DNA of 64,000 nt from Lachnospiraceae bacterium UBA1818. Its GTDB lineage: Bacteria; Bacillota; Clostridia; Lachnospirales; Lachnospiraceae. Of this stretch, positions 1 through 64,000 are shown piece by piece. The notes under the pieces were generated by a model, which worked only from the letters and a program-made list of their open reading frames with translations, made no database searches and had not been told where the DNA came from. A program made the translations under genes and the position numbers. The first letter of the stretch is position 1; every line of letters starts with the position of its first letter. The stretch spans positions 1 through 64,000 of the forward strand of contig CAJFQZ010000015.1 in the NCBI GenBank assembly GCA_904419285.1, given 5' to 3'.

Positions 1-114
1 GATTTGGATTTGAATCAATTAGGGTCAGTGGAAACAGTAGGTATTACAGCAGGGGCATCCACGCCCAACAATATAATTGAGGAGGTTCAAAATAATGTCG
101 GAATTATCTTTTGA
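1..114 (+). CDS. ispH: 4-hydroxy-3-methylbut-2-enyl diphosphate reductase, C-terminal end (partial)
   Basis: The window opens in frame with the last 37 codons of a protein ending GITAGASTPNNIIEEV...GIIF, the characteristic C-terminus of IspH. IspH is the Fe-S enzyme that makes IPP and DMAPP in the last step of the MEP isoprenoid pathway. The TGA stop at 112-114 lies 20 bp inside the following S1 gene. The 5' part is outside the window. In many Clostridia IspH and an S1 protein are fused into one polypeptide; here they are separate, overlapping frames. Identification rests on the short conserved tail and on the S1 neighbour. Confidence 0.85.
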   Translation, partial: DLDLNQLGSVETVGITAGASTPNNIIEEVQNNVGIIF

Positions 115-1177
115 ACAGATGTTAGATGAGTCATTTAAAACAATTCATAATGGTGAAGTGGTAGAAGGCACTGTGATCGATGTGAAACCGGATGAGATCA
201 TCCTGAATATCGGATACAAGGCTGACGGTATCATCACAAAGAGTGAATATTCCAATGACCAGTCTATTGATCTGACAACAGTTGTTTCTGTCGGGGATAC
301 GATGACAGTCAAAGTGCTGAAAGTAAACGATGGTGAAGGGCAGGTTCTTCTTACATATAAGAGACTTGCTGCAGAGAAGGGCAATGAGAGACTTCGCGAA
401 GCATATGAGAACAAGGAAGTGCTGAAAGCGACAGTGACTCAGATCCTGGGCGGAGGTATCTGCGCTACAGTTGATGAGGTGCGTGTTTTCATTCCGGCAA
501 GCCTTGTATCTGATTCTTATGAGAAAGATCTCAGCAAATATGAAGGAAAAGAGATCGAATTCGTGATCAGCGAGTTCAATCCGAGAAGAAACCGTGTGAT
601 CGGTGACAGAAGACAGCTTCTTGTTGCAGAGCGCACTGAGAAGCAGAAAGAACTCTTCGCAAAACTGAAGGTTGGCGATACAGTTGAAGGTACTGTTAAG
701 AATGTAACGGATTTCGGTGCATTTGTTGATCTCGGCGGTGTTGACGGACTGCTCCACATCTCAGAGATGTCCTGGGGAAGAGTTGACAACCCGAAGAAAC
801 TGTTCCATGTTGGCGATCAGCTCAAAGTGCTTGTCAAGGATATCCATGACACGAAGATCGCGCTCAGTCTGAAGTTCCCGGAGACAAATCCGTGGGTAAA
901 CGCAGCAGAAGACTTTGCAGTTGGCAAAGTTATCACAGGCAAAGTTGCACGTATGACAGATTTCGGCGCATTTGTTGAGCTTGCACCGGGAGTTGACGCA
1001 CTCCTTCATGTTTCTCAGATTTCAAGAGCACATGTCGACAAGCCGTCAGATGTTCTCTCAATCGGTCAGGAGATCACAGCGAAGATCGTTGACCTCAATG
1101 AGGCGGAGAAGAAGATCAGCCTCAGCATGAAGGCTCTCGAGAATGAGAATCATGCAGAGGAGACTGCAGAGGAATAA
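95..1177 (+). CDS. S1 RNA-binding domain protein (RpsA-like)
   Basis: A 360-residue protein of four tandem S1 OB-fold repeats, at about residues 15-85, 98-165, 192-262 and 278-350. Repeats 3 and 4 carry the classic VTDFGAFV and MTDFGAFV signatures followed by DGLLHIS and DALLHVS. Such short S1 proteins of Clostridia bind mRNA or ribosomes, but whether this one is a true ribosomal bS1 is uncertain. The ATG at 95 is chosen over an in-frame ATG at 77 because GGAGG at 81-85 lies nine bases upstream and the protein then begins MSELSFEQML, typical of the family. It overlaps ispH by 20 bp, so translation is probably coupled. A strong terminator follows. Confidence 0.88.
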   Translation: MSELSFEQMLDESFKTIHNGEVVEGTVIDVKPDEIILNIGYKADGIITKSEYSNDQSIDLTTVVSVGDTMTVKVLKVNDGEGQVLLTYKRLAAEKGNERLREAYENKEVLKATVTQILGGGICATVDEVRVFIPASLVSDSYEKDLSKYEGKEIEFVISEFNPRRNRVIGDRRQLLVAERTEKQKELFAKLKVGDTVEGTVKNVTDFGAFVDLGGVDGLLHISEMSWGRVDNPKKLFHVGDQLKVLVKDIHDTKIALSLKFPETNPWVNAAEDFAVGKVITGKVARMTDFGAFVELAPGVDALLHVSQISRAHVDKPSDVLSIGQEITAKIVDLNEAEKKISLSMKALENENHAEETAEE

Positions 1178-1201
1178 ATAATATCAGAGATTTTATCAAA
1201 A

Positions 1202-1226
1202 ACAGCCGCACAGCGGCTGTTTTTTT
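1202..1226 (+). terminator. Intrinsic terminator of ispH-S1 operon
   Basis: A perfect 8-bp stem ACAGCCGC/GCGGCTGT with a three-base loop is followed at once by a run of seven or more T. It lies 25 bp after the S1 stop codon. Confidence 0.9.
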
Positions 1227-1378
1227 GTTAAAAAACCGACAGGATGTATAGAAAAAGATGCAATATTTACGGCTGATATACTGGATTTTGAATTTGTATT
1301 TTAGTAAAATAGTGGTATTGTGAAAATAAAGCGGGTTCTGCCGAAAAGACGGATGCCGCTAAAGAAAGGAAGAGTGAA

Positions 1379-2698
1379 ATGGGACTTTTGACATTTAAAG
1401 GCGGGATTCATCCTGATGATGGAAAACGTTTTTCGAAAGACCAGGCAGTGAAGCCCCTTTTACCAAAAGGAGATATGGTTTACCCTCTCTCCCAGCATAT
1501 AGGTGCCCCTGCCAACCCTGTTGTTAAAAAAGGAGATCATGTCCTGAAAGGACAGATGATCGCCGATGCAGGCGGATTTGTTTCCGCGCCGATCTATTCT
1601 TCCGTGTCCGGAACAGTGAAAGGGCTGGAACAGAGATTTAATCCCACGGGCACAAAGGTCGAGTGTATTGTGATCGAGAATGACGGAGAGTATGCTGAAG
1701 CCGAGTATGCCCCTGTAAAACCGCTGGATGAACTGACCAGAGAGGAGATCCTTGACATGATCGCCCGGGCAGGTATTGTCGGTATGGGAGGAGCGGGTTT
1801 CCCGACCCGCGTGAAGCTTTCACCGAAGGAGCCGGATAAGATCGACTATATCATCGCCAACTGCGCGGAGTGTGAGCCGTACATCACGGCAGATTACAGA
1901 AGGATGCTCGAGAATACAGATGAACTGGTCAGCGGAATGCGGGTTGTGCTTTCTCTGTTCCCAAATGCAAAGGGAATTTTTGCGGTCGAGGACAACAAAA
2001 AGGACTGTATCGAGAAACTGAACCAGGCAGTGGCTGATGAGCCGCGCATGGACGTGAAAGCGCTGGTTACAAAATATCCGCAGGGTGCTGAACGTCAGCT
2101 CATCTATGCCGTGACAAAGCGGGCAATAAATTCGTCTATGCTCCCCGCTGATGCGGGATGTATCGTGGATAATGTGGAGACCCTGATCGGCATACATAAC
2201 GCAGTCATCTGCGGAAGGCCTCTGACAGAGCGGATCGTTACAGTGAGCGGAGATGCAGTGGAATCTCCGGGTAATTTCCGTGTGCTTCTTGGAACGAACC
2301 ACAGAGAGCTGATCGATGCTGCCGGAGGATTCAAGGCTGAGCCGGAGAAGCTGATCTCGGGCGGTCCGATGATGGGATTTGCCATGGTGACGCTGGACGC
2401 GCCGGTGACGAAGACTTCTTCGGCAATCCTCGCCTTCAAAGAGGATGTAGTATCCAGAAGTCCGGAGACGGCATGCATCAACTGCGGCAGATGCGTGGAG
2501 GTCTGCCCGAGCAGGATCATTCCGTCCAGGCTGGCAGATTATGCGAGAAGACAGGATGAGGAATCCTTTGTTGCGATGAACGGACTGGAGTGCGTGGAGT
2601 GCGGTTCCTGCAGCTACGTCTGTCCGGCAAAACGCCAGTTAAAACAGGCGATCGGAGCGATGAGAAAGATCGCTCTTGCAAATAAAAGGAAAAAATGA
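1379..2698 (+). CDS. rnfC: Rnf complex subunit RnfC (ferredoxin:NAD+ oxidoreductase)
   Basis: A 439-residue peripheral subunit of the Rnf ion pump and probable NADH/flavin-binding site. The N-terminus (about residues 5-80) is the RnfC barrel domain beginning with LTFKGGIHP. A Gly-rich nucleotide/FMN motif GMGGAGFPTRVKL lies near residue 133 and resembles NuoF. An SLBB-type region follows. Two [4Fe-4S] motifs, CINCGRCVEVCP and CVECGSCSYVCP, lie at about residues 364 and 402. It is first in the canonical clostridial order rnfCDGEAB. ATG 1379 is preceded by an AAAGGAAG ribosome-binding site. No convincing promoter was found in the 150 bp upstream; only a possible -10 (TAAAAT near 1305) is visible. 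Confidence 0.95.
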   Translation: MGLLTFKGGIHPDDGKRFSKDQAVKPLLPKGDMVYPLSQHIGAPANPVVKKGDHVLKGQMIADAGGFVSAPIYSSVSGTVKGLEQRFNPTGTKVECIVIENDGEYAEAEYAPVKPLDELTREEILDMIARAGIVGMGGAGFPTRVKLSPKEPDKIDYIIANCAECEPYITADYRRMLENTDELVSGMRVVLSLFPNAKGIFAVEDNKKDCIEKLNQAVADEPRMDVKALVTKYPQGAERQLIYAVTKRAINSSMLPADAGCIVDNVETLIGIHNAVICGRPLTERIVTVSGDAVESPGNFRVLLGTNHRELIDAAGGFKAEPEKLISGGPMMGFAMVTLDAPVTKTSSAILAFKEDVVSRSPETACINCGRCVEVCPSRIIPSRLADYARRQDEESFVAMNGLECVECGSCSYVCPAKRQLKQAIGAMRKIALANKRKK

Positions 2699-2714
2699 GA
2701 GAGGTGACTGAAAA

Positions 2715-3647
2715 GTGAACGAGAATTATAAAGTATCGGCATCGCCGCATATCCGCGACAGGATAAAGAGCAGCAATATCATGCTCCTGGTCGTGATCGC
2801 GCTGCTCCCGGCGACCTTTTTCGGAATCTGGAATTTCCGTCACGAGAACGCGTGGATCCTCGTCGTCGTGACGACAGCGTCTGCGGTGCTTGCCGAGTAC
2901 ATCTATGAAAAACTGATGCACAAACCTATCACGATCAATGATTTCAGTGCGGTCGTCACAGGCCTTCTTCTGGCTCTGAACCTTCCGCCTACACTCCCAT
3001 GGTGGATGGGAGTCCTCGGTGCTGTGTTTGCCATTGTGGTAGTCAAACAGCTTTTTGGAGGCCTGGGACAGAATTTTATGAATCCTGCTCTGGCGGCCAG
3101 ATGTTTCCTTCTGATCTCATTTGCGGGAAATATGACGTACTTTGTATATGACGGTGTGACCGGTCCGACTCCTCTGGCAGAGCTGAAGGCAGGGGAAGCG
3201 GTGAACACGATGGATATGCTGCTGGGCAATATCCGCGGAACGCTCGGTGAGACTTCAGTCATCGCCATTATGATCGGAGCCATGTTCCTCCTCCTTATGG
3301 GGGTGATCGATCTGACGATCCCGGGGTCCTACCTTGTGTCATTCGTTGTATTTATCGTGATCTTCGGCGGACATGGACTTGATCCACAGTATATCACTGC
3401 GCATCTGTGCGGAGGCGGACTGATGCTGGGAGCATGGTTCATGGCAACGGATTATGTGACTTCGCCGATCACGACAAAAGGAAGGATCGTGTACGGCGTC
3501 TGTATGGGACTTCTGACAGGTCTGTTCAGACTTTTCGGGGGATCCGCAGAGGGAGTTTCCTATGCGATCATCATCAGCAACCTTTTGGTTCCTCTGATCG
3601 AAAAAGTCACTCTTCCAAAACCATTCGGCAAAGGAGGAGAAAAGTAA
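2715..3647 (+). CDS. rnfD: Rnf complex subunit RnfD
   Basis: A 310-residue polytopic membrane subunit of Rnf with about eight to nine hydrophobic helices. It carries the segment DGVTGPTPLAELK near residue 150, which matches the RnfD/NqrB motif where a threonine is covalently flavinylated with FMN by ApbE. NQR2/RnfD family identity is also supported by GGLGQNFMNPALAARCF. The start codon is GTG at 2715 (MNENYKVS) behind a GAGAGG site. Its stop TAA overlaps the rnfG ATG by one base (TAATG), which suggests translational coupling. Confidence 0.94.
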   Translation: MNENYKVSASPHIRDRIKSSNIMLLVVIALLPATFFGIWNFRHENAWILVVVTTASAVLAEYIYEKLMHKPITINDFSAVVTGLLLALNLPPTLPWWMGVLGAVFAIVVVKQLFGGLGQNFMNPALAARCFLLISFAGNMTYFVYDGVTGPTPLAELKAGEAVNTMDMLLGNIRGTLGETSVIAIMIGAMFLLLMGVIDLTIPGSYLVSFVVFIVIFGGHGLDPQYITAHLCGGGLMLGAWFMATDYVTSPITTKGRIVYGVCMGLLTGLFRLFGGSAEGVSYAIIISNLLVPLIEKVTLPKPFGKGGEK

Positions 3648-4261
3648 TGAATAAGATTGTAAAAAATACATTGATCCTGACAGCGATCACGGTGGTATCG
3701 GGACTTCTTCTCGGCGTTGTCTACGGCATTACAAAAGAACCTATCGCGGAAGCGCAGGAGAATACAAAGCAGGAGGCATACAGGTCCGTGCTGTCTGACG
3801 CCTCGTCTTTTGAGACGATGGAAGATTTTGACGCGGCGGACGCGGCTTCGATTCTGGAAGAAAATGGGTATTCCTCTGATGAGATCACGGAAGTGGCGGA
3901 GGGGATCGACGACAGCGGCGAGACAGTCGGATATGTTGTCAACGTGATGTCCCACGAAGCCTATGACGGAGATCTGGAAGTTTCTGTCGGGATTGCGGCG
4001 GACGGAACGGTCAAGGGAATCGAGATGCTCTCCATCAGTGAGACTGCTGGTCTCGGAATGAAGGCGGATGAGGCCGAGTTCAAGGATCAGTTCAAGGATA
4101 AAAATGTAGAGAAGTTTACATATACAAAATCCGGCGAGAGCGGTGACGATAAGATCGACGCCATCAGCGGTGCGACGATCACGACAAATGCCGTGACCAA
4201 TGCGGTGGACTCTGCGCTGGTATATTTTCAGAATGAGTTAGGAGGCGGTGTCAATGAATAA
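3647..4261 (+). CDS. rnfG: Rnf complex subunit RnfG (FMN-binding)
   Basis: A 204-residue subunit with one N-terminal membrane helix (about residues 8-28) and an extracytoplasmic FMN-binding domain. The flavinylation motif SGATITT is present at about residue 177; by family knowledge its Thr receives FMN through a phosphoester bond from ApbE. The ATG at 3647 is chosen, not a much earlier in-frame start inside rnfD, because it has a strong GGAGGAG site and gives the expected start MNKIVKNTLILTAI. The 3' end overlaps rnfE by 8 bp. Confidence 0.93.
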   Translation: MNKIVKNTLILTAITVVSGLLLGVVYGITKEPIAEAQENTKQEAYRSVLSDASSFETMEDFDAADAASILEENGYSSDEITEVAEGIDDSGETVGYVVNVMSHEAYDGDLEVSVGIAADGTVKGIEMLSISETAGLGMKADEAEFKDQFKDKNVEKFTYTKSGESGDDKIDAISGATITTNAVTNAVDSALVYFQNELGGGVNE

Positions 4262-4976
4262 GTGCACAGAGCGGATTTTCAACGGCCTTGTCAAGGAAAA
4301 TCCGACGTTTGTCCTGATGCTCGGCATGTGTCCGACGCTTGCGGTCACTACGTCCGCGGTCAACGGAATCGGCATGGGACTTTCTACGACGGCCGTGCTC
4401 GTTATGTCGAACATGCTGATCTCCATGCTGAGAAAGATCATCCCGGATTCTGTCAGAATGCCGGCATTCATCGTTGTCGTGGCGTCTTTCGTCACAATTG
4501 TGGATTTCCTTCTGGAAGGCTTTGTCCCGAGTCTCTATGATTCTCTCGGACTGTACATTCCGCTGATCGTCGTGAACTGTATCATCCTCGGAAGGGCAGA
4601 GAGCTACGCATCGAAAAATCCGGTCCTCCCGTCAATCTTCGACGGACTTGGAATGGGACTGGGATTTACAGTGGGCCTTACCTGCATCGGTATCGTAAGA
4701 GAGCTGATCGGATCGGGAATGATCTTCGGCATGCAGGTCCTCCCGGATTCTTATGTCCCGATAACGATCTTCATCCTTGCACCGGGCGCTTTCTTCGTAC
4801 TCGCGTGCCTTGTGGCGCTTCAGAATAAGATCAAGAGAAATCTTGCGAAGAAGGGCAGAAAGGTGCCGGAGAGCGCCGGATGCGGCGAGGGATGCGCCGC
4901 CTGCGGAAACCGTGCGGCGTGCAGCGGACACATGTTCCTCGATGTGACAGAGAAAAAAGAGAATGGACAGGAATAG
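4254..4976 (+). CDS. rnfE: Rnf complex subunit RnfE, with Cys-rich C-terminal tail
   Basis: A 240-residue membrane subunit (RnfE/NqrD family) with about six helices, starting MNKCTERIFNGLVKENPTFV. ATG 4254 is preferred over GTG 4248 because GGAGG at 4241-4245 is eight bases upstream. RnfE and RnfA form the membrane core that holds a [2Fe-2S] cluster. After the last helix (about residue 190) there is a basic stretch and then a tail with five cysteines, CGEGCAACGNRAAC, which the family core does not need (see findings). It ends 12 bp before rnfA. Confidence 0.93.
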   Translation: MNKCTERIFNGLVKENPTFVLMLGMCPTLAVTTSAVNGIGMGLSTTAVLVMSNMLISMLRKIIPDSVRMPAFIVVVASFVTIVDFLLEGFVPSLYDSLGLYIPLIVVNCIILGRAESYASKNPVLPSIFDGLGMGLGFTVGLTCIGIVRELIGSGMIFGMQVLPDSYVPITIFILAPGAFFVLACLVALQNKIKRNLAKKGRKVPESAGCGEGCAACGNRAACSGHMFLDVTEKKENGQE

Positions 4977-4988
4977 GAGGAGACTGAT

Positions 4989-5591
4989 ATGGGAGAACAA
5001 ATACAGAATCTTTTACTGATCGCGGTCGGCTCCGCGTTTGTAAATAATGTGGTGCTCAGCCAGTTTCTTGGGATCTGTCCCTTCCTGGGAGTGTCAAAGA
5101 ACGTAAAGACTGCTGCCGGCATGGGAAGCGCCGTGGTGTTTGTCATCACCATCGCTTCTTTTGTCACGGGGCTGATCTACAAGTTCATACTTGGAAACCC
5201 GAATATCATGGGCGGAGAGCTGGACTATCTGAATACGATCGTGTTCATCCTCGTGATCGCGGCGCTGGTACAGTTTGTGGAGATGGTGCTGAAGAAATCT
5301 ATGCCTGCGCTCTACAATGCGCTTGGAGTGTACCTGCCCCTGATCACGACGAACTGCGCGGTGCTCGGTGTGGCGCTGACGAACGTGCAGGAGGGATATG
5401 ACATCCTCACCGGAGTCGTCAACGGTTTTGCCACAGCGGCGGGATTCCTCGTATCTATCGTACTGATGGCGGGGATCCGTGAGAAGATCGAGCACAATGA
5501 CATTACGGAATCATTTCAGGGGACGCCGATCGTCCTTGTGACGGCAGGTCTGATGGCGATCGCGTTCTTCGGATTTTCAGGATTGATATAG
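4989..5591 (+). CDS. rnfA: Rnf complex subunit RnfA
   Basis: A 200-residue, almost wholly hydrophobic six-helix subunit (RnfA/NqrE family), paired with RnfE in the membrane core. The family motif FVNNVVLSQFLGICPFLGVS is visible at residues 17-36, and TNCAVLGVAL lies at about 119. These inverted half-motifs carry the cysteines proposed to bind a shared [2Fe-2S] cluster. AGGAGG lies eight bases before ATG 4989. Spacing to rnfE and rnfB is short, so all belong to one operon. Confidence 0.95.
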   Translation: MGEQIQNLLLIAVGSAFVNNVVLSQFLGICPFLGVSKNVKTAAGMGSAVVFVITIASFVTGLIYKFILGNPNIMGGELDYLNTIVFILVIAALVQFVEMVLKKSMPALYNALGVYLPLITTNCAVLGVALTNVQEGYDILTGVVNGFATAAGFLVSIVLMAGIREKIEHNDITESFQGTPIVLVTAGLMAIAFFGFSGLI

Positions 5592-5604
5592 GAGGACAGA
5601 AGAT

Positions 5605-6402
5605 ATGGGTATTACCGGAATTATTTTAGCTGCCGTGATAGTCGGCGGCACAGGACTTTTTATCGGCGTCTTCCTTGGAATTGCCGGGAAAAAATTTGCT
5701 GTGGAAACGGATGAGAGAGAGGATGCAATCCTCGAGGTGCTCCCCGGAAACAACTGCGGCGGATGCGGATATGCCGGGTGCTCCGGCCTTGCCGCGGCGA
5801 TCGTGGCAGGCGAGGCAGAGGTCGGCGGCTGTCCCGTCGGCGGCGCTCCTGTCGCAGAGCAGATTGGAAAGATCATGGGCGTCGATGCCGGTGCGCAGGA
5901 GAGAAAGACCGCATTTGTAAAATGCGGAGGAACCTGTGAGAAGGCAAAGAATGAATATGAATACTATGGCATCAAAGACTGTGTCATGGCAGCCCAGATG
6001 CAGGACGGAGGAGCAAAAGGATGTGCTTACGGCTGCCTCGGCTACGGCTCCTGTGTAAAGGCGTGTCCGTTTGATGCGATCCATATTGTGGACGGCATTG
6101 CGGTTGTGGACAGGGAAGCGTGCAAAGCATGCGGAAAATGTGTGTCCGTATGTCCGAAACATCTGATCGAGCTGATCCCGTACAAGCAGCAGACCTTTGT
6201 ACAGTGCAGCTCGAATGAGAAGGGAAAAGCGCTGATGTCGGTGTGCGAAGTCGGCTGTATCGGATGCCGCCTGTGCGAAAAGAACTGCGAGGCAGGGGCG
6301 GTCACGGTCAACAATTTCCTGGCACATATCGATGCAGATAAATGCACCGGCTGCGGTGTGTGCGCGGAAAAGTGCCCGCGGAAGATCATAAAATGCATAT
6401 AA
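5605..6402 (+). CDS. rnfB: Rnf complex subunit RnfB (ferredoxin-accepting Fe-S subunit)
   Basis: A 265-residue iron-sulphur subunit that takes electrons from reduced ferredoxin. One N-terminal membrane helix (about residues 3-25) anchors it. An N-terminal [4Fe-4S] domain follows with NNCGGCGYAGCSGLA at about residue 48 and a fourth Cys in GGCPVGG. Two ferredoxin pairs follow: CLGYGSCVKACP/CKACGKCVSVCP near 140-190 and CIGCRLCEKNC/CTGCGVCAEKCP near 215-260. It is the last rnf gene and is followed by a 17-bp-stem terminator. Confidence 0.95.
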   Translation: MGITGIILAAVIVGGTGLFIGVFLGIAGKKFAVETDEREDAILEVLPGNNCGGCGYAGCSGLAAAIVAGEAEVGGCPVGGAPVAEQIGKIMGVDAGAQERKTAFVKCGGTCEKAKNEYEYYGIKDCVMAAQMQDGGAKGCAYGCLGYGSCVKACPFDAIHIVDGIAVVDREACKACGKCVSVCPKHLIELIPYKQQTFVQCSSNEKGKALMSVCEVGCIGCRLCEKNCEAGAVTVNNFLAHIDADKCTGCGVCAEKCPRKIIKCI

Positions 6403-6403
6403 G

Positions 6404-6466
6404 AAAATCCGGAAAGCGGAGGAAATGTCTGCGTTCAGATACTTCCGCTTTCCGGATTTTTGTTTT
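6404..6466. terminator. Bidirectional terminator between rnf operon and apbE
   Basis: A perfect 17-bp inverted repeat (6404-6420 with 6444-6460, arm AAAATCCGGAAAGCGGA) is followed by TTTTTGTTTT on the plus strand. On the minus strand the hairpin ends in a run of A/T complementary to AAGAAAA. It sits directly between the convergent stop codons of rnfB and apbE. Confidence 0.92.
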
Positions 6467-6477
6467 CGGGCGCACTG

Positions 6478-7461
6478 TCAGTCCAGAGTCACGCCGGATG
6501 TTTCATGTATCTCATAATCATCCGTGACAAATACTGCCTCCACACCGCTCATGCTCTCGATCAGATCCATCCCTTTCTCAAGTCCCAGCGCGTAGCAGGT
6601 GGTGCTGAGGGCATCGCCGTCAACGGAGCTGTCGGATATGATGGTGACCTGATACAGATCATTCTGGATCGGATAGCCGGTTCGGGGATCAAGGATATGG
6701 TGATAGATGGTTCCGTCTTTTTCAAAATACCGCTCATAATTGCCGGAAGTCACAACAGACTGATCAGTGATCTCAAGAGCGGCGAGAACGGTCCCCGTCT
6801 GATCAAACGGTCTCTGCAGGCCGATCCTGAACGGCGTGCCGTCACAGCGGTCCCCAACGGCAAGCATATTTCCTCCCAGGTTGATAAGGGCATGCCGGAT
6901 TCCTTCGCTTTTCAGATAATCCTTCAGCCGGTCGGCAATGTAGCCCTTGGCGATACCTCCCAGATCGATCTTCGCATCCGGATCGGTCAGTGTGACGGTG
7001 TTCCCATCCACCTTTACCTTCCGGTAGTCGATATGAGTGACAGCTTCTGCCAGAGCAGCTGCGTCGGGGATGCTCTTATCCTCATTGTCCGTAAAGTTCC
7101 AGAGGCTGCTGGCGGAGGCGATGGTAATGTCAAACATACCTCCGGAGATATCACCGTATTCAAGACCGGCTTTTATCAGATCCGCGGTTTCCTCCGAGAC
7201 CTCCGTCGGTGTTCCTGCCGCACGGTTGATGGCAGAGACCTCACTGTCCTCGATCGTCGGGCTCAGCATCTGTTCATAATGCGCACAGATCTCATCGCAG
7301 TGGTCAAGGATCTCCTGATCTCCGCCCCAGACCTGTACTTCCACAACTGTATCGAAGTAGACTCCTGTCATTTTCAGAGGCTCTGACCGGGGCGGGGACG
7401 AACAGCCGGCAGCGGCCAGCGCAATGGATACTGCGGTAAAAAGTGCTGCGGTACGTTTCAT
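6478..7461 (-). CDS. apbE: FAD:protein FMN transferase (ApbE), lipoprotein
   Basis: A 327-residue ApbE family enzyme that moves FMN from FAD to a Thr of target proteins, in this context RnfD and RnfG. A lipoprotein signal is visible: basic MKRT, a hydrophobic stretch, then AAAGCSS at about residues 15-22, so it acts outside the membrane. Family motifs include MTGVYFDTVVEV, AKIDLGGIAKGYIAD near 190 and INLGGNMLAVG; the C-terminal HHILDPRTGYP and SVDGDALSTTCYALG contain metal/FAD-binding residues. ATG 7461 is taken over an upstream in-frame start because GAAGGAGA precedes it and it yields the signal peptide. It faces the rnf operon across a shared terminator. Confidence 0.94.
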   Translation of the reverse strand: MKRTAALFTAVSIALAAAGCSSPPRSEPLKMTGVYFDTVVEVQVWGGDQEILDHCDEICAHYEQMLSPTIEDSEVSAINRAAGTPTEVSEETADLIKAGLEYGDISGGMFDITIASASSLWNFTDNEDKSIPDAAALAEAVTHIDYRKVKVDGNTVTLTDPDAKIDLGGIAKGYIADRLKDYLKSEGIRHALINLGGNMLAVGDRCDGTPFRIGLQRPFDQTGTVLAALEITDQSVVTSGNYERYFEKDGTIYHHILDPRTGYPIQNDLYQVTIISDSSVDGDALSTTCYALGLEKGMDLIESMSGVEAVFVTDDYEIHETSGVTLD

Positions 7462-7494
7462 TTTCTGTCTCCTTCTTCTTTTCTGCACTCTGCT

Positions 7495-7523
7495 ATTATA
7501 TCGGTTTTCCGTGAAATGCACAA
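7495..7523 (-). promoter_or_regulatory. Sigma-A type promoter of apbE
   Basis: Reading the minus strand, TTGTGC (7523-7518) and TATAAT (7500-7495) are separated by 17 bp, about 34 bp upstream of the apbE ATG. It is back-to-back with the promoter for the plus-strand NusG-II gene. Confidence 0.75.
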
Positions 7524-7546
7524 CGGGAAAAGAATCGAACGTGTGG

Positions 7547-7575
7547 TTGCATATTGCAGGAGGCTGTGCTATGAT
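7547..7575 (+). promoter_or_regulatory. Sigma-A type promoter of NusG-II/Gx genes
   Basis: TTGCAT (7547-7552) and TATGAT (7570-7575) are separated by 17 bp. The -10 covers an in-frame ATG at 7571, which makes the ATG at 7598 the better start for the gene downstream. Confidence 0.72.
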
Positions 7576-7597
7576 ATTGGACGAAAGAGGTATTGAA

Positions 7598-7954
7598 ATG
7601 AAGAAAAACGACTGGATTCTTGGGGGCGGGATCGTTCTGGCTGCCGGCATGATCCTCCTTTTTCAGCTGCTGAGGGACAGCGGCGGAGCAAAAGAGGTGA
7701 CTATATCTGTAGATGGAGATGTGTTCGGCACCTACAGCCTTGAGGAAGATCAGACGGTGGAGATCGGCGGCACCAACCGGCTCGTCATCGAGGATGGAAC
7801 AGCCCGGATGGAATGGGCTGACTGTCCGGATCAGATCTGCGTGAACCACAGACCTGTCTCCAGGAATGGCGAGAGTATCATCTGCCTGCCGAATGAGGTG
7901 GTCGTCTCGGTCAAAGGCGGAGAAGAGGCGGAGCTGGACGGAGTTGTTCAGTAG
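7598..7954 (+). CDS. NusG domain II-containing membrane-anchored protein
   Basis: A 118-residue protein with one N-terminal hydrophobic helix (about residues 7-24) and an extracytoplasmic NusG-II-type beta domain. The motif WADCPDQICVNH is the conserved Cys-containing part of this family. The start MKKNDWIL has GAAAGAGG upstream and lies just downstream of a good promoter. The same family and the Gx gene that follows are, from memory, found in gram-positive flavin-based extracellular electron-transfer loci together with ApbE. A role in redox or flavinylation here is inference from neighbourhood only. Confidence 0.8.
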   Translation: MKKNDWILGGGIVLAAGMILLFQLLRDSGGAKEVTISVDGDVFGTYSLEEDQTVEIGGTNRLVIEDGTARMEWADCPDQICVNHRPVSRNGESIICLPNEVVVSVKGGEEAELDGVVQ

Positions 7955-7990
7955 CCAATAGATTCAGCAGAAGAGAGGACGACGGATAAA

Positions 7991-8485
7991 TTGAGAAACA
8001 GAGCGGCGTATTTTGGTGTATTTACTGCATTGGCCCTGATCCTCAGCTATGTGGAGATGCTGATCCCCGTGAATTTTGGGATTCAGGGAGCAAAGCTGGG
8101 ACTGGCAAATCTGGTGATCGTTATCGTGCTGTACAAAACGGACTGGAAGGAAGCACTGCTTTTGTCCGCAGTGAGGATCCTTCTGTCCGGTTTTATTTTT
8201 GGGAACCTGTTCGGCATCCTGTACAGTCTGTCGGGCGGTGTCCTGAGCCTTGTACTGATGGCCCTGCTGAAAAAGAGTGACAGGTTCAGCGTTGTGGGCG
8301 TGAGCATAGCCGGAGGGGTGAGCCACAATATCGGACAGCTCTGCACAGCGATGCTCGTCGTCGAGACATACCAGGTGGGGTATTATCTTCCGGCGCTTCT
8401 CGCCGCGGGCGCCCTGACGGGATTTCTCATCGGGATCATCTCGCAGGGAGTCCTGAGAAGGCTCCGGGGATTCCGGTTCGTTTAA
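7991..8485 (+). CDS. Gx transporter family membrane protein (Hpre_diP_synt_I type)
   Basis: A 164-residue integral membrane protein with about five helices, of the family once called heptaprenyl diphosphate synthase component I. Visible motifs are NFGIQGAKLGLANLVIV, RILLSGFIFGNLFGILYSLSGG and GGVSHNIGQL, resembling ECF S-component-like permeases. TTG at 7991 (MRNRAAYF) is the likely start with GAGAGG upstream. It is 36 bp after the NusG-II gene and presumably in the same operon. The transported substrate is not known. A direct part in quinone synthesis, as the old name implies, is not supported by the sequence. Confidence 0.78.
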   Translation: MRNRAAYFGVFTALALILSYVEMLIPVNFGIQGAKLGLANLVIVIVLYKTDWKEALLLSAVRILLSGFIFGNLFGILYSLSGGVLSLVLMALLKKSDRFSVVGVSIAGGVSHNIGQLCTAMLVVETYQVGYYLPALLAAGALTGFLIGIISQGVLRRLRGFRFV

Positions 8486-8504
8486 GAACAGAAAGAGGTA
8501 GACC

Positions 8505-9119
8505 ATGATTTCATACGTAAGGGGAGAACTGGCGGCAGTGGAAGCAGACAAGGCAGTTGTGGATGTGGGCGGCATCGGGTATGCCGTGTTCATGCCGCAG
8601 CAGTCATTGGCGCTTCTGCCGCCGGCTGGAAGTGAAGTGAAGATTCATACATATCTCAATGTAAGAGAGGATGCAGTGCAGTTATTCGGTTTTTTGACCC
8701 GGGATGATCTGGAGATCTTCCGGCTCGTGATCGGAGTCAGCGGAATCGGACCAAAGGGGGGACTGAATATTCTGTCCTGTCTTTCTCCGGATGAACTGCG
8801 GTTCGCAGTCATGTCGGGAGATGTCAAGGCGATCTCCGCCGCCCCGGGGATCGGCAGGAAGACGGCGGAGAAACTGATCGTTGAGCTGAAGGATAAGCTG
8901 AAGATAGAGGATCTGCTGGACCACGCGGCGCATGGCGGTGACGGACCGGATGTGGTATCCGGAGGGGCGTCGGACAGCGGTATGCAGGCGGAAGCCGTGC
9001 AGGCTCTTGTGGCGCTGGGATATGGAAGCGCAGAGAGTATGCGGGCCGTGAAGAAGACCTCGACGGAGTGCACTACGGTGGAGGATATCCTGAAAGAAGC
9101 TTTGAAGTTTCTGTTTTAA
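8505..9119 (+). CDS. ruvA: Holliday junction branch migration protein RuvA
   Basis: A 204-residue RuvA, the tetramer that binds four-way DNA junctions and loads the RuvB motor. Domain I begins MISYVRGELAAVE. Two helix-hairpin-helix motifs are visible: GVSGIGPKGGLNIL near residue 75 and APGIGRKTAEKLI near 110. The C-terminal domain III (about 150-204), which contacts RuvB, is present. AAAGAGG lies upstream of ATG 8505. ruvB follows after 32 bp. No ruvC is in the window; recU, the Firmicute resolvase, lies at 33.9 kb. Confidence 0.96.
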   Translation: MISYVRGELAAVEADKAVVDVGGIGYAVFMPQQSLALLPPAGSEVKIHTYLNVREDAVQLFGFLTRDDLEIFRLVIGVSGIGPKGGLNILSCLSPDELRFAVMSGDVKAISAAPGIGRKTAEKLIVELKDKLKIEDLLDHAAHGGDGPDVVSGGASDSGMQAEAVQALVALGYGSAESMRAVKKTSTECTTVEDILKEALKFLF

Positions 9120-9151
9120 TACGCATATGGCAGACAGATCAGAGGTAGAAC

Positions 9152-10159
9152 ATGAAGAAACGAATCATAACAACAGAAAACCTGGAAGAGGATATTAAGA
9201 TAGAAGGACAGCTGCGGCCGCAGTATTTGGAAGACTATATCGGACAGGCGAAGGCGAAGGAGACGCTGAAGATCTATATCGAGGCAGCGAAGGCCAGGGG
9301 AGAGGCGCTGGACCATGTACTTTTCTACGGGCCGCCGGGGCTTGGAAAAACGACATTGGCGGGAATCATCGCGAATGAAATGGGCGTCAATCTGAAAGTG
9401 ACTTCCGGTCCGGCCATCGAGAAGCCGGGCGAGATCGCTGCCATACTGAACAGCCTTCAGGAGAATGATGTCCTGTTCGTGGATGAGATCCACCGCCTGA
9501 ACCGGCAGGTTGAGGAGGTCCTGTATCCCGCAATGGAAGACTATGCCATTGATATTATGATCGGGAAAGGCGCCAGTGCCAGGTCCATCCGCCTGAATCT
9601 CCCGAAGTTTACTCTTGTGGGAGCAACGACAAGAGCGGGGATGCTCACTGCGCCGCTACGCGACCGTTTCGGAGTGGTGAGCCGGCTGGAGTTTTATACG
9701 GATGAGGAGCTTAAGACGATCATCCAGCGCTCAGCCAGTGTGCTCCATGTGGAGATCGAGGAAGAGGGTGCTCTGGAACTGGCCAGACGGTCCAGAGGCA
9801 CGCCGCGTCTGGCGAACAGACTGCTCAAGCGGGTCAGAGATTTTGCACAGGTCAAGTACGACGGAAGGATCACGAGAAAGGTGGCGGATTATGCCCTTGA
9901 CCTTCTGGATGTGGACAAGTACGGGCTGGATCATATTGACCGCAGCATCCTTCTGACGATGATCGAGAAGTTTCAGGGCGGCCCGGTGGGGCTGGATACA
10001 CTTGCAGCGGCGATCTCGGAGGATGCGGGCACACTGGAGGACGTCTACGAACCCTATCTGCTGAAGAACGGGTTTATCCAGCGCACGCCCCGCGGGCGTG
10101 TTGTGACAGAGCTTGCCTACACCCATCTGGGGATTCCTTCTCCGCTCGAAGAAGGATGA
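9152..10159 (+). CDS. ruvB: Holliday junction branch migration ATPase RuvB
   Basis: A 335-residue AAA+ helicase subunit that drives branch migration with RuvA. Walker [10 protein letters not shown] is at about residues 60-68, Walker [11 protein letters not shown] at about 107-116, and sensor GATTRAGML at about 155. The C-terminal winged-helix contains [10 protein letters not shown] and ends [16 protein letters not shown], as usual. Length matches the family. AGAGGTAGAAC precedes the ATG. Confidence 0.97.
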
Positions 10160-10238
10160 AACCGTGAGAAAGATTCCGGCGGCGGGATTGCAGCAGTTCA
10201 GCCCGCTGCCCTGGATTTCCCATTTATTGAAAAAACAG

Positions 10239-10267
10239 TTGGTTTTTGCTGGTAAATAGTTTATAAT
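10239..10267 (+). promoter_or_regulatory. Sigma-A type promoter of zapA
   Basis: TTGGTT (10239-10244) and TATAAT (10262-10267) are separated by 17 bp, 28 bp upstream of the zapA start. The 80 bp between ruvB and this promoter hold only a GC-rich hairpin without a T-run. Confidence 0.75.
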
Positions 10268-10295
10268 AGCTTTTAAGAAACGCAAGGAGGATGCT

Positions 10296-10706
10296 ATGAG
10301 TTCAGCAAAACATTTTACGGAAGTATTAATCGGGGGCAAGGTATATACCCTCAGCGGCTTTGAAGGTGAAGAATATCTTCAGAAAGTGTCTTCCTATCTG
10401 AACCATAAGATAACAGAGTGTGCGAACAGCGAGGGGTACAGAAAGCAGAGTGCGGATACGAGGAATGTGCTTCTTGCACTGAATATCGCAGATGACTATT
10501 TTAAGGCGAAGAAGCAGGGAGATTCCCTTGAGAACGATATTGAACTGAAAGACAAGGAAATGTATGATCTGAAGCATGAACTGATCTCCGCACAGATCAA
10601 GCTGGAGAACGCGGAGAAGGAACTTGCAAAGATGAAGGAAGAGAACAACGATCTTCAGATGCAGATCGTAAAACTGGAAACAGAGATGAAAAACCGGAGA
10701 AGGTAG
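10296..10706 (+). CDS. zapA: Cell division protein ZapA
   Basis: A 136-residue ZapA, which bundles FtsZ filaments at the division site. The N-terminal globular part has the family pattern TEVLIGGKVYTLSGFEGEEYLQKVSSYL, broken here at about residues 6-33. The C-terminal half (about residues 75-134) is a long charged coiled coil. AAGGAGG lies seven bases before ATG 10296. It has its own promoter and is followed by a hairpin before the U32 gene. Confidence 0.9.
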   Translation: MSSAKHFTEVLIGGKVYTLSGFEGEEYLQKVSSYLNHKITECANSEGYRKQSADTRNVLLALNIADDYFKAKKQGDSLENDIELKDKEMYDLKHELISAQIKLENAEKELAKMKEENNDLQMQIVKLETEMKNRRR

Positions 10707-10712
10707 TGATGG

Positions 10713-10743
10713 ATAGGCTGTCAGAAACGACAGCCTATTTCAT
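10713..10743 (+). terminator. Hairpin, probable terminator after zapA
   Basis: A perfect 10-bp stem ATAGGCTGTC/GACAGCCTAT with a six-base loop is followed by only a short TTCATT tract. Termination may be partial, allowing read-through to the U32 gene. Confidence 0.6.
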
Positions 10744-10793
10744 TAACGGGGAATCGGACGATAAAACGGAAGCGGTGAGGAAAGGTCGAAGAG

Positions 10794-13214
10794 ATGACGG
10801 AAAATACAGATAACAGAAAAATGAACAGGCAGATCGAAATACTTGCGCCGGCAGGCTCCTATGACTGCTTCAGGGCGGCGGTCTGCGCCGGCGCGGATGC
10901 TGTCTATGCGGGCGGTCCCCGGTTCGGAGCGCGCGCTTATGCGGATAATTTTACAGAGGAGGAGCTGCTGTGTGCGGTAAAAGAAGCGCATCTTCACGGC
11001 TGCCGATTCTATCTGACGGTAAATACGCTGCTGAAGGATGAAGAGATCGATACACTGTATGATTATCTGGCTCCCCTCTATGAGGCAGGGCTGGATGCAG
11101 TCATCGTACAGGATATCGGCGTGTTCGAAGCGGTCAGGAAGTGGTTCCCGGAGATGGATATCCACGCAAGCACGCAGATGACGGCGGCAAATGTGTACGG
11201 TGCAAGATTCCTTGAAAAGAACGGGGCGAGGAGAATCGTTCCGGCAAGAGAGCTGTCACTGGAGGAGATAAGAAGCATCAGAGAGGGGACCGGCCTGGAG
11301 ATTGAATGTTTTGTCCATGGAGCGCTGTGCTACTGTTATTCCGGACAGTGCCTCCTGAGCAGCCTCCTGGGCGGAAGAAGTGGAAACCGGGGACAGTGCG
11401 CGCAGCCCTGCCGCCTTCCCTACACAGTGGCCGGAAAGAAGCAGTATTTTCTGAGCCTGAAGGATATATGCACCCTGGAGCTGATCCCGGAGCTTGTGGA
11501 AGCCGGCATCGATTCTTTTAAGATCGAGGGGAGGATGAAGAGTCCTGAGTATGTGGCGGCAGTTACCGCAATGTACAGAAAATATACAGATCTGTATCTG
11601 AACAGAGGAAAGAAGCAGTTCTCTGTCCGTCCGGAAGACAGGGAGATGCTTATGGATCTGTACAACAGAGGCGGAGCGCATACAGGATATTACCAGCGGC
11701 ATAATGGAAGAGAAATGCTTGCCCTGGACCGTCCGAACCACGCTGGGGTGAACGCAGTGAGAGTGACGGAGCAGCGGGGAAGAGAAGTCCGTGGAACCAC
11801 ACTCACAGAACTGCATAAGGGAGATGTCCTGCAGACCGGGAAAGGAAAGGAAAACCATACTCTGGGCAGCCCGGTGGGAAAGGGAGGCACGGTCACTTTT
11901 CTTGTGCCGAAGGGATCCCGTTTCAGGACTGGAACTATTGTGCGCAGGATCCGGAATGAGCAGCTTATCAGGAAGCTGGATGAAACCTATGTCTTTGCGG
12001 ACAGGAAGGAGCAGATCAGCGGAAAACTCGTGCTGTCCCTGCACAGCCCTGCAGTGCTGACCGTGAGCTACAGAGGCGTTTCTTTTACTGCAGAGACGGA
12101 GGAGCGCGTAGAGGCTGCTCAGAAGCGGCCCCTGGATGAAGAGGAAGTGCGCAGCCGCATGAAGAAGACCGGCAATTCTCCATTCTGTTTTGAAGAGCTG
12201 GAGCTTGTGATGGACCGGCAGGTTTTTCTTCCGGTTCAGCAGCTGAACACTCTGAGAAGAGAGGCTCTCGCAGGACTGGAAGAAGCCATTGCGGAAGAGT
12301 TCAGGCGCGGGCCGGGAAAAAAAGAGGAGGAACCCTGTGCGGAACAAGAAAGGAAGACAGCGGCGGGCCGGGAAGGTGCTGCGCCGTTTTCCGTGCTGAC
12401 AGAGACAGAGGAGCAGCTCAGAGCTGTTGCAGAGTGGATCGGAAGAAAGCGCGGCGCAGTCCAGAGGATCTATGCGGAGTGCGGTATGAGAGCGGATTTC
12501 TTCCGAAACCAGGGCGTCAGGGAGTTCTTTGAAAAACTGCGGGAGAGCGGTGTGGGAGTATTCCCTGCGATGCCTCATATTTTCCGTCAGAATGCCGCGG
12601 ATCAATATGAGCGCGAGTTCGGATGGATCCAAAGCTTCCCCATGGATGGCATCCTGGTGAGGAATTATGATACGATCCAGTTCCTGAGAGAACATGGATT
12701 TGACAAACCGGTGATCTTGGACCATAATCTATATGTATTTAACCGGTATGGAAAAAGATTCTGGCGGGAAGACGGTACAGCTGAATTCACTGCTCCGCTG
12801 GAACTTAACGAAGGCGAACTTTCGAGGCTCGGGATCTCCGATGCCGAGCTGATCGTATACGGACATATCCCGGTCATGCTCTCGGCCCAGTGCCTTGTCA
12901 ATACGGCTTCCGGATGTACGGGAAAGCCCGGGATCACGTTTCTGACTGACCGGTATAAAAAGAAATTTCCGGTAAGGAACTGCTGCAGGTTCTGCTATAA
13001 CATTATCTATAACTCCGAGCCTCTGTATCTGGGCGCCCAGGCGGAGAAGATCAGAGCTCTGTGCCCGAAGCGGCTGAGGCTGCAGTTCAGTACAGAGAGC
13101 GGGAGAGAGACATCAGAGATCCTGGAGCTGGCAGATCGCGCTTTCGCGTCATCCGGAGAAATTGTCCCGGATTTTTCTTATACTCAGGGGCATTTTAAAA
13201 GAGGAATAATATAA
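10794..13214 (+). CDS. U32 family (RlhA/TrhP-like) protein with C-terminal DUF3656
   Basis: An 806-residue member of the long U32 family. The N-terminal TIM-barrel-like half starts IEILAPAGSYDCFRAAVCAG and contains FVHGALCYCYSGQCLLSS and GNRGQCAQPCR (about residues 173-205), whose cysteines are the conserved Fe-S cluster region. The C-terminal half has a second Cys group, RNCCRFCYN, near residue 737. Although named peptidases, characterised relatives (RlhA, TrhP) hydroxylate RNA bases using prephenate, so RNA modification is the likely role. ATG 10794 gives a reasonable but not strongly marked start. Confidence 0.85.
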   Translation: MTENTDNRKMNRQIEILAPAGSYDCFRAAVCAGADAVYAGGPRFGARAYADNFTEEELLCAVKEAHLHGCRFYLTVNTLLKDEEIDTLYDYLAPLYEAGLDAVIVQDIGVFEAVRKWFPEMDIHASTQMTAANVYGARFLEKNGARRIVPARELSLEEIRSIREGTGLEIECFVHGALCYCYSGQCLLSSLLGGRSGNRGQCAQPCRLPYTVAGKKQYFLSLKDICTLELIPELVEAGIDSFKIEGRMKSPEYVAAVTAMYRKYTDLYLNRGKKQFSVRPEDREMLMDLYNRGGAHTGYYQRHNGREMLALDRPNHAGVNAVRVTEQRGREVRGTTLTELHKGDVLQTGKGKENHTLGSPVGKGGTVTFLVPKGSRFRTGTIVRRIRNEQLIRKLDETYVFADRKEQISGKLVLSLHSPAVLTVSYRGVSFTAETEERVEAAQKRPLDEEEVRSRMKKTGNSPFCFEELELVMDRQVFLPVQQLNTLRREALAGLEEAIAEEFRRGPGKKEEEPCAEQERKTAAGREGAAPFSVLTETEEQLRAVAEWIGRKRGAVQRIYAECGMRADFFRNQGVREFFEKLRESGVGVFPAMPHIFRQNAADQYEREFGWIQSFPMDGILVRNYDTIQFLREHGFDKPVILDHNLYVFNRYGKRFWREDGTAEFTAPLELNEGELSRLGISDAELIVYGHIPVMLSAQCLVNTASGCTGKPGITFLTDRYKKKFPVRNCCRFCYNIIYNSEPLYLGAQAEKIRALCPKRLRLQFSTESGRETSEILELADRAFASSGEIVPDFSYTQGHFKRGII

Positions 13215-13227
13215 AGCAGGTGAAAAA

Positions 13228-14703
13228 GTGGTCAACATAATTATTCAGATATCAAAATACCTAATCATTATCCTTATGGCGGCTTATACGTTTTCCTGTT
13301 TCTCTATCTTTACACAGAGTTACGAGGATGAAGAAAAGCGGACGCTGATCGTGCAGGATGTGCTGATGTTCCTGCTGCAGCTTACGGCATTCACGGCAAT
13401 GTACCTGGCTACGGATGACATCAGAGTCCTGTTCATCTATGCGGCGCTGGCAGTTGTCCTGCTGGCGGTGATCCTTCTGTACAATCTGATCTATCCGAAT
13501 GTCTCCAGGCTTGTTGTGAACAATATGTGCATGCTGATCACAGCCGGCATGATCATGATCACAAGGCTGTCTTCGGATAATCCGACTCCCTATGGGAGCT
13601 CGGTGAGGCAGCTTGTCTTTATCATTGTAGGGATCATATTCGGCCTTGTCGTTCCTGTACTGATCCGTAAGCTGACATTCCTTGATCAGTGGACTTACGT
13701 CTATGCGGGAGTGGGCGGGGCGGCGCTTCTGGCGGTCGCACTGTTTGCGGGAAGATCCGGCGGAGCGAAACTGAGTTTTGATCTTGGACCGGTCAATATA
13801 CAGCCGTCAGAATTTGTAAAGATCCTGTTTGTTTTCTTCGTTGCCGCAAGTCTGAAGAAATCAACGGAGTTCAAGAACGTAGTCGTCACTACTGCAATCG
13901 CGGCGGCTCATGTGCTCATTCTTGTGGTTTCTACAGATTTGGGAGCCGCCCTGATCTTTTTTATAGTGTATCTTATCATGCTGTACGTGGCGACGCGCCA
14001 GCCTCTGTATGCGCTCGCGGGCATTGCGGCGGGATGCGGGGCTGCCGTGGTCGGATATCATCTGTTTTCGCATATACAGGTCAGGGTAGAAGCGTGGCAG
14101 GATCCTTTTGCCGCTTACAGCGAAGGCGGATATCAGATCGCACAGTCGCTTTTTGCGATCGGGAGCGGAAGCTGGTTCGGAACGGGCCTGTTCCAGGGAC
14201 AGCCTGATACGATCCCTGTAGCGGAGACAGACCTTATCTTCTCGGCGGTCACGGAAGAGATGGGTGTGATCTTCTCATTGTGCCTGATCCTGATCTGCGT
14301 GAGCTGTTATGTGATGTTCCTGAATATTGCGATGGAGCTGAAAAATCAATTCTATAAGCTGGTGGCCCTGGGACTCGGGACATGCTATGTGTTCCAGGTG
14401 TTCCTGCAGATCGGCGGCGTGACGAAGTTTATCCCTCTGACCGGACTTACCCTTCCGCTTGTGAGCTACGGCGGAAGTTCCATGCTCAGTACAATGATCA
14501 TGTTCGGCATCATCCAGGGATTGTATATCCTCCGGGAGGATGAAGAGGCGGAGATAGAGAAAAAGAAAGAAAGGGAGTTAAGAGATGGATCGGGAAAGAC
14601 GACCAGACAGAACAAGGCAAAGAGCAGACCGAGATTCGAGGAAGTCCCGAAACAGAGGACGCGTCAAAAGCAAAGAGCGCGCACAAAACAAAGAGTTCGC
14701 TAG
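13228..14703 (+). CDS. FtsW/RodA/SpoVE-family SEDS peptidoglycan glycosyltransferase
   Basis: A 491-residue membrane protein with about ten to twelve helices. SEDS features are GPVNIQPSEFVKILF near residue 190, the conserved Asp in AETDLIFSAVTEEMG near residue 331, and PLTGLTLPLVSYGGSSM near 412. SEDS proteins polymerise lipid II together with a class B PBP, which is the next gene. GTG 13228 follows AGCAGGTGAAA. The last 40 residues form a very basic cytoplasmic tail rich in Lys, Arg and Gln, encoded by DNA that also encodes the PBP N-terminus in another frame (119-bp overlap). Confidence 0.9.
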   Translation: MVNIIIQISKYLIIILMAAYTFSCFSIFTQSYEDEEKRTLIVQDVLMFLLQLTAFTAMYLATDDIRVLFIYAALAVVLLAVILLYNLIYPNVSRLVVNNMCMLITAGMIMITRLSSDNPTPYGSSVRQLVFIIVGIIFGLVVPVLIRKLTFLDQWTYVYAGVGGAALLAVALFAGRSGGAKLSFDLGPVNIQPSEFVKILFVFFVAASLKKSTEFKNVVVTTAIAAAHVLILVVSTDLGAALIFFIVYLIMLYVATRQPLYALAGIAAGCGAAVVGYHLFSHIQVRVEAWQDPFAAYSEGGYQIAQSLFAIGSGSWFGTGLFQGQPDTIPVAETDLIFSAVTEEMGVIFSLCLILICVSCYVMFLNIAMELKNQFYKLVALGLGTCYVFQVFLQIGGVTKFIPLTGLTLPLVSYGGSSMLSTMIMFGIIQGLYILREDEEAEIEKKKERELRDGSGKTTRQNKAKSRPRFEEVPKQRTRQKQRARTKQRVR

Positions 14704-16090
14704 AGTCACTTATTTCTTTGTGATCCTTTTTATCGCCCTGATGGGATATCTTGTATATTTTACCGCGGTGAGGGCGCGCCGCGTTGTGAACAGTCCGTAC
14801 AATCAGAGACAGGATGCGTTTGCCGAGAGGGTCGTGCGGGGAGATATCGTGGACCGCAGCGGCAATGTCCTGGCGACGACGGACGTTGCGGAGGATGGGA
14901 CGGAGACGAGAAGTTATCCCTATGGTTCCGTTTTCGCTCACGTAGTCGGATACAGCGACAAAGATCTGGGGACGACAGGTCTGGAATCGGTCGAGAATTT
15001 TGAGCTTCTCACTTCCAATGCCTTTTTTATGGAAAAACTGCAGAATGAATTCAGCGGTTCGAAAAACATCGGCGATACTGTGGTGACCACACTGGATGCT
15101 GACCTTCAGCAGGAAGCGTACAATGCTCTCGGAGACAACAAGGGCGCCGTGGTCGTGATGGAAGCGGATACAGGGAAGATCCTTTCTATGGTCTCGAAGC
15201 CGGATTATGATCCGAACTATATCGTGAGCGACTGGTCCACTCTGAACACGGATGAGGAGAACAGTCCTCTCCTGAACAGGGCGACACAGGGCTCTTATGC
15301 GCCGGGGTCTACGTTTAAGATCGTGACGACGCTCGCCTTTATGAGGCAGAACGCGGATTATGCCAATTATACTTATGACTGTATCGGAGAGATCACAACA
15401 GGGGATACGACGATCCACTGCTTTGGCGGGACAGCCCATGGGTACGAGGACCTGAGGTCTTCCATCGCAAACTCCTGTAATTCCTCCTTTGCCCATATCG
15501 GAACGCTGCTGGACATCTCCGGATACCGGGATACTGCGGAGGCCCTGCTGTTCAACAAGGAGCTTCCTTCTGTGCTGGGATATACAAAGAGTTCTTTTGC
15601 CCTGACAGAGGATTCGTCGGAGGCAGAGGTGATGATGACTGCCATGGGACAGGGCAAGACAACAGTGAGCCCGTATCACATGGCGCTGATCACTCAGGCG
15701 ATCGCCAATGACGGAGTACTGATGGAGCCTTATCTTGTTGACAGCGTGACGAATTATACAGGAACCGAGATCCGCAGGAATGTACCGAAGAGTTACAAAA
15801 GACTGATGACCACGGATGAGGCGGCCCAGCTGAGAGAATACATGACGGCCGTGGTCGAAGAGGGGACAGGTTCGGTCCTGAGCGGGAGCAGTTACACCGC
15901 GGCGGGGAAAACCGGTACCGCGGAGTACAGTCTTTCGGATGGAGAGAAAACCCATTCCTGGTTTATGGGATTTACCAATGTAGATGATCCGGAACTGGTC
16001 ATCAGTGTGATCACGGAGGGATCGGACGGAAGCGCCAGCGGAAAAGCGGTTGTGATCGCCAAGCAGATTCTTGATTCATATTATAACTGA
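14585..16090 (+). CDS. Class B penicillin-binding protein (transpeptidase), PbpA-like
   Basis: A 501-residue cell-wall transpeptidase. A highly basic cytoplasmic N-terminus (residues 1-40) precedes one membrane helix (about 43-63). The short N-terminal pedestal has RGDIVDRSGNVLATT. The catalytic domain has the SxxK motif STFK near residue 241, the SxN motif SCN near 298, and KTGTAEYS near 441. Length and SEDS partner resemble the RodA-PbpA pair. ATG 14585 has a very good AAGGGAG site seven bases upstream, although it lies 119 bp inside the preceding gene. Confidence 0.92.
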   Translation: MDRERRPDRTRQRADRDSRKSRNRGRVKSKERAQNKEFARVTYFFVILFIALMGYLVYFTAVRARRVVNSPYNQRQDAFAERVVRGDIVDRSGNVLATTDVAEDGTETRSYPYGSVFAHVVGYSDKDLGTTGLESVENFELLTSNAFFMEKLQNEFSGSKNIGDTVVTTLDADLQQEAYNALGDNKGAVVVMEADTGKILSMVSKPDYDPNYIVSDWSTLNTDEENSPLLNRATQGSYAPGSTFKIVTTLAFMRQNADYANYTYDCIGEITTGDTTIHCFGGTAHGYEDLRSSIANSCNSSFAHIGTLLDISGYRDTAEALLFNKELPSVLGYTKSSFALTEDSSEAEVMMTAMGQGKTTVSPYHMALITQAIANDGVLMEPYLVDSVTNYTGTEIRRNVPKSYKRLMTTDEAAQLREYMTAVVEEGTGSVLSGSSYTAAGKTGTAEYSLSDGEKTHSWFMGFTNVDDPELVISVITEGSDGSASGKAVVIAKQILDSYYN

Positions 16091-16105
16091 CGGGGATGAC
16101 TGGAC

Positions 16106-16456
16106 ATGCAGGTGAAGTTTTACTGTGATCTATATATCAGTGAAAACTGGATGAATAAAAAGCGGAAGATAATGGCAAGACTACAGAAGAACAGGCTTCA
16201 GCCTGCGGTTTATGTCATCGCGCTGTCGCAGGGAGAACAGAATCAGCTTGAGATCTTTTCTGCCATGCTGATGAAGCAGCATGTTTTTGACGACAAGGAA
16301 CTTTTTGTCGTGGGAATCGCGGACGGATATCTGGATGCGCTCTATCTTGTGGAAGAGATGACAGAGGAGGCGTACCGGGAGACCGGAGATGCTGATATCC
16401 GCCGCTGGATTCTCCGGCGGCAGCATGAATATGACGGGACGGAGCGGAAATACTGA
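16106..16456 (+). CDS. Conserved hypothetical protein, 116 aa
   Basis: I do not recognise this family. The protein is soluble-looking, with a basic N-terminal stretch (MNKKRKIMARLQKNRLQP, about residues 16-33), then hydrophobic beta/alpha segments (AVYVIALSQ, ELFVVGIADGYLDALYLVEEM). The alternation suggests a small alpha/beta domain. Start alternatives are ATG 16106 and in-frame ATG 16151; neither has a strong ribosome-binding site. It lies between the PBP gene and a DUF2953 gene whose ATG overlaps its TGA by one base, so the two are probably co-translated. Confidence 0.65.
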   Translation: MQVKFYCDLYISENWMNKKRKIMARLQKNRLQPAVYVIALSQGEQNQLEIFSAMLMKQHVFDDKELFVVGIADGYLDALYLVEEMTEEAYRETGDADIRRWILRRQHEYDGTERKY

Positions 16457-17397
16457 TGTTACATATACTTCTGTTTATTTTGAAAATTGTAGGAATCCTT
16501 CTGCTTGCGGTCTTCTGTCTTTTTATCCTTGCAGCCGCGGTATTCATCTTGGATCCGGTCAGGTATCGTCTGGAGGGCTCTGCGGAAGAATGGGCGGATA
16601 CGATCCGCGGAAGCTGCAGATTTCACTGGCTGTTTCATCTGATCCGCGGAGAGGCGGTATTTGAGAAGGGCGAGCTGAAGTGGAGGATACGGGTCGCATG
16701 GAAGAAGTTCGAAAGCCATGCGGATCCTGAGGAGAAAGCACCAGCTTCTGAAAGAGAGGCAAGCTCTTTCCATCCAGAACAGGAGGCGCGCGGAACAGAG
16801 AATAATGTTCCGGAGAAAGAGGAGCGTGTTCGGGAAATAGACAGCGGTTCTGATCCGGAGAAGTCTTCTCCTAGAATAGTGAATAAGGAAACCGTATCTG
16901 AACCGGAAGACCGGCAGGACGCCGGGAAGGAAGAAAAAGAAGAAGATACGCTGTATCAGAAACTCTGCGATAAGATCGGGCGGATACGGGACACGTTCCG
17001 GAGATTCTGTAATAAGATGAAGGCGCTTATGAGAAGAAAGGAACGGCTGAGTGCGTTCCTTTCCAATGAGACGCACAAGAATGCTTTTCGAAAGGTCCTT
17101 TCGGAGTTCAGGCGTTTTCTGAGATATCTGCATCCGAAGCGTCTGAAGGCGGAGCTGGAATTCGGCTTTGAGGATCCGGCACTCACCGGATATACACTTG
17201 CGTGGCTCAGCCTGATCTATCCGGCAGTGGGAGAATCTGTGGAGATCCGGCCTGATTTTCATCACAGGACCCTGAGGGGAAATCTGTTTGCAGAGGGCAG
17301 GATCCGTATCGTGTATGCCTTGATCCCGGCCTGGAATCTGGTCCGGGATAAGAATGTAAGGACAACGTTCCGGCGTATCCGGAAACTGATGTCATAG
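16456..17397 (+). CDS. DUF2953 domain-containing membrane-anchored protein (YtfI-like)
   Basis: A 313-residue protein with one N-terminal hydrophobic helix (about residues 4-33), a strongly acidic and basic low-complexity middle (about 95-170), and a C-terminal DUF2953 domain containing GFEDPALTGYTLAW near residue 237. DUF2953 genes lie directly upstream of gerW/ytfJ in Bacillus (ytfI-ytfJ), and the same order is seen here, which suggests a sporulation-related role. The molecular function is unknown. Confidence 0.8.
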   Translation: MLHILLFILKIVGILLLAVFCLFILAAAVFILDPVRYRLEGSAEEWADTIRGSCRFHWLFHLIRGEAVFEKGELKWRIRVAWKKFESHADPEEKAPASEREASSFHPEQEARGTENNVPEKEERVREIDSGSDPEKSSPRIVNKETVSEPEDRQDAGKEEKEEDTLYQKLCDKIGRIRDTFRRFCNKMKALMRRKERLSAFLSNETHKNAFRKVLSEFRRFLRYLHPKRLKAELEFGFEDPALTGYTLAWLSLIYPAVGESVEIRPDFHHRTLRGNLFAEGRIRIVYALIPAWNLVRDKNVRTTFRRIRKLMS

Positions 17398-17423
17398 AAA
17401 GTCATAAGAGGAGGAAATGAACA

Positions 17424-17825
17424 ATGGCAGAGGAAAACAATTTTAAATCGACGGTAAAGGCACTCTTTGAAGGGATGGACAGTGTCGTGTCGTCAAAGAC
17501 AGTCGTGGGAGATGCGATCCATATCAACGGAACGATCATACTTCCTCTTGTGGATGTATCCTTTGGAATCGGAGCAGGCTCCTTCCTTGCGGATAAAAAG
17601 GAAAAGGGGATGGGAGGAATGGGAGGAAGGATATCTCCCAGCGCGGTGATCGTGATCCAGGACGGAAGAACGAAGCTTGTTAATATCAAGAATCAGGATA
17701 CGATCACGAAGATCCTGGATATGATCCCGGATGTGGTAGACCGATTCACCTCGGAGAAGGAAGAGAAGATGACGGAAAAGGACGTGATGGATATTCTTGA
17801 TTCTGAGGAAGAGACAAAGGAATAA
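17424..17825 (+). CDS. gerW: GerW family sporulation protein (YtfJ)
   Basis: A 133-residue YtfJ/GerW family protein, linked in Bacillus to spore germination (L-alanine response). The core motif VVGDAIHINGTIILPLVDVS is at about residues 27-46. It is followed by the Gly-rich GIGAGSF and GMGGMGGRISP, and by SAVIVIQDG. The C-terminus is acidic. AGAGGAGG lies eight bases upstream of ATG 17424. It follows the DUF2953 gene by 26 bp. It supports the view that the organism forms spores. Confidence 0.9.
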   Translation: MAEENNFKSTVKALFEGMDSVVSSKTVVGDAIHINGTIILPLVDVSFGIGAGSFLADKKEKGMGGMGGRISPSAVIVIQDGRTKLVNIKNQDTITKILDMIPDVVDRFTSEKEEKMTEKDVMDILDSEEETKE

Positions 17826-17877
17826 TATCCGGAAAAAAGTCATAGAATAGGATAACAGATTTTTCGGAAGTGACGGA

Positions 17878-18015
17878 ATGAAAAGAGTACTTGGATTCGC
17901 GCTGTTCTGGATGGCGCTCGGAATGTTTCTCATGATGCTGCTTCCGAATCTTGTATGCGGTGTGATCCTGACAGTGCTTTTTCTGATCATAGGATACCGC
18001 CTGTTCTGCTGCTAA
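17878..18015 (+). CDS. Small hydrophobic protein, 45 aa
   Basis: A short open frame of 45 codons encodes MKRVLGFALFWMALGM, a central hydrophobic span with one Leu-Pro-Asn break, and the ending GYRLFCC. It could form two short membrane helices or a hairpin. Ribosome-binding support is modest (CGGAAG, eight bases upstream). It starts 52 bp after gerW and ends before a terminator pair, so it is placed as the last gene of a sporulation-associated unit. Function unknown; it may be a sporulation membrane peptide, but this is a guess from context. Confidence 0.5.
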   Translation: MKRVLGFALFWMALGMFLMMLLPNLVCGVILTVLFLIIGYRLFCC

Positions 18016-18022
18016 AACGGAG

Positions 18023-18096
18023 CCTGCAGGAAAGTACAGCAACTTGCCTGCAGGATAAAAAAATAAAGAGACAGTTTAAAACTGCCTCTTTATTTT
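18023..18096. terminator. Tandem hairpins ending gerW unit (+) and rpmB (-)
   Basis: Hairpin 1 has 13-nt arms 18023-18035/18042-18054 (core CCTGCAGG, one mismatch). Hairpin 2 has 17-nt arms beginning AAATAAAGAGACAGTTT (18061-18077/18079-18095), followed by TTTTCATT on plus and TTTTTTTA on minus. The single mismatch in hairpin 2 is A-C on the plus strand but a permitted G-U pair in minus-strand RNA, so it suits rpmB termination best. Confidence 0.8.
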
Positions 18097-18124
18097 CATT
18101 CCAATACTGTATGTCCGAATCTTC

Positions 18125-18310
18125 TTATGCGCGCTCTACGCGTCCTGATTTTAAGCAGGATGTACATACATACATTTTCTTGGATCCGCCTTCTGTCTTA
18201 ACTCTGACGGACTTCACATTTGATTTCCACATTTTTGGTGTTTTTCTATGAGAGTGGCTTACATTGTTACCAAAATGAGCACCCTTATCACAAATAGCAC
18301 ATTTAGCCAT
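18125..18310 (-). CDS. rpmB: 50S ribosomal protein L28 (zinc-ribbon form)
   Basis: A 61-residue bL28 beginning MAKCAICDKGAHFGNNVSHS. Two CxxC pairs (CAIC at residues 4-7 and CTSC near 49-52) mark the C+ zinc-binding form. The start is the ATG at 18310 rather than an in-frame codon at 18352, because TAGGAGGTG lies just upstream. rpmB divergent from asp23-fakA-recG matches the Firmicute rpmB-yloU-yloV-recG neighbourhood, though it is inverted here. Confidence 0.96.
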   Translation of the reverse strand: MAKCAICDKGAHFGNNVSHSHRKTPKMWKSNVKSVRVKTEGGSKKMYVCTSCLKSGRVERA

Positions 18311-18361
18311 GACTGCACCTCCTAACCATCTGGACTGGTCATATAGACTCATAACAATGAT

Positions 18362-18390
18362 ATTCTAGCAGAAAGATTTTCTTATTGCAA
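18362..18390 (-). promoter_or_regulatory. Sigma-A type promoter of rpmB
   Basis: On the minus strand TTGCAA (18390-18385) and TAGAAT (18367-18362) are 17 bp apart, about 50 bp upstream of the rpmB ATG. It is back-to-back with the asp23 promoter. Confidence 0.72.
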
Positions 18391-18417
18391 GTATTTTTTA
18401 AAAAAACTGAATCTATA

Positions 18418-18446
18418 TTGTAAAAACTACAAACTAATAGTATAAT
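18418..18446 (+). promoter_or_regulatory. Sigma-A type promoter of asp23-fakA-recG
   Basis: TTGTAA (18418-18423) and TATAAT (18441-18446) are separated by 17 bp, 51 bp upstream of the asp23 start. Confidence 0.78.
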
Positions 18447-18497
18447 AAGCATGTTATTTATGGCAGAATCCATTAATAGAACTGGAGGTAATACAGG

Positions 18498-18857
18498 ATG
18501 AAGGGAAGTATGAGCACAGATCTTGGAATCATAACAGTCAACCCTGAAGTAATCGCCAAATATGCCGGATCGGTCGCGGTTGAGTGTTTCGGAATCGTAG
18601 GCATGGCGGCAGTCAGCATGAAGGACGGGCTGGTGCGTCTCCTGAAGAGAGACAGTCTTACGCACGGGATCCAGGTCGAGATTTCAGACGAGAATGCTCT
18701 TACCTTAAACTTTCACGTCATTGTCTCATACGGGGTAAATATTCTTTCGGTTTCCGACAACCTTATGAACAATGTCAAATATAAGGTGGAAGAATTTACC
18801 GGTATGACGGTAGATAAAATAAACGTCTTCGTAGAAGGTGTTAGAGTGATAGATTAA
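18498..18857 (+). CDS. Asp23/Gls24 family protein (YloU)
   Basis: A 119-residue Asp23/Gls24 (DUF322) protein of the YloU type. The conserved segments are LGIITVNPEVIAKYAGSVAVE (split here at residues 9-29), FGIVGMAAVSM near 34, VIVSYGVNILSV near 77 and VDKINVFVEGVRV at the end. YloU is always next to YloV/FakA; the pair is thought to serve membrane lipid or envelope homeostasis. ATG 18498 has TGGAGG ten bases upstream; ATG 18510 (MSTDLGI) is a possible alternative. Confidence 0.9.
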   Translation: MKGSMSTDLGIITVNPEVIAKYAGSVAVECFGIVGMAAVSMKDGLVRLLKRDSLTHGIQVEISDENALTLNFHVIVSYGVNILSVSDNLMNNVKYKVEEFTGMTVDKINVFVEGVRVID

Positions 18858-18870
18858 GGAGGATCTTGTC

Positions 18871-20547
18871 GTGGCTGTGAAAACGATAAATACGGAGATG
18901 CTTCAGAAGATGTTCCTTGCCGGAGCGGCGAATCTGGAAGCAAAAAAAGAATACATTAATGAGCTGAATGTATTTCCCGTGCCTGACGGAGATACGGGGA
19001 CAAATATGACACTGACGATCATGTCGGCGGCAAAAGAAGTAAACGCGCTGGAGAAACCTGACATGGCGTCCATCGCAAAGGCGATCTCTTCCGGATCCCT
19101 GCGGGGCGCGAGAGGCAATTCGGGCGTTATCCTCTCCCAGCTTCTCCGCGGATTTACGAAGGAAATACGCGAGTATGAAGAGATTGATGCCGCGGTGCTG
19201 GCCAGGGCATGCGAACGTGCGACTGCGACGGCATACAAGGCTGTCATGAAGCCGAAGGAGGGCACGATCCTGACTGTGGCTAAGGGCGCTGCCCAGAAGG
19301 CCCAGGAGATGGCAGAGACGACGGAGGATCTTGAAGTTTTTCTCTCCGAGGTGATCAAATATGCTGAGGAAGTCCTTGCGCAGACACCGGAGATGCTTCC
19401 GGTGCTGAAAGAGGCAGGTGTCGTGGATTCCGGCGGACAGGGACTGGTGGAGGTGCTCCACGGTGCATTTGACGCTTTCCAGGGCAAAGAAGTGGATTAT
19501 ACTGCGATCGAAGCAGGACCGGCTGTGAAGATGGTCAAGCCGGGAGAACAGGCAGAGACAGATATCAAGTTCGGATACTGCACTGAATTTATCATCATGA
19601 CAGAGAAGCAGTTCAGTGAGAAGGACGAGGAAGAGTTCAAGGCATATCTGGAATCTATTGGTGATTCGATCGTGTGCGTGGCAGACGAAGACGTGGTGAA
19701 AGTCCATGTACACACGAATGATCCGGGACTCGCGATACAGAAGGCGTTGACATACGGACAGCTCTCCCGCATAAAGATCGACAACATGCGGGAAGAACAT
19801 CAGGAGAAGCTGATCAAAGACGCAGAGAAGGCTGCTGCGGCGCAGGCGGAGGCGGCTGCTGCAAAAGAAAAGAAAAAAGAACCGAGAAAGCAGGTTGGAT
19901 TTATCGCGGTCTCGATCGGTGACGGTATGAATGAGATCTTCCGCGAGCTCGGCGTTGACTATATCATTGAAGGCGGGCAGACGATGAATCCGAGCACAGA
20001 TGATATGCTCACTGCGATCGACAATGTGAATGCAGATCATATCTTCATTCTTCCGAATAATAAAAATATTATCCTTGCCGCAAATCAGGCACGGTCTCTG
20101 ACAAAGGACAAGGATATCCTTGTTGTTCCGACAAAGACGGTACCTCAGGGAATCACTGCGGTGATCAATTATATGCCGGAAGCGGATGTGGATACGAATT
20201 TTGAGACCATGCAGGAAGGAATCAAAAATGTTAAGACCGGTCAGGTGACTTACGCTGTACGTGATACCAAGATCGACGATAAAGTGATCCACGAGGGCGA
20301 TATCATGGGAATCGGCGACCAGGGCATCCTTTCAGTGGGACAATCTGTGGAGGAGACGACAAAATCGATGCTCAGCCAGATGGTGGATGAAGACACGGAA
20401 CTGATCAGTATCTATTACGGACAGGACGTGCTGGCTGAAGATGCGGAAAGACTTGCGGAGACAATCGGAGAAAAGTATCCGGATGCGGATGTGGATCTTC
20501 ATTCCGGAGGTCAGCCGATTTATTATTATGTTGTTTCCGTGGAATAA
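18871..20547 (+). CDS. fakA: DAK2 domain fatty acid kinase subunit FakA (YloV)
   Basis: A 558-residue FakA/YloV homologue. The N-terminal DhaL-type ATP-binding domain (about residues 1-200) has NVFPVPDGDTGTNM near residue 33 and LRGARGNSGVILSQ near 72. The C-terminal EDD-like region contains VVDSGGQGLVE near residue 187 and GFIAVSIGDG. FakA phosphorylates fatty acids that are held by a separate FakB protein; no fakB is in the window. A coiled, Ala/Glu-rich linker (about 308-332) separates the halves. GTG 18871 follows TAAGGAGGATC. Confidence 0.92.
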   Translation: MAVKTINTEMLQKMFLAGAANLEAKKEYINELNVFPVPDGDTGTNMTLTIMSAAKEVNALEKPDMASIAKAISSGSLRGARGNSGVILSQLLRGFTKEIREYEEIDAAVLARACERATATAYKAVMKPKEGTILTVAKGAAQKAQEMAETTEDLEVFLSEVIKYAEEVLAQTPEMLPVLKEAGVVDSGGQGLVEVLHGAFDAFQGKEVDYTAIEAGPAVKMVKPGEQAETDIKFGYCTEFIIMTEKQFSEKDEEEFKAYLESIGDSIVCVADEDVVKVHVHTNDPGLAIQKALTYGQLSRIKIDNMREEHQEKLIKDAEKAAAAQAEAAAAKEKKKEPRKQVGFIAVSIGDGMNEIFRELGVDYIIEGGQTMNPSTDDMLTAIDNVNADHIFILPNNKNIILAANQARSLTKDKDILVVPTKTVPQGITAVINYMPEADVDTNFETMQEGIKNVKTGQVTYAVRDTKIDDKVIHEGDIMGIGDQGILSVGQSVEETTKSMLSQMVDEDTELISIYYGQDVLAEDAERLAETIGEKYPDADVDLHSGGQPIYYYVVSVE

Positions 20548-20574
20548 GACGGAAAAGCACAGTTTGATGAAAGC

Positions 20575-20609
20575 GGGACATTCTTCCCTCGGGAGGAGTG
20601 TCCCTTTTT
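20575..20609 (+). terminator. Intrinsic terminator between fakA and recG
   Basis: A 14-bp stem starting GGGACA (20575) and closing TGTCCC (20599-20604), with two G-U pairs, is followed by TTTTTAA. It lies 28 bp after the fakA stop and 32 bp before recG, so recG may rely on read-through. Confidence 0.8.
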
Positions 20610-20640
20610 AACATAAATCAAAAGCTTCAGGGAGAAAATT

Positions 20641-22701
20641 ATGAACAGAAACTCAAAGATCAGTGAGCTGAAAGGAATCGGTGAAAAGACAGAAAAGCTT
20701 TTTGAAAAGGTCGGCGTGCGCACTGTGGGAGATCTGATCCGTTACTATCCGAGGACATATGAGATATTCGAGGATCCGGTCTCCATCGGAGAGATATGTG
20801 AAGGAAAGATCTGTACGGTAACAGGCGTAGTGTTCGGAAGAATCCAGGTGTCCGGCAGCCGGAACATGCAGGTGACCACGCTACACCTGAAGGATCTGAC
20901 CGGCACGCTCAAAGTGATCTGGTTCAGAATGCCTTTTCTTCGGAATACTCTCGACCGCGGAGGAACGGTCACGCTCCGCGGAAGAGTGGTCCGCAGAAGG
21001 GACGGGCTCGTCATGGAGCATCCGGAGATCTATTATCCTTCTTCAAAATATGAGGAGAAGAGAAATACAATGCAGCCGGTCTACGGACTGACCGCGGGAC
21101 TTACGAACAATACGGTCGTAAAGGCGGTGCGTCAGGCGCTCGACTGCGCAGGAGACCGTCAGGATATCCTTCCGGAGAGCCTTGCCAGAAAATACAGTTT
21201 CATGCCCTATGATGAGGCGGTGCGGAAAATGCATTTCCCGGGGAATAAGGGAGAATTTGCCGCTGCAAGAGAGCGCTTTGTTTTTGAGGAATTCCTTGTG
21301 TTCGTGCTGTCTCTCAGGAGACTGCGGGATGAGGAGAGCCGGGCGGTAAACCGATTCGTGTTCCGGGACCAGCCGCGGATCGAAAAGTTCCTGGAAGATC
21401 TTCCGTACAGCCTCACTGCCGCGCAGCGGAAAGTGTGGGGAGAGATCAAGGCAGATATGCAGAGCGGCCATGTGATGTCAAGGCTTGTCCAGGGAGATGT
21501 AGGATCCGGAAAGACGCTCGTCGCATTCCTCGCGCTGCTCCTGGCAGGTCTGAACGGATATCAGGGCGCCCTGATGGCGCCCACGGAAGTCCTTGCAAGA
21601 CAGCATTATGAGAACATATCCGGCATGCTGGAGGGATACGGGATTCCGCTGAAGGCGGGGCTTTTGACCGGTTCTATGACTGCCAGACAGAAAAAAGATA
21701 CTTACGCGGAGATCGAACAGGGAAAGGTGTCGATCATCATCGGCACCCATGCCCTGATCCAGGATAAAGTGAACTATCGGGACCTGGCTCTGGTGGTCAC
21801 TGATGAGCAGCACAGATTCGGCGTAAAGCAGAGAGAGTCGCTTGCGGGAAAAGGGGATACACCTCATATCCTGGTGATGAGTGCGACGCCGATCCCAAGG
21901 ACACTGGCGATCATCCTGTACGGTGATCTTGACATTTCCGTGATCGACGAGATGCCGAAAAACCGGCTCCCGATCAAGAACTGCGTAGTTGATACAGGAT
22001 ACAGGGAGACCGCGTACCGTTTTATGAAAAAGCAGGTGGCGGAGGGACGGCAGTGTTACGTCATCTGTCCGATGGTGGAAGAGAGCGAAAGTCTGGAAGC
22101 TGAAAATGTCATGGACTATTCCCATATGCTCTCTGAAGAGATGGGGAATGATATCTGTGTCGCGTGTCTTCACGGCAGGATGAAGCAGCAGGAAAAGGAC
22201 AGGATCATGGAGGCGTTCGGACGAAACGAAATACAGATACTTGTGTCTACAACGGTGATCGAGGTCGGCATTGACGTGCCTAATGCAGCGGTCATCATGA
22301 TCGAAAATGCGGAGCGATTCGGCCTCGCGCAGCTCCATCAGCTGCGGGGGCGCGTGGGAAGAGGGAAATATCAGTCCTATTGTATCTTTATGACCGCTTC
22401 AAAATCAGCCGAGACGAAAGAGCGGCTTGACATCCTGAACCATTCCAATGACGGATTCTTTATCGCCGGTGAGGATCTGAAACTGAGAGGCCCGGGAGAT
22501 CTTTTCGGGATCCGCCAGAGCGGAATTCTTGATTTTAAAGTCGGCGATGTGTTTCAGGACGCAAAGATCCTGCAGAACGCCAGTGAGGATGCGGGGAGGA
22601 TCCTGGAAGATGATCCCGAGCTGAACGCTCCGGAGAATGCAGGGCTGCGCCATTATATCGACAGAAAGATCAGCGAGATCATGCTGGAGACGACGCTGTA
22701 A
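20641..22701 (+). CDS. recG: ATP-dependent DNA helicase RecG
   Basis: A 686-residue RecG that remodels stalled forks and Holliday junctions. The N-terminal wedge OB fold is at about residues 50-150. The superfamily-2 helicase core has Walker A GDVGSGKT at about 285, motif II as DEQH near 389 and motif III MSATPIPRTLA near 419. Motif V/VI regions are VSTTVIEVGIDVPNA and QLRGRVGRGK near 545-585. AGGGAG lies eight bases upstream of the ATG. The order yloU-yloV-recG is shared with Bacillus-type genomes. Confidence 0.96.
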   Translation: MNRNSKISELKGIGEKTEKLFEKVGVRTVGDLIRYYPRTYEIFEDPVSIGEICEGKICTVTGVVFGRIQVSGSRNMQVTTLHLKDLTGTLKVIWFRMPFLRNTLDRGGTVTLRGRVVRRRDGLVMEHPEIYYPSSKYEEKRNTMQPVYGLTAGLTNNTVVKAVRQALDCAGDRQDILPESLARKYSFMPYDEAVRKMHFPGNKGEFAAARERFVFEEFLVFVLSLRRLRDEESRAVNRFVFRDQPRIEKFLEDLPYSLTAAQRKVWGEIKADMQSGHVMSRLVQGDVGSGKTLVAFLALLLAGLNGYQGALMAPTEVLARQHYENISGMLEGYGIPLKAGLLTGSMTARQKKDTYAEIEQGKVSIIIGTHALIQDKVNYRDLALVVTDEQHRFGVKQRESLAGKGDTPHILVMSATPIPRTLAIILYGDLDISVIDEMPKNRLPIKNCVVDTGYRETAYRFMKKQVAEGRQCYVICPMVEESESLEAENVMDYSHMLSEEMGNDICVACLHGRMKQQEKDRIMEAFGRNEIQILVSTTVIEVGIDVPNAAVIMIENAERFGLAQLHQLRGRVGRGKYQSYCIFMTASKSAETKERLDILNHSNDGFFIAGEDLKLRGPGDLFGIRQSGILDFKVGDVFQDAKILQNASEDAGRILEDDPELNAPENAGLRHYIDRKISEIMLETTL

Positions 22702-22757
22702 ACAGCTGTTTCGGATAAGCGGAAAAGGAAAGGGTCATTAACTGTTACGAATTTCCA

Positions 22758-22786
22758 GTTTAAAAGATCAAATCCTCCACATACTA
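22758..22786 (+). promoter_or_regulatory. Candidate sigma-F/sigma-G promoter of the SASP gene
   Basis: CATACTA (22780-22786) matches the -10 consensus of forespore sigma factors exactly. GTTTA (22758-22762), 17 bp upstream, is an imperfect -35. It lies 155 bp upstream of a SASP gene, which is normally sigma-G controlled. The call is inference from these motifs. Confidence 0.45.
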
Positions 22787-22790
22787 TGGG

Positions 22791-22884
22791 TGTAACATAA
22801 AGAACCGAACAGCAGATGTATGATAACCGGCTGCACCAGAAAGTCAGCAGATTACATACAGATGCAGCCGGTTTGAATGTTACA
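22791..22884 (+). repeat. Nested inverted repeats in the SASP leader
   Basis: Outer perfect 8-bp arms TGTAACAT (22791-22798) and ATGTTACA (22877-22884) enclose inner perfect 11-bp arms AACCGGCTGCA (22825-22835) and TGCAGCCGGTT (22863-22873). The element ends 57 bp before the SASP start and has no T-run behind it, so it is not an ordinary terminator. Confidence 0.75.
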
Positions 22885-22940
22885 TGACAAACGAAAGTAA
22901 CTTCCAAAAAGTTACTAAAATGCAAAAGGAGGAAATGATC

Positions 22941-23147
22941 ATGGCAAGTCGTTCATCTAACAGAGCAGCAGTGCCTGAGGCAAAGAGCGCTCTGGACAAA
23001 TTCAAGTATGAGGTGGCAAATGAGCTCGGAGTACCGTTATCTGACGGCTACAACGGAGACCTTACCTCCAAACAGAACGGATCTGTGGGCGGATATATGG
23101 TCAAGAAAATGATCGAACAGCAGGAAAAACAGATGGCAGGCAAATAA
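22941..23147 (+). CDS. Alpha/beta-type small acid-soluble spore protein
   Basis: A 68-residue SASP that coats and protects spore DNA. The conserved helix-1 region KYEVANELGVPL carries the GPR protease site type (cleavage after Glu), and helix-2 has GSVGGYMVKKMIE. The start is ATG 22941 (MASRSSNRAAVPEA) with AAAGGAGGAAATG immediately upstream; longer in-frame starts at 22884 are not typical of SASPs. It has its own candidate forespore promoter and terminator. Confidence 0.93.
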   Translation: MASRSSNRAAVPEAKSALDKFKYEVANELGVPLSDGYNGDLTSKQNGSVGGYMVKKMIEQQEKQMAGK

Positions 23148-23189
23148 GCAGTCTGCGGCTGAAGAGAAACTGCTTCGTCCGAAAAGGGG

Positions 23190-23223
23190 AAAAGCACTCG
23201 GGATTGACCTGAGTGCTTTTTTC
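23190..23223 (+). terminator. Intrinsic terminator of the SASP gene
   Basis: A 13-bp stem AAAAGCACTCGGG/CCTGAGTGCTTTT (23190-23202/23208-23220, one G-U) is followed by TTTTTT in total. Confidence 0.88.
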
Positions 23224-23232
23224 TGCTAAAAT
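23204..23232 (+). promoter_or_regulatory. Sigma-A type promoter of rsmD-coaD, inside the SASP terminator
   Basis: TTGACC (23204-23209) and TAAAAT (23227-23232) are separated by 17 bp. The -35 lies in the loop and right arm of the SASP terminator hairpin. The rsmD ATG is 33 bp after the -10. Confidence 0.7.
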
Positions 23233-23264
23233 TCAGCATAGTTATAGAAAAGAGGTGCTGCTTT

Positions 23265-23834
23265 ATGAGAGTGATCGCTGGAAGTGCGAAAAGGCTGCCT
23301 TTAAAGACGATCGAAGGCATGGACACAAGACCGACTACAGACAGGATCAAAGAGACGCTGTTCAATATGATAGCTCCCGGCATGTATGACTGTATCTTTC
23401 TCGATCTTTTCAGCGGGAGCGGCGGCATCGGGATCGAGGCGCTGAGCCGGGGTGCCCGCGAGGCTGTTTTTGTGGAGAATAGTCCGCGAGCGATGGCGGT
23501 GATCAAGGAAAACCTGAAGTTTACCAGGCTGGAGCAGAAGGCTGTCACGATGACGCGGGACGTGATGAACGCTCTGTATCAGCTGGAGGGGGAGAAGGTA
23601 TTCGATTACATTTTTATGGATCCTCCTTATGACAGAGGGCTGGAGCGGAAGGTTCTGGAGTATCTGGCTGATTCTGCACTTGTGTATGAGGATACGGTCA
23701 TCATCGTGGAGGCGTCGAAGAATACGGATTTTTCCTATGCTGACGGACTCGGCTTCAGTATTATAAAAGAGAAGGTCTATAAGACGAATAAGCATGTTTT
23801 TTTAGAAAAAGCAGGAAAGGAAGAAATATGTTGA
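23265..23834 (+). CDS. rsmD: 16S rRNA (guanine(966)-N(2))-methyltransferase RsmD
   Basis: A 189-residue Rossmann-fold methyltransferase for G966 of 16S rRNA. The N-terminus [15 protein letters not shown] and [15 protein letters not shown] are hallmarks of RsmD. The SAM site is [18 protein letters not shown] near residue 45, and the catalytic motif DPPY lies near residue 120. rsmD-coaD-ylbJ matches the Bacillus ylbH-ylbI-ylbJ order. AGAGGTG precedes ATG 23265. It overlaps coaD by 7 bp. Confidence 0.94.
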
Positions 23835-24319
23835 GAGGAGTCTATCCGGGAAGCTTCGACCCGGTTACATACGGACATTATGATATCATCGTGAGGTCCT
23901 GCAAAATCGTGGATGAATTAATTGTCGGGGTATTGAACAATAAGGCAAAAATGCCGTTGTTTTCTGTTGAAGAACGTGTTAAAATGTTAAAGGAAGTGAC
24001 GAAAGATCTGACAAACGTAAAGATCGTGCCTTTTGACGGGCTCCTGGTTGATTTCGCTTCAAGAATGGATGCGGATATCGTTATCAGGGGACTGCGTGCG
24101 ATCACAGATTTTGAGTATGAACTGCAGATGTCACAGACAAATCATAAGCTGGCTCCGAACGTGGAGACCATGTTTCTGACAACAAGTATTGAATATTCCT
24201 ATCTGAGTTCTACAACGGTAAGAGAGATCGCTGCTTTTGGGGGAGATTTATCACAGTTTGTGCCGGAAGCAGTGGCGGAAGAACTTAAGAAAAAGATGAA
24301 TACAAAAAGGAGAGTGTAA
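23828..24319 (+). CDS. coaD: Phosphopantetheine adenylyltransferase CoaD
   Basis: A 163-residue nucleotidyltransferase for the fourth step of coenzyme A synthesis. It has the family start [19 protein letters not shown] with the T/HxGH-type motif, the substrate segment [15 protein letters not shown] near 88, and the C-terminal [13 protein letters not shown]. Length is standard. It overlaps rsmD and is followed two bases later by the coiled-coil gene, all on one transcript. Confidence 0.96.
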
Positions 24320-24321
24320 GA

Positions 24322-24906
24322 ATGAGCAGCCGTATTGAGCAGATTATTGAAGAGATCGAGGAATATATCGACAGGGATTGTAAGTTCCAGCCGCTTTCCA
24401 CGACAAAGATCATTGTGAATAAGGAGCATCTGGATGAACTGCTTAGAGAGCTCCGTATGAAGACACCGGACGAGATCAAGCGTTATCAGAAGATCATTGC
24501 CAACAGAGATGCGATCCTTGCGGATGCGAAGGCAAAGGCTGACGCGATGATCGAGGAAGCGCAGGTGCAGACAACAGAACTTGTCAGCGAGCATGAGATC
24601 ATGCAGCAGGCATATGCACAGGCGAATGAGATCGTGACTCAGGCAACAGCACAGGCGCAGGAGATCATTGACAATGCTACGTCGGATGCCAATGCGATCC
24701 GCATCGGTGCGATCCAGTATACGGATGACCTGCTTGCCAATGCGGAGAGCATCATCGGTCATACACTTGACAGTTATACTACAAAGTATGACGGGCTGAT
24801 CAATTCTCTGCAGGAGTGCTATGATACGGTGCGTTCCAACAGAGCTGAGCTTGATATCCCGGACGAGGATGACGACGGATATCATTCCCAGGACAGCAGC
24901 AATTAG
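24322..24906 (+). CDS. Coiled-coil protein resembling ATP synthase stalk (V-type subunit H-like)
   Basis: A 194-residue, mostly helical protein. From about residue 60 to 165 it is rich in Ala, Gln, Glu and Ile with repeated heptad-like blocks (AKAKADAMIEEAQ, ANEIVTQATAQAQEII). The C-terminus is acidic (PDEDDDGYHSQ). Related clostridial proteins are annotated as ATPase or V-type H+-ATPase subunit H because of the coiled coil, but no ATP synthase genes are nearby and this name may be misleading. DivIVA-like scaffolding is another possibility. AGGAGAGTG lies upstream of ATG 24322. Confidence 0.7.
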   Translation: MSSRIEQIIEEIEEYIDRDCKFQPLSTTKIIVNKEHLDELLRELRMKTPDEIKRYQKIIANRDAILADAKAKADAMIEEAQVQTTELVSEHEIMQQAYAQANEIVTQATAQAQEIIDNATSDANAIRIGAIQYTDDLLANAESIIGHTLDSYTTKYDGLINSLQECYDTVRSNRAELDIPDEDDDGYHSQDSSN

Positions 24907-25847
24907 TGGAACGGTGAAAACAGAGTAAGATATAGGATTGCTAAAAGACTGGCTGCCGCTGCGGCAGTCAGTTTTTGTATGGTATAGGGAATCACGGACA
25001 GTCCTGTGCCCTCCAGCATGCACTGAGTCTGGGCAATCGAGCAGAGCCCTCCGAAGGATGTAAGGCCGAGGACTGCGGCAAAGCAGAGCCCCGGATCGCT
25101 GACCGTGCTGCGGATCAGGAGGATGCCGTTGGTGACTTCCAGCACCGGGGCTGCCGCCATAACAGCAGGGCTCTGTCCGGCGAGTTCCTTAAGAAGAGAC
25201 AGAAGTACAGAGAACAGGATGATATAGCCGCCCACTTTCACGATCGATTCGAAGCTGTTCATCATACAGGAATCCAGGACGGAAAAATTGAAACAAGTCT
25301 TTTTTTCTTTCAGGGCAGGAGAAGGATCCGGAAAAGCACGCCTGCCTTTCAGATAATATTTTCGGAAAGCAAAGCTGAGAAGGACCGGGGTGCCGATCAG
25401 AATGGACAGTCCCGGAAGCATCAGACTTTCATTGCCAAACGTTTTCCATACGATAAAATTAATGATAAATACCGGGCTTGTATTGTTGCAGAATGAGAGA
25501 AGATACCGAGCTTCGTCCTGAGAGATCCCGCCCGCCCGCAGCAGATCCGCCGTGACCTTCGCACCCATGGGATAGCCGCAGAGGAACCCTGAAAGAACTG
25601 CAAAAGTCCCGTTTTTTGAGACCCGGAAAATGCGTCGGAACACTCCTCCGAAAATCCCTGCGATCAGTGAAAGACCGCCGGAAGAAAGGAGGAGGCTTGT
25701 CGCGACGAGAAAGGGAAAAAGCGTCGGGAAGATAATCTGGAACCAAAGGAGCAGTCCTTCTTCCGCTCCGCTGAACACTGCTTTCGGGAAAAGGAGCATC
25801 GCCGCGAAGAGCGCGGTGACAAAGAGCCCTGCCGGAAAATGTTTCAT
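24903..25847 (-). CDS. ylbJ: Sporulation integral membrane protein YlbJ (nucleoside-recognition family)
   Basis: A 314-residue protein with about eight membrane helices and the Gate/nucleoside-recognition motifs GFLCGYPMGAKVTADLLRAG near residue 91, FCNNTSPVFIINFIV near 118 and LGLTSFGGLCSIAQTQCML near residue 263. YlbJ is required for heat-resistant spores in Bacillus, where it follows rsmD-coaD. Here it is convergent with that unit, and its stop overlaps the end of the coiled-coil gene by 4 bp. The plus-strand terminator at 24948-24977 lies inside its 3' coding end. Confidence 0.88.
   Translation of the reverse strand: MKHFPAGLFVTALFAAMLLFPKAVFSGAEEGLLLWFQIIFPTLFPFLVATSLLLSSGGLSLIAGIFGGVFRRIFRVSKNGTFAVLSGFLCGYPMGAKVTADLLRAGGISQDEARYLLSFCNNTSPVFIINFIVWKTFGNESLMLPGLSILIGTPVLLSFAFRKYYLKGRRAFPDPSPALKEKKTCFNFSVLDSCMMNSFESIVKVGGYIILFSVLLSLLKELAGQSPAVMAAAPVLEVTNGILLIRSTVSDPGLCFAAVLGLTSFGGLCSIAQTQCMLEGTGLSVIPYTIQKLTAAAAASLLAILYLTLFSPFH
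24948..24977 (+). terminator. Terminator of rsmD-coaD unit, inside ylbJ antisense
   Basis: The 12-bp stem ACTGGCTGCCGC/GCGGCAGTCAGT (one G-U) with a single-base loop is followed by TTTTT. It lies 42 bp after the coiled-coil gene stop and within the coding region of the convergent ylbJ. Confidence 0.85.
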
Positions 25848-25880
25848 TACCCTGCCTTCTGTCTGTGCATGGTTATTTCA

Positions 25881-25909
25881 GATATATGTAAGAAGAATGC
25901 TTTTTATGA
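25881..25909 (-). promoter_or_regulatory. Candidate sigma-E promoter of ylbJ
   Basis: On the minus strand TCATAAA (25909-25903) and CATATATC (25888-25881) are 14 bp apart, which resembles the mother-cell sigma-E pattern (ATATT-type -35, CATACAnT -10). ylbJ is sigma-E controlled in Bacillus. The match is imperfect. Confidence 0.35.
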
Positions 25910-25957
25910 GCTGTTCATATAGTAAAAGAAACAGGCAGAGAGAAGGAGAAGCTCTGG

Positions 25958-26791
25958 GTGAGGGGTAAAAAACACATTTTAAGACCGGGGTATTTTCTGA
26001 TCCTGTTCCTTCTTGTGCTGGGCTCAGGAATCTGGATCCCACGGCTGAAATATATGAGCGAGGCCGGCAGGCTGACGGAAGACATTCTGTTCACGGCAGA
26101 CTTCCGCAGACAGCCTGTCACTGAGGAACTCCTGAAGGAAATAAAGAATGTGGACCAGCCGGGAGAAATGCTTGGGATCTACTGGCTGGAGACGGATTTT
26201 GGGAGAACAGAGAAAGCATTTTCAAAGATGGACCGAAGCAGATGGACAGTGCGCCCGGGGTGGTCAGAATTTGCGGCGGCGTGCAGGGCAGTATGGGATG
26301 ACGCGGTCTATTTTCCAGTGGCAGAGGCAGCCAACAGGACAGATGCGAAAGTTACTTTTGAAGATTCCTGGATGTTCGGGAGAAGCTATAAAGGAGACCG
26401 GGGACATGAAGGGACAGATATCATGGCCTCGGTCAATGAGCGGGGACTTTACCCCGTGGTCAGCATGACGGACGGAACAGTCAGGAGCAAGGGCTGGCTG
26501 GAACTCGGGGGCTGGCGTCTGGGCATAGAGACAGAGCAGGGAGCCTATTTCTATTATGCCCATCTTGACTCCTATGCGCAGATCGAAGAGGGGGATGCGG
26601 TGAAGGCCGGCGATCTTCTCGGCTATATGGGAGATACCGGCTACAGTACCGTCGAGGGTACCACAGGAAACTTTCCGGTGCACCTGCACCTGGGGATCTA
26701 CCTCTATCCCGGCGGCCGGGAGATCAGTGTAGATCCCTATGGAGTACTGAAATATGTGGAGGACAGGAGAATCAGCTGCATTTTCCGGTAG
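25958..26791 (+). CDS. M23 family metallopeptidase, membrane-anchored
   Basis: A 277-residue LytM-type peptidase. One N-terminal hydrophobic helix (about residues 10-28) places the catalytic domain outside the membrane. Zinc-ligand motifs are HEGTD near residue 151 and HLHLG near residue 244, with YYAHLDSYAQIEEGDAVKAG between them. Such enzymes cut peptidoglycan stem-peptide cross-links; several clostridial relatives act in sporulation. GTG 25958 has AGAAGGAGA upstream. It is divergent from ylbJ. Confidence 0.88.
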   Translation: MRGKKHILRPGYFLILFLLVLGSGIWIPRLKYMSEAGRLTEDILFTADFRRQPVTEELLKEIKNVDQPGEMLGIYWLETDFGRTEKAFSKMDRSRWTVRPGWSEFAAACRAVWDDAVYFPVAEAANRTDAKVTFEDSWMFGRSYKGDRGHEGTDIMASVNERGLYPVVSMTDGTVRSKGWLELGGWRLGIETEQGAYFYYAHLDSYAQIEEGDAVKAGDLLGYMGDTGYSTVEGTTGNFPVHLHLGIYLYPGGREISVDPYGVLKYVEDRRISCIFR

Positions 26792-26845
26792 GGGGTTTTA
26801 TGCACCCTGAAATCATGTTATACTGTCCTTTATGGAGGAAATGAG

Positions 26846-28234
26846 ATGAATTTACCGATAGCATTTGAAGAGGAAATGAAGGCCCTTCTCGGGCCGGAGG
26901 AATATGAAGAATACCTGAAATGCTTTGATGAGCCGAGGCATTACGGACTGCGCGTGAACACGGCGAAGATCTCTGTGGAAGACTTCCTGAAGATCGCCCC
27001 CTGGCCGCTGGAGAGGGTGCCATGGATCCGGAATGGATTCTATTATGACGGGGAGAGTGTTCAGCCGGCAAAGCATCCCTATTATTTTGCCGGCCTTTAT
27101 TATCTGCAGGAGCCCAGCGCAATGACGCCTGCGGACCGCCTTCCGGTGGAGCCGGGAGACAGGGTGCTGGATGTATGTGCAGCTCCGGGAGGGAAAGCGA
27201 CGGAACTGGGAGCAAAATTAAACGGAACGGGAGTGCTGGCGGCAAATGACCTGAGCAGCTCGAGGGCAAAAGGACTTTTAAAGAACCTGGAGCTCTTCGG
27301 GATCGGCAATGCGCTTGTCCTGAGCGAAGAGCCGGGAAAACTGGTACCGTATTTCAGAGAATATTTTGACAAGATCCTGATCGATGCCCCGTGTTCCGGG
27401 GAAGGCATGTTCCGGAAGGACAGAAAGATGGTGCGCGCCTGGGAGGAGCACGGTCCGGAGTATTTCTCGAAGATACAGCGGAGCATCGTCACTCAGGCCG
27501 CGGAGATGCTCCGTCCCGGCGGCATGATGCTCTATTCTACCTGTACTTTTTCTCCGCTGGAGAATGAGCAGACCATAGAATATCTCCTGCAGCAGTATCC
27601 GGAGTTCAAGATCTGTGAGATGGAGGGATACGAGGGATTCGCCCAGGGGATCCCGGAAGCATCAGAGAGCGGAGATGAGGCGCTGCGCAGGACAGTGCGG
27701 ATCTTCCCCCACCGGATGAAGGGGGAAGGGCATTTTCTCGCACTGCTCAGAAAGGGAGAGGCGGGCAGCCAACCGTGTTCTCCGGCTTTAAAAGCAAAGG
27801 GTATCAAACTCCCCGCGGAGCTGGAGGAATTTCTCAGAGACGTAGACCGGGACATGGAACCGTCCAGGATCGATCTCCGGGGAGGAAGAGTGTACTATAT
27901 GCCGGAGGATCTCCCGTCTCTGAAAGGAATCCGCTTCCTGCGGACAGGGCTGCTGCTGGGAGAATTGAAGAAGAACCGTTTTGAACCCAGCCAGGCCTTT
28001 GCCATGAACCTGAAAAAAGAGGAGTACCGCCGTACGCTGGATCTTCCCGCGGAGGATCCCCGGGTGGTCCGGTATTTAAAGGGAGAGACACTGGATGTGG
28101 AGGACCTTGTATCCAGCCGGGAAAAAGGGTGGTATCTGGTCTGTGTGGACGGTTATCCGCTTGGGTTTGGCAAGCTGGTAAACCAGACTCTGAAGAATAA
28201 GTATCTCCCGGGATGGCGGTGGCAGTCACAATGA
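26846..28234 (+). CDS. RsmF-type 16S rRNA m5C methyltransferase (NOL1/NOP2/Sun family)
   Basis: A 462-residue SAM-dependent RNA cytosine-5 methyltransferase. The SAM motif is VLDVCAAPGGKATEL near residue 108. The two catalytic cysteines are in DAPCSGEGMFRKD near residue 184 and YSTCTFSPLENEQ near residue 232. A C-terminal PUA-like region (about 310-460) is typical of RsmF/YebU. TGGAGG lies seven bases upstream of the ATG. Its TGA overlaps the next ATG (ATGA). The exact rRNA target is inferred. Confidence 0.88.
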   Translation: MNLPIAFEEEMKALLGPEEYEEYLKCFDEPRHYGLRVNTAKISVEDFLKIAPWPLERVPWIRNGFYYDGESVQPAKHPYYFAGLYYLQEPSAMTPADRLPVEPGDRVLDVCAAPGGKATELGAKLNGTGVLAANDLSSSRAKGLLKNLELFGIGNALVLSEEPGKLVPYFREYFDKILIDAPCSGEGMFRKDRKMVRAWEEHGPEYFSKIQRSIVTQAAEMLRPGGMMLYSTCTFSPLENEQTIEYLLQQYPEFKICEMEGYEGFAQGIPEASESGDEALRRTVRIFPHRMKGEGHFLALLRKGEAGSQPCSPALKAKGIKLPAELEEFLRDVDRDMEPSRIDLRGGRVYYMPEDLPSLKGIRFLRTGLLLGELKKNRFEPSQAFAMNLKKEEYRRTLDLPAEDPRVVRYLKGETLDVEDLVSSREKGWYLVCVDGYPLGFGKLVNQTLKNKYLPGWRWQSQ

Positions 28235-28938
28235 AGATCAGGCTGGATAAATACCTTGCCGATATGGGATGCGGCACAAGGAGTCAGGTGAAGCGCGGGA
28301 TCACAAAGGGCAGCGCTGAGGTCAACGGCGTCAAAGTGACCAAGCCGGAGGAGAAGATCGACACAGAGAGGGATACTGTTCTTTTTAACGGCATGACAGT
28401 TGGGTATGCAGAATTCGAGTACTACATGCTGAACAAGCCGGCAGGAGTCGTGTCGGCGACAGAGGACAGACGAGAGAGGACTGTCCTGGACCTGATCGGG
28501 GAGAAGCGGAGGAAGGATCTTTTTCCTGTGGGGCGCCTGGACAAGGACACAGAAGGACTCCTTCTCATTACCAACGACGGCGAACTGGCTCACAGGCTCC
28601 TGTCCCCGAAAAAGCACGTGGATAAGACGTATTATGCCAGGGTGGCGGGAAGGATCACAGAGGAGCATAAGAAGATCTTTGCCGCCGGAGTGGATATCGG
28701 CGATGAGAAGCCGGCTCTCCCCGCTGAACTTCGGATCCTTTCTTCCGAAGAGATATCAGAAGTTGAACTTACGATCCACGAGGGCAGATTCCATCAGGTG
28801 AAACGGATGTTCCACGCCGTGGGCGGGGAAGTCCTGTATCTGAAGCGTACGAGCATGGGAAGTCTCAGGCTGGACGAATGTCTGGAACCGGGACAGTACA
28901 GAAGACTGACGGAGGATGAGATCAGAGCGTTATGTTAA
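28231..28938 (+). CDS. rsuA: RsuA-type pseudouridine synthase
   Basis: A 235-residue pseudouridine synthase with an N-terminal S4 domain (about residues 1-55, MKIRLDKYLADMG) and the catalytic motif GRLDKDTEG near residue 98 containing the nucleophilic Asp. GRFHQVKRMF near residue 187 is the family KRM region. ATG 28231 overlaps the rsmF stop as ATGA and is preferred over an in-frame ATG at 28213 lacking a site. The target is probably 16S rRNA U516 by family; relatives RluB/E/F cannot be fully excluded. Confidence 0.88.
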   Translation: MKIRLDKYLADMGCGTRSQVKRGITKGSAEVNGVKVTKPEEKIDTERDTVLFNGMTVGYAEFEYYMLNKPAGVVSATEDRRERTVLDLIGEKRRKDLFPVGRLDKDTEGLLLITNDGELAHRLLSPKKHVDKTYYARVAGRITEEHKKIFAAGVDIGDEKPALPAELRILSSEEISEVELTIHEGRFHQVKRMFHAVGGEVLYLKRTSMGSLRLDECLEPGQYRRLTEDEIRALC

Positions 28939-29606
28939 AAGGGAAAAAAGCAGTGATATTTGATATGGACGGATCTCTCGTGGATTCTATGTGGATCTGG
29001 CCGGAGGTGGACCGTATTTACATGGACAAGTATGGTCTGACGCAGCCGGCAGATTTCCACAAGGCTATTGAGGGAAAAAGCTATACCGAGACAGCCCAGT
29101 ATTTTGTTGACACGTTCGAGACGCTGCACAGAACAGTGGAGCAAGTGAAGGCGGAATGGAAAGAGATGACCATGGAGCTGTACAGCACGAAGGTCTTTCC
29201 GAAGCCGGGGGCTGTGGAGTTCCTGGACGAGATGAAGCGGCACGGGATCCTGCTGGGAATCGCAACCAGCAATGACCGTACACTGGCGGAAGCGGCGCTT
29301 CGGGCGCGTGGAATGATGCAGTATTTTGATTCTGTCCGCACCTCCTGCGAGGTGGCGGCGGGAAAACCGGCGCCTGATGTCTATCTGAAAGTGGCTGAGG
29401 ACCTGCAGGTGAAGCCGCAGGAGTGCCTCGTGTTTGAGGACGTGCCGAACGGGATCCTGGCGGGAAAGAATGCGGGAATGGAAGTATGTGCTGTGGATGA
29501 TGTGTTTTCCAGGCCGGACGAGGCAGAGAAGAAGCGCCTGGCGGATTATTTCATCCATGATTATTTTGAGATCAGAGACAATACTTATGAAAGATGCAGG
29601 AGGTAG
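28932..29606 (+). CDS. HAD family hydrolase (beta-phosphoglucomutase-like)
   Basis: A 224-residue HAD phosphatase. Motif I is FDMDGSLVDS near residue 10, motif II includes GIATSNDRT near residue 109, the conserved Lys is in AGKPAPDVYL near residue 144, and motif IV is VFEDVPNGILAGKNAGM near residue 166. The helical cap between motifs I and II makes it subclass I. Substrate is unknown; sugar phosphates are typical for these. It overlaps the rsuA end by 7 bp. Confidence 0.85.
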   Translation: MLKGKKAVIFDMDGSLVDSMWIWPEVDRIYMDKYGLTQPADFHKAIEGKSYTETAQYFVDTFETLHRTVEQVKAEWKEMTMELYSTKVFPKPGAVEFLDEMKRHGILLGIATSNDRTLAEAALRARGMMQYFDSVRTSCEVAAGKPAPDVYLKVAEDLQVKPQECLVFEDVPNGILAGKNAGMEVCAVDDVFSRPDEAEKKRLADYFIHDYFEIRDNTYERCRR

Positions 29607-29607
29607 A

Positions 29608-31521
29608 ATGGAACAGAAGTTTTTGCCGGTCAGCAGGAAGGATATGGAAGCGCGGGGCTGGGATCAGGTGGATTTTGTCTATGTGACGGGAGATGCCTAT
29701 GTGGACCACCCGTCGTTCGGGCACGCGATCATAAGCCGGGTCCTGGAAGCTAAGGGATACCGGGTGGGAATCATTTCCCAGCCCGACTGGAAAGATCCTG
29801 ACAGTGTCAGTGTGTTCGGGGAGCCGAGACTGGCGTTTCTCGTCTCGTCAGGGAATATGGATTCCATGGTGAACCATTACTCTGTCTCGAAAAAGAGGAG
29901 GAAGACGGATGCCTACACTCCCGGAGGCGTGATGGGCAGGCGTCCGGACCGCGCATGCGTTGTGTACGGGAACCTGATCCGCCGGACTTATAAGAAGACA
30001 CCGGTCATCCTGGGAGGGATTGAGGCCAGCTTAAGGCGTCTCGCCCATTATGATTACTGGTCGGACCAGGTCAAACGGTCCGTTCTTCTGGATTCCGGGG
30101 CGGATCTCATCTCCTACGGGATGGGAGAGCGCTCCATTGTCGAGATCGCGGAGGCGCTGGAAGCGGGGATACCGGTGGAGGAGATCACTTATATTGACGG
30201 GACGGCAGTGAAGATGAAGTCTCTTGAGGGCGTCTATGACGTGGAACTGCTGCCGTCATTTGAAGAGGTCGGACGGGATAAGAGAAAATATGCGGAGAGC
30301 TTCTACACTCAGTATCTGAATACAGACGCATTCAACGGGAAGCGGCTGGCGGAGCCTTATTCCGAACATCTGTATGTAGTCCAGAATCCTCCGGCAAAGC
30401 CTCTGAGCCAGATGGAGATGGACGATATCTATGATCTGCCCTATATGCGGACATACCATCCGTCCTATGAGGAAGCGGGCGGCGTGCCGGCGATCTCTGA
30501 GATCCGGTTCAGCCTGACCAGCAGCCGCGGCTGTTTCGGCGGATGCAGCTTCTGTGCACTGACCTTCCATCAGGGCAGGATTGTACAAGTGCGGAGCCAT
30601 GAGTCTCTCTTAAAAGAGGCGGAGCAGATCACGCAGGAGAAAGATTTCAAGGGATATATCCACGACGTGGGCGGACCGACGGCAAACTTCCGCCATCCGT
30701 CCTGCAAAAAGCAGCTGAAATCCGGAGTGTGCAGGAACAGACAGTGCCTTTTCCCGGAGCCGTGCAGGAATCTGGACGCGGATCACAGCGACTATGTGAG
30801 CCTTTTAAAGAAGCTCAGGGAAGTGCCGGGCGTGAAGAAGGTATTTATCCGCTCCGGGATCCGGTTCGACTATCTTCTCGCTGACAGGAAGCAGGAATTC
30901 CTCCGGGAACTGTGCGAGTACCACGTCAGCGGGCAGCTCAAAGTTGCGCCGGAGCACGTGAGTGCGCCGGTGCTCTCCCTCATGGGAAAGCCGGAGCACA
31001 GAGTGTATGAAGAGTTTACCCGGCGGTTTATAAGGATGAATGAGAAGCTTGGGAAAAAGCAGTATCTCGTCCCTTATCTGATGTCCTCCCATCCGGGGTC
31101 CGGGCTGAAGGAGGCAGTGGAGCTGGCGGAGTACTGCCGGGATCTGGGCTATATGCCGGAACAGGTCCAGGACTTTTATCCGACGCCGTCCACCCTCTCC
31201 ACCTGCATGTACTATACCGGACTTGACCCGCGGACCATGGAGCCGGTCTATGTGCCGAAGAACCCCCATGAGAAGGCCATGCAGAGAGCTCTGATCCAGT
31301 ACAGGAATCCGAAGCTCTATGATCTGGTGCTGGAAGCTCTCCAGAAGGCGGGAAGGATGGATCTGGTCGGCTATGGGCCGAAGTGCCTGATCCGCCCGAA
31401 GGGGAAACAGCAGCAGACAGAGCCACGCGGGAAAAGCGGACCGCAGAAGAGACAGGGACGCGGGAACGCGCCGCAGGGGAAAAAGAAGAAAACGATACGG
31501 AATATTCATAAAAAGAAGTGA
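29608..31521 (+). CDS. YgiQ family radical SAM protein
   Basis: A 637-residue YgiQ-family protein. The radical SAM cluster motif RGCFGGCSFC (CxxxCxxC) is near residue 310, preceded by a B12-like N-terminal region and YGNLIRRTYKKTPVILGG. The C-terminal tail after about residue 590 is strongly basic and rich in Gln, Gly and Lys. ATG 29608 is chosen because AGGAGGTAG lies just upstream; the frame stays open further upstream only inside the HAD gene. Family function is unsettled. Confidence 0.88.
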   Translation: MEQKFLPVSRKDMEARGWDQVDFVYVTGDAYVDHPSFGHAIISRVLEAKGYRVGIISQPDWKDPDSVSVFGEPRLAFLVSSGNMDSMVNHYSVSKKRRKTDAYTPGGVMGRRPDRACVVYGNLIRRTYKKTPVILGGIEASLRRLAHYDYWSDQVKRSVLLDSGADLISYGMGERSIVEIAEALEAGIPVEEITYIDGTAVKMKSLEGVYDVELLPSFEEVGRDKRKYAESFYTQYLNTDAFNGKRLAEPYSEHLYVVQNPPAKPLSQMEMDDIYDLPYMRTYHPSYEEAGGVPAISEIRFSLTSSRGCFGGCSFCALTFHQGRIVQVRSHESLLKEAEQITQEKDFKGYIHDVGGPTANFRHPSCKKQLKSGVCRNRQCLFPEPCRNLDADHSDYVSLLKKLREVPGVKKVFIRSGIRFDYLLADRKQEFLRELCEYHVSGQLKVAPEHVSAPVLSLMGKPEHRVYEEFTRRFIRMNEKLGKKQYLVPYLMSSHPGSGLKEAVELAEYCRDLGYMPEQVQDFYPTPSTLSTCMYYTGLDPRTMEPVYVPKNPHEKAMQRALIQYRNPKLYDLVLEALQKAGRMDLVGYGPKCLIRPKGKQQQTEPRGKSGPQKRQGRGNAPQGKKKKTIRNIHKKK

Positions 31522-31531
31522 GGACATGCGT

Positions 31532-32290
31532 ATGAAGATTGCAGTCGTGACAGGGGCTTCCTCGGGGATGGGAAGAGAGTTTGTCCGTCAGCTCGGATAT
31601 TTCTACCGTTCTCTGGATGAGATCTGGGTGATCGCAAGAAGGCGGGAACGCTTAGAAGAGCTCAGAGAGCTGAGCCGGATCCCGATCCGCATCTTTGAGG
31701 GAAATCTGATAAAAAAGCAGGTGTACAGGGAACTCTCCTGTGCGCTCGAGGAGGAACAGCCGGATATCCGCATGCTCGTAAATGCCGCGGGATTCGGAAA
31801 ATCCGGGAGTGTGGAGGCGATTGCTTCAGTGGACTTCCGTGCGCAGACGGACATGGTGGATCTGAACTGCCGTGCTCTGACCAGGATGACGCTGTTCTGT
31901 CTGCCCTATCTGGGACGGGGAAGCCGTATCATCAATCTGGCGTCTGCGGCGGCGTTCTGTCCGCAGCCGGGCTTTGCAGTGTACGCCGCCACAAAATCTT
32001 ATGTGCTCAGCTTTTCGAGGGCTCTGGGAGCAGAGCTGCGGCGGAGAGGCGTCTATGTGACAGCGGTCTGTCCGGGACCGGTAGATACAGAATTCTTCAA
32101 TATCAGCGGTGCGCTCACGAATCCGCTGAAAAAGCTGACAATGGCGAAAGCGGAGGACGTGGTGCACAGAGCGCTGAAGGACAGCCGCGCGGGCCGGGAG
32201 ATGTCTGTTTATGGAATTGCCATGCGCGCGGCCTTTCTCGGGACCAGGCTGGTGCCACATGGACTGATCATGAAACTGATGAGGCCGTGA
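31532..32290 (+). CDS. Short-chain dehydrogenase/reductase
   Basis: A 252-residue SDR. The nucleotide-binding motif TGASSGMGRE is near residue 8, NAAGFG near residue 86 corresponds to NNAG, and the catalytic pair appears as YAATK near residue 150 with an upstream Ser in NLASAAAF. PGPVDTEFF near residue 180 is also typical. ATG 31532 (MKIAVVTG) is preferred over ATG 31526 since GTGAGG is eight bases upstream of it. The substrate cannot be predicted. Confidence 0.85.
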   Translation: MKIAVVTGASSGMGREFVRQLGYFYRSLDEIWVIARRRERLEELRELSRIPIRIFEGNLIKKQVYRELSCALEEEQPDIRMLVNAAGFGKSGSVEAIASVDFRAQTDMVDLNCRALTRMTLFCLPYLGRGSRIINLASAAAFCPQPGFAVYAATKSYVLSFSRALGAELRRRGVYVTAVCPGPVDTEFFNISGALTNPLKKLTMAKAEDVVHRALKDSRAGREMSVYGIAMRAAFLGTRLVPHGLIMKLMRP

Positions 32291-32348
32291 CATAAGGCGC
32301 ATGGCCGTGAAGGCGAAGATATGAAAACCAACAGAGGATAAAGACAGA

Positions 32349-32927
32349 ATGAAAAAAATAGAAAAAGGGGTTCCAGGTTATCTGGATTATAAGAAGAAGA
32401 TCGAGATCATAAGAACGGTCATTTATTTCGGGATTGTGGCCGCTATCTTTTTTCTCGGATATTTTCAGACGCATACGCGGCTGAATCTGCTGACAGTCAT
32501 AGCAGTGCTTGGCTGCCTTCCGGCATCCAAAGCACTGGTCGGCGTGATCGCGAGGATGCCGTATAAGTCTGTTGACAGGGGGCTGGCGGCGGATGTTGCA
32601 TCCAAGACTACGCATCTGACTGTCTGCTATGATATGGTGATCACGAGCACGGAGAAGATCATGCCCGTTGACTGCATCGTGATATCCGGACACAATGTAT
32701 TCGGATATACACATTCGGAGAAAGTGGACACGGAGGAACTGTCAAAGCATATCAAGAAAATTCTTGAGGACAACCGTTTTACAGGGCTGACGGTGAAAGT
32801 GCTGAACAAGTATAAGGCATTTATCGCCCGCGCTGAAGGACTTGATCATATCGCAGCGGTGGAGCGGGAGGATTCGAAGGAACGGGAAGAAGCCATCCGG
32901 GGCATTATTCTCAATATCTCACTATAG
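32349..32927 (+). CDS. Conserved hypothetical membrane protein, 192 aa
   Basis: I do not recognise a named family. Two hydrophobic segments at about residues 22-40 and 46-66 form a probable membrane hairpin. The remaining 120 residues are a soluble alpha/beta domain with CYDMVITSTEKIMPVDCIVISG, here around residues 93-114, and a charged C-terminus. It lies in a run of RNA modification and recombination genes (SDR before, rluA after, 15 bp away), so it is probably co-transcribed. The start ATG 32349 follows AGAGGATAAAGACAG, a fair but distant site. Confidence 0.65.
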   Translation: MKKIEKGVPGYLDYKKKIEIIRTVIYFGIVAAIFFLGYFQTHTRLNLLTVIAVLGCLPASKALVGVIARMPYKSVDRGLAADVASKTTHLTVCYDMVITSTEKIMPVDCIVISGHNVFGYTHSEKVDTEELSKHIKKILEDNRFTGLTVKVLNKYKAFIARAEGLDHIAAVEREDSKEREEAIRGIILNISL

Positions 32928-32942
32928 GACAGGGAGTTTTAC

Positions 32943-33926
32943 ATGAAAGAGATCAGGATCGGAGAAAATGAGTCAGGACAGCGCCTGGACAAATTTCTCC
33001 TGAAATATATGAGCCGTGCACCGAAGAGTTTTATCTACAAGATGCTCCGGAAGAAAAATATCACGCTGAACGGGAAGAAAGCACAGGGAAATGAGCAGCT
33101 CAGGCAGGGAGATGCGGTCAAGCTCTTCCTCTCTGACGATACGATAGGAAAGTTTTCGGAAACCCGCACCGCAGGGTACGCGGAGACAGAACTGGACATA
33201 TTATATGAGGATAAGCATACAATCTTTATAAACAAGCCGGCAGGAATGCTCTCCCAGAAGGCGGCTGCGGAGGACGTGTCGCTTGTGGAGCATCTGATCG
33301 CCTACCTTCTGAAGACCGGTCAGATCAGTGAGGAGGCGCTTGCCACTTTCCGGCCGTCCGTGTGCAACCGGCTGGACCGGAATACCAGCGGTATCGTGGC
33401 TGCGGGAAAGTCACTGGCAGCTCTGCAGCAGCTGAGCGCCATGTTCCGTGAGAGGAGCCTGAAGAAGTACTACCTCTGCCTCGTGCACGGAAGAGTGACT
33501 GAGGCGCGCAGGATCAGCGGCTTCCTTTCAAAGGATGAACGGACAAACCGTGTCCGGGTGCAGAGAGCAGGTGAGAGAAGATCTCCGCAGAAAGAGGAAG
33601 CCCGCATCGAGACAGAATACCGTCCACTCCGGAGCGGAGACGGCGTCACTCTGCTGGAAGTCCATCTGATCACCGGAAAGACCCACCAGATCCGTGCTCA
33701 TCTTGCAGCGGAAGGGCATCCGATCATCGGGGACTACAAGTACGGAATGCGGAGCGTCAACGACAGCTTTAAGAGGGAGTACGGACTTTCTACCCAGCTT
33801 CTTCACTCCTGCCGGCTTTGTTTTCCTGAATGCACCGGCGCCCTTTCAGAACTTTCGGGCAGGGAGATCACAGCCCCGGTCCCGGATCTGTTCCGCAGAA
33901 TCTGCAGGGAGAAGGGAGTGATGTGA
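32943..33926 (+). CDS. RluA family (RluC/RluD-type) pseudouridine synthase
   Basis: A 327-residue pseudouridine synthase. An N-terminal S4 domain (about residues 1-65, RLDKFLLKYMSRAPKSF) is followed by the catalytic core with NRLDRNTSG near residue 143 (catalytic Asp) and the family motif GKTHQIRAHLAAEGHPIIGD near residue 244. INKPAGMLSQ near residue 95 is also conserved. Targets are usually several 23S rRNA uridines, but the position is not determinable here. recU starts one base after the stop. Confidence 0.88.
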   Translation: MKEIRIGENESGQRLDKFLLKYMSRAPKSFIYKMLRKKNITLNGKKAQGNEQLRQGDAVKLFLSDDTIGKFSETRTAGYAETELDILYEDKHTIFINKPAGMLSQKAAAEDVSLVEHLIAYLLKTGQISEEALATFRPSVCNRLDRNTSGIVAAGKSLAALQQLSAMFRERSLKKYYLCLVHGRVTEARRISGFLSKDERTNRVRVQRAGERRSPQKEEARIETEYRPLRSGDGVTLLEVHLITGKTHQIRAHLAAEGHPIIGDYKYGMRSVNDSFKREYGLSTQLLHSCRLCFPECTGALSELSGREITAPVPDLFRRICREKGVM

Positions 33927-33927
33927 G

Positions 33928-34461
33928 ATGGCGACATGGAATTCAAGAGGACTCAGAGGTTCCACTCTGGAGGAGCTGGTCAACCGCACCAACGAGCGGT
34001 ACGATGAGATGGGGCTGGCACTGATCCAGAAGATCCCTACGCCGATCACACCGGTCAGGATCGACAAGGAGCACCGGCATATCACACTTGCCTATTTCGA
34101 TAAGATCAGTACGGTGGATTATATCGGCGCAGTGCAGGGCATTCCGGTCTGCTTTGATGCCAAAGAGTGCAGCGCGGACACTTTCCCTCTGCAGAACGTT
34201 CATGAGCATCAGATGGAGTTCATGGATAAGTTCGAGAAGCAGGGGGGAATTTCTTTTCTGCTGATCTATTACAGTACGAGAGACGAGCTTTATTATATGA
34301 GATACGAACAGATCAGAAAATTCTGGGACAGGGCGGCGCTGGGCGGCAGAAAGAGTTTCCGCCTGGAAGAACTGGAGCCGGGCTGGTTCATGGAGCTGAA
34401 GAACGGCTGCTTTGTCCCTTATCTGGACTACATTCAGAAGGATTTGGACTGCAGGGATTGA
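33928..34461 (+). CDS. recU: Holliday junction resolvase RecU
   Basis: A 177-residue Firmicute resolvase that cuts four-way junctions and works with RuvAB. It has the family N-terminus RGSTLEELVNRTNERY, and the nuclease motifs with conserved acidic residues: TVDYIGAVQGIPVCFDAKE near residue 61 (the Asp and E-x-K type site) and HQMEFMDKF near residue 91. The N-terminal 10-20 residues are shorter than in Bacillus. It is 23 kb from ruvAB. The TGA overlaps the -35 box of the his promoter. Confidence 0.93.
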   Translation: MATWNSRGLRGSTLEELVNRTNERYDEMGLALIQKIPTPITPVRIDKEHRHITLAYFDKISTVDYIGAVQGIPVCFDAKECSADTFPLQNVHEHQMEFMDKFEKQGGISFLLIYYSTRDELYYMRYEQIRKFWDRAALGGRKSFRLEELEPGWFMELKNGCFVPYLDYIQKDLDCRD

Positions 34462-34486
34462 CAGAGCGGAGGAAAGTTCGTATAAT
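34458..34486 (+). promoter_or_regulatory. Consensus sigma-A promoter of the his operon
   Basis: TTGACA (34458-34463) and TATAAT (34481-34486), both perfect, are exactly 17 bp apart. The -35 overlaps the recU stop codon. A start of transcription at about 34493 is expected, only four bases before the palindromic operator. Confidence 0.88.
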
Positions 34487-34496
34487 GACAAAAGGT

Positions 34497-34518
34497 TTTA
34501 GCGTGTTAGCACGATAAA
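34497..34518 (+). promoter_or_regulatory. Palindromic operator before hisZ (HisR/YerC-like site)
   Basis: TTTAGCGTG-TTAG-CACGATAAA has 9-bp arms matching at eight of nine positions. It lies directly downstream of the -10 where a bound repressor would block transcription. The location and sequence fit a TrpR-family histidine repressor site known in Firmicutes (HisR/YerC), by recollection; the regulator itself is not in the window. Confidence 0.55.
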
Positions 34519-34535
34519 GTGAAAGGGGACTGCAA

Positions 34536-35786
34536 ATGGAACAGAAAATGCACACTCCGGAGGGAGTTCGGGATATTTACAATAGAGAATGTGAGACAAA
34601 ACTTGCCATCCAGAAGAAGCTGAGTACTGTGCTGCATCTGTACGGCTATCAGGATATACAGACACCGACGTTTGAATATGATGACGTGTTCCGCAAGGAG
34701 ATCGGCTCTACGTCCACAAAAGAACTCTACCGTTTCTTTGACCGGGAGGGGAATATTCTTACGCTCCGCCCGGATATTACGCCTTCCGTGGCGAGAGCGG
34801 CGGCAACGCTTTTTGAGACAGAGGATTTTCCGATCCGTCTCTGTTATGCGGGTAATACATTTACCAACCATACGAGCTATCAGGGGAGACTGAAAGAGAA
34901 TACTCAGCTTGGCGCTGAGCTGATCGGGCTGGATTCTATTGAGGCGGATGCCGAGATGCTTGCCATGGTGGTGGACGGTCTGAAAAGGACAGGACTGAAG
35001 GAGTTCCAGGTCAATATCGGCCATGTGGACTTTATCCAGAGCCTCCTCGAGGCAACCGGGCTTGAGGACGACGAGATGGACGAGATCCGCACGCTGATCA
35101 ATAACCGGAATTATTTCGGCGTAGAAGAGATCCTGGACAACCGTTCGGTAAAAGAGAGCGTGAAGGAAGCCTTCCACATCCTTCCCGAGCTGATGGGGGG
35201 ACCGGAAATCCTGGAGAGTGCTGCGAGGATCGCCCCCAGTGCGGAGGCCAGACTTGCAGTCACAAGGCTGCAGCAGATCTATAAGCTCCTGAGGCTGTAC
35301 AAGGCAGAGGATCATGTCACCTTTGATCTGAGCATGAGCGGAAGCTACGGATATTATACCGGGATCATTTTCCGCGCGTATACATACGGGACCGGGGACG
35401 CTGTGGTCAGGGGCGGACGGTATGACCATCTTCTGGAAAAATTCGGGAAGAGCACTCCGTCCATCGGATTCGCCATTATCATTGACGAGCTGATGAGCGC
35501 ACTGAACCGACAGAAGATCAGTGTGCAGACGGCGAAGAGGAATCTCCTTGTGTACACGGAGGCAACAGAAAAATGGGCAGTCTCTCTGGCGCGAAGCTTC
35601 CGCGCCAAAGGGAAGAATATCGAGATGCTCAAACGGGAGCCGGAAGAGGAACGAGAAGTCTATGAGGCGTACGGAAAGCGTTCGTCCATTGCGGGCATAC
35701 TGTATCTGAGGGATGACTTTAAAATAGAAATGGTGAATCTGCGGACCGGTGAGGAAAAGACAGTAGATGCCAGAAAGCACAGATAA
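34536..35786 (+). CDS. hisZ: ATP phosphoribosyltransferase regulatory subunit HisZ
   Basis: A 416-residue HisRS paralogue that allosterically activates the short HisG. Class II synthetase-like motifs remain: HTPEGVRDIYN at the start, RPDITPSVARAAAT near residue 77 and SGSYGYYTGIIFRAY near residue 268, but it lacks an anticodon-binding domain like that of HisRS. GGRYDHLLEKFG near residue 290 is typical. AAAGGGGA lies upstream of ATG 34536. It is first in hisZGDB-hisIE, under a consensus promoter and an operator. Confidence 0.93.
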   Translation: MEQKMHTPEGVRDIYNRECETKLAIQKKLSTVLHLYGYQDIQTPTFEYDDVFRKEIGSTSTKELYRFFDREGNILTLRPDITPSVARAAATLFETEDFPIRLCYAGNTFTNHTSYQGRLKENTQLGAELIGLDSIEADAEMLAMVVDGLKRTGLKEFQVNIGHVDFIQSLLEATGLEDDEMDEIRTLINNRNYFGVEEILDNRSVKESVKEAFHILPELMGGPEILESAARIAPSAEARLAVTRLQQIYKLLRLYKAEDHVTFDLSMSGSYGYYTGIIFRAYTYGTGDAVVRGGRYDHLLEKFGKSTPSIGFAIIIDELMSALNRQKISVQTAKRNLLVYTEATEKWAVSLARSFRAKGKNIEMLKREPEEEREVYEAYGKRSSIAGILYLRDDFKIEMVNLRTGEEKTVDARKHR

Positions 35787-35799
35787 AGGAGCAGGACTT

Positions 35800-36444
35800 A
35801 TGAGATATTTGACATTTGCCCTCACAAAGGGGCGCCTTGCGAACAAGACCCTGGAGATGCTTGAAAAGCTGGGGATCACCTGCGAGGAGATGAAAGATAA
35901 GAATTCAAGAAAACTGATCTTTGTCAACGAAGAACTGAAGCTGAAGTTCTTCCTTGCAAAGGGACCGGATGTGCCTACCTATGTGGAGTACGGCGCTGCG
36001 GATATCGGCGTTGTCGGTAAAGATACGATCATAGAGGAAGGCAGAAAAGTGCATGAAGTGCTGGATCTTGGATTTGGAAAATGCAGGATGTGCGTCTGCG
36101 GATATGCGGAGGCGGCGGAACTCCTGAAGCACCATGAGCTGATCCGTGTGGCGACGAAGTACCCGAATATCGCGAAAGACTATTTTTATAATAAAAAGCA
36201 TCAGACTGTTGAGATCATCAAAATGCACGGTTCGATCGAACTTGCGCCGATCGTGGGGCTTTCAGAGGTCATCGTCGATATTGTGGAGACCGGCTCCACA
36301 CTGAAGGAGAACGGTCTTGTCGTCCTTGAGGAAGTATGTCCGCTCTCTGCCCGCATGATCGTAAATCCGGTCAGCATGAGGATGGAGAACGACAGGATCA
36401 AGGAACTGATCAACAATCTGAGAAGCCTGCTTAGGGAGGAATAG
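35800..36444 (+). CDS. hisG: ATP phosphoribosyltransferase, short form HisG
   Basis: A 214-residue catalytic HisG of the short type that needs HisZ. It starts MRYLTFALTKGRLANKTLEM, contains DVPTYVEYGAADIGVVGKD near residue 52, and the PRPP-binding segment IVDIVETGSTLKENGL near residue 158. ATG 35800 is chosen, with AAAGGAGCAGG upstream, over an in-frame codon at 35767 inside hisZ. It catalyses the first and feedback-regulated step of histidine synthesis. Confidence 0.95.
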   Translation: MRYLTFALTKGRLANKTLEMLEKLGITCEEMKDKNSRKLIFVNEELKLKFFLAKGPDVPTYVEYGAADIGVVGKDTIIEEGRKVHEVLDLGFGKCRMCVCGYAEAAELLKHHELIRVATKYPNIAKDYFYNKKHQTVEIIKMHGSIELAPIVGLSEVIVDIVETGSTLKENGLVVLEEVCPLSARMIVNPVSMRMENDRIKELINNLRSLLREE

Positions 36445-36447
36445 AAA

Positions 36448-37746
36448 ATGCGTATTGAGAAACTTGACGAAAGCACAAAGAAGAATCTGCTGGAGGATCT
36501 GCTGAAACGCAGCCCCAACAGTTACGGAAAATATGAACAGAGCGTCAAAGAGATCCTTGACGATGTCAGAGAGAAAAAAGACCGGGCGCTGTTCGACTAT
36601 ACAGAGAAGTTTGACGGAGTCCGGCTGGATGGCTCCAGTATCCAGGTGACAGAGGAGGAGATCAGGGAAGCGTACGGAGAAGTTGGAGAGGAGCTTCTGG
36701 GGATCATCCGCCGCGCGCTTGAGAATATCCGGTCGTATCACGCCAAACAGATGCAGTACAGCTGGTTCGACAGCAGACCGGACGGCACGATCCTGGGACA
36801 GAAGGTGACGGCACTCCAGCGGGTGGGTGTTTATGTGCCGGGCGGAAAGGCTGCCTATCCTTCCTCCGTGCTGATGAATATCATGCCCGCCAAGGTTGCC
36901 GGCGTGGACGAGATCATTATGGTCACACCGCCGGGGAGAGACGGGAAAGTAACGCCGACCACCCTGGTCGCGGCAAAGGAAGCCGGCGCGGACCGGATCT
37001 ACAAGGTTGGCGGCGCGCAGGCGATCGGCGCCCTTGCGTACGGAACGGAAAGCATACCGAAGGTGGACAAGATCGTGGGACCCGGAAATATTTATGTGGC
37101 ACTGGCGAAAAAGGCAGTGTACGGACATGTGAGCATTGACTCCATCGCAGGTCCCAGTGAGATCCTAGTCCTTGCGGATGAGACTGCAAATCCAAGGTAT
37201 GTGGCTGCTGACCTGCTGTCCCAGGCGGAGCACGACGAACTTGCGAGCGCGATCCTCGTCACGACGAGCATGGAACTGGCGGAGAAGGTTTCCGCGCAGA
37301 CTGAGGTGTTTATCAAAGAGCTTTCCAGAGGAGAGATCATCCGGAAGTCTCTGGACAACTATGGACATATCCTTGTTGCAGACACGCTGGCGGATGCTAT
37401 CGACGCTGTAAATGAGATCGCGTCGGAACATATGGAGATCATGACGGCGAATCCTTTTGAGGTAATGACAAAGATCCGAAATGCCGGGGCAATCTTCATC
37501 GGTGAATATTCCAGTGAGCCGCTGGGAGATTATTTCGCGGGACCTAACCATGTCCTGCCGACAAACGGAACCGCAAAGTTCTTCTCACCGCTGTCAGTGG
37601 ATGACTTCATCAAGAAGTCCAGCATCATTTCCTATTCAAGGGACGCGCTGGAGAAGATCCATACAGACATTGAGAAGTTCGCTGAGGCGGAGCACCTGAC
37701 AGCTCATGCAAATTCGATCAAAGTCCGTTTTGACGGGAAAGAATAA
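36448..37746 (+). CDS. hisD: Histidinol dehydrogenase HisD
   Basis: A 432-residue zinc enzyme that oxidises histidinol to histidine in two NAD+-dependent steps. The family motifs are VYVPGGKAAYPSSVLMN near residue 129, the conserved IAGPSEILVLAD segment near residue 232, and LLSQAEHDELA near residue 256, the last containing metal ligands. GPNHVLPT near residue 366 is also conserved. It starts three bases after hisG. A 117-bp gap with the small hairpin CCGGATC-N6-GATCCGG at 37771-37790 separates it from hisB. Confidence 0.96.
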   Translation: MRIEKLDESTKKNLLEDLLKRSPNSYGKYEQSVKEILDDVREKKDRALFDYTEKFDGVRLDGSSIQVTEEEIREAYGEVGEELLGIIRRALENIRSYHAKQMQYSWFDSRPDGTILGQKVTALQRVGVYVPGGKAAYPSSVLMNIMPAKVAGVDEIIMVTPPGRDGKVTPTTLVAAKEAGADRIYKVGGAQAIGALAYGTESIPKVDKIVGPGNIYVALAKKAVYGHVSIDSIAGPSEILVLADETANPRYVAADLLSQAEHDELASAILVTTSMELAEKVSAQTEVFIKELSRGEIIRKSLDNYGHILVADTLADAIDAVNEIASEHMEIMTANPFEVMTKIRNAGAIFIGEYSSEPLGDYFAGPNHVLPTNGTAKFFSPLSVDDFIKKSSIISYSRDALEKIHTDIEKFAEAEHLTAHANSIKVRFDGKE

Positions 37747-37863
37747 GCCGACGGTCAATAAGATAAACAGCCGGATCGCACCTGATCCGGAAAGAGAAAC
37801 GGCATTCCGGAAAAGGACGGAGTTTTCAGAAAAAAATAATACTACAGAGCGGAGGAGCGCTAG

Positions 37864-38454
37864 ATGAGAGCACGCATCGGAAAATGTACAAGAAAAACAA
37901 AAGAGACAGAGATCGATCTCGCGATCAGGCTGGACGGACAGGGGAAGAACAGGATCGATACCGGAATCCCTTTTTTCGACCATATGCTGGACGGCTTTGC
38001 CCGTCACGGCCTGTTTGACCTGGAAGTAAGTGTTAAGGGAGATCTGGAGGTGGACTGCCATCACACGATCGAGGATACCGGGATCGTGCTGGGCACGGCG
38101 ATCGCAGAGGCGCTCGGAGACAAGACGGGAATCCGAAGATACGGATATTTTATTCTGCCCATGGATGAAACCCTTGCCCTGAGTGCAGTGGATCTCTCGG
38201 GAAGGCCTTACCTGAATTTCCAGGCAGAATTTACCGTGCCGAGTCTGGGAGGGATGGATACGGAGATGGTACGGGAATTTTTCTATGCAGTGTCCTACAG
38301 CGCGTCCATGAACCTGCATCTCAAGATCCTGGATGGCGGCAATAACCACCATATGGCGGAAGCGATGTTCAAGGCGTTCGGCAAGGCGCTTGATATGGCG
38401 GTGTCGGCGGAGCCGAGGATCAAGGGAGTATGGTCTACAAAAGGCAGTTTATAA
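37864..38454 (+). CDS. hisB: Imidazoleglycerol-phosphate dehydratase HisB
   Basis: A 196-residue monofunctional IGPD. The manganese-binding His motifs are FFDHMLDGFARHG near residue 39, DCHHTIEDTGI near residue 62, and NNHHMAEAMFKA near residue 160. No histidinol-phosphatase domain is attached. CGGAGG lies eight bases upstream. The usual neighbours hisH, hisA and hisF do not follow; hisIE does. Confidence 0.95.
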   Translation: MRARIGKCTRKTKETEIDLAIRLDGQGKNRIDTGIPFFDHMLDGFARHGLFDLEVSVKGDLEVDCHHTIEDTGIVLGTAIAEALGDKTGIRRYGYFILPMDETLALSAVDLSGRPYLNFQAEFTVPSLGGMDTEMVREFFYAVSYSASMNLHLKILDGGNNHHMAEAMFKAFGKALDMAVSAEPRIKGVWSTKGSL

Positions 38455-38469
38455 AGGAGAAGGTACTAC

Positions 38470-39753
38470 ATGAGTTATAAAAGATTAACCCCCTGTATCT
38501 TTATCAGGGGAGGAAAAGCAGTAAAATGGTTCGACGACAGGACTGTGGTCTCGGATGATGTGATCGAGCTGGCGAAACAGTACAGTGAGAAGGGAGCGGA
38601 CGAACTGATCGTTTTTGACCTTTCTGATTCCGACGAAGAGCACGATGAGTCGATCGACCTGATCAAGAAAATACACCGTGTCATCAGTATCCCGATGATC
38701 GCAGGGGGAAATATACGAAGGACAGAGGATGTGAAAAAGATCCTCTATGCAGGCGCAAAGCGGGCTGTACTGAACTTCTCAAAGCGGCTGTCCATCGATC
38801 TGATCGAGGAAGTGGCGAAGCGGTTCGGAAAAGAGCGCATAGCGGTGTCCCTCAATGATTTTGACACTCTGTTCAAGCAGCAGCATCTGATCGAGGAATA
38901 CAGCACGGAGATCGTGTTCATGCACCGCCTGGACCTGAACTCTGTCATGAACATGACAAAGCTTCCTTGCGTTGTCCTCACAGATACAATGAAGGAGAGC
39001 GAGATACTCCGGATCCTGAAATGTGACGGCGTGAAAGGCGTATCCGGAATGTTCGTGAGCCGGACTGATATGGACTTCAATGCGTTCAAGGATGTCTGCA
39101 TGGAGAATAGGATCCAGATGACTTCTTTTGAGAGCCTGATGGATTTCAGTGAATTCAAGCTGAATTCTGACGGGCTGATCCCGGTCATCGTGCAGGACTA
39201 CAAGACAAACGAAGTGCTGATGATGGCCTACATGAACGAGGAGGCGTTTGACCATACGGTCAAGACAGGACGAATGACATATTACAGCCGGAGCCGTCAG
39301 TGCCAGTGGGTGAAAGGCGAGACTTCCGGACATTTCCAGTATGTAAAATCCATTGCCGCGGACTGCGACAAGGATACACTCCTTGCCAAAGTAGAGCAGG
39401 TAGGCGCGGCATGCCATACAGGAAATCGTTCCTGCTTCTATACAACGATCGTGGGTTCGGATTATGACAGCAAGAATCCGCTTCAGGTATTCGATGAGGT
39501 CTACGATACGATCGTTGACCGCAGAGAGCATCCGAAGGAAGGCTCCTATACAAACTATCTGTTCGAGAAGGGAATCGACAAGATCCTGAAAAAGGTAGGA
39601 GAAGAGGCGACAGAGATCGTGATCGCAGCAAAGAACCCGAATCCGGAGGAAGTAAAATATGAGATCTGTGACTTCCTCTACCATGCGATGGTGCTCATGG
39701 TGGAACGGGGCGTGACCTGGGAAGACATTACGAAGGAGCTGGCGGACCGCTAG
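38470..39753 (+). CDS. hisIE: HisIE fused to an N-terminal HisF-like domain
   Basis: A 427-residue three-part protein. Residues 1-225 resemble the HisF/HisA TIM barrel ([46 protein letters not shown]). The HisF Asp at position 11 is replaced by Phe in CIFI, so this part is probably not catalytic. Residues 230-330 are the HisI cyclohydrolase ([39 protein letters not shown]), and residues 345-427 the HisE pyrophosphohydrolase ([16 protein letters not shown]). HisI and HisE motifs look intact. The fused HisF-like part could be structural or regulatory. AAAGGAGAAGG lies upstream. Confidence 0.9.
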
Positions 39754-39779
39754 TATCCTGAGAAGCTGGCGGAATACGG

Positions 39780-39860
39780 AAAACAGCCGGAAGGAAATAG
39801 TGCATACAGGGACCTGATTGTTTCCTGTTCTGCACGGTATTTCCTTCCGGCTGTTTTAAC
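39780..39860. terminator. Bidirectional terminator between hisIE and hypE
   Basis: A perfect 20-bp inverted repeat (39780-39799 with 39838-39857, arm AAAACAGCCGGAAGGAAATA) contains further inner pairing. The arms supply an A-run on one side and TTTT on the other, so it serves both the his operon (+) and the hyp operon (-). Confidence 0.9.
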
Positions 39861-39900
39861 GTTTGACCTCGTCCATGCCTGATGGCGGAAGTGCCTGATC

Positions 39901-40911
39901 CTAACAGATCCGGGGAAGCTGCATCCCGCTCAGTTTGGAGAGGATCCTGGTCCCGCCGATGGGAGTCCTGAGCAGGACTCTGCCGGGAAGATCCTCGGTT
40001 ACAGTGCCGATCCGGGCAGCATGTTCTCCCCCGGGGACAGAACGCATGGCAGAGAGAAGCCTGTCCGCGGCCTCCGGCGCACAGACGGCCAGCATCCTTC
40101 CCTCGCAGGCGCAGTAGAGCGGATCCAGTCCGAGGATATCGCAGGCCGCTTCCACCTCAGGATCTATGGGGACTGCTGTCTGCTCCAGCTCAATGGAGAA
40201 CGGCATGCCCTCCGTAAATTCGTTCAGTGTGGTGGCGATCCCTCCACGGGTGGGATCTCTGAGGATCCTCACAGCCTCCGAAATGGCGGGATCAAGGACG
40301 GCTGAGGCAGTCCTTAAGAGAGACTGGCAGTCGGAGCGCAGCGGACTGTCTTCCCGGAGAAGACCGGCGCGCTCCATCATCACAGCGGCTCCGTGCCTGC
40401 CTGCAGTGCCGCTGATCAGGACTGCATCCCCGGGGCGGATCCCGGAGCGGCCGGGAAGAGCGGCCCGGCGGAAGCCGATGCCTGCTGTGTTGATATAGAT
40501 CCCATCGCCTTTTCCTGATTCTACTACCTTCGTATCTCCGGTGACGATCGAGACGCCGGAACCGGCGGCTTCCTCAGCGATGGACATGATGATCTCCTTG
40601 AGATCGGAAATCAGAAATCCTTCTTCAAGGATAAAGGAAAGGCTCAGATATTTTGGAGTTCCTCCCGCCATACAAAGATCGTTGACCGTGCCGCAGACAG
40701 AAAGTTTCCCGATATCGCCGCCGGGGAAACGCCAGGGAGATACCACGAAGCTGTCTGTAGAAAATACAAGAGTGTCCGCTCCCTGCAGAACGGCCCCGTC
40801 CCCCAGCTGGGCAAGCGCCGGATTGTCAAGCGCAGGAAGGAGCAGCGACTCGATCAATTCTGATGTCTTGAGCCCTCCACTTCCATAATCCAGTGTAATT
40901 CGTTCATCCAT
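39901..40911 (-). CDS. hypE: Hydrogenase maturation protein HypE
   Basis: A 336-residue HypE that dehydrates the S-carbamoyl group to thiocyanate, the CN source of the NiFe centre. PurM-like features are LDYGSGGLKTSELI at the start, FSTDSFVVSPWRFPGGDIG near residue 49, and DPTRGGIATTLNEF near residue 218. The C-terminus ends PRIC, the essential cysteine tail. ATG 40911 is chosen over a TTG at 40920 because AGGAGG lies ten bases upstream of the ATG. Last gene of the hyp operon. Confidence 0.95.
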   Translation of the reverse strand: MDERITLDYGSGGLKTSELIESLLLPALDNPALAQLGDGAVLQGADTLVFSTDSFVVSPWRFPGGDIGKLSVCGTVNDLCMAGGTPKYLSLSFILEEGFLISDLKEIIMSIAEEAAGSGVSIVTGDTKVVESGKGDGIYINTAGIGFRRAALPGRSGIRPGDAVLISGTAGRHGAAVMMERAGLLREDSPLRSDCQSLLRTASAVLDPAISEAVRILRDPTRGGIATTLNEFTEGMPFSIELEQTAVPIDPEVEAACDILGLDPLYCACEGRMLAVCAPEAADRLLSAMRSVPGGEHAARIGTVTEDLPGRVLLRTPIGGTRILSKLSGMQLPRIC

Positions 40912-40928
40912 ATTGCTCAAACCTCCTG

Positions 40929-42032
40929 TTATGATGGATCATATTCATACTGATATGCTGCAGCGCACGCTCCTTCACCGGACACCATGCATGGACCGAC
41001 CGGATTCTCAGGCGAACAGATCCTGCCGAAGAGAGGACAGCCGGAGGGAGCCTGAACTCCACGGATAACCTGGGCGCAGCGGCATCCTGGAATCTCTTTT
41101 TCCGGTGCCGGACAGAGGGAGAATTTTTTCCATGCATCCCATGGAGCATATTTCTCCCGCAGTATATAGCCGCTCTCCTTGATCCGGCCGAGTCCCCGCC
41201 AGTCAGCAGAGGAAACAGTGAATACCTGTTCCATCAGACGGAGGGCAGAAACATTGCCCTCTGCATGCACCAGGCGGGTGTATTCGTTCTTCAGGGCGGG
41301 GCGTCTGTCCCTGACCATCCGGACAAGCTCCAGGATGGAGCCGAGCAGATCTGCGGGCTCAAAGCCGCTCACGACGCCCGGGAGACCGTAATCCCGGGGA
41401 AGAAAAGCAAATGCATCTGAACCGGTGACCGCAGCAACATGACCGGGACATAAAAATCCGTCCACAGCAAAATCGGGTGACTCGATGAGGGAGCGCAGGG
41501 CAGGTTCGGTTCTTTTCAGAAGGCAGAGAACGGAAAAGTTCTTTACGCGGCGCTCAGCTGCCTCCAGGATGCAGGCAGCAGTCCCGGGGGCCGTGGTCTC
41601 GAATCCGACTCCCAAAAAGACTATTTCCAGCTCAGGATGTGCTTCTGCAAGATGCACTGCATCCACCGGAGAGTAGACCGACTCCACCAGAGCCCCCTGT
41701 GCCCGGCGGCTCAGAAGGCTGTCTCCCTGCCTGGAACCCGGGACCCGGAGCAGATCTCCATAACTGGCGATCAGGACGCCGGGGCGCTGTGCCAGTTCAA
41801 GGATCATGTCGATCATGCCCGCAGGAGTCACGCAGACCGGACATCCTGGGCCGGAGAGAAGACGGACTGACGCCGGCAGGACACTGCGGATCCCGCTGCG
41901 GGCGATCGCCATTGTATGGGTGCCGCAGATCTCCATCAGGCGGATCTGGCCGGAACCGTCTGAACAGTGTTCGATCTTTCTGAGGATTTCAGCCGCATCC
42001 TTTGGATTTTTGAATAAGTTTTCATAAAGCAT
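40929..42032 (-). CDS. hypD: Hydrogenase maturation protein HypD
   Basis: A 367-residue Fe-S protein that with HypC assembles the Fe(CN)2CO unit. Signatures are LMEICGTHTMAIARSGIR near residue 33, LSGPGCPVCVTP near residue 58, GVGFETTAPGTA near residue 136 and a C-terminal Cys group including CRCAQVIRGVQAPSGCPLF. ATG 42032 (MLYENLFKNPKDA) with GGAGGAG upstream is used; the frame is open further upstream only inside hypC/hypF. It overlaps hypC by 11 bp. Confidence 0.95.
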   Translation of the reverse strand: MLYENLFKNPKDAAEILRKIEHCSDGSGQIRLMEICGTHTMAIARSGIRSVLPASVRLLSGPGCPVCVTPAGMIDMILELAQRPGVLIASYGDLLRVPGSRQGDSLLSRRAQGALVESVYSPVDAVHLAEAHPELEIVFLGVGFETTAPGTAACILEAAERRVKNFSVLCLLKRTEPALRSLIESPDFAVDGFLCPGHVAAVTGSDAFAFLPRDYGLPGVVSGFEPADLLGSILELVRMVRDRRPALKNEYTRLVHAEGNVSALRLMEQVFTVSSADWRGLGRIKESGYILREKYAPWDAWKKFSLCPAPEKEIPGCRCAQVIRGVQAPSGCPLFGRICSPENPVGPCMVSGEGACAAAYQYEYDPS

Positions 42033-42240
42033 CTTTGATCTCCTCCAGAAGCTGCAGATTCTCCAGCGCTTCTTTTTCCGACATTTTTTCGATGGCGAAT
42101 CCGGCATGTACCATGACATATTCGCCGGGGGCCGCATCCTGTATGAAATCGATCCGGACAGACTGAGTCAGCCCGCCGGCCTCGCAGTCTGCGGTTTTTC
42201 CATTGATCTGTTTAATCTTCATTGGCATTGCTAAACACAT
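42022..42240 (-). CDS. hypC: HypC/HybG family maturation chaperone
   Basis: A 72-residue HypC that carries the Fe ligand complex with HypD to the hydrogenase large subunit. It starts with MCLAMPMKI, containing the essential N-terminal Cys2, and VHAGFAIEKMSEKEALE near residue 44. It overlaps the hypF end by 29 bp and hypD by 11 bp, so translation is very tightly packed. Confidence 0.94.
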   Translation of the reverse strand: MCLAMPMKIKQINGKTADCEAGGLTQSVRIDFIQDAAPGEYVMVHAGFAIEKMSEKEALENLQLLEEIKDAL

Positions 42241-44542
42241 GATTCATACTCCTTTTCTTCTGGGCAATCGCAAGCTGTCCGAGGCAGATCCCCTCGTCGT
42301 TAGGGGAGACCTGTCTGTGGGGATAGACTGTAAATCCTTTTTCCTCCAGCAGAGAAGTGATCCCTGTCAGAAGAAAGCGGTTCTGGAATACTCCGCCGGA
42401 AAGGACGACGGGGAGTTTCTTTTTGTTCAGGGCAGTGCACTGATCCAGCGCCATGCAGCACATTGTTGACATAAAACGAAGTGCAATGGTGCCGCGGTCC
42501 CTGTGCTCCTTCAGGTCACTTAGAATCTCCGTGATCATCGGACGGGTATCAAATACGCGGAGTCCGTTCTCCTCCGTCAGATAAAATCGGCGGGAATAGG
42601 AAAGCCCGTAAAGGGATTCTGCGTCTTCACCGGGCGCTTCCACAGGAGACAGGGCTTCTGTCAGAGCAGCGCCTTCTCCCTCATAAGAAACTTCCGATCT
42701 CTGAAGAAGAAGAGCACATATTCCGTCAAAGAGACGTCCAGCGCTGCTGGCAGGAGGAGAAAACTCCGGATTCAGCAGAGAGCGGAGCATACGGCATTTT
42801 TCCGGTGGAAGAGGAACGCAGGAGAAATCTTCCGTCCCGGTGTCGCAGACAAGGGCCAGAGCGATCCGTCCGATCTCGCGGACCGCCCGGTCTCCTCCGG
42901 GAAGGAGGACCGGACGGATGGAGCCTCTGCGCAGAAAGTTTCCAAAGTCCCCTTCCAGGAATTCACCACCCCAGATGGTGCCGTCTGTGCCGAGACCTGT
43001 CCCGTCCCAGACGATACCGAAACAGGGACCGTTCAATCCGTTATCCGCCATACAGGATGCCATGTGAGCCCAATGATGCTGCACGCGGATCAGCGGCACA
43101 CCCTCGGCGGCCGCGGCTCCTGCGGCTTCCTGTGTGGACAGGTAATCCGGATGGAGGTCGCAGACATAGAGACGGGGCTGCAGGCGGAATAATTCGCGGT
43201 AAGTCCCGAGGGCATCCTTATAGTGCTGAAGAGTCTCACCGTTTTTCAAGTCTCCGATATGGGGACTCAAAAAAGCCTGAGAGCCTCGTCCCAGGGCAAA
43301 AGAAGCCTTCTGTTCCGCACCCATGGCGAAAATGCCGTCCACATCCGAATCAAGACAGACAGGCAGGGGAACATATCCGCGGCTCCTGCGGAAAAAATAA
43401 GGTCTGCCCCGAAATTCCGCCGCAAGAGAATCGTCACAGCGGTTCTGGATCGGACGGTCGTGCAGAAGGAAGCCGTCTGCGATCCCCTGCAGATGGGAGA
43501 GCGCCTCGGAATTGTCTGTGATCACAGGACATCCGGGAACGTTTCCACTGGTCATGACAAGGGAGTCCGGTCCTCCGTATACTCCGTCAAGGAGGAGCAT
43601 ATGGAGCGGCGTGTAAGGGAGCATGACGCCAAGCCTCGGGCTGAAGCTGAGTTCTGGGAAAGCATCCCTGTCCTTCTTGGCAAGCAGGATGATGGGGCGG
43701 GCGAGACTGGAGAGAAGCTCTTCTTCTTTTGGCGTGATCCGGCAGATGCGCCGGATCGCTTCCGTCGAGCGGCACATCAGCGCCAGCGGCTTTTCTGCCC
43801 GGTGTTTTCTGGCACGAAGCCGTTTTACTGCAGCGGGATTTAAAGCGTCACACGCCAGATGGATCCCGCCCAGCCCTTTGACTGCGAGGATCCCGCCTGC
43901 CGCCAGCAGCTGCTGGGAAGCACGGAACGGATCGCCCTCCGACTCTGTGAGCGATGTACCGTCCACATAGAATGCGCGGGGACCACATGCGGGACAGCAG
44001 TCCGGCTGAGCGTGATATCTGCGGTCGCCGATGTCGGAATACTCTTCCTGGCAGTCACCGCACATGACAAACCTCTCCATAGTGGTCCGTTTTCTGTCAT
44101 AGGGCAGACTGCGGATGATCGTATAACGGGGACCGCAGTTCGTGCAGTTGATAAAAGGGTAGCGGTATCTCCGGTCAGAGGGATCATACAGCTCTGCCGC
44201 ACATTCCGGACAGACGGCAAGATCAGGAGAGACAAGAGTACTTCCCGGCAGGATCCGGCTCTCTCTGATCTCGAATCTGTCATAGTCTCTGTCATCTTCT
44301 TCCGGCACGGCATCGATCTTCTCGATTACAGCCATGGGCGGAGCCGAGGACCTGACAGCGTTGAGAAACTGTTCCAGGCACCGGCTGCTGCCGGATGCGA
44401 CGCCCTCCAGTCCGCGGGATGTATTCCTCACCCATCCGCAGATATGATATTTTTCTGCAAGCCGGTGCAGGAACGGGCGGAAGCCGACACCCTGGACTAC
44501 TCCTTCGATGGTAATGCGGAGGCACTTGCGGGAAGCGCTCAT
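42212..44542 (-). CDS. hypF: Carbamoyltransferase HypF
   Basis: A 776-residue enzyme that makes the carbamoyl adenylate used for the CN ligands. Domain order is as expected: acylphosphatase (residues 1-90, EGVVQGVGFRPFLHRLA), two zinc fingers (CPECAAEL...CTNCGPRY and CGDCQEEY...CPACGPR, about 110-190), YrdC-like domain (about 200-385, KGLGGIHLACDA), and Kae1-like carbamoyltransferase domain (about 395-760, QHHWAHMASCMADN and SGGVFQNRFLL). ATG 44542 overlaps the hypB TGA by 4 bp. Confidence 0.95.
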   Translation of the reverse strand: MSASRKCLRITIEGVVQGVGFRPFLHRLAEKYHICGWVRNTSRGLEGVASGSSRCLEQFLNAVRSSAPPMAVIEKIDAVPEEDDRDYDRFEIRESRILPGSTLVSPDLAVCPECAAELYDPSDRRYRYPFINCTNCGPRYTIIRSLPYDRKRTTMERFVMCGDCQEEYSDIGDRRYHAQPDCCPACGPRAFYVDGTSLTESEGDPFRASQQLLAAGGILAVKGLGGIHLACDALNPAAVKRLRARKHRAEKPLALMCRSTEAIRRICRITPKEEELLSSLARPIILLAKKDRDAFPELSFSPRLGVMLPYTPLHMLLLDGVYGGPDSLVMTSGNVPGCPVITDNSEALSHLQGIADGFLLHDRPIQNRCDDSLAAEFRGRPYFFRRSRGYVPLPVCLDSDVDGIFAMGAEQKASFALGRGSQAFLSPHIGDLKNGETLQHYKDALGTYRELFRLQPRLYVCDLHPDYLSTQEAAGAAAAEGVPLIRVQHHWAHMASCMADNGLNGPCFGIVWDGTGLGTDGTIWGGEFLEGDFGNFLRRGSIRPVLLPGGDRAVREIGRIALALVCDTGTEDFSCVPLPPEKCRMLRSLLNPEFSPPASSAGRLFDGICALLLQRSEVSYEGEGAALTEALSPVEAPGEDAESLYGLSYSRRFYLTEENGLRVFDTRPMITEILSDLKEHRDRGTIALRFMSTMCCMALDQCTALNKKKLPVVLSGGVFQNRFLLTGITSLLEEKGFTVYPHRQVSPNDEGICLGQLAIAQKKRSMNHVFSNANED

Positions 44543-45195
44543 GAGCGGGCGCCCTCGATCTTTCCGGCCAGATACTCCGCGAGAGCATCCAGGCCTTCCC
44601 CGCTGCGGCTGCTGACACAGAAGAGGGGAGCATCAGGATTCACGCTGTCGTAATTAGCAGAGACTTTCTTCTCATCAAATTCAAAGTATGGCATCATATC
44701 ATATTTGTTCAGCACAAGACAGTCCGTGTCCGTGAACATCAGGGGATATTTTTCCACCTTGTCGTCGCCCTCCGGGATGCTCAGTATGGTGATCCGCAGG
44801 GATTCGCCGATGCGGAACTCGGCGGGACATACCAGATTGCCGATATTTTCCACAAAAATAACATCCAGCTCATCCAGGGGAAGAAAGGGGAGGATGTTCT
44901 GAATGCTCATCGCTTCGATATGACAGGCGCCGTCCGTGTTCAGCTGGACTGTCGGAACCCCCAGGTCTGCGATCCTGTCCGCATCCACCTGCCCCGCGAT
45001 ATCCCCCTCGATGACTCCGATGCGGAATTTGTCCTTCAGCCTGCCGATCAGGGAAGTGATCAGGCTTGTCTTGCCTGCTCCCGGGCTTCCCATTACATTG
45101 ATCATGCAGATCCCGTATTCGGCCAGCCTGGCCCTTACGTCTTCACTGACGTCTTCATTCCAGTCCATGATCTGGTGCAGTACTTTTATCTCCAT
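44539..45195 (-). CDS. hypB: Hydrogenase nickel incorporation GTPase HypB
   Basis: A 218-residue GTPase that with HypA inserts nickel. The P-loop GSPGAGKTSL is near residue 36, GVIEGDIAGQVDADRI near residue 60, and NLVCPAEFRIGES near residue 119, containing the Cys of the G-domain metal site; NKYD near residue 163 is the guanine motif. It lacks an N-terminal His-rich or CxxCGC nickel-storage stretch, so it is a short HypB. ATG 45195 follows GGAGGT. It overlaps hypA by 41 bp. Confidence 0.94.
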   Translation of the reverse strand: MEIKVLHQIMDWNEDVSEDVRARLAEYGICMINVMGSPGAGKTSLITSLIGRLKDKFRIGVIEGDIAGQVDADRIADLGVPTVQLNTDGACHIEAMSIQNILPFLPLDELDVIFVENIGNLVCPAEFRIGESLRITILSIPEGDDKVEKYPLMFTDTDCLVLNKYDMMPYFEFDEKKVSANYDSVNPDAPLFCVSSRSGEGLDALAEYLAGKIEGARS

Positions 45196-45538
45196 CGATA
45201 TCTACCTCCATGCTCTTGATATAAAACTCTTTCCCGGAAAGGATCTGCAGCCTGAGACTTCCACAGTGAGGACAGGCGAGATGATGGGGAGTGATCTCTC
45301 CGTCCCGTCCGCAGTCCCGGCACCTGACCTTCACAGGGAGAAATTCCGCCTCGATGCGTGCTCCCTCAGCGATCGTGCCCTCGGACAGCATGTCCAGATA
45401 AATCTGGATGCAGTCCGGGACGAGCCCGTTGAGCTGTCCGATGCACAGCCTGATGACACGGATCTTCTCCGCATGCCGCTTTTTTGCTTCCCGGATGCAG
45501 TGGTCCAGGAGATGTTCTGTAATACTGAGTTCGTGCAA
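45155..45538 (-). CDS. hypA: Hydrogenase nickel incorporation protein HypA
   Basis: A 127-residue nickel metallochaperone. The N-terminus MHELSIT holds the Ni-binding His2, and the zinc site is CRDCGRDGE...CPHCGS at about residues 73-92. The start codon is TTG at 45538, supported by GGAGGA seven bases upstream and by the invariant MHEL beginning. It is the first gene of hypABFCDE, divergent from the Ech operon it serves. The 41-bp overlap with hypB is long for this pair. Confidence 0.93.
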   Translation of the reverse strand: MHELSITEHLLDHCIREAKKRHAEKIRVIRLCIGQLNGLVPDCIQIYLDMLSEGTIAEGARIEAEFLPVKVRCRDCGRDGEITPHHLACPHCGSLRLQILSGKEFYIKSMEVDIDGDKSTAPDHGLE

Positions 45539-45659
45539 GATTCCATCCTCCAGGAAATCGATTAAAACTTAATTCTGTCATCTGTCCGGAAATGACTCCG
45601 AACATGTCTATTCTAGCACATTTTTTTGGAAAGAAAACAGGAAAAAAACAAATTCACTA

Positions 45660-45688
45660 TTGTAAAATTTTAAAAACCGGATTATAAC
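45660..45688 (+). promoter_or_regulatory. Sigma-A type promoter of ech operon
   Basis: TTGTAA (45660-45665) and TATAAC (45683-45688) are 17 bp apart, 82 bp before the echA start. The minus strand of this 230-bp AT-rich intergenic region has a possible hyp -10, TAGAAT (45614-45609), with only a weak -35. No clear Rex-type operator was found. Confidence 0.6.
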
Positions 45689-45770
45689 TGATATAGACAA
45701 TATTTTTTGGCTAAAACAGAGTATCAATCAAAGTATTGTACAAAAAAATGACAGAAAGGACGGGCAGTTT

Positions 45771-47666
45771 ATGACAATAATACTATTTTTGATTGGTATT
45801 CCGGCAGTGCTTGCGGTAATATTTCCCTTTTTGCACAATCAGCGCATAAGAGGGTATGTAGTGTACACGGGCGCCGGGATCGTGATGCTGACAACGGTTG
45901 TGTTCATCGCTCAGTGGATAGGGAACGGCGCGGAAACGATGATGCTCTATCCGTCAACAGAATTTGTGGATCATCTGATGACGGTGGGGGATCTTTTTCT
46001 TATGTGCCTGATCGTGTATCTGAGCATTAAGTATGGGAAGATCCTTCCGATCCTGCTCTCCGTCGGACAGACGGCCCTGGTACTCTACATAGAATTTACG
46101 ACGGAACTCCCGGAAGCCCCGCACATGACTGTGGACTGGCTGACGATCCTGATGTGCCTTATCATTGCGTTCATCGGAGGATTTATCTGTATCTATACGG
46201 TAGGTTATATGAAGGGGTATCACAGGCATCATGAGGATGTACAGGACAGACAGCCGTTTTTCTTTTCCATGCTGTTTCTGTTCCTTGCGGCCATGTTCGG
46301 CCTTGTCCTGTCACAGAACCTGATCTGGATGTATTTCTTCTGGGAGGTCACCAGCGTGATCTCATTCCTGATGATCGGATATACACGCTCGGACGAGGCT
46401 GTCTCCAACAGTTTTATGGCACTGTGGATGAACCTTCTGGGCGGCTGCGGATTTGCAGTTGCGATCGCGTGGATGGCGAAGATGGGAGGTTCCGTCCAGC
46501 TCCTTGACGTGGTCGCGGCAGGAGCTCAGCTGCCTCTGTTCTGTCTGTCTCTGGCAGGACTTACGAAGTCGGCCCAGCTTCCGTTCTCATCCTGGCTTGT
46601 CGGAGCCATGGTGGCGCCGACGCCTTCCAGCGCGCTGCTCCACAGCGCCACGATGGTGAAGGCGGGCGTTTATCTGCTGATCCGCATCTCGCCTGCCCTG
46701 GAGGGCAATCTGACCGGGATCATCGTATCCAGTATCGGCGGACTGACCTTTATCATGGCAAGTATGATGGCCATCGCACAGAATGACGGAAAGAAGGTAC
46801 TTGCATTTTCCACGATCTCGAATCTCGGACTGATCGTCGGCTGCGCCGGGATCGGTGTAGAGGAGACCGTCTGGGGCGCCGTGTTCCTGATGATCTTCCA
46901 TTCCGTGAGCAAGTCCATGCTGTTCCAGTCTGTGGGCGCAGCAGAGAATACACTCGGATCCAGAGATATCGAGGATATGCACGGCCTGATCATCAAGGTC
47001 CCGAAACTGGCATATATCATGGGGATCGGGATAGCAGGGATGTACCTTGCCCCCTTTGGAATGCTGATCTCCAAGTGGGTGGCGCTTAGAGCTTTTGTAG
47101 ATTCAGGGAACTTCGTCCTTGTTCTTTTCATCGCATACGGAAGCGCGACAACAATGTTTTACTGGACCAAGTGGCTGGCGAAGCTGATTTCCTATCATGT
47201 TCCGAGAGAGAGCGTGCAGGATGTCACGCGGAAGGATGAGTACATATCCATGTTTTTCCACGCCGTGGTCATGATCCTGCTCTGTCTGCTCCTTCCGCTT
47301 ATCGCAAAATGGCTGGTGAACCCGATCGTGAAAGTACTTTTCGGAAATTCAAAGGATGTGCTCTCCATGAGCGTGCTCGCCACGATGGCGATCATGCTTG
47401 TGTCGGTATTCATCGTGCCGGCGGTCATGTTCTTTGTGAGCAGGGCCTCCCGTAGAGAACTTGTCCCGATCTATATGAACGGGATCAATGAAGGTGACAA
47501 CCGTTTCTTCACGAACAGCTTCGGAGAAAAGGAACATCTGTATCTGAGCAACTGGTATCTGCGCTTTGAATTCGGGCGGCGGCATCTGCGGATCCCGTCG
47601 ATCTTGATCGCAGCCGCAGTCCTTGTCCTCGGATTCTGTCTTGTGATAGGAGGGGTGAATATCTGA
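45771..47666 (+). CDS. echA: Ech-type hydrogenase membrane subunit EchA (antiporter-like, NuoL family)
   Basis: A 631-residue protein with about sixteen hydrophobic helices, the proton/cation-translocating subunit of a group 4 membrane-bound NiFe hydrogenase. Family motifs are LIWMYFFWEVTSVISFLMIG near residue 184, the Lys-containing LAGLTKSAQLPFSSWLVGAM near residue 261 and APTPSSALLHSATMVKAGVYL near residue 283, as in NuoL/Mrp. AGAAAGGAC precedes the ATG. It overlaps echB by one base. Confidence 0.9.
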   Translation: MTIILFLIGIPAVLAVIFPFLHNQRIRGYVVYTGAGIVMLTTVVFIAQWIGNGAETMMLYPSTEFVDHLMTVGDLFLMCLIVYLSIKYGKILPILLSVGQTALVLYIEFTTELPEAPHMTVDWLTILMCLIIAFIGGFICIYTVGYMKGYHRHHEDVQDRQPFFFSMLFLFLAAMFGLVLSQNLIWMYFFWEVTSVISFLMIGYTRSDEAVSNSFMALWMNLLGGCGFAVAIAWMAKMGGSVQLLDVVAAGAQLPLFCLSLAGLTKSAQLPFSSWLVGAMVAPTPSSALLHSATMVKAGVYLLIRISPALEGNLTGIIVSSIGGLTFIMASMMAIAQNDGKKVLAFSTISNLGLIVGCAGIGVEETVWGAVFLMIFHSVSKSMLFQSVGAAENTLGSRDIEDMHGLIIKVPKLAYIMGIGIAGMYLAPFGMLISKWVALRAFVDSGNFVLVLFIAYGSATTMFYWTKWLAKLISYHVPRESVQDVTRKDEYISMFFHAVVMILLCLLLPLIAKWLVNPIVKVLFGNSKDVLSMSVLATMAIMLVSVFIVPAVMFFVSRASRRELVPIYMNGINEGDNRFFTNSFGEKEHLYLSNWYLRFEFGRRHLRIPSILIAAAVLVLGFCLVIGGVNI

Positions 47667-48526
47667 TGAATGTCTGTTTTGTAATCGCATACTTACTTTT
47701 TGCTCCCCTGCTCGGGGGACTCCTCGACGGCGTGGATCGGATCATCAGCGCCCGGATGCAGCGGCGCAGAGGTCCCAGTATCCTGCAGCCGTTCTATGAC
47801 CTTGGGAAATTGTTCTCAAAGGAACTGATAGCGGTAAACAACGTCCAGTTCCTTCTGAACCTCAGCTATCTTGTGATCCTGGTGATCGCGGGTGCGCTCC
47901 TGTTCGCAGGCGCCGATCTGCTGATGACACTGTTCATCCTCAGCACGGCTGATATGTTCCTGATCATGGCGGCATCCAGCGATTCATCGCCTTATGCCAA
48001 TATGGGCGCAAGCAGAGAGATGCTCCAGATGATGGCATATGAGCCGCTGACCCTTCTGATCGCGGTAGGATTCTATCTGACAGAAGGCTCCTTCCAGGTA
48101 TCAGCGATCATTGACGCTCCGGTCAGCGCGATCCTCTGGATGCCCGGACTCTTTGTCGGATTTATGTATACGGCGGCGATCAAACTGAGAAAATCGCCTT
48201 TTGATCTGTCAACAAGCCATCACGCCCATCAGGAGATGGTAAAGGGGATCACGACAGAGATGTCAGGGCCGGCGCTGGCGATCATGAATATCGCGGAGTA
48301 CTATGAGCTTGTCCTTCTCCTTGGCATTTTCTGCCTGTTCTTTATCAACAGCACCTGGTGGAGCTGGATCGTGGCGGTCATTGCCTGCGGACTGGTGTTT
48401 TTCATCGAGACTCTCTGGGATAATGTGAGTGCCAGAGTGAAGTGGAAATCACTGCTCTACAGCTGCTGGATCGTTACTCTGGTGGCGGGCGGAGTCAATA
48501 TTCTGATTCTGATGCTGATCAAATAG
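47666..48526 (+). CDS. echB: Ech hydrogenase membrane subunit EchB (NuoH family)
   Basis: A 286-residue membrane protein of about eight helices, homologous to NuoH/HycD, which connects the hydrogenase module to the ion-translocating module. Typical segments are LLDGVDRIISARMQRRRGPS near residue 17, KLFSKE near residue 47, and the acidic LRKSPFDLSTSHHAHQEMVKG region near residue 172. It starts with ATG 47666 overlapping the echA TGA, preceded by AGGAGGGGTG. Confidence 0.92.
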   Translation: MNVCFVIAYLLFAPLLGGLLDGVDRIISARMQRRRGPSILQPFYDLGKLFSKELIAVNNVQFLLNLSYLVILVIAGALLFAGADLLMTLFILSTADMFLIMAASSDSSPYANMGASREMLQMMAYEPLTLLIAVGFYLTEGSFQVSAIIDAPVSAILWMPGLFVGFMYTAAIKLRKSPFDLSTSHHAHQEMVKGITTEMSGPALAIMNIAEYYELVLLLGIFCLFFINSTWWSWIVAVIACGLVFFIETLWDNVSARVKWKSLLYSCWIVTLVAGGVNILILMLIK

Positions 48527-48543
48527 GCAGGAGGTAGATCGTT

Positions 48544-48981
48544 ATGAATAAAGTGTCAAAATCACCATGGCTGCTCCACTATGATGCGAGCAGCTGCAAC
48601 GGATGCGATATTGAAGTGCTCGACTGTCTGACGCCAAAGTACGATATCGAGCGTTTCGGAATCATCAATACAGGGGATCCCTTCCAGGCGGATATCCTGC
48701 TCATAACAGGAGGCGTCAACAGCCAGACCGAGAGCGTGGTAAAGCAGCTGTACAGCCAGATGCCGGAGCCGAAGGTTGTCGTGGCTGTCGGGATCTGTGC
48801 CTGTACCGGAGGGATTTTCAAAGAGTGTTATAATATCAGGGGCGGGATCGACACCGTGATCCCTGTGGACGTATATGTCCCGGGATGCGCGGCACGTCCG
48901 GAATCCATTATCGACGGAGTAGTCAAAGCGCTGGCGGTACTGGACGAGAAGCAGAAGGCGATGAAGGAAGAGCGGAGGTGA
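48544..48981 (+). CDS. echC: Ech hydrogenase small subunit EchC (NuoB family)
   Basis: A 145-residue electron-transfer subunit binding the proximal [4Fe-4S] cluster next to the NiFe site. Its four cysteines appear in SSCNGCDIEV (Cys18, Cys21), VGICACTGGIF (Cys85/87) and VPGCAARPE (Cys115). It starts with MNKVSKSPWLLHYD. AGGAGGTAG lies upstream of ATG 48544. Size fits EchC, not the larger periplasmic hydrogenase small subunits. Confidence 0.93.
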   Translation: MNKVSKSPWLLHYDASSCNGCDIEVLDCLTPKYDIERFGIINTGDPFQADILLITGGVNSQTESVVKQLYSQMPEPKVVVAVGICACTGGIFKECYNIRGGIDTVIPVDVYVPGCAARPESIIDGVVKALAVLDEKQKAMKEERR

Positions 48982-48986
48982 CGGAG

Positions 48987-49340
48987 ATGGACTACAAGAG
49001 CGAGATAAAGAAGATCACCAGAGCACAATTTTTCCACGCGATCGTACAGATGAAAGCAGACAACTGGCGTCTGGTCCAGATCTGTGCGGTCTCTCTTGAC
49101 CACGGATATGAGATGAGCTATTCATTCTGCGGAGGCAGGGACTACCGGATGGTGACACTGCGGCTTGAAGTGGGGGAGGACGAGAAGATCGCGAGCATTA
49201 CCCAGATCTATCCATGCGCTTCCCTGCAGGAAAATGAAGCGGCAGAGCTGTTCGGTGTGAAGATAAGAAATATCGATCCGGATTATCATGACAAGCTGTA
49301 TCGGATCGACGCTGTCGCACCATTTAAGAAGAAGGAGTAG
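48987..49340 (+). CDS. echD: Ech hydrogenase subunit EchD (NuoC family, 30 kDa-like)
   Basis: A 117-residue small homologue of NuoC that links the small and large subunits. It contains GYEMSYSFCGGRDYRMVTLRLEV (split at about residues 38-60) and ENEAAELFGVKIRNIDPD near residue 83, the usual NuoC-type end motif. ATG 48987 lies six bases after the echC stop with CGGAGGTGACGGAG upstream. A longer open frame starting within echC is not used. Confidence 0.9.
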   Translation: MDYKSEIKKITRAQFFHAIVQMKADNWRLVQICAVSLDHGYEMSYSFCGGRDYRMVTLRLEVGEDEKIASITQIYPCASLQENEAAELFGVKIRNIDPDYHDKLYRIDAVAPFKKKE

Positions 49341-49344
49341 AACT

Positions 49345-50424
49345 ATGGCTAAGAGAAGTATCGTACCTTTCGGTCCGCAGCATCCTGTACTGCCGGAGCC
49401 TGTACATCTGGATCTGGTACTGGAGGATGAGACGGTGGTCGGCGCGATCCCGAGCATCGGCTTTGTTCACAGGGGACTGGAAAAACTGGTAGAAAAAAGA
49501 GATTATAAACAATATGTCTATATTGCCGAGCGAGTCTGCGGGATCTGCAGCTGCGGCCACGGGCTGGGCTACTGCGAATCCGTGGAACAGGTGATGGGGA
49601 TTGAAGTGCCTGACAGAGCAAGATATCTGAGAACGATCTGGATGGAGATGAGCCGTGTGCACAGTCATCTGCTCTGGCTCGGACTTCTGGCAGACGCAAT
49701 GGGATTTGAAAGTCTGTACATGGAGAGCTGGAGACTCAGAGAAAAGATCCTCGATATGTTTGATGAGACGACAGGTGGAAGGCTCATTCATTCAGTGAAC
49801 TGTGTCGGCGGCGTACAGAAAGATATGGACAGCACGATGCTGGAGCATATCCTGCGCGCGGTGGATGAGATCCAGGGGGAGATGAAACCTCTTGTGGAGA
49901 CATTCATGCAGGATTACACCGTACAGAGCCGTCTGAAAGGGACGGGGATCCTTACGAGAGACAGCGCCATCGAACTCGGCGCGGTGGGACCTGTCCTGCG
50001 TGCGTGCGGAGAACCGTACGATGCACGGCGCCTGGGATATGCGGCATACAGGGATCTTGCCGTAGAACCTATTACGGAGAAAGACGGCGATTCTTTCGCC
50101 CGCTGTAAGGTGAGGCTGAGAGAGCTTTTCCAGGCGTTTGATCTGATCCGTGAAGCGATCGGAAAGATCCCCGGGGGAGAGATCAGTGTTCCGGTAAAGG
50201 GCAATCCTTCCGGAGAATATTTTATGCGGATCGAGCAGCCCAGGGGAGAGGCGATCTACTACGTCAAGGGGAACGGGACAAAATATCTGGACCGCTTCCG
50301 CATGAGGACGCCGACAACAAGCAACCTCTCTCCGCTGGTTGAGATGCTCAAGGGCTGCCAGCTGGCTGACGTGCCCCTTCTGATCCTGACCATTGATCCG
50401 TGCATCAGCTGCACAGAGAGGTAG
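49345..50424 (+). CDS. echE: Ech hydrogenase large subunit EchE (NiFe catalytic)
   Basis: A 359-residue catalytic subunit. The NiFe ligands are RVCGICSCGH (Cys65, Cys68) and DPCISCTER (Cys353, Cys356) at the C-terminus. The protein stops three residues after the last ligand, so it has no cleavable C-terminal peptide; this agrees with the absence of a maturation endopeptidase gene. Family segments MSRVHSHLLWLG near residue 93 and HSVNCVGGVQKDM near residue 146 are present. ATG 49345 follows AAGAAGGAGTAG. Confidence 0.95.
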   Translation: MAKRSIVPFGPQHPVLPEPVHLDLVLEDETVVGAIPSIGFVHRGLEKLVEKRDYKQYVYIAERVCGICSCGHGLGYCESVEQVMGIEVPDRARYLRTIWMEMSRVHSHLLWLGLLADAMGFESLYMESWRLREKILDMFDETTGGRLIHSVNCVGGVQKDMDSTMLEHILRAVDEIQGEMKPLVETFMQDYTVQSRLKGTGILTRDSAIELGAVGPVLRACGEPYDARRLGYAAYRDLAVEPITEKDGDSFARCKVRLRELFQAFDLIREAIGKIPGGEISVPVKGNPSGEYFMRIEQPRGEAIYYVKGNGTKYLDRFRMRTPTTSNLSPLVEMLKGCQLADVPLLILTIDPCISCTER

Positions 50425-50486
50425 GAAACGACTGGAATAAATGAGATCACACCGCTTTCAGCGGAGAAACGGAGCAGTGGCAAGGT

Positions 50487-51047
50487 ATGGAAGATAAGAC
50501 GAGAGTATTTACATTAGCGGGAAGAGTCCTGAGGAATCTCTTCCGAAAGCCGGCAACAGTGCAGTACCCGTTTCAGCCGGCAGAATATCCGGAGCGGATG
50601 CGGGGACATGTGGAGATACAGATCAGCAGCTGTATCTGCTGCGGGCTCTGCGCGAGATCCTGTCCTTCGACAGCGATCAAGGTAGACAGAGCGGCAGGAA
50701 CATGGACGATCGACCGGTTCGACTGTGTGCAGTGCGGCAGCTGCGTTGCCGCCTGCCCGAAGAAATGTCTGAGCATGGCAAAGGGGTATACAGAACCGGG
50801 AGTCGCAAAAAAGAGCGAGACATTTATCAAACCGAAGGAAGAACAGCCGGCGGCTGCCGCTTCCGGAGGGGGAAAACCGTCCGTTGACGTTGAGAAATGC
50901 GTCTACTGTACGCTCTGTGCAAAGAAGTGCCCACAGGAGGCGATCCTGGTGGACCGGAAAGAAAAGATCTGGAAACTGGACGAAGAAAAATGTGTGCAGT
51001 GCGGGATCTGTGCATCGGCATGTCCGAAACATGCGATCGAGATGTAG
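50487..51047 (+). CDS. echF: Ech hydrogenase ferredoxin subunit EchF, duplicated four-cluster form
   Basis: A 186-residue polyferredoxin, the electron entry subunit of Ech. Four CxxCxxCxxxCP motifs are visible at Cys49-59, Cys80-90, Cys138-148 and Cys169-179, thus four [4Fe-4S] clusters. Residues 43-97 and 131-186 look like copies of each other, joined by an Ala/Gly/Glu linker (about 100-130). The usual EchF has about 120-140 residues and two clusters. It starts 62 bp after echE with a weak site (GGAGCAGTGG) and a small hairpin CCGCT-TTC-AGCGG between. Confidence 0.9.
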   Translation: MEDKTRVFTLAGRVLRNLFRKPATVQYPFQPAEYPERMRGHVEIQISSCICCGLCARSCPSTAIKVDRAAGTWTIDRFDCVQCGSCVAACPKKCLSMAKGYTEPGVAKKSETFIKPKEEQPAAAASGGGKPSVDVEKCVYCTLCAKKCPQEAILVDRKEKIWKLDEEKCVQCGICASACPKHAIEM

Positions 51048-51101
51048 GATAAAAAAGAAAATAGAAGAAGTGCAGGAACAGAAAAGTTCTAGTGCATACG
51101 G

Positions 51102-51145
51102 CAGGGGCATAGGTTATGATGAACAGACTTATGCCCCTGTCTGAT
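51102..51145 (+). terminator. Hairpin after echF, probable terminator
   Basis: A perfect 10-bp stem CAGGGGCATA/TATGCCCCTG (51102-51111/51130-51139) stands 55 bp after echF. The following T-run is poor (TCTGATTT), so termination may be incomplete. Confidence 0.5.
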
Positions 51146-51185
51146 TTCCTGCGGAACAGGCGACAGAGGGAAGAGAGGTATGTAC

Positions 51186-51503
51186 ATGAACGATGCTGAG
51201 ATGCGCCGCCGTGAACTCCTGCGGCAGACGCGGAAACTGTATGATGAGAAGCCGGATATTCCGGCTGTACATCCGCGGTACGGGAATATCTACCACAGTC
51301 TTTACGAGAACGAGGAGGAACAGGAAGCCTCCGGAAGCAGTTTTTACATAAGGCTTGTGATCGGGATTCTGTGCTTTATCTGCTTCGTCTATATGGATCA
51401 GAGCAAAGTGAGCGTAGCTGAAGTGGACAGCACTGCGATCGTGAACCAGATTGAGAAAGATATGGATGCGGAGACGATAAAAGAAGTGTGGAAGCAGCTG
51501 TAG
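51186..51503 (+). CDS. Conserved hypothetical single-span membrane protein, 105 aa
   Basis: I do not recognise this family. The N-terminal 50 residues are charged and predicted cytoplasmic, one hydrophobic helix lies at about residues 54-70 (FYIRLVIGILCFICFVYM), and a 35-residue acidic C-terminus would lie outside. ATG 51186 (MNDAEMRRRELL) is chosen over ATG 51180 since GAGAGG is seven bases before it. It sits between the ech operon and the TIGR03960 gene; no functional link is evident. Confidence 0.6.
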   Translation: MNDAEMRRRELLRQTRKLYDEKPDIPAVHPRYGNIYHSLYENEEEQEASGSSFYIRLVIGILCFICFVYMDQSKVSVAEVDSTAIVNQIEKDMDAETIKEVWKQL

Positions 51504-51599
51504 TCTCCGCGAATACCTGAGGAGGAAGAGAAAACTGCCGGCGTGGCCGCGGCTGCCTGACCTAACGATGTCCGCATACGCAATTCCGTCAGGTTCGCC

Positions 51600-51628
51600 T
51601 TGCAGTTCTTTCACAAAGTGTTTATAAT
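51600..51628 (+). promoter_or_regulatory. Sigma-A type promoter of TIGR03960-TIGR03936-rng
   Basis: TTGCAG (51600-51605) and TATAAT (51623-51628) are 17 bp apart, 57 bp before the radical SAM gene. The region 51504-51599 shows no other clear feature. Confidence 0.75.
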
Positions 51629-51685
51629 ATGGTAGATTGCTGAGAAAGCTGATACTTGTTTATAAAAATTAGAAGGAACGGATTT

Positions 51686-53551
51686 ATGAGAAAATTAGCG
51701 TTAGATGATGAGATTTTGATGAAGATCGAGAAGCCCGCCCGGTATATCGGCGGAGAAGTCAACTCGGTCATGAAGGACCCCGAGAAGGTCGACATTCGAT
51801 TCGCCATGTGTTTTCCGGACGTTTACGAGATCGGAATGTCCCATCTGGGTATCCAGATCCTCTACGATATGTTCAACCGCAGGGAGGATGTATGGTGCGA
51901 GCGTGTTTACTCCCCATGGCTGGATCTGGACAGAGTGATGCGTGAGGAGAAGATCCCGCTGTTCGCCCTTGAATCACAGGATCTGGTAAAGAACTTTGAT
52001 TTTCTGGGCATTACGATCCAGTTTGAGATGTGCTATACGAATATTCTGCAGATCCTGGATCTGAGCGGGATTCCCCTCCACGCGGCGGACCGGACAGAGG
52101 AGGATCCCTTCGTGATCGGAGGAGGGCCTTGTACGTATAATCCCGAGCCTCTTGCGGACTTCTTTGATATTTTCTACATCGGAGAAGGAGAGACTGTTTA
52201 TGACAAGCTGCTGGATGTCTATAAAGAGTGGAAGAAATCAGGGGAGAGCAGAGAGCAGTTTCTCCGGCGGGCTGCCGGCATCGAAGGTCTCTATGTTCCT
52301 ATGTTCTATGACGCTGAATACAATGCGGACGGAACACTGAAATCTTTCCGTCCGAACGATCCATGTGCGCCTGAGTCAGTAAAAAAACAGGTAGTGACAG
52401 ATGTGACGGCAGCCCCCTATCCGCTGTCCCCTGTCGTACCCTTTATCAAGGCGACGCAGGACAGGGTCGTGCTGGAGATCCAGCGAGGCTGTATCCGGGG
52501 CTGCAGGTTCTGCCAGGCAGGCATGCTCTACAGACCCACAAGAGAAAGGAATGTGGAGCGTCTGAAGGAATATGCCAGGGCAATGCTTCAGAGCACCGGA
52601 CATGAGGAAATCTCGCTGAGTTCCCTCAGCTCAAGCGACTATTCTGAGCTGAAGGAGCTGGTCCTTTTCCTGATCGACGAGTTCAGGGGTAAGGGAATCA
52701 ACATCTCTCTCCCGTCTCTGCGGATCGATGCATTTTCTCTGGATGTCATGAGCAGAGTGCAGGATATCCGGAAGAGCAGTCTTACATTTGCTCCGGAGGC
52801 AGGATCCCAGCGGATGCGCAATGTGATCAACAAAGGGCTGACGGAAGAAGATATCCTCGACGGAGCGGGACAGGCTTTTGAGGGCGGATGGACAAAAGTA
52901 AAGCTCTACTTCATGCTCGGACTCCCGACCGAGACCGAGGAGGACATGAAGGAAATCGCGCGGCTCTCGGACAGGGTTGCCCGAAGATATTATGAGATTC
53001 CTAAGGAGCAGCGCCACGGAAAATGCCAGATCACGGCCAGCTCCTCCTTCTTTGTGCCCAAGCCGTTCACGCCGTTCCAGTGGGCGTCTATGTGTACGGC
53101 AGAGGAGTACATGCAGAAAGCATCCGTTGTAAAGAACGAGTTCCAGGAGCAGCTCAACCGCAAGAGCCTGAAGTACAACTGGCATGACGCACAGGTCACG
53201 GTGCTTGAGGGAGTGATGGCGCGGGGAGACCGCAGGATCTCCCGCGTGATCGAGGAGGCGTACCGACTGGGCTGTCTGTTTGATTCCTGGACGGAGAGTT
53301 TCCACAACGATCTCTGGATGCAGGCATTTGAGAATACGGGGACGGACATCGCATTTTACAATCTTCGGAAGCGGGAAAAGGACGAGCTGTTCCCATGGGA
53401 TTTTATCGATATCGGTGTGAGCAGGAAGTTCCTGTACAGAGAGTGGGAGCGCGCCATGGCAGAAGAAGTCACGCCGAACTGCCGGGTACAGTGCTCCGGC
53501 TGCGGCGCGGCGAAATACGGAGGAGGTGTCTGCTATGAAGGCAAGAATTAA
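51686..53551 (+). CDS. TIGR03960 family B12-binding-like radical SAM protein
   Basis: A 621-residue protein with a B12-binding-like N-terminal half (about residues 20-210, FAMCFPDVYEIGMSHLGIQI and FDIFYIGEGE) and a radical SAM domain with RGCIRGCRFC (CxxxCxxC) near residue 257. It ends with CRVQCSGCGAAKYGGGVC, a Cys-rich tail. The family always precedes a TIGR03936 gene and rng, as here. Its biochemical role is not known to me. ATG 51686 has AGAAGGA upstream and is preferred over an in-frame ATG at 51656. Confidence 0.88.
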   Translation: MRKLALDDEILMKIEKPARYIGGEVNSVMKDPEKVDIRFAMCFPDVYEIGMSHLGIQILYDMFNRREDVWCERVYSPWLDLDRVMREEKIPLFALESQDLVKNFDFLGITIQFEMCYTNILQILDLSGIPLHAADRTEEDPFVIGGGPCTYNPEPLADFFDIFYIGEGETVYDKLLDVYKEWKKSGESREQFLRRAAGIEGLYVPMFYDAEYNADGTLKSFRPNDPCAPESVKKQVVTDVTAAPYPLSPVVPFIKATQDRVVLEIQRGCIRGCRFCQAGMLYRPTRERNVERLKEYARAMLQSTGHEEISLSSLSSSDYSELKELVLFLIDEFRGKGINISLPSLRIDAFSLDVMSRVQDIRKSSLTFAPEAGSQRMRNVINKGLTEEDILDGAGQAFEGGWTKVKLYFMLGLPTETEEDMKEIARLSDRVARRYYEIPKEQRHGKCQITASSSFFVPKPFTPFQWASMCTAEEYMQKASVVKNEFQEQLNRKSLKYNWHDAQVTVLEGVMARGDRRISRVIEEAYRLGCLFDSWTESFHNDLWMQAFENTGTDIAFYNLRKREKDELFPWDFIDIGVSRKFLYREWERAMAEEVTPNCRVQCSGCGAAKYGGGVCYEGKN

Positions 53552-54266
53552 GTTCAGAAAGTATGGAGCGCTCCGCTTTATCGGGCATCTCGATGTGATG
53601 CGCTTTTTTCAGAAGGTGATGAGGCGGGCGGATATCCCCATCGCATTCACAGGCGGATACAGCCCGCATATGATCATGTCTTTCGCAAGCCCTCTGGGCA
53701 TCGGCCTGAGCAGCGACGGTGAATACTTTGACATTGAGCTGAGAGAAGCGGTCAGCAGCCCGGAGGCAGTGCGCAGAATGAATGAAGCCTGCGTGGAAGG
53801 CATCGAGGTCGTCAGCCTGAGACAGATCGCAGAGGAGAAGAAGATGACCGGCATGACCATCCTTGCCGGAGCGGACTACCTTGTATCACTGAAGAAAGGA
53901 TGTCTGCCGGAGGAATGGAAGAAGAAGTTCGTTGAATTCATGTCCCAGCCGGAGATCAGGGTCGTCAAGCAGACAAAGCGCAGTGAGAAAGAAGTAGATA
54001 TCCGCCCCATGATCTATCAGTGGGAAATCCGGGGGGATGATCTTTTTCTTCAGCTTGCAGCCGGGAGCGCACAGAACCTGAAACCGGATCTGGTCATGGA
54101 GACTTTCTGCCAGTATCTGGATCTTCCGTGCGGTGACGTAACGTTCGGATACCACAGGCTTGAGATGTACGCGGATATCGGCAAAGACGGAAGAAGAGAA
54201 CTTGTCACACTGGAATCCCTTGGCTGGGAAATGGAGCAGCAAGATGAAGCGAAAAATTCTGATTGA
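53535..54266 (+). CDS. TIGR03936 family radical SAM-associated protein (DUF2344)
   Basis: A 243-residue DUF2344 protein beginning MKARIKFRKYGALRFIGHLD, with FTGGYSPHMIMSFASPLGIG near residue 36, both hallmarks of the family. It overlaps the TIGR03960 gene by 17 bp and rng by 23 bp. In some genomes the two radical SAM parts are one gene, so they likely act together, possibly on RNA given the rng and ribosomal neighbours (inference). AGGAGG at 53521-53526 supports ATG 53535. Confidence 0.88.
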   Translation: MKARIKFRKYGALRFIGHLDVMRFFQKVMRRADIPIAFTGGYSPHMIMSFASPLGIGLSSDGEYFDIELREAVSSPEAVRRMNEACVEGIEVVSLRQIAEEKKMTGMTILAGADYLVSLKKGCLPEEWKKKFVEFMSQPEIRVVKQTKRSEKEVDIRPMIYQWEIRGDDLFLQLAAGSAQNLKPDLVMETFCQYLDLPCGDVTFGYHRLEMYADIGKDGRRELVTLESLGWEMEQQDEAKNSD

Positions 54267-55437
54267 AAAAACGGAGGGCCAGATACGGACCTTCTTCCTG
54301 GAAAATGACGAGATCGTCGAGATCCACTGTGCGCCCGCCGACGAAGAGAGCGCGGGGAGGCATCTTCTGGGAAACATCTATGTCGGAAAAGTTAAAAATA
54401 TCGTGCCCAATATCGGAGCCGCATTTGTAGAGATCGAGAGCGGTGTGAACTGCTATTATGATATGAAGGATGCGGAGCATGCAGTATTTACCCATAAGAT
54501 CGGGAAGAAGCCTCTGTGCATCGGTGATGAGCTTGTAGTCCAGATCAGCAAGGAGGCTGTGAAGACAAAGGCTCCTACCGTGACGGGAAATATCAGCTTT
54601 ACAGGAAGATATGCGGTCCTGACCCACGGGAATACCCGGATCGGCGTCTCCTCCAAGATCCCGAAAAAGGTGAGGGAAGAATATAAGGAAAGACTCCGCC
54701 AGTTCCAGAACGACAGATTCGGGATCATCGTGCGGACGAACGCCAAGGATGCTCCTTTTCAGGACGTGCTGGATGAGATCAGCCGGCTGAAAGCTGAATA
54801 TGAGAAGATTATGTCTGCGGCGCCCACACGAGTCTGTTTCTCCTGCCTGAGATCAGCACCCCCGTCCTACATATCGGATCTGAAAAATGTCTATATGGAA
54901 GGGATGGAGGAGATCATTGTCGGGGATCCGGAATTGTATACCAGAATACAGGCGTTTTTTGCGGCGGAGATACCGGAGAAGGAAGGTCTGCTGCGCCTCT
55001 ATGACGACAGCGCCTTCCCCCTCGGGAAGCTGTACAGCACTCAGACCGCCATTGAGAAAGCGCTGCGGGAAAAGGTATGGCTCCGAAACGGCGGCTATCT
55101 TGTGATCCAGCCCACAGAGGCGCTCACCGTGATCGATGTGAATTCCGGGAAGAGTGCAGGAAAAGGAAAAAATGAAGAAGGCATCTTGAAGATCAACCTG
55201 GAGGCTGCGAGGGAAGCTGCCAGGCAGATCCGGCTCAGAAATCTGTCCGGCATCATCATCATTGATTTTATCAATCTGGAATCAGAAGAGAATGTCGGTC
55301 TTCTCCTGAAAGAGTTCCGTATGCGCCTTGCAGGAGATCCGATCCAGACAACGCTTGTAGATATTACGCCTTTGAACCTGGTTGAAGTGACACGAAAGAA
55401 AGTACATCGGCCGCTGTATGAGCAGATCCGGATGTGA
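54244..55437 (+). CDS. rng: Ribonuclease E/G family protein (RNase G)
   Basis: A 397-residue endoribonuclease of the RNase E/G family. An S1-like domain is at about residues 35-120 (GNIYVGKVKNIVPNIGAAFVEI split), and the catalytic core contains TVIDVNSGKSAGKG near residue 296 and GIIIIDFINLESEEN near residue 340, with the Mg-binding Asp residues. It lacks the C-terminal extension of RNase E and is shorter than E. coli RNase G, as usual in this group. ATG 54244 lies inside the upstream gene end. Confidence 0.9.
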   Translation: MKRKILIEKTEGQIRTFFLENDEIVEIHCAPADEESAGRHLLGNIYVGKVKNIVPNIGAAFVEIESGVNCYYDMKDAEHAVFTHKIGKKPLCIGDELVVQISKEAVKTKAPTVTGNISFTGRYAVLTHGNTRIGVSSKIPKKVREEYKERLRQFQNDRFGIIVRTNAKDAPFQDVLDEISRLKAEYEKIMSAAPTRVCFSCLRSAPPSYISDLKNVYMEGMEEIIVGDPELYTRIQAFFAAEIPEKEGLLRLYDDSAFPLGKLYSTQTAIEKALREKVWLRNGGYLVIQPTEALTVIDVNSGKSAGKGKNEEGILKINLEAAREAARQIRLRNLSGIIIIDFINLESEENVGLLLKEFRMRLAGDPIQTTLVDITPLNLVEVTRKKVHRPLYEQIRM

Positions 55438-55505
55438 GATGTAAAAAGAGAATGTCTGCCTCTGAAAAAGAGCGAAAAACGGACATATTCAGTTGAAATT
55501 TTTCG

Positions 55506-55534
55506 TTTACAATCAGACGGCAAGGCGTTATAAT
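55506..55534 (+). promoter_or_regulatory. Sigma-A type promoter of aspartokinase gene
   Basis: TTTACA (55506-55511) and TATAAT (55529-55534) are 17 bp apart. Transcription should begin near 55541, giving a leader of about 100 nt. Confidence 0.78.
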
Positions 55535-55540
55535 ATTGTA

Positions 55541-55625
55541 CCGAGAGTGCGGTCCGGGGAGTCGGACTGCGTGAGAGAAAGCGGGCAGAACATCTTGAAA
55601 ACGCGGTTCTGCTCTCTGACTACAG
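55541..55625 (+). promoter_or_regulatory. Structured 5' leader of aspartokinase gene
   Basis: Two hairpins follow the predicted start: an 8-bp stem GCGGTCCG/CGGACTGC (55549-55556/55563-55570, one G-U, six-base loop) and a 7-bp stem GCAGAAC/GTTCTGC (55585-55591/55606-55612). Two GAGAG copies (55543-55547 and 55573-55577) can each pair with the same CTCTC at 55612-55616. It is too short for a lysine riboswitch. Regulatory function is inference. Confidence 0.5.
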
Positions 55626-55643
55626 TTTGGAGGAAGAATAAGA

Positions 55644-56963
55644 ATGAAGAAAGTAGTAAAGTTCGGCGGAAGCTCTCTTGCCAGCGCGGAGCAGTTTAAA
55701 AAAGTCGGAAATATCATACATCAGGACGAATCAAGAAGATATGTAGTTCCTTCTGCTCCCGGCAAGCGTTTCCCGGACGACACAAAAGTGACGGATATGC
55801 TGTACGCCTGCTATGCCGCGGCAGAGGAAGGAAAGGATTTTTCAGAACAGCTTGCTAAGATCCATGAGAGGTACCAGGAGATCATTGACGGGCTGAACCT
55901 TGATTTCACCCTGGATAAGGATTTTGAGGTGATCCGGTCTGAGTTTGAAAGAAAAGCAGGAAAGGATTACGCGGCATCCAGGGGAGAGTTCCTTAACGGG
56001 AAGATCATGGCTGCCTATCTCGGCTATGAATTCGTCGATGCGGCGGAGGTTGTCCGCTTTAATGACGACGGCTCCTTCAACGATGAAGTGACTAACGAGC
56101 TTCTGTCCCAGCGCCTCGGACAGCTCGAGCATGCGGTCGTTCCGGGATTTTACGGAGCGAAGGAGGACGGAACTGTTGTGACCTTCTCCAGAGGAGGTTC
56201 CGATGTCAGCGGTTCCCTCGTGGCGCTTGCCGTCGGAGCTGACCTCTATGAAAACTGGACGGATGTATCCGGTTTCCTGATCGCGGATCCGAGGATCGTA
56301 AAGAATCCGAAGGCCATCGAGACGATCACCTACAAGGAACTGCGCGAGCTCTCCTACATGGGTGCGAGCGTGCTTCACGAGGATGCGATCTTCCCGGTAA
56401 GAAAAGCGGGCATTCCAATCAATATCCGGAATACAAATGCGCCTCAGGACAAGGGAACCCTGATCGTGGAGGGGACCTGCCGTCAGCCACGGTACACGAT
56501 CACAGGAATCGCGGGAACAGACGGCTTTGCTTCGATCACGATCGAGAAGGCAATGATGAACTCAGAGATAGGATTCTGCCGGAAAGTGCTGCAGGTATTT
56601 GAAGATAACGGGATTTCCATCGAACATATGCCTTCAGGGATCGACACGATGACGATCTTTGTAAATAAGGATGCATTTGAGGAGAAGGAGCAGAAGATCC
56701 TTTCTGATATCCACAAAGAAGTGAACCCGGATCACATTGAGCTTGAGTCCAACCTGGCTCTGATCGCTGTCGTGGGCAGAGGAATGAAATCTACCCGGGG
56801 CACAGCCGGAAGAATCTTCTCCGCGCTGGCTCACGCCCACATTAATGTAAAGATGATCGATCAGGGATCCAGCGAGCTGAACATCATCATCGGCGTGCGT
56901 CACGAAGATTTCAAGAATGCGATCCGTGCGTTATATGAGATTTTTGTCCTGACACAGATCTGA
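55644..56963 (+). CDS. Aspartate kinase, monofunctional
   Basis: A 439-residue aspartokinase, first enzyme of the Lys/Thr/Met family pathway. The kinase domain starts MKKVVKFGGSSLASAEQF and has FSRGGSDVSGSLVALAVGAD near residue 187 and ADPRIVKNPKAIETITY near residue 214. Two ACT domains lie at about residues 300-365 and 375-435, the usual site of feedback control by lysine or threonine. TGGAGGAAG lies upstream of ATG 55644. It has its own promoter and a structured leader. Lysine- versus threonine-sensitive type cannot be told. Confidence 0.93.
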   Translation: MKKVVKFGGSSLASAEQFKKVGNIIHQDESRRYVVPSAPGKRFPDDTKVTDMLYACYAAAEEGKDFSEQLAKIHERYQEIIDGLNLDFTLDKDFEVIRSEFERKAGKDYAASRGEFLNGKIMAAYLGYEFVDAAEVVRFNDDGSFNDEVTNELLSQRLGQLEHAVVPGFYGAKEDGTVVTFSRGGSDVSGSLVALAVGADLYENWTDVSGFLIADPRIVKNPKAIETITYKELRELSYMGASVLHEDAIFPVRKAGIPINIRNTNAPQDKGTLIVEGTCRQPRYTITGIAGTDGFASITIEKAMMNSEIGFCRKVLQVFEDNGISIEHMPSGIDTMTIFVNKDAFEEKEQKILSDIHKEVNPDHIELESNLALIAVVGRGMKSTRGTAGRIFSALAHAHINVKMIDQGSSELNIIIGVRHEDFKNAIRALYEIFVLTQI

Positions 56964-57005
56964 CAGGATTGAAGAGAAACGGAAGAAAGGCGGACAATAC
57001 AGGAA

Positions 57006-57425
57006 ATGAACATACTTTTCTTCTTGAAGCCCAAGAGTGAAGTGGCGTTCATCTATGACTACAGTACATTGAGACAGGTGCTGGAAACGATGGAATACCA
57101 TAAGTATGCGTCGATCCCCATGCTGAACAAGAAAGGGGAATACACGGGCACCATCACAGAGGGCGATCTTCTCTGGGGCATAAAGAAATACACGAATCTG
57201 AATCTGAAAGAGGCAGAGAATATTTTCATTCAGGATTTCCCAAGAAAAGCAGACTACGAGGCCGTCTCAGCGGACTCTGATATGGAAGATCTGATCCAGA
57301 AGGCAATGAACCAGAATTTTGTACCGGTGGTGGACGACCAGAACAAATTCATTGGAATCATTACCCGCAGGAGCATTATCGAGTACTGTTATGAAAAACT
57401 GAAAAAAACGGAAGAAGCCTATTGA
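57006..57425 (+). CDS. CBS domain-containing protein
   Basis: A 139-residue protein made of a pair of CBS repeats (about residues 12-65 and 80-135) with typical endings GEYTGTITEGDLLWGI and NKFIGIITRRSIIEYC. Such free-standing CBS pairs bind adenine nucleotides and act as sensors; the partner is unknown. AAGAAAGGCGG lies upstream of ATG 57006. Its TGA overlaps the -35 of the rplU promoter. Confidence 0.85.
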   Translation: MNILFFLKPKSEVAFIYDYSTLRQVLETMEYHKYASIPMLNKKGEYTGTITEGDLLWGIKKYTNLNLKEAENIFIQDFPRKADYEAVSADSDMEDLIQKAMNQNFVPVVDDQNKFIGIITRRSIIEYCYEKLKKTEEAY

Positions 57426-57451
57426 CTTAATAAAAAACCATATGTTATAGT
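57422..57451 (+). promoter_or_regulatory. Sigma-A type promoter of rplU-prp-rpmA
   Basis: TTGACT (57422-57427) and TATAGT (57446-57451) are 18 bp apart. The -35 overlaps the CBS gene stop codon. Confidence 0.75.
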
Positions 57452-57459
57452 ATATGAGT

Positions 57460-57534
57460 ATGCCGCACAATGAGGTTTTAAGATCTGCCCTGCAGACACC
57501 GTAATTGGCGAGTAATGATAATAGGAGGTGCCAT
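57460..57534 (+). promoter_or_regulatory. Ribosomal protein L21 leader
   Basis: The 75-nt segment between the promoter and rplU has the position and conserved look of the Firmicute L21 leader RNA, with GCCCTGCAGACACCGTAA followed by GGCGAGTAATGATAATAGG. It is thought to bind a ribosomal protein for autoregulation. Recognition is from memory of the class, not from a model search. AGGAGGTG at its end is the ribosome-binding site. Confidence 0.6.
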
Positions 57535-57809
57535 ATGTACGCGATTATAGCAACAGGTGGTAAACAGTACAAAGTAGCTGAAGGCGATACGAAACTTATA
57601 CATTTGACCAGGTGCTTGCAGTGAACAACGATAAGCTCATCGTTGGAACACCGACGGTAGAAGGTGCAACAGTTACAGCTTCTGTGATCGGCGACGGCAA
57701 GGCAAAGAAAGTTGTCGTTTACAAGTATAAGAGAAAAACTGGATACCATAAGAAAAACGGACACAGACAGCAGTATACAGCAGTGAAGATCGAAAAGATC
57801 AATGCATAA
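57535..57809 (+). pseudogene. rplU: 50S ribosomal protein L21, frameshifted by an internal deletion
   Basis: ATG 57535 with a strong AGGAGGTG site begins [18 protein letters not shown], the normal bL21 start. After the GAT codon (57586-57588) the frame runs into TGA at 57622-57624, giving only 29 residues. The rest of L21 is intact in another frame from about 57591 ([14 protein letters not shown]) to the stop at 57809 (ending VKIEKINA). Compared with the usual length of about 102 residues, some 12 codons are missing and the frame is off, consistent with loss of about 34 bases. It could be a genuine mutation or an assembly error. Confidence 0.88.
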
Positions 57810-57821
57810 TACAGTGCTCCG

Positions 57822-58154
57822 ATGATCAGGGTAACCATTTACAAGACCGCAAGGCATGAATATGTGGGGTTCGATCTGTCCGGACATGCCGGATATGCCG
57901 AATCCGGGCAGGATATCGTCTGTGCGGCTGTCTCAGCACTGGTGATCAATGCGGTCAATTCGCTTGAACGGTTTACCGATGATGAGACAAGCTGTACTGC
58001 CAATGAAGAAACCGGAGACATAGAGCTCAGGTTCGCAGGCAGCCCTTCCCACGATGCCGCGCTTCTGCTGGATTCCATGATTCTTGGTCTGGAAGAGATA
58101 GAAGACAGCAGGGAATACAAGTCATATATCGACATTATTTTCAAGGAGGTGTAA
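57822..58154 (+). CDS. prp: Ribosomal-processing cysteine protease Prp
   Basis: A 110-residue cysteine protease that removes the N-terminal extension of L27. The catalytic His is in [13 protein letters not shown] near residue 21 and the Cys in [10 protein letters not shown] near residue 34. It lies between rplU and rpmA in the invariant Firmicute order. Its presence agrees with the L27 extension seen in the next gene. The ATG at 57822 has only a weak site, suggesting translational coupling to rplU, 12 bp upstream. Confidence 0.92.
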
Positions 58155-58159
58155 GTACC

Positions 58160-58444
58160 ATGATGAAAATGAACCTTCAGTTTTTTGCACATAAAAAGGG
58201 AGTTGGTTCTACAAAGAACGGACGTGATTCCGAATCCAAGAGACTGGGCGCAAAGAGAGCAGACGGACAGTTTGTTAAGGCTGGAAACATCCTTTACAGA
58301 CAGCGCGGAACAAAGATTCACCCGGGTGTGAATGTTGGACGCGGCGGAGATGACACTCTGTTTGCACTTGTAGACGGTGTAGTGAGATACGAAAGAAAAG
58401 GAAGAGATAAGAAACAGGTTTCTATCTATCCGGCGGCAGAGTAA
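58160..58444 (+). CDS. rpmA: 50S ribosomal protein L27 with Prp-cleaved extension
   Basis: A 94-residue bL27. The N-terminus [19 protein letters not shown] contains the LQFFA motif cut by Prp to expose AHKKG, as in other Firmicutes. The remaining sequence ([36 protein letters not shown]) is standard. AAGGAGGTG precedes ATGATG, so the start is 58160 or 58163. A strong terminator follows. Confidence 0.96.
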
Positions 58445-58501
58445 TCGGTGTAACTGCATAAGCTGAGTCGGAACTTTTCACTCGCATACTAAGAAGCTAA
58501 G

Positions 58502-58531
58502 AAGCCTCAGACTTTTCGGTCTGAGGCTTTT
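58502..58531 (+). terminator. Intrinsic terminator of rplU-prp-rpmA
   Basis: A perfect 11-bp stem AAGCCTCAGAC/GTCTGAGGCTT (58502-58512/58519-58529) with a six-base loop is followed by TTTTG. Confidence 0.88.
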
Positions 58532-58540
58532 GTGCGATAA

Positions 58541-58717
58541 GTCCGGCAAGCGCCTGTCATGTTCATGTGAACAGGCATTTTCCGGACAGCGGACAGCCAA
58601 CGGATTTATCGTGAGCTGTCCGAGGTATCGCGGTATCACGTTAATCGGATAGGGGGATGGGACTTCACCTATCCGATTAACATTATAAATCAGGCGGAAT
58701 TCTCCCGCCAGGGAGAA
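58541..58717 (+). promoter_or_regulatory. Chain of stem-loops upstream of obgE
   Basis: Four perfect pairings follow one another: GTCCGG/CCGGAC (58541-58546/58582-58587) enclosing GCCTGT/ACAGGC; CGGACAGC/GCTGTCCG (58590-58597/58615-58622); a 14-bp stem GTTAATCGGATAGG/CCTATCCGATTAAC (58640-58653/58668-58681); and near the start, two mutually exclusive stems GGCGG/CCGCC and TTCTCCC/GGGAGAA (58693-58717). None has a following T-run. This fills the 293 bp between rpmA and obgE; no gene was found there. Confidence 0.6.
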
Positions 58718-58737
58718 ATTGTAAAAAAGGAGAAGTT

Positions 58738-60021
58738 ATGTTTGCAGACAGAGCAAAAATCTATATCAGATCCGGAAAAGGCGGAGACGGGCACTGCAGC
58801 TTCCGCAGAGAACTCTATGTGCCGAACGGCGGACCTGACGGAGGTGACGGAGGCCGAGGCGGCGATCTGATCTTCGAGGTAGATGAAGGGATGAACACTC
58901 TGGCGGATTACCGCCACAAGCGTAAATACGCCGCAGGGGACGGAGAACAGGGCGGCAAACGCCGCTGCCACGGAAAGGATGGCAAGGATCTTGTGCTCCG
59001 TGTCCCGGAGGGAACCGTTATCAAAGAGGCGGAGACCGGAAAGGTGATCGCTGATATGTCCGGTGAGAACAGAAGACAGGTGATATTAAAAGGGGGCAAG
59101 GGCGGACTTGGAAACCAGCATTTTGCCACTGCCACCATGCAGGTGCCGAAATACGCGCAGCCCGGACAGCCGGCCCGCGAGCTTGAGGTGAACCTGGAGC
59201 TGAAAGTGATCGCAGATGTTGGGCTGATCGGTTTCCCGAATGTGGGAAAATCCACTCTGCTTTCACGCGTGACAAATGCAGATCCGAAGATCGCAAACTA
59301 TCATTTTACGACCCTGAGCCCGAATCTGGGGGTTGTCGATCTTGACGATGCAAAGGGATTTGTGATGGCAGATATCCCCGGTCTTATCGAGGGGGCTTCT
59401 GAGGGAGTAGGCCTCGGACATGAGTTTCTTCGTCATATCGAGCGGACGAAGATGATGATCCATGTAGTGGATGCCGCAGGAAGCGAAGGAAGGGATCCGG
59501 TCGATGATATCTATAAAATCAATGCCGAGCTTGAAAACTACAATCCGGAGATCGCAAAGCGTCCTCAGGTGATCGCGGCAAACAAGACAGATCTGATCTA
59601 CGGAGACGAGGATGAGACCATTGACAGGCTGAAAGCAGAATTTGAGCCAAAAGGGATTCGTGTCTTCCCGATCTCCGGCGTATCAGGAGCGGGGATCTCA
59701 GACTTGCTGTACTATGTGAGCAGCCAGCTTGAAACTATGGACAGCACTCCGGTCATCTTTGAGCAGGAGTTCTTCCCGGAGGATGAACTGATCTATGAAA
59801 ATCTTCCGTATACAGTAGAAGAGCAGGACGGCATGTATGTGGTAGAGGGACCGAAGATCGAGAAGATGCTCGGATATACCAATCTGGATTCGGAAAAAGG
59901 ATTTGCCTTTTTCCAGAAGTTCCTGAAGGATACCGGAATCCTGGATGAGCTGGAGGCTGCCGGAATCCAGGAAGGCGACACGGTGAAGATGTACGGATTA
60001 CAGTTTGATTACTATAAGTAG
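58738..60021 (+). CDS. obgE: GTPase ObgE/CgtA
   Basis: A 427-residue ribosome-assembly GTPase. The Gly-rich Obg domain (residues 1-158) has RSGKGGDGHCSFRRE and GGPDGGDGGRGGD. The G domain has G1 GFPNVGKST near residue 164, DIPGLIEGASEG near residue 212 and NKTD near residue 282. A C-terminal OCT domain (about 345-427) is present, as is common in Firmicutes. AAAGGAG lies six bases upstream of ATG 58738. A long structured leader precedes it. Confidence 0.96.
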   Translation: MFADRAKIYIRSGKGGDGHCSFRRELYVPNGGPDGGDGGRGGDLIFEVDEGMNTLADYRHKRKYAAGDGEQGGKRRCHGKDGKDLVLRVPEGTVIKEAETGKVIADMSGENRRQVILKGGKGGLGNQHFATATMQVPKYAQPGQPARELEVNLELKVIADVGLIGFPNVGKSTLLSRVTNADPKIANYHFTTLSPNLGVVDLDDAKGFVMADIPGLIEGASEGVGLGHEFLRHIERTKMMIHVVDAAGSEGRDPVDDIYKINAELENYNPEIAKRPQVIAANKTDLIYGDEDETIDRLKAEFEPKGIRVFPISGVSGAGISDLLYYVSSQLETMDSTPVIFEQEFFPEDELIYENLPYTVEEQDGMYVVEGPKIEKMLGYTNLDSEKGFAFFQKFLKDTGILDELEAAGIQEGDTVKMYGLQFDYYK

Positions 60022-60063
60022 AAAAATTGATCATAATAAGCAGATAGAAAACAGGAGAGACAG

Positions 60064-60372
60064 ATGACGACAAAACAGAGAGCATATTTGAAAAGCCTTG
60101 CAATGACGATGGAGCCGATCTTTCAGGTCGGTAAATCAAGTATGACACCGGGACTGACCCAGGCAATATCGGAAGCCCTGGAGGCGAGAGAACTGATCAA
60201 GATCAGTGTCCTTAAGAACTGCGCGGATGACCCCAGAGAGCTGGCCGAGATCATTGCTGAGCGCACCCGCTCCGAGATCGTTCAGGTGATCGGAAAGAAG
60301 ATCGTCCTGTACAGGGAGGGAAAGGATGAGAAAAAGAGGATCATCCTTCCGAAAGCGGGAGCAGAGAGATGA
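60064..60372 (+). CDS. yhbY: Ribosome assembly RNA-binding protein YhbY
   Basis: A 102-residue CRM-domain protein that binds pre-50S particles. It begins MTTKQRAYLKSLAMTMEPIFQVGKSS (first ten residues are characteristic), has the GxxG-like VIGKKIVLYRE near residue 76. ACAGGAGAGAC lies upstream. It overlaps nadD by 4 bp. The order obgE-yhbY-nadD-yqeK-rsfS is the conserved Firmicute arrangement. Confidence 0.94.
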   Translation: MTTKQRAYLKSLAMTMEPIFQVGKSSMTPGLTQAISEALEARELIKISVLKNCADDPRELAEIIAERTRSEIVQVIGKKIVLYREGKDEKKRIILPKAGAER

Positions 60373-60986
60373 AGATCGGTATCATGGGCGGGACCTTTGA
60401 CCCGATCCATATCGGCCATCTCCTTCTCGGCGAATTCGCATACGAGGATTTTGGCCTTGACGAGATCTGGTTCCTGCCGAACGGGAATCCTCCCCATAAG
60501 GACACAAGCGACGCAGAGGAGGATCTGAAGCACAGAGTAGAGATGGTCCGCCTTGCAATCGGAAATGTACCGTATTTCAGGCTGAATCTGCATGAAGCAG
60601 ATGTCAACCGGCATTCTTACACGTACAGGACCATGCAGGAGTTCAACACCCAGTATCCGGATAATGAGTTTTATTTCATACTGGGGGCGGACTCCCTGTT
60701 CTCGATCGAACAGTGGAAATTCTTTCGGGAGATCTTTCCTGCATGTACGATACTCGCGGCAATGCGGGATGACAAGGATGCGGATGATATGAAAGCACAG
60801 ATCAGGTATCTCTCCGAAAAATACGGAGCGCGGATCGAACTGCTGCAGGCGCCTCTCGTAGAGATTTCATCAACGACGATCAGGGAACGGGCTGCACAGG
60901 ATCTGAGTGTGCGGTATATGGTGCCTGATGCTGTGGCCGAGTATATTGCGGATCACCGATTATACAGGAAAAGACAGGATCAGTAA
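60369..60986 (+). CDS. nadD: Nicotinate-nucleotide adenylyltransferase NadD
   Basis: A 205-residue adenylyltransferase of NAD synthesis. The nucleotide-binding motif GGTFDPIHIGHLLLG is at residues 7-21, and the C-terminal ISSTTIRERAAQ near residue 160 is the SxTxxR motif. WFLPNGNPPHKD near residue 37 and FILGADSLFSIEQW near residue 97 are also typical. ATG 60369 overlaps the yhbY TGA. Confidence 0.96.
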   Translation: MKIGIMGGTFDPIHIGHLLLGEFAYEDFGLDEIWFLPNGNPPHKDTSDAEEDLKHRVEMVRLAIGNVPYFRLNLHEADVNRHSYTYRTMQEFNTQYPDNEFYFILGADSLFSIEQWKFFREIFPACTILAAMRDDKDADDMKAQIRYLSEKYGARIELLQAPLVEISSTTIRERAAQDLSVRYMVPDAVAEYIADHRLYRKRQDQ

Positions 60987-61030
60987 CTCTTACAATTGGT
61001 ATAATTGCACGTAAGGAGCGGTGAAGCAGA

Positions 61031-61603
61031 ATGAAAGAAGAATTAACAGAGATCAGGAAAAAGCTTTCCAAAGTCCTGAAGAAGGAACGGTTCGAGCATA
61101 CGATCGGCGTAATGTACACTGCGGCTTCCCTGGCAATGCGCTATGGAGCCGATATGGAACAGGCTCTGACAGCAGGACTCCTCCATGACTGCGGCAAGTT
61201 CTGCTCGGCAAAAGATCAGCTGAAGCTCTGTGAAAAGAAGGGGATCGAGCTCACAGAATCGGAGAGGGCGATGCCGGCGCTCATCCATGCAAAACTGGGC
61301 GCTTACCTTGCCAGACATGAATATGGGATAAAGGATGAGGCTGTCCTGAATGCCATCACTTACCATACGACAGGCCGGCCGGATATGACGATGCTGGAAA
61401 AGATCGTCTATATCGCCGATTATATTGAGCCGAACCGGAAGGAGATCCCGGGACTGGCAGAAGTGCGCAGACTTGCGTTTGCAGATATCGATGAGGCTGT
61501 ATGCAGATCAGCGGGCGCGACGACAAGATATCTGGAAAGCGGCGGGAAAGCGGTTGACCCGATGACCATCAGGACGTATAATTTCTATAAAAAGGAGGGC
61601 TGA
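61031..61603 (+). CDS. yqeK: HD-domain diadenosine tetraphosphatase YqeK
   Basis: A 190-residue HD hydrolase that splits Ap4A symmetrically. The metal motif is LLHDCGKF near residue 52, with an upstream His in RFEHTIGV near residue 21 and HAKLGAYLAR near residue 84. YIADYIEPNRKEIPGL near residue 129 is a YqeK signature. AAGGAGCGG lies upstream of ATG 61031. It follows nadD by 44 bp. Confidence 0.93.
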   Translation: MKEELTEIRKKLSKVLKKERFEHTIGVMYTAASLAMRYGADMEQALTAGLLHDCGKFCSAKDQLKLCEKKGIELTESERAMPALIHAKLGAYLARHEYGIKDEAVLNAITYHTTGRPDMTMLEKIVYIADYIEPNRKEIPGLAEVRRLAFADIDEAVCRSAGATTRYLESGGKAVDPMTIRTYNFYKKEG

Positions 61604-61604
61604 T

Positions 61605-61955
61605 ATGGACCAGTCAAAAGAGATGGCGAAGATCGCCTATCATGCGTTAAGCGATAAAAAAGGAGAAGACATCAAGATCATTGACATCACAGGAATCTCT
61701 GTCCTTGCGGACTATTTTATCATAGCCAACGGAAACAGTGACAGCCAGGTCAATGCGCTCGTCGACAATGTGGAGGAGGAACTTCATAAGGCGGGATATG
61801 CACTGAAACAGAGAGAAGGACAGGCTTCAGCAAGCTGGGTGCTGCTTGACTTCGGAGATATCATTGTGCATGTATTTGATAAAGAGAATCGTCTCTTCTA
61901 TGATCTGGAGAGGATCTGGAAGGACGGCAGGGATATCCGGATCGAAGATCTGTAA
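61605..61955 (+). CDS. rsfS: Ribosome silencing factor RsfS
   Basis: A 116-residue RsfS (DUF143) that binds L14 and prevents subunit joining when nutrients are low. Motifs are DIKIIDITGISVLADYFIIANG (split at about residues 20-41), NSDSQVNALVDNVEE and GDIIVHVFDKENRLFYDLERIW near residue 85-106. AGGAGGG overlaps the end of yqeK. It is the last gene of the obgE-rsfS unit and is followed by a terminator. Confidence 0.95.
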   Translation: MDQSKEMAKIAYHALSDKKGEDIKIIDITGISVLADYFIIANGNSDSQVNALVDNVEEELHKAGYALKQREGQASASWVLLDFGDIIVHVFDKENRLFYDLERIWKDGRDIRIEDL

Positions 61956-62036
61956 TGGATGCAGGAAGCGGAGTGAAGGGCAGCGGAAACCTGCTCTCCG
62001 GTTCTGACAGTATATCTGCAGAGCGGAAATTATAAG

Positions 62037-62085
62037 AAAGACGGACTGACAGGAGTCGATTGATACTCCCGCAGTCCGTCTTTTA
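62037..62085. terminator. Bidirectional terminator between rsfS and lexA
   Basis: A perfect 12-bp stem AAAGACGGACTG/CAGTCCGTCTTT (62037-62048/62072-62083) with a smaller inner stem GGAGT/ACTCC is followed by TTTTAT on plus and by T-rich sequence on minus. It ends both rsfS and lexA. Confidence 0.88.
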
Positions 62086-62114
62086 TCGTCTGCTCAGTAC
62101 GGCCTGTTCATTCG

Positions 62115-62732
62115 TTATTTGAAAAATCGGAACACTCCGATGACCTTTCCGAGAATTGATACCTCTTTGACAATGATCGGGTCCATGGAATCGTTCTCCG
62201 GCTGCAGACGGAAGATTCCTTCTTCCTTATAGAAAGTCTTAACTGTAGCACCGTCGTCTATCAGAGCAACGACCATATCGCCGTTTGATGCCGTGGAAGT
62301 CTGTTCTACGAGAACCATATCGCCGTCAAGAATTCCTGCATTGATCATACTTTCACCCTTCACCTTCAGAAGGAAGGTCTGACTGTTCGGCATGAACTCC
62401 GTCGGAATAGGAAAATAGTTCTCAATGTTCTCCTGTGCAAGGATCGGCTCCCCGGCTGCGACCTGTCCGACAATGGGAACATTGACCATCTCTCTGCGTG
62501 TCAGATTAAAGGAATCGTCCAGGATCTCGATCGCTCTCGGCTTTGTGGGATCTCTCCGGATATACCCGTTCTTCTCCAGTGTCTCGAGATGTGAGTGGAC
62601 GGAAGAAGTGGACTTCAGGTTCACCGCCTCACAGATCTCACGTACAGCCGGAGGAAATCCGCGCTCCAGTATCTGTGATTTAATATATTCAAGAATTTCC
62701 AGCTGTTTTTTGCTTATTTTACCCTGTGCCAT
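62115..62732 (-). CDS. lexA: SOS repressor LexA
   Basis: A 205-residue LexA. The N-terminal winged-helix domain (residues 1-70) has [20 protein letters not shown] and the latent peptidase domain has the Ala93-Gly94 cleavage site in QVAAGEP, catalytic Ser128 in GESM and Lys165 in TVKTF. All key residues are present, so RecA-driven self-cleavage should work. GGAGGATACT precedes the ATG. It is divergent from yneA, with several SOS boxes between, one in its own promoter. Confidence 0.97.
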
Positions 62733-62804
62733 AGTATCCTCCGAACTTTAAATATGATGTTGTGGGGCAGAAGATGATCAACCTCAGCAACATATGATAA
62801 TACT

Positions 62805-62833
62805 ATACTAACATATGGATTTTTAAAAATCAA
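62805..62833 (-). promoter_or_regulatory. Promoter of lexA with an SOS-type half-palindrome in the spacer
   Basis: On the minus strand TTGATT (62833-62828) and TAGTAT (62810-62805) are 17 bp apart. The spacer carries the CATATGTTAG part of a degenerate SOS box, fitting autoregulation of lexA. Confidence 0.65.
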
Positions 62834-62857
62834 ACATTTGTTGCGAAAATATGTTCG
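62831..62857. promoter_or_regulatory. SOS boxes on the lexA side
   Basis: CGAAAATATGTTCG (62844-62857) differs at one position from the Firmicute LexA site CGAACATATGTTCG. A weaker site CAAACATTTGTTGC overlaps just before it (62831-62844). Confidence 0.7.
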
Positions 62858-62876
62858 ATTTTTTATCGATGATATA

Positions 62877-62928
62877 TTGACAAACATGTGTTCGTATATT
62901 ATACTGTTAACTACAGAACAACAGTTCG
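62877..62928 (+). promoter_or_regulatory. Promoter of yneA with two embedded SOS boxes
   Basis: TTGACA (62877-62882) and TATACT (62900-62905) are 17 bp apart. SOS box CAAACATGTGTTCG (62881-62894) fills the spacer, and AGAACAACAGTTCG (62915-62928), with intact GAAC-N4-GTTC, lies near the expected start of transcription. LexA should repress this promoter tightly. Confidence 0.8.
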
Positions 62929-63003
62929 ATATTTAAAAACTGTTTTGAAGAATACAGGTATACTGACAGAAGAATCATTTTAAAGAATCGGGGGTATAAT
63001 GGT

Positions 63004-63333
63004 ATGAAACGAAGAAGATTGAGAAAGAAAGTCCATATTATTTTTACGGCAGTAACCGCAGCTTTGATTGGCTGCATGGCATTCGGTGTGTTCTTTGTTT
63101 CAGCTCATGAGAGCACATCTTCAGATCAGGCTGTTTACAAATATTATAAAAGTATCGAGATCCAGCCCGGCGACACACTCTGGGAAATCGCTGAAGAGAC
63201 AATGACATCTGAATATGATTCTGTACCCGAATATGTTGAGGTATTGAAAGAGATGAATTCTCTGAAGTCAGATGATATCGAAGCTGGCCAGCATCTGATC
63301 ATCGCATATAATGATACAGAATTTATCAAATAA
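63004..63333 (+). CDS. yneA: SOS cell-division inhibitor YneA (LysM protein)
   Basis: A 109-residue protein with a basic N-terminus (MKRRRLRKKV), one membrane helix (about residues 10-33) and an extracytoplasmic LysM domain (about 49-101, IEIQPGDTLWEIAEE...AGQHLIIAY). Size, layout and position divergent from lexA match Bacillus YneA, which delays division after DNA damage. The promoter holds two SOS boxes. The ATG at 63004 has only a weak site (GGGGGTATAATGGT), so translation may be low. Confidence 0.87.
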   Translation: MKRRRLRKKVHIIFTAVTAALIGCMAFGVFFVSAHESTSSDQAVYKYYKSIEIQPGDTLWEIAEETMTSEYDSVPEYVEVLKEMNSLKSDDIEAGQHLIIAYNDTEFIK

Positions 63334-63382
63334 TCTGTGGTATCAATATACATCCCTATGTATTGATATATATACACTCCGG

Positions 63383-63432
63383 CAGAGCGGATCAAGGAAG
63401 AGCATTATCCTCCTGGTCCGCTCTGCTTATTT
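63383..63432 (+). terminator. Intrinsic terminator of yneA
   Basis: A perfect 9-bp stem CAGAGCGGA/TCCGCTCTG (63383-63391/63417-63425), extended by inner pairs, is followed by CTTATTTTAT. Confidence 0.75.
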
Positions 63433-63510
63433 TATATCCCGGGATCAGAAGGCAGGTGCCATTTAGTCCCTCCGTCAATGGGGTTTCGTCTCCTCATTTA
63501 TTTACTGGAT

Positions 63511-63558
63511 ATCAGTAAGAAGGAGATAGATCAATCTATACGACAAATACTGATTTTT
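63511..63558 (+). promoter_or_regulatory. Nested stem-loop with T-run before the recombinase gene
   Basis: ATCAGTA/TACTGAT (63511-63517/63548-63554) encloses ATAGAT-CA-ATCTAT (63526-63531/63534-63539) and ends in TTTTT. It lies upstream of the candidate promoter, so it is a terminator of unknown transcript or a protein-binding site. Confidence 0.5.
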
Positions 63559-63568
63559 CCAAAAGATA

Positions 63569-63597
63569 TAGACGAAAACAGCCGGATCTGGTATACT
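63569..63597 (+). promoter_or_regulatory. Candidate promoter of the tyrosine recombinase gene
   Basis: TAGACG (63569-63574) and TATACT (63592-63597) are 17 bp apart, 55 bp before the ATG at 63653. Confidence 0.55.
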
Positions 63598-63652
63598 TTA
63601 AGAGGAATTTCAAGTATAAATTATAAATGTTTTATTAAGGGAGCTGATTTTT

Positions 63653-64000
63653 ATGAGTACAGATATAGAAAAAAAGTCCGACATTCAGGCATCCTCGTCT
63701 GAGAGAAAGACTTATCATGAGCAGAAATATATTGATAATACGATCCACCTGAGGGAGATCCTGAAGACGCTGCCGCCTTTTGCAAAGGATTATTTTCGCG
63801 CGATCGAGCCGACTACGTCCGCCAGGACAAGGATTTCCTATGCATATGATATCCGGGTCTTTTTTCATTTTCTTATGGAGAATAACCCGGTTTACAGGGA
63901 TTATACGATAGATCAGTTTACCGTGCAGGATCTGGAGCGCCTGGAACCTGTCGATATAGAGGAATATCAGGAATATCTGAAGGTCTATGAGAATGATGAT
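63653..64000 (+). CDS. Tyrosine-type recombinase/integrase, N-terminal part (partial)
   Basis: The frame from ATG 63653 stays open to the window end (116 codons). The sequence has the SAM-like N-terminal core-binding domain of Xer-type recombinases: FRAIEPTTSARTRISYAYD followed by FFHFLMENNP and DLERLEPVDIEEYQEYLK. The catalytic domain lies beyond the window. AAGGGAGC lies upstream of the ATG. It may be a housekeeping Xer-like protein common beside lexA in this group, since no att site, phage or transposon gene is seen. The type cannot be settled without the C-terminus. Confidence 0.78.
   Translation, partial: MSTDIEKKSDIQASSSERKTYHEQKYIDNTIHLREILKTLPPFAKDYFRAIEPTTSARTRISYAYDIRVFFHFLMENNPVYRDYTIDQFTVQDLERLEPVDIEEYQEYLKVYENDD

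Follow-up and report, generated by a model that had tools for sequence, protein, structure and literature searches.

The ribosomal protein L21 gene (rplU) in the stretch of DNA analysed here (the window), which constitutes the first 64 kb of a contig of 98,358 bases, was found to be split over two reading frames by a gap of 34 bases. This gap most likely reflects an error made when a draft genome was assembled from metagenomic reads, a reading to which we assign a probability of roughly 0.82, and the organism itself most likely possesses an ordinary L21 gene of 102 codons.

The anatomy of the broken gene agreed with the description that an earlier note had given from the sequence alone. The rplU gene starts with an ATG at 57535, located behind a strong ribosome-binding site (AGGAGG), and its codons 1 to 18 read as L21, ending in AEGD. 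As claimed in that note, the frame changes after codon 18, where 11 unrelated residues follow before a TGA at 57622–57624 terminates the 5′ piece (57535–57624, forward strand). The remaining 72 codons, which encode the C-terminal part of L21, were preserved at 57591–57806 in a frame other than that of the start and are followed by a stop codon at 57807–57809, so that the 3′ piece occupies 57591–57809 of the same strand. In the search with the Pfam profile Ribosomal_L21p (PF00829), both pieces scored above the cut-off of 27 bits, the 5′ piece matching profile positions 1–22 (29.1 bits, 1.2e-6) and the 3′ piece positions 32–99 (88.6 bits, 3.5e-25). A single open frame across the whole L21 profile was absent, and profile positions 23–31 were matched by neither piece.

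In the 39 relatives whose rplU was measured, the gene has 309 nt, as compared with 275 nt in the window, and the gap therefore amounts to 34 nt. When aligned to the copy of G079, which was the closest one, the junction at 57589/57590 (forward strand) proved to be the sole placement of this gap with four mismatches or fewer, and the joint had no bases common to both sides. The loss of about 12 codons after the EGD motif, also proposed in the earlier note, was confirmed along with the 34-base gap. Outside the gap, the gene is a well-kept L21 without decay and is 98.5% identical to that of G079 over 275 nt. Compared with the ordinary rplU (bL21, PF00829) of the rplU-prp-rpmA-obg cluster, the window thus has the same gene order, the same start and the same 72 C-terminal codons, whereas its gene is shorter by 34 bases and hence lies in two frames. 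Neither an N nor any other scaffold mark was present anywhere in the window. Upstream of the start, a likely L21 leader (RF00559) was recognized at 57464–57513 (forward strand) as a weak match of 25.1 bits (E 0.0059 in a 321-base search), which is under the gathering score of 36; at the gathering score, the whole window gave no match to RF00559. The leader and the start of rplU occurred once in the assembly, and the search for a second intact rplU that the earlier note had recommended yielded none, the two halves being the only matches in the family search of the assembly.

The genes around rplU were intact, as had been stated previously. On the forward strand, they include prp for the cysteine protease Prp (57822–58154; PF04327, 2.5e-29), rpmA for ribosomal protein L27 (58160–58444; PF01016, 2.6e-37), and a 427-aa ORF at 58738–60021, which we take to be the gene of the GTPase Obg and which had full-length matches of 87–92% identity in relatives; with this assignment, the gene order rplU-prp-rpmA-obg is present. 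Ten neighbours, namely rng, aspartokinase, a CBS protein, prp, rpmA, obg, yhbY, nadD, yqeK, and rsfS, aligned nearly end to end with their counterparts in relatives. In addition, ORFs of eight relatives, which covered 22,063 bases of the 98-kb contig, mostly about 10 kb on each side of the gene, revealed no break of a coding-strand frame other than that of rplU; four other flagged places were rejected as shadow ORFs of the opposite strand. Both flanks ranked the relatives alike (Spearman 0.77; 24 relatives were compared, and the 21 in which all nine flank genes could be compared entered the coefficient), so that a gross chimera joining two species at this gene was not supported. Apart from this, the Prp gene was seen to precede the L27 gene (57822–58200), the N-terminal start of which is presumably of the extension type that Prp trims. 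The ten closest named relatives of Prp, 72–78% identical, comprised eight drafts, seven called Mediterraneibacter and one Ruminococcus, as well as the isolates [Ruminococcus] torques and Ruminococcus turbiniformis.

The assembly that contains the window consists of 51 contigs with a total of 2.77 Mb and was rated as 94.26% complete and 1.45% contaminated. Despite the completeness rating of 94%, the 16S rRNA and the ribosomal proteins L2 and S3 found no match in the assembly, while L20 and L27 were intact. Judging from the number of contigs, the completeness and these missing matches, the assembly looks like a metagenome-assembled draft, and the relatives of Prp suggest that it probably belongs to a Mediterraneibacter-like gut species.

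Among 57 other genomes of the genus, L21 was full-length in 49, partial at a contig tip in three (G011, G023, and G029) and not found in the remaining five (G064, G069, G005, G014, and G004). No relative had the 34-base junction, which, with up to three mismatches allowed, was detected in one of the 58 genus genomes, namely the assembly of the window itself, and the missing stretch was well conserved in the aligned relatives. The idea that a short rplU frame of 39 aa is common to relatives was rejected, since such frames stop only where contigs end. On the family level, at least 330 of 348 sampled genomes gave an L21 match. Fourteen family genomes were picked for double or weak L21 matches, and one of these (G332) had an rplU broken in frame within one contig, in two overlapping pieces; most other partial L21 pieces among the 14 begin or end a few bases from a contig's first base. 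The case of G332, a draft with 79% completeness, resembles that of the window in that rplU is interrupted in a conserved stretch inside one contig (G332:C38, from base 1501). It differs in that the frame break falls late in the gene and the loss is a different and shorter one.

The position of the gap was then compared with the contig ends of the relatives. The leader and the first ~90 bases of rplU were identical or nearly so across many species that are about 74–84% alike around them, and the contigs of relatives break in the start of rplU because of this near-identity between species. Within −43 to +90 of rplU, 7 of the 57 genus relatives had a total of ten contig ends, as against an expectation of about 0.69; five of these fell at +86 to +90, as against an expectation of 0.026. 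The expected numbers come from rounded contig counts, both stretches were picked after looking, and ends within one genome are not independent, so that the Poisson values serve only as a guide. Specifically, contigs end at rplU positions 87 (G029), 88 (G032 and G061), and 89 (G025), and a contig of G023 starts at position 90. The gap in the window has its right edge between positions 89 and 90, and these contig ends of five relatives are thus at most two bases away from it. Contigs of G078 and G011 begin within the leader or the initial codons of rplU. In G032, G061, and G025, rplU resides on the tips of two contigs each, the ends of which overlap exactly by 131, 131, and 116 bases, respectively, as is typical of branch points of an assembly graph. 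One chicken-gut study is reported to have assembled its samples by using MEGAHIT with k up to 127 (PMC8035907); the 131-base overlaps are near this value and not equal to it, and the present genomes need not come from that study. According to another report, near-identical sequences common to several species fragment metagenome assemblies (PMC11479545). The present case is similar to the one described there in that related assemblies break at a short sequence that their species have in nearly identical form, but differs in that the contig of the window is unbroken and carries on minus 34 bases.

In a control with the gene of L27, 55 of the 58 genomes gave a match; the copy in G014 is partial. 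At least two contigs begin just before this gene (G064:C115:4 and G029:C58:7), which marks a second possible break point in the cluster, and such breaks are therefore not confined to rplU.

Since the gap ends at the place where assemblies of relatives also break, an assembly error is the most likely explanation. The earlier note, which also named a strain coping without full L21 as an option, had leaned toward an error or a very recent loss, and this leaning is supported. Of these options, error is favoured by the incompleteness of the draft, in which other highly conserved loci gave no match, together with assembly breaks of relatives at most two bases from the right edge of the gap. The course of events that we propose sets out from three observed facts, namely the 34-base gap itself, the near-identity of the gene start between species, and the ends of other genomes' contigs at this site. 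Because many related species hardly differ in the leader and the start of rplU, reads of several species would collapse onto one node consisting of the leader and the first ~90 bases of the gene. The species would diverge just after codon 29, and the assembly graph would branch there. In the present genome, the outgoing piece may then have been joined to the incoming one without the final 34 bases of the node, which would have shifted the frame, and this loss would have been made either by the assembler or in a later joining step. As a plain de Bruijn path requires junction-containing reads, some subsequent step of joining or gap closing has to be assumed; both this step and short metagenomic reads as the source are what we infer. 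Several observations count against the assembly error. The relatives show breaks at this place and not 34-base losses, the left edge of the gap matches no contig end seen in the relatives, and rplU is not unique, given that L27 is also a break point. The absence of any other frame break in the compared stretch around rplU indicates that the assembly is not generally bad, and the agreement in kinship between the two flanks of rplU, on a contig of 98 kb, indicates that this contig is not grossly chimeric.

The main alternative, namely that a real and very recent deletion of 34 bases occurred in the sampled population, appears unlikely. Under this explanation, either no normal L21 is made, or only part of the population is affected, or the genome has an intact copy in a region missing from the assembly. 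In favour of a deletion are a contig that shows no other fault around rplU, the lack of scaffold marks in the window, the fact that de Bruijn assembly would normally call for junction reads, and a completeness of 94.26%, which leaves room for a second rplU copy elsewhere. On the other hand, a deletion would leave it to coincidence that the right edge of the gap is the assembly break point of five relatives. Most slippage deletions have shared sequence at the joint, but here no sequence is common to its two sides; slippage between direct repeats was considered and rejected, because the two GGCGA repeats nearby would give another joint than the one seen. The rest of rplU without decay, the absence of the junction from every other genome among the 58 of the genus, and the general conservation of bL21 and its importance for growth also speak against a deletion. 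The stronger biological proposition that a gut bacterium lives with a disrupted rplU and with ribosomes devoid of normal bL21, owing to a very recent deletion that perhaps came about via gene exchange, is regarded as very improbable.

A mosaic origin of the gene was considered as well, in which rplU came from a recent exchange with a G079-like species, or the assembly followed the path of such a species through the gene, and the gap arose on that occasion; this would be compatible with an assembly error as well as with a real deletion. It is suggested by the identity of 57495–57784 to G079 save for the gap, with flanks only about 79% identical, and by the fact that the next relative after G079 is 92.7% identical over rplU among 40 compared. 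However, rplU is conserved anyway, at 89.1% on average over the 780 pairs of 40 relatives, and the pair G021 and G072 shows a similar contrast (98.4% in rplU versus 75.8% in the flank), so that the identity to G079 is not decisive. Moreover, exchange alone leaves the frameshift unexplained, and we give this origin very little credence. It would also be conceivable that the gene functions in its split form, since a −1 ribosomal frameshift near 57589–57591 would unite both pieces in one protein, an L21 about 12 residues shorter. Nevertheless, no slippery heptamer was seen at the joint when the bases were read by eye, the split frame is not conserved, its junction occurring in 1 of 58 genomes, and what such a protein would lack is the very stretch that aligned relatives conserve. 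Recoding of rplU thus has no support, and its probability is close to negligible. With an assembly error as the preferred explanation, the broken rplU should be regarded as an assembly artefact pending reads.

These results call for caution, in that a stretch common to several species can be the source of a broken universal gene in draft genomes. The places where related assemblies break provide a quick test for such artefacts and can be located without reads. Should the deletion be real after all, the organism would represent a wild bacterium that tolerates the loss of normal bL21.
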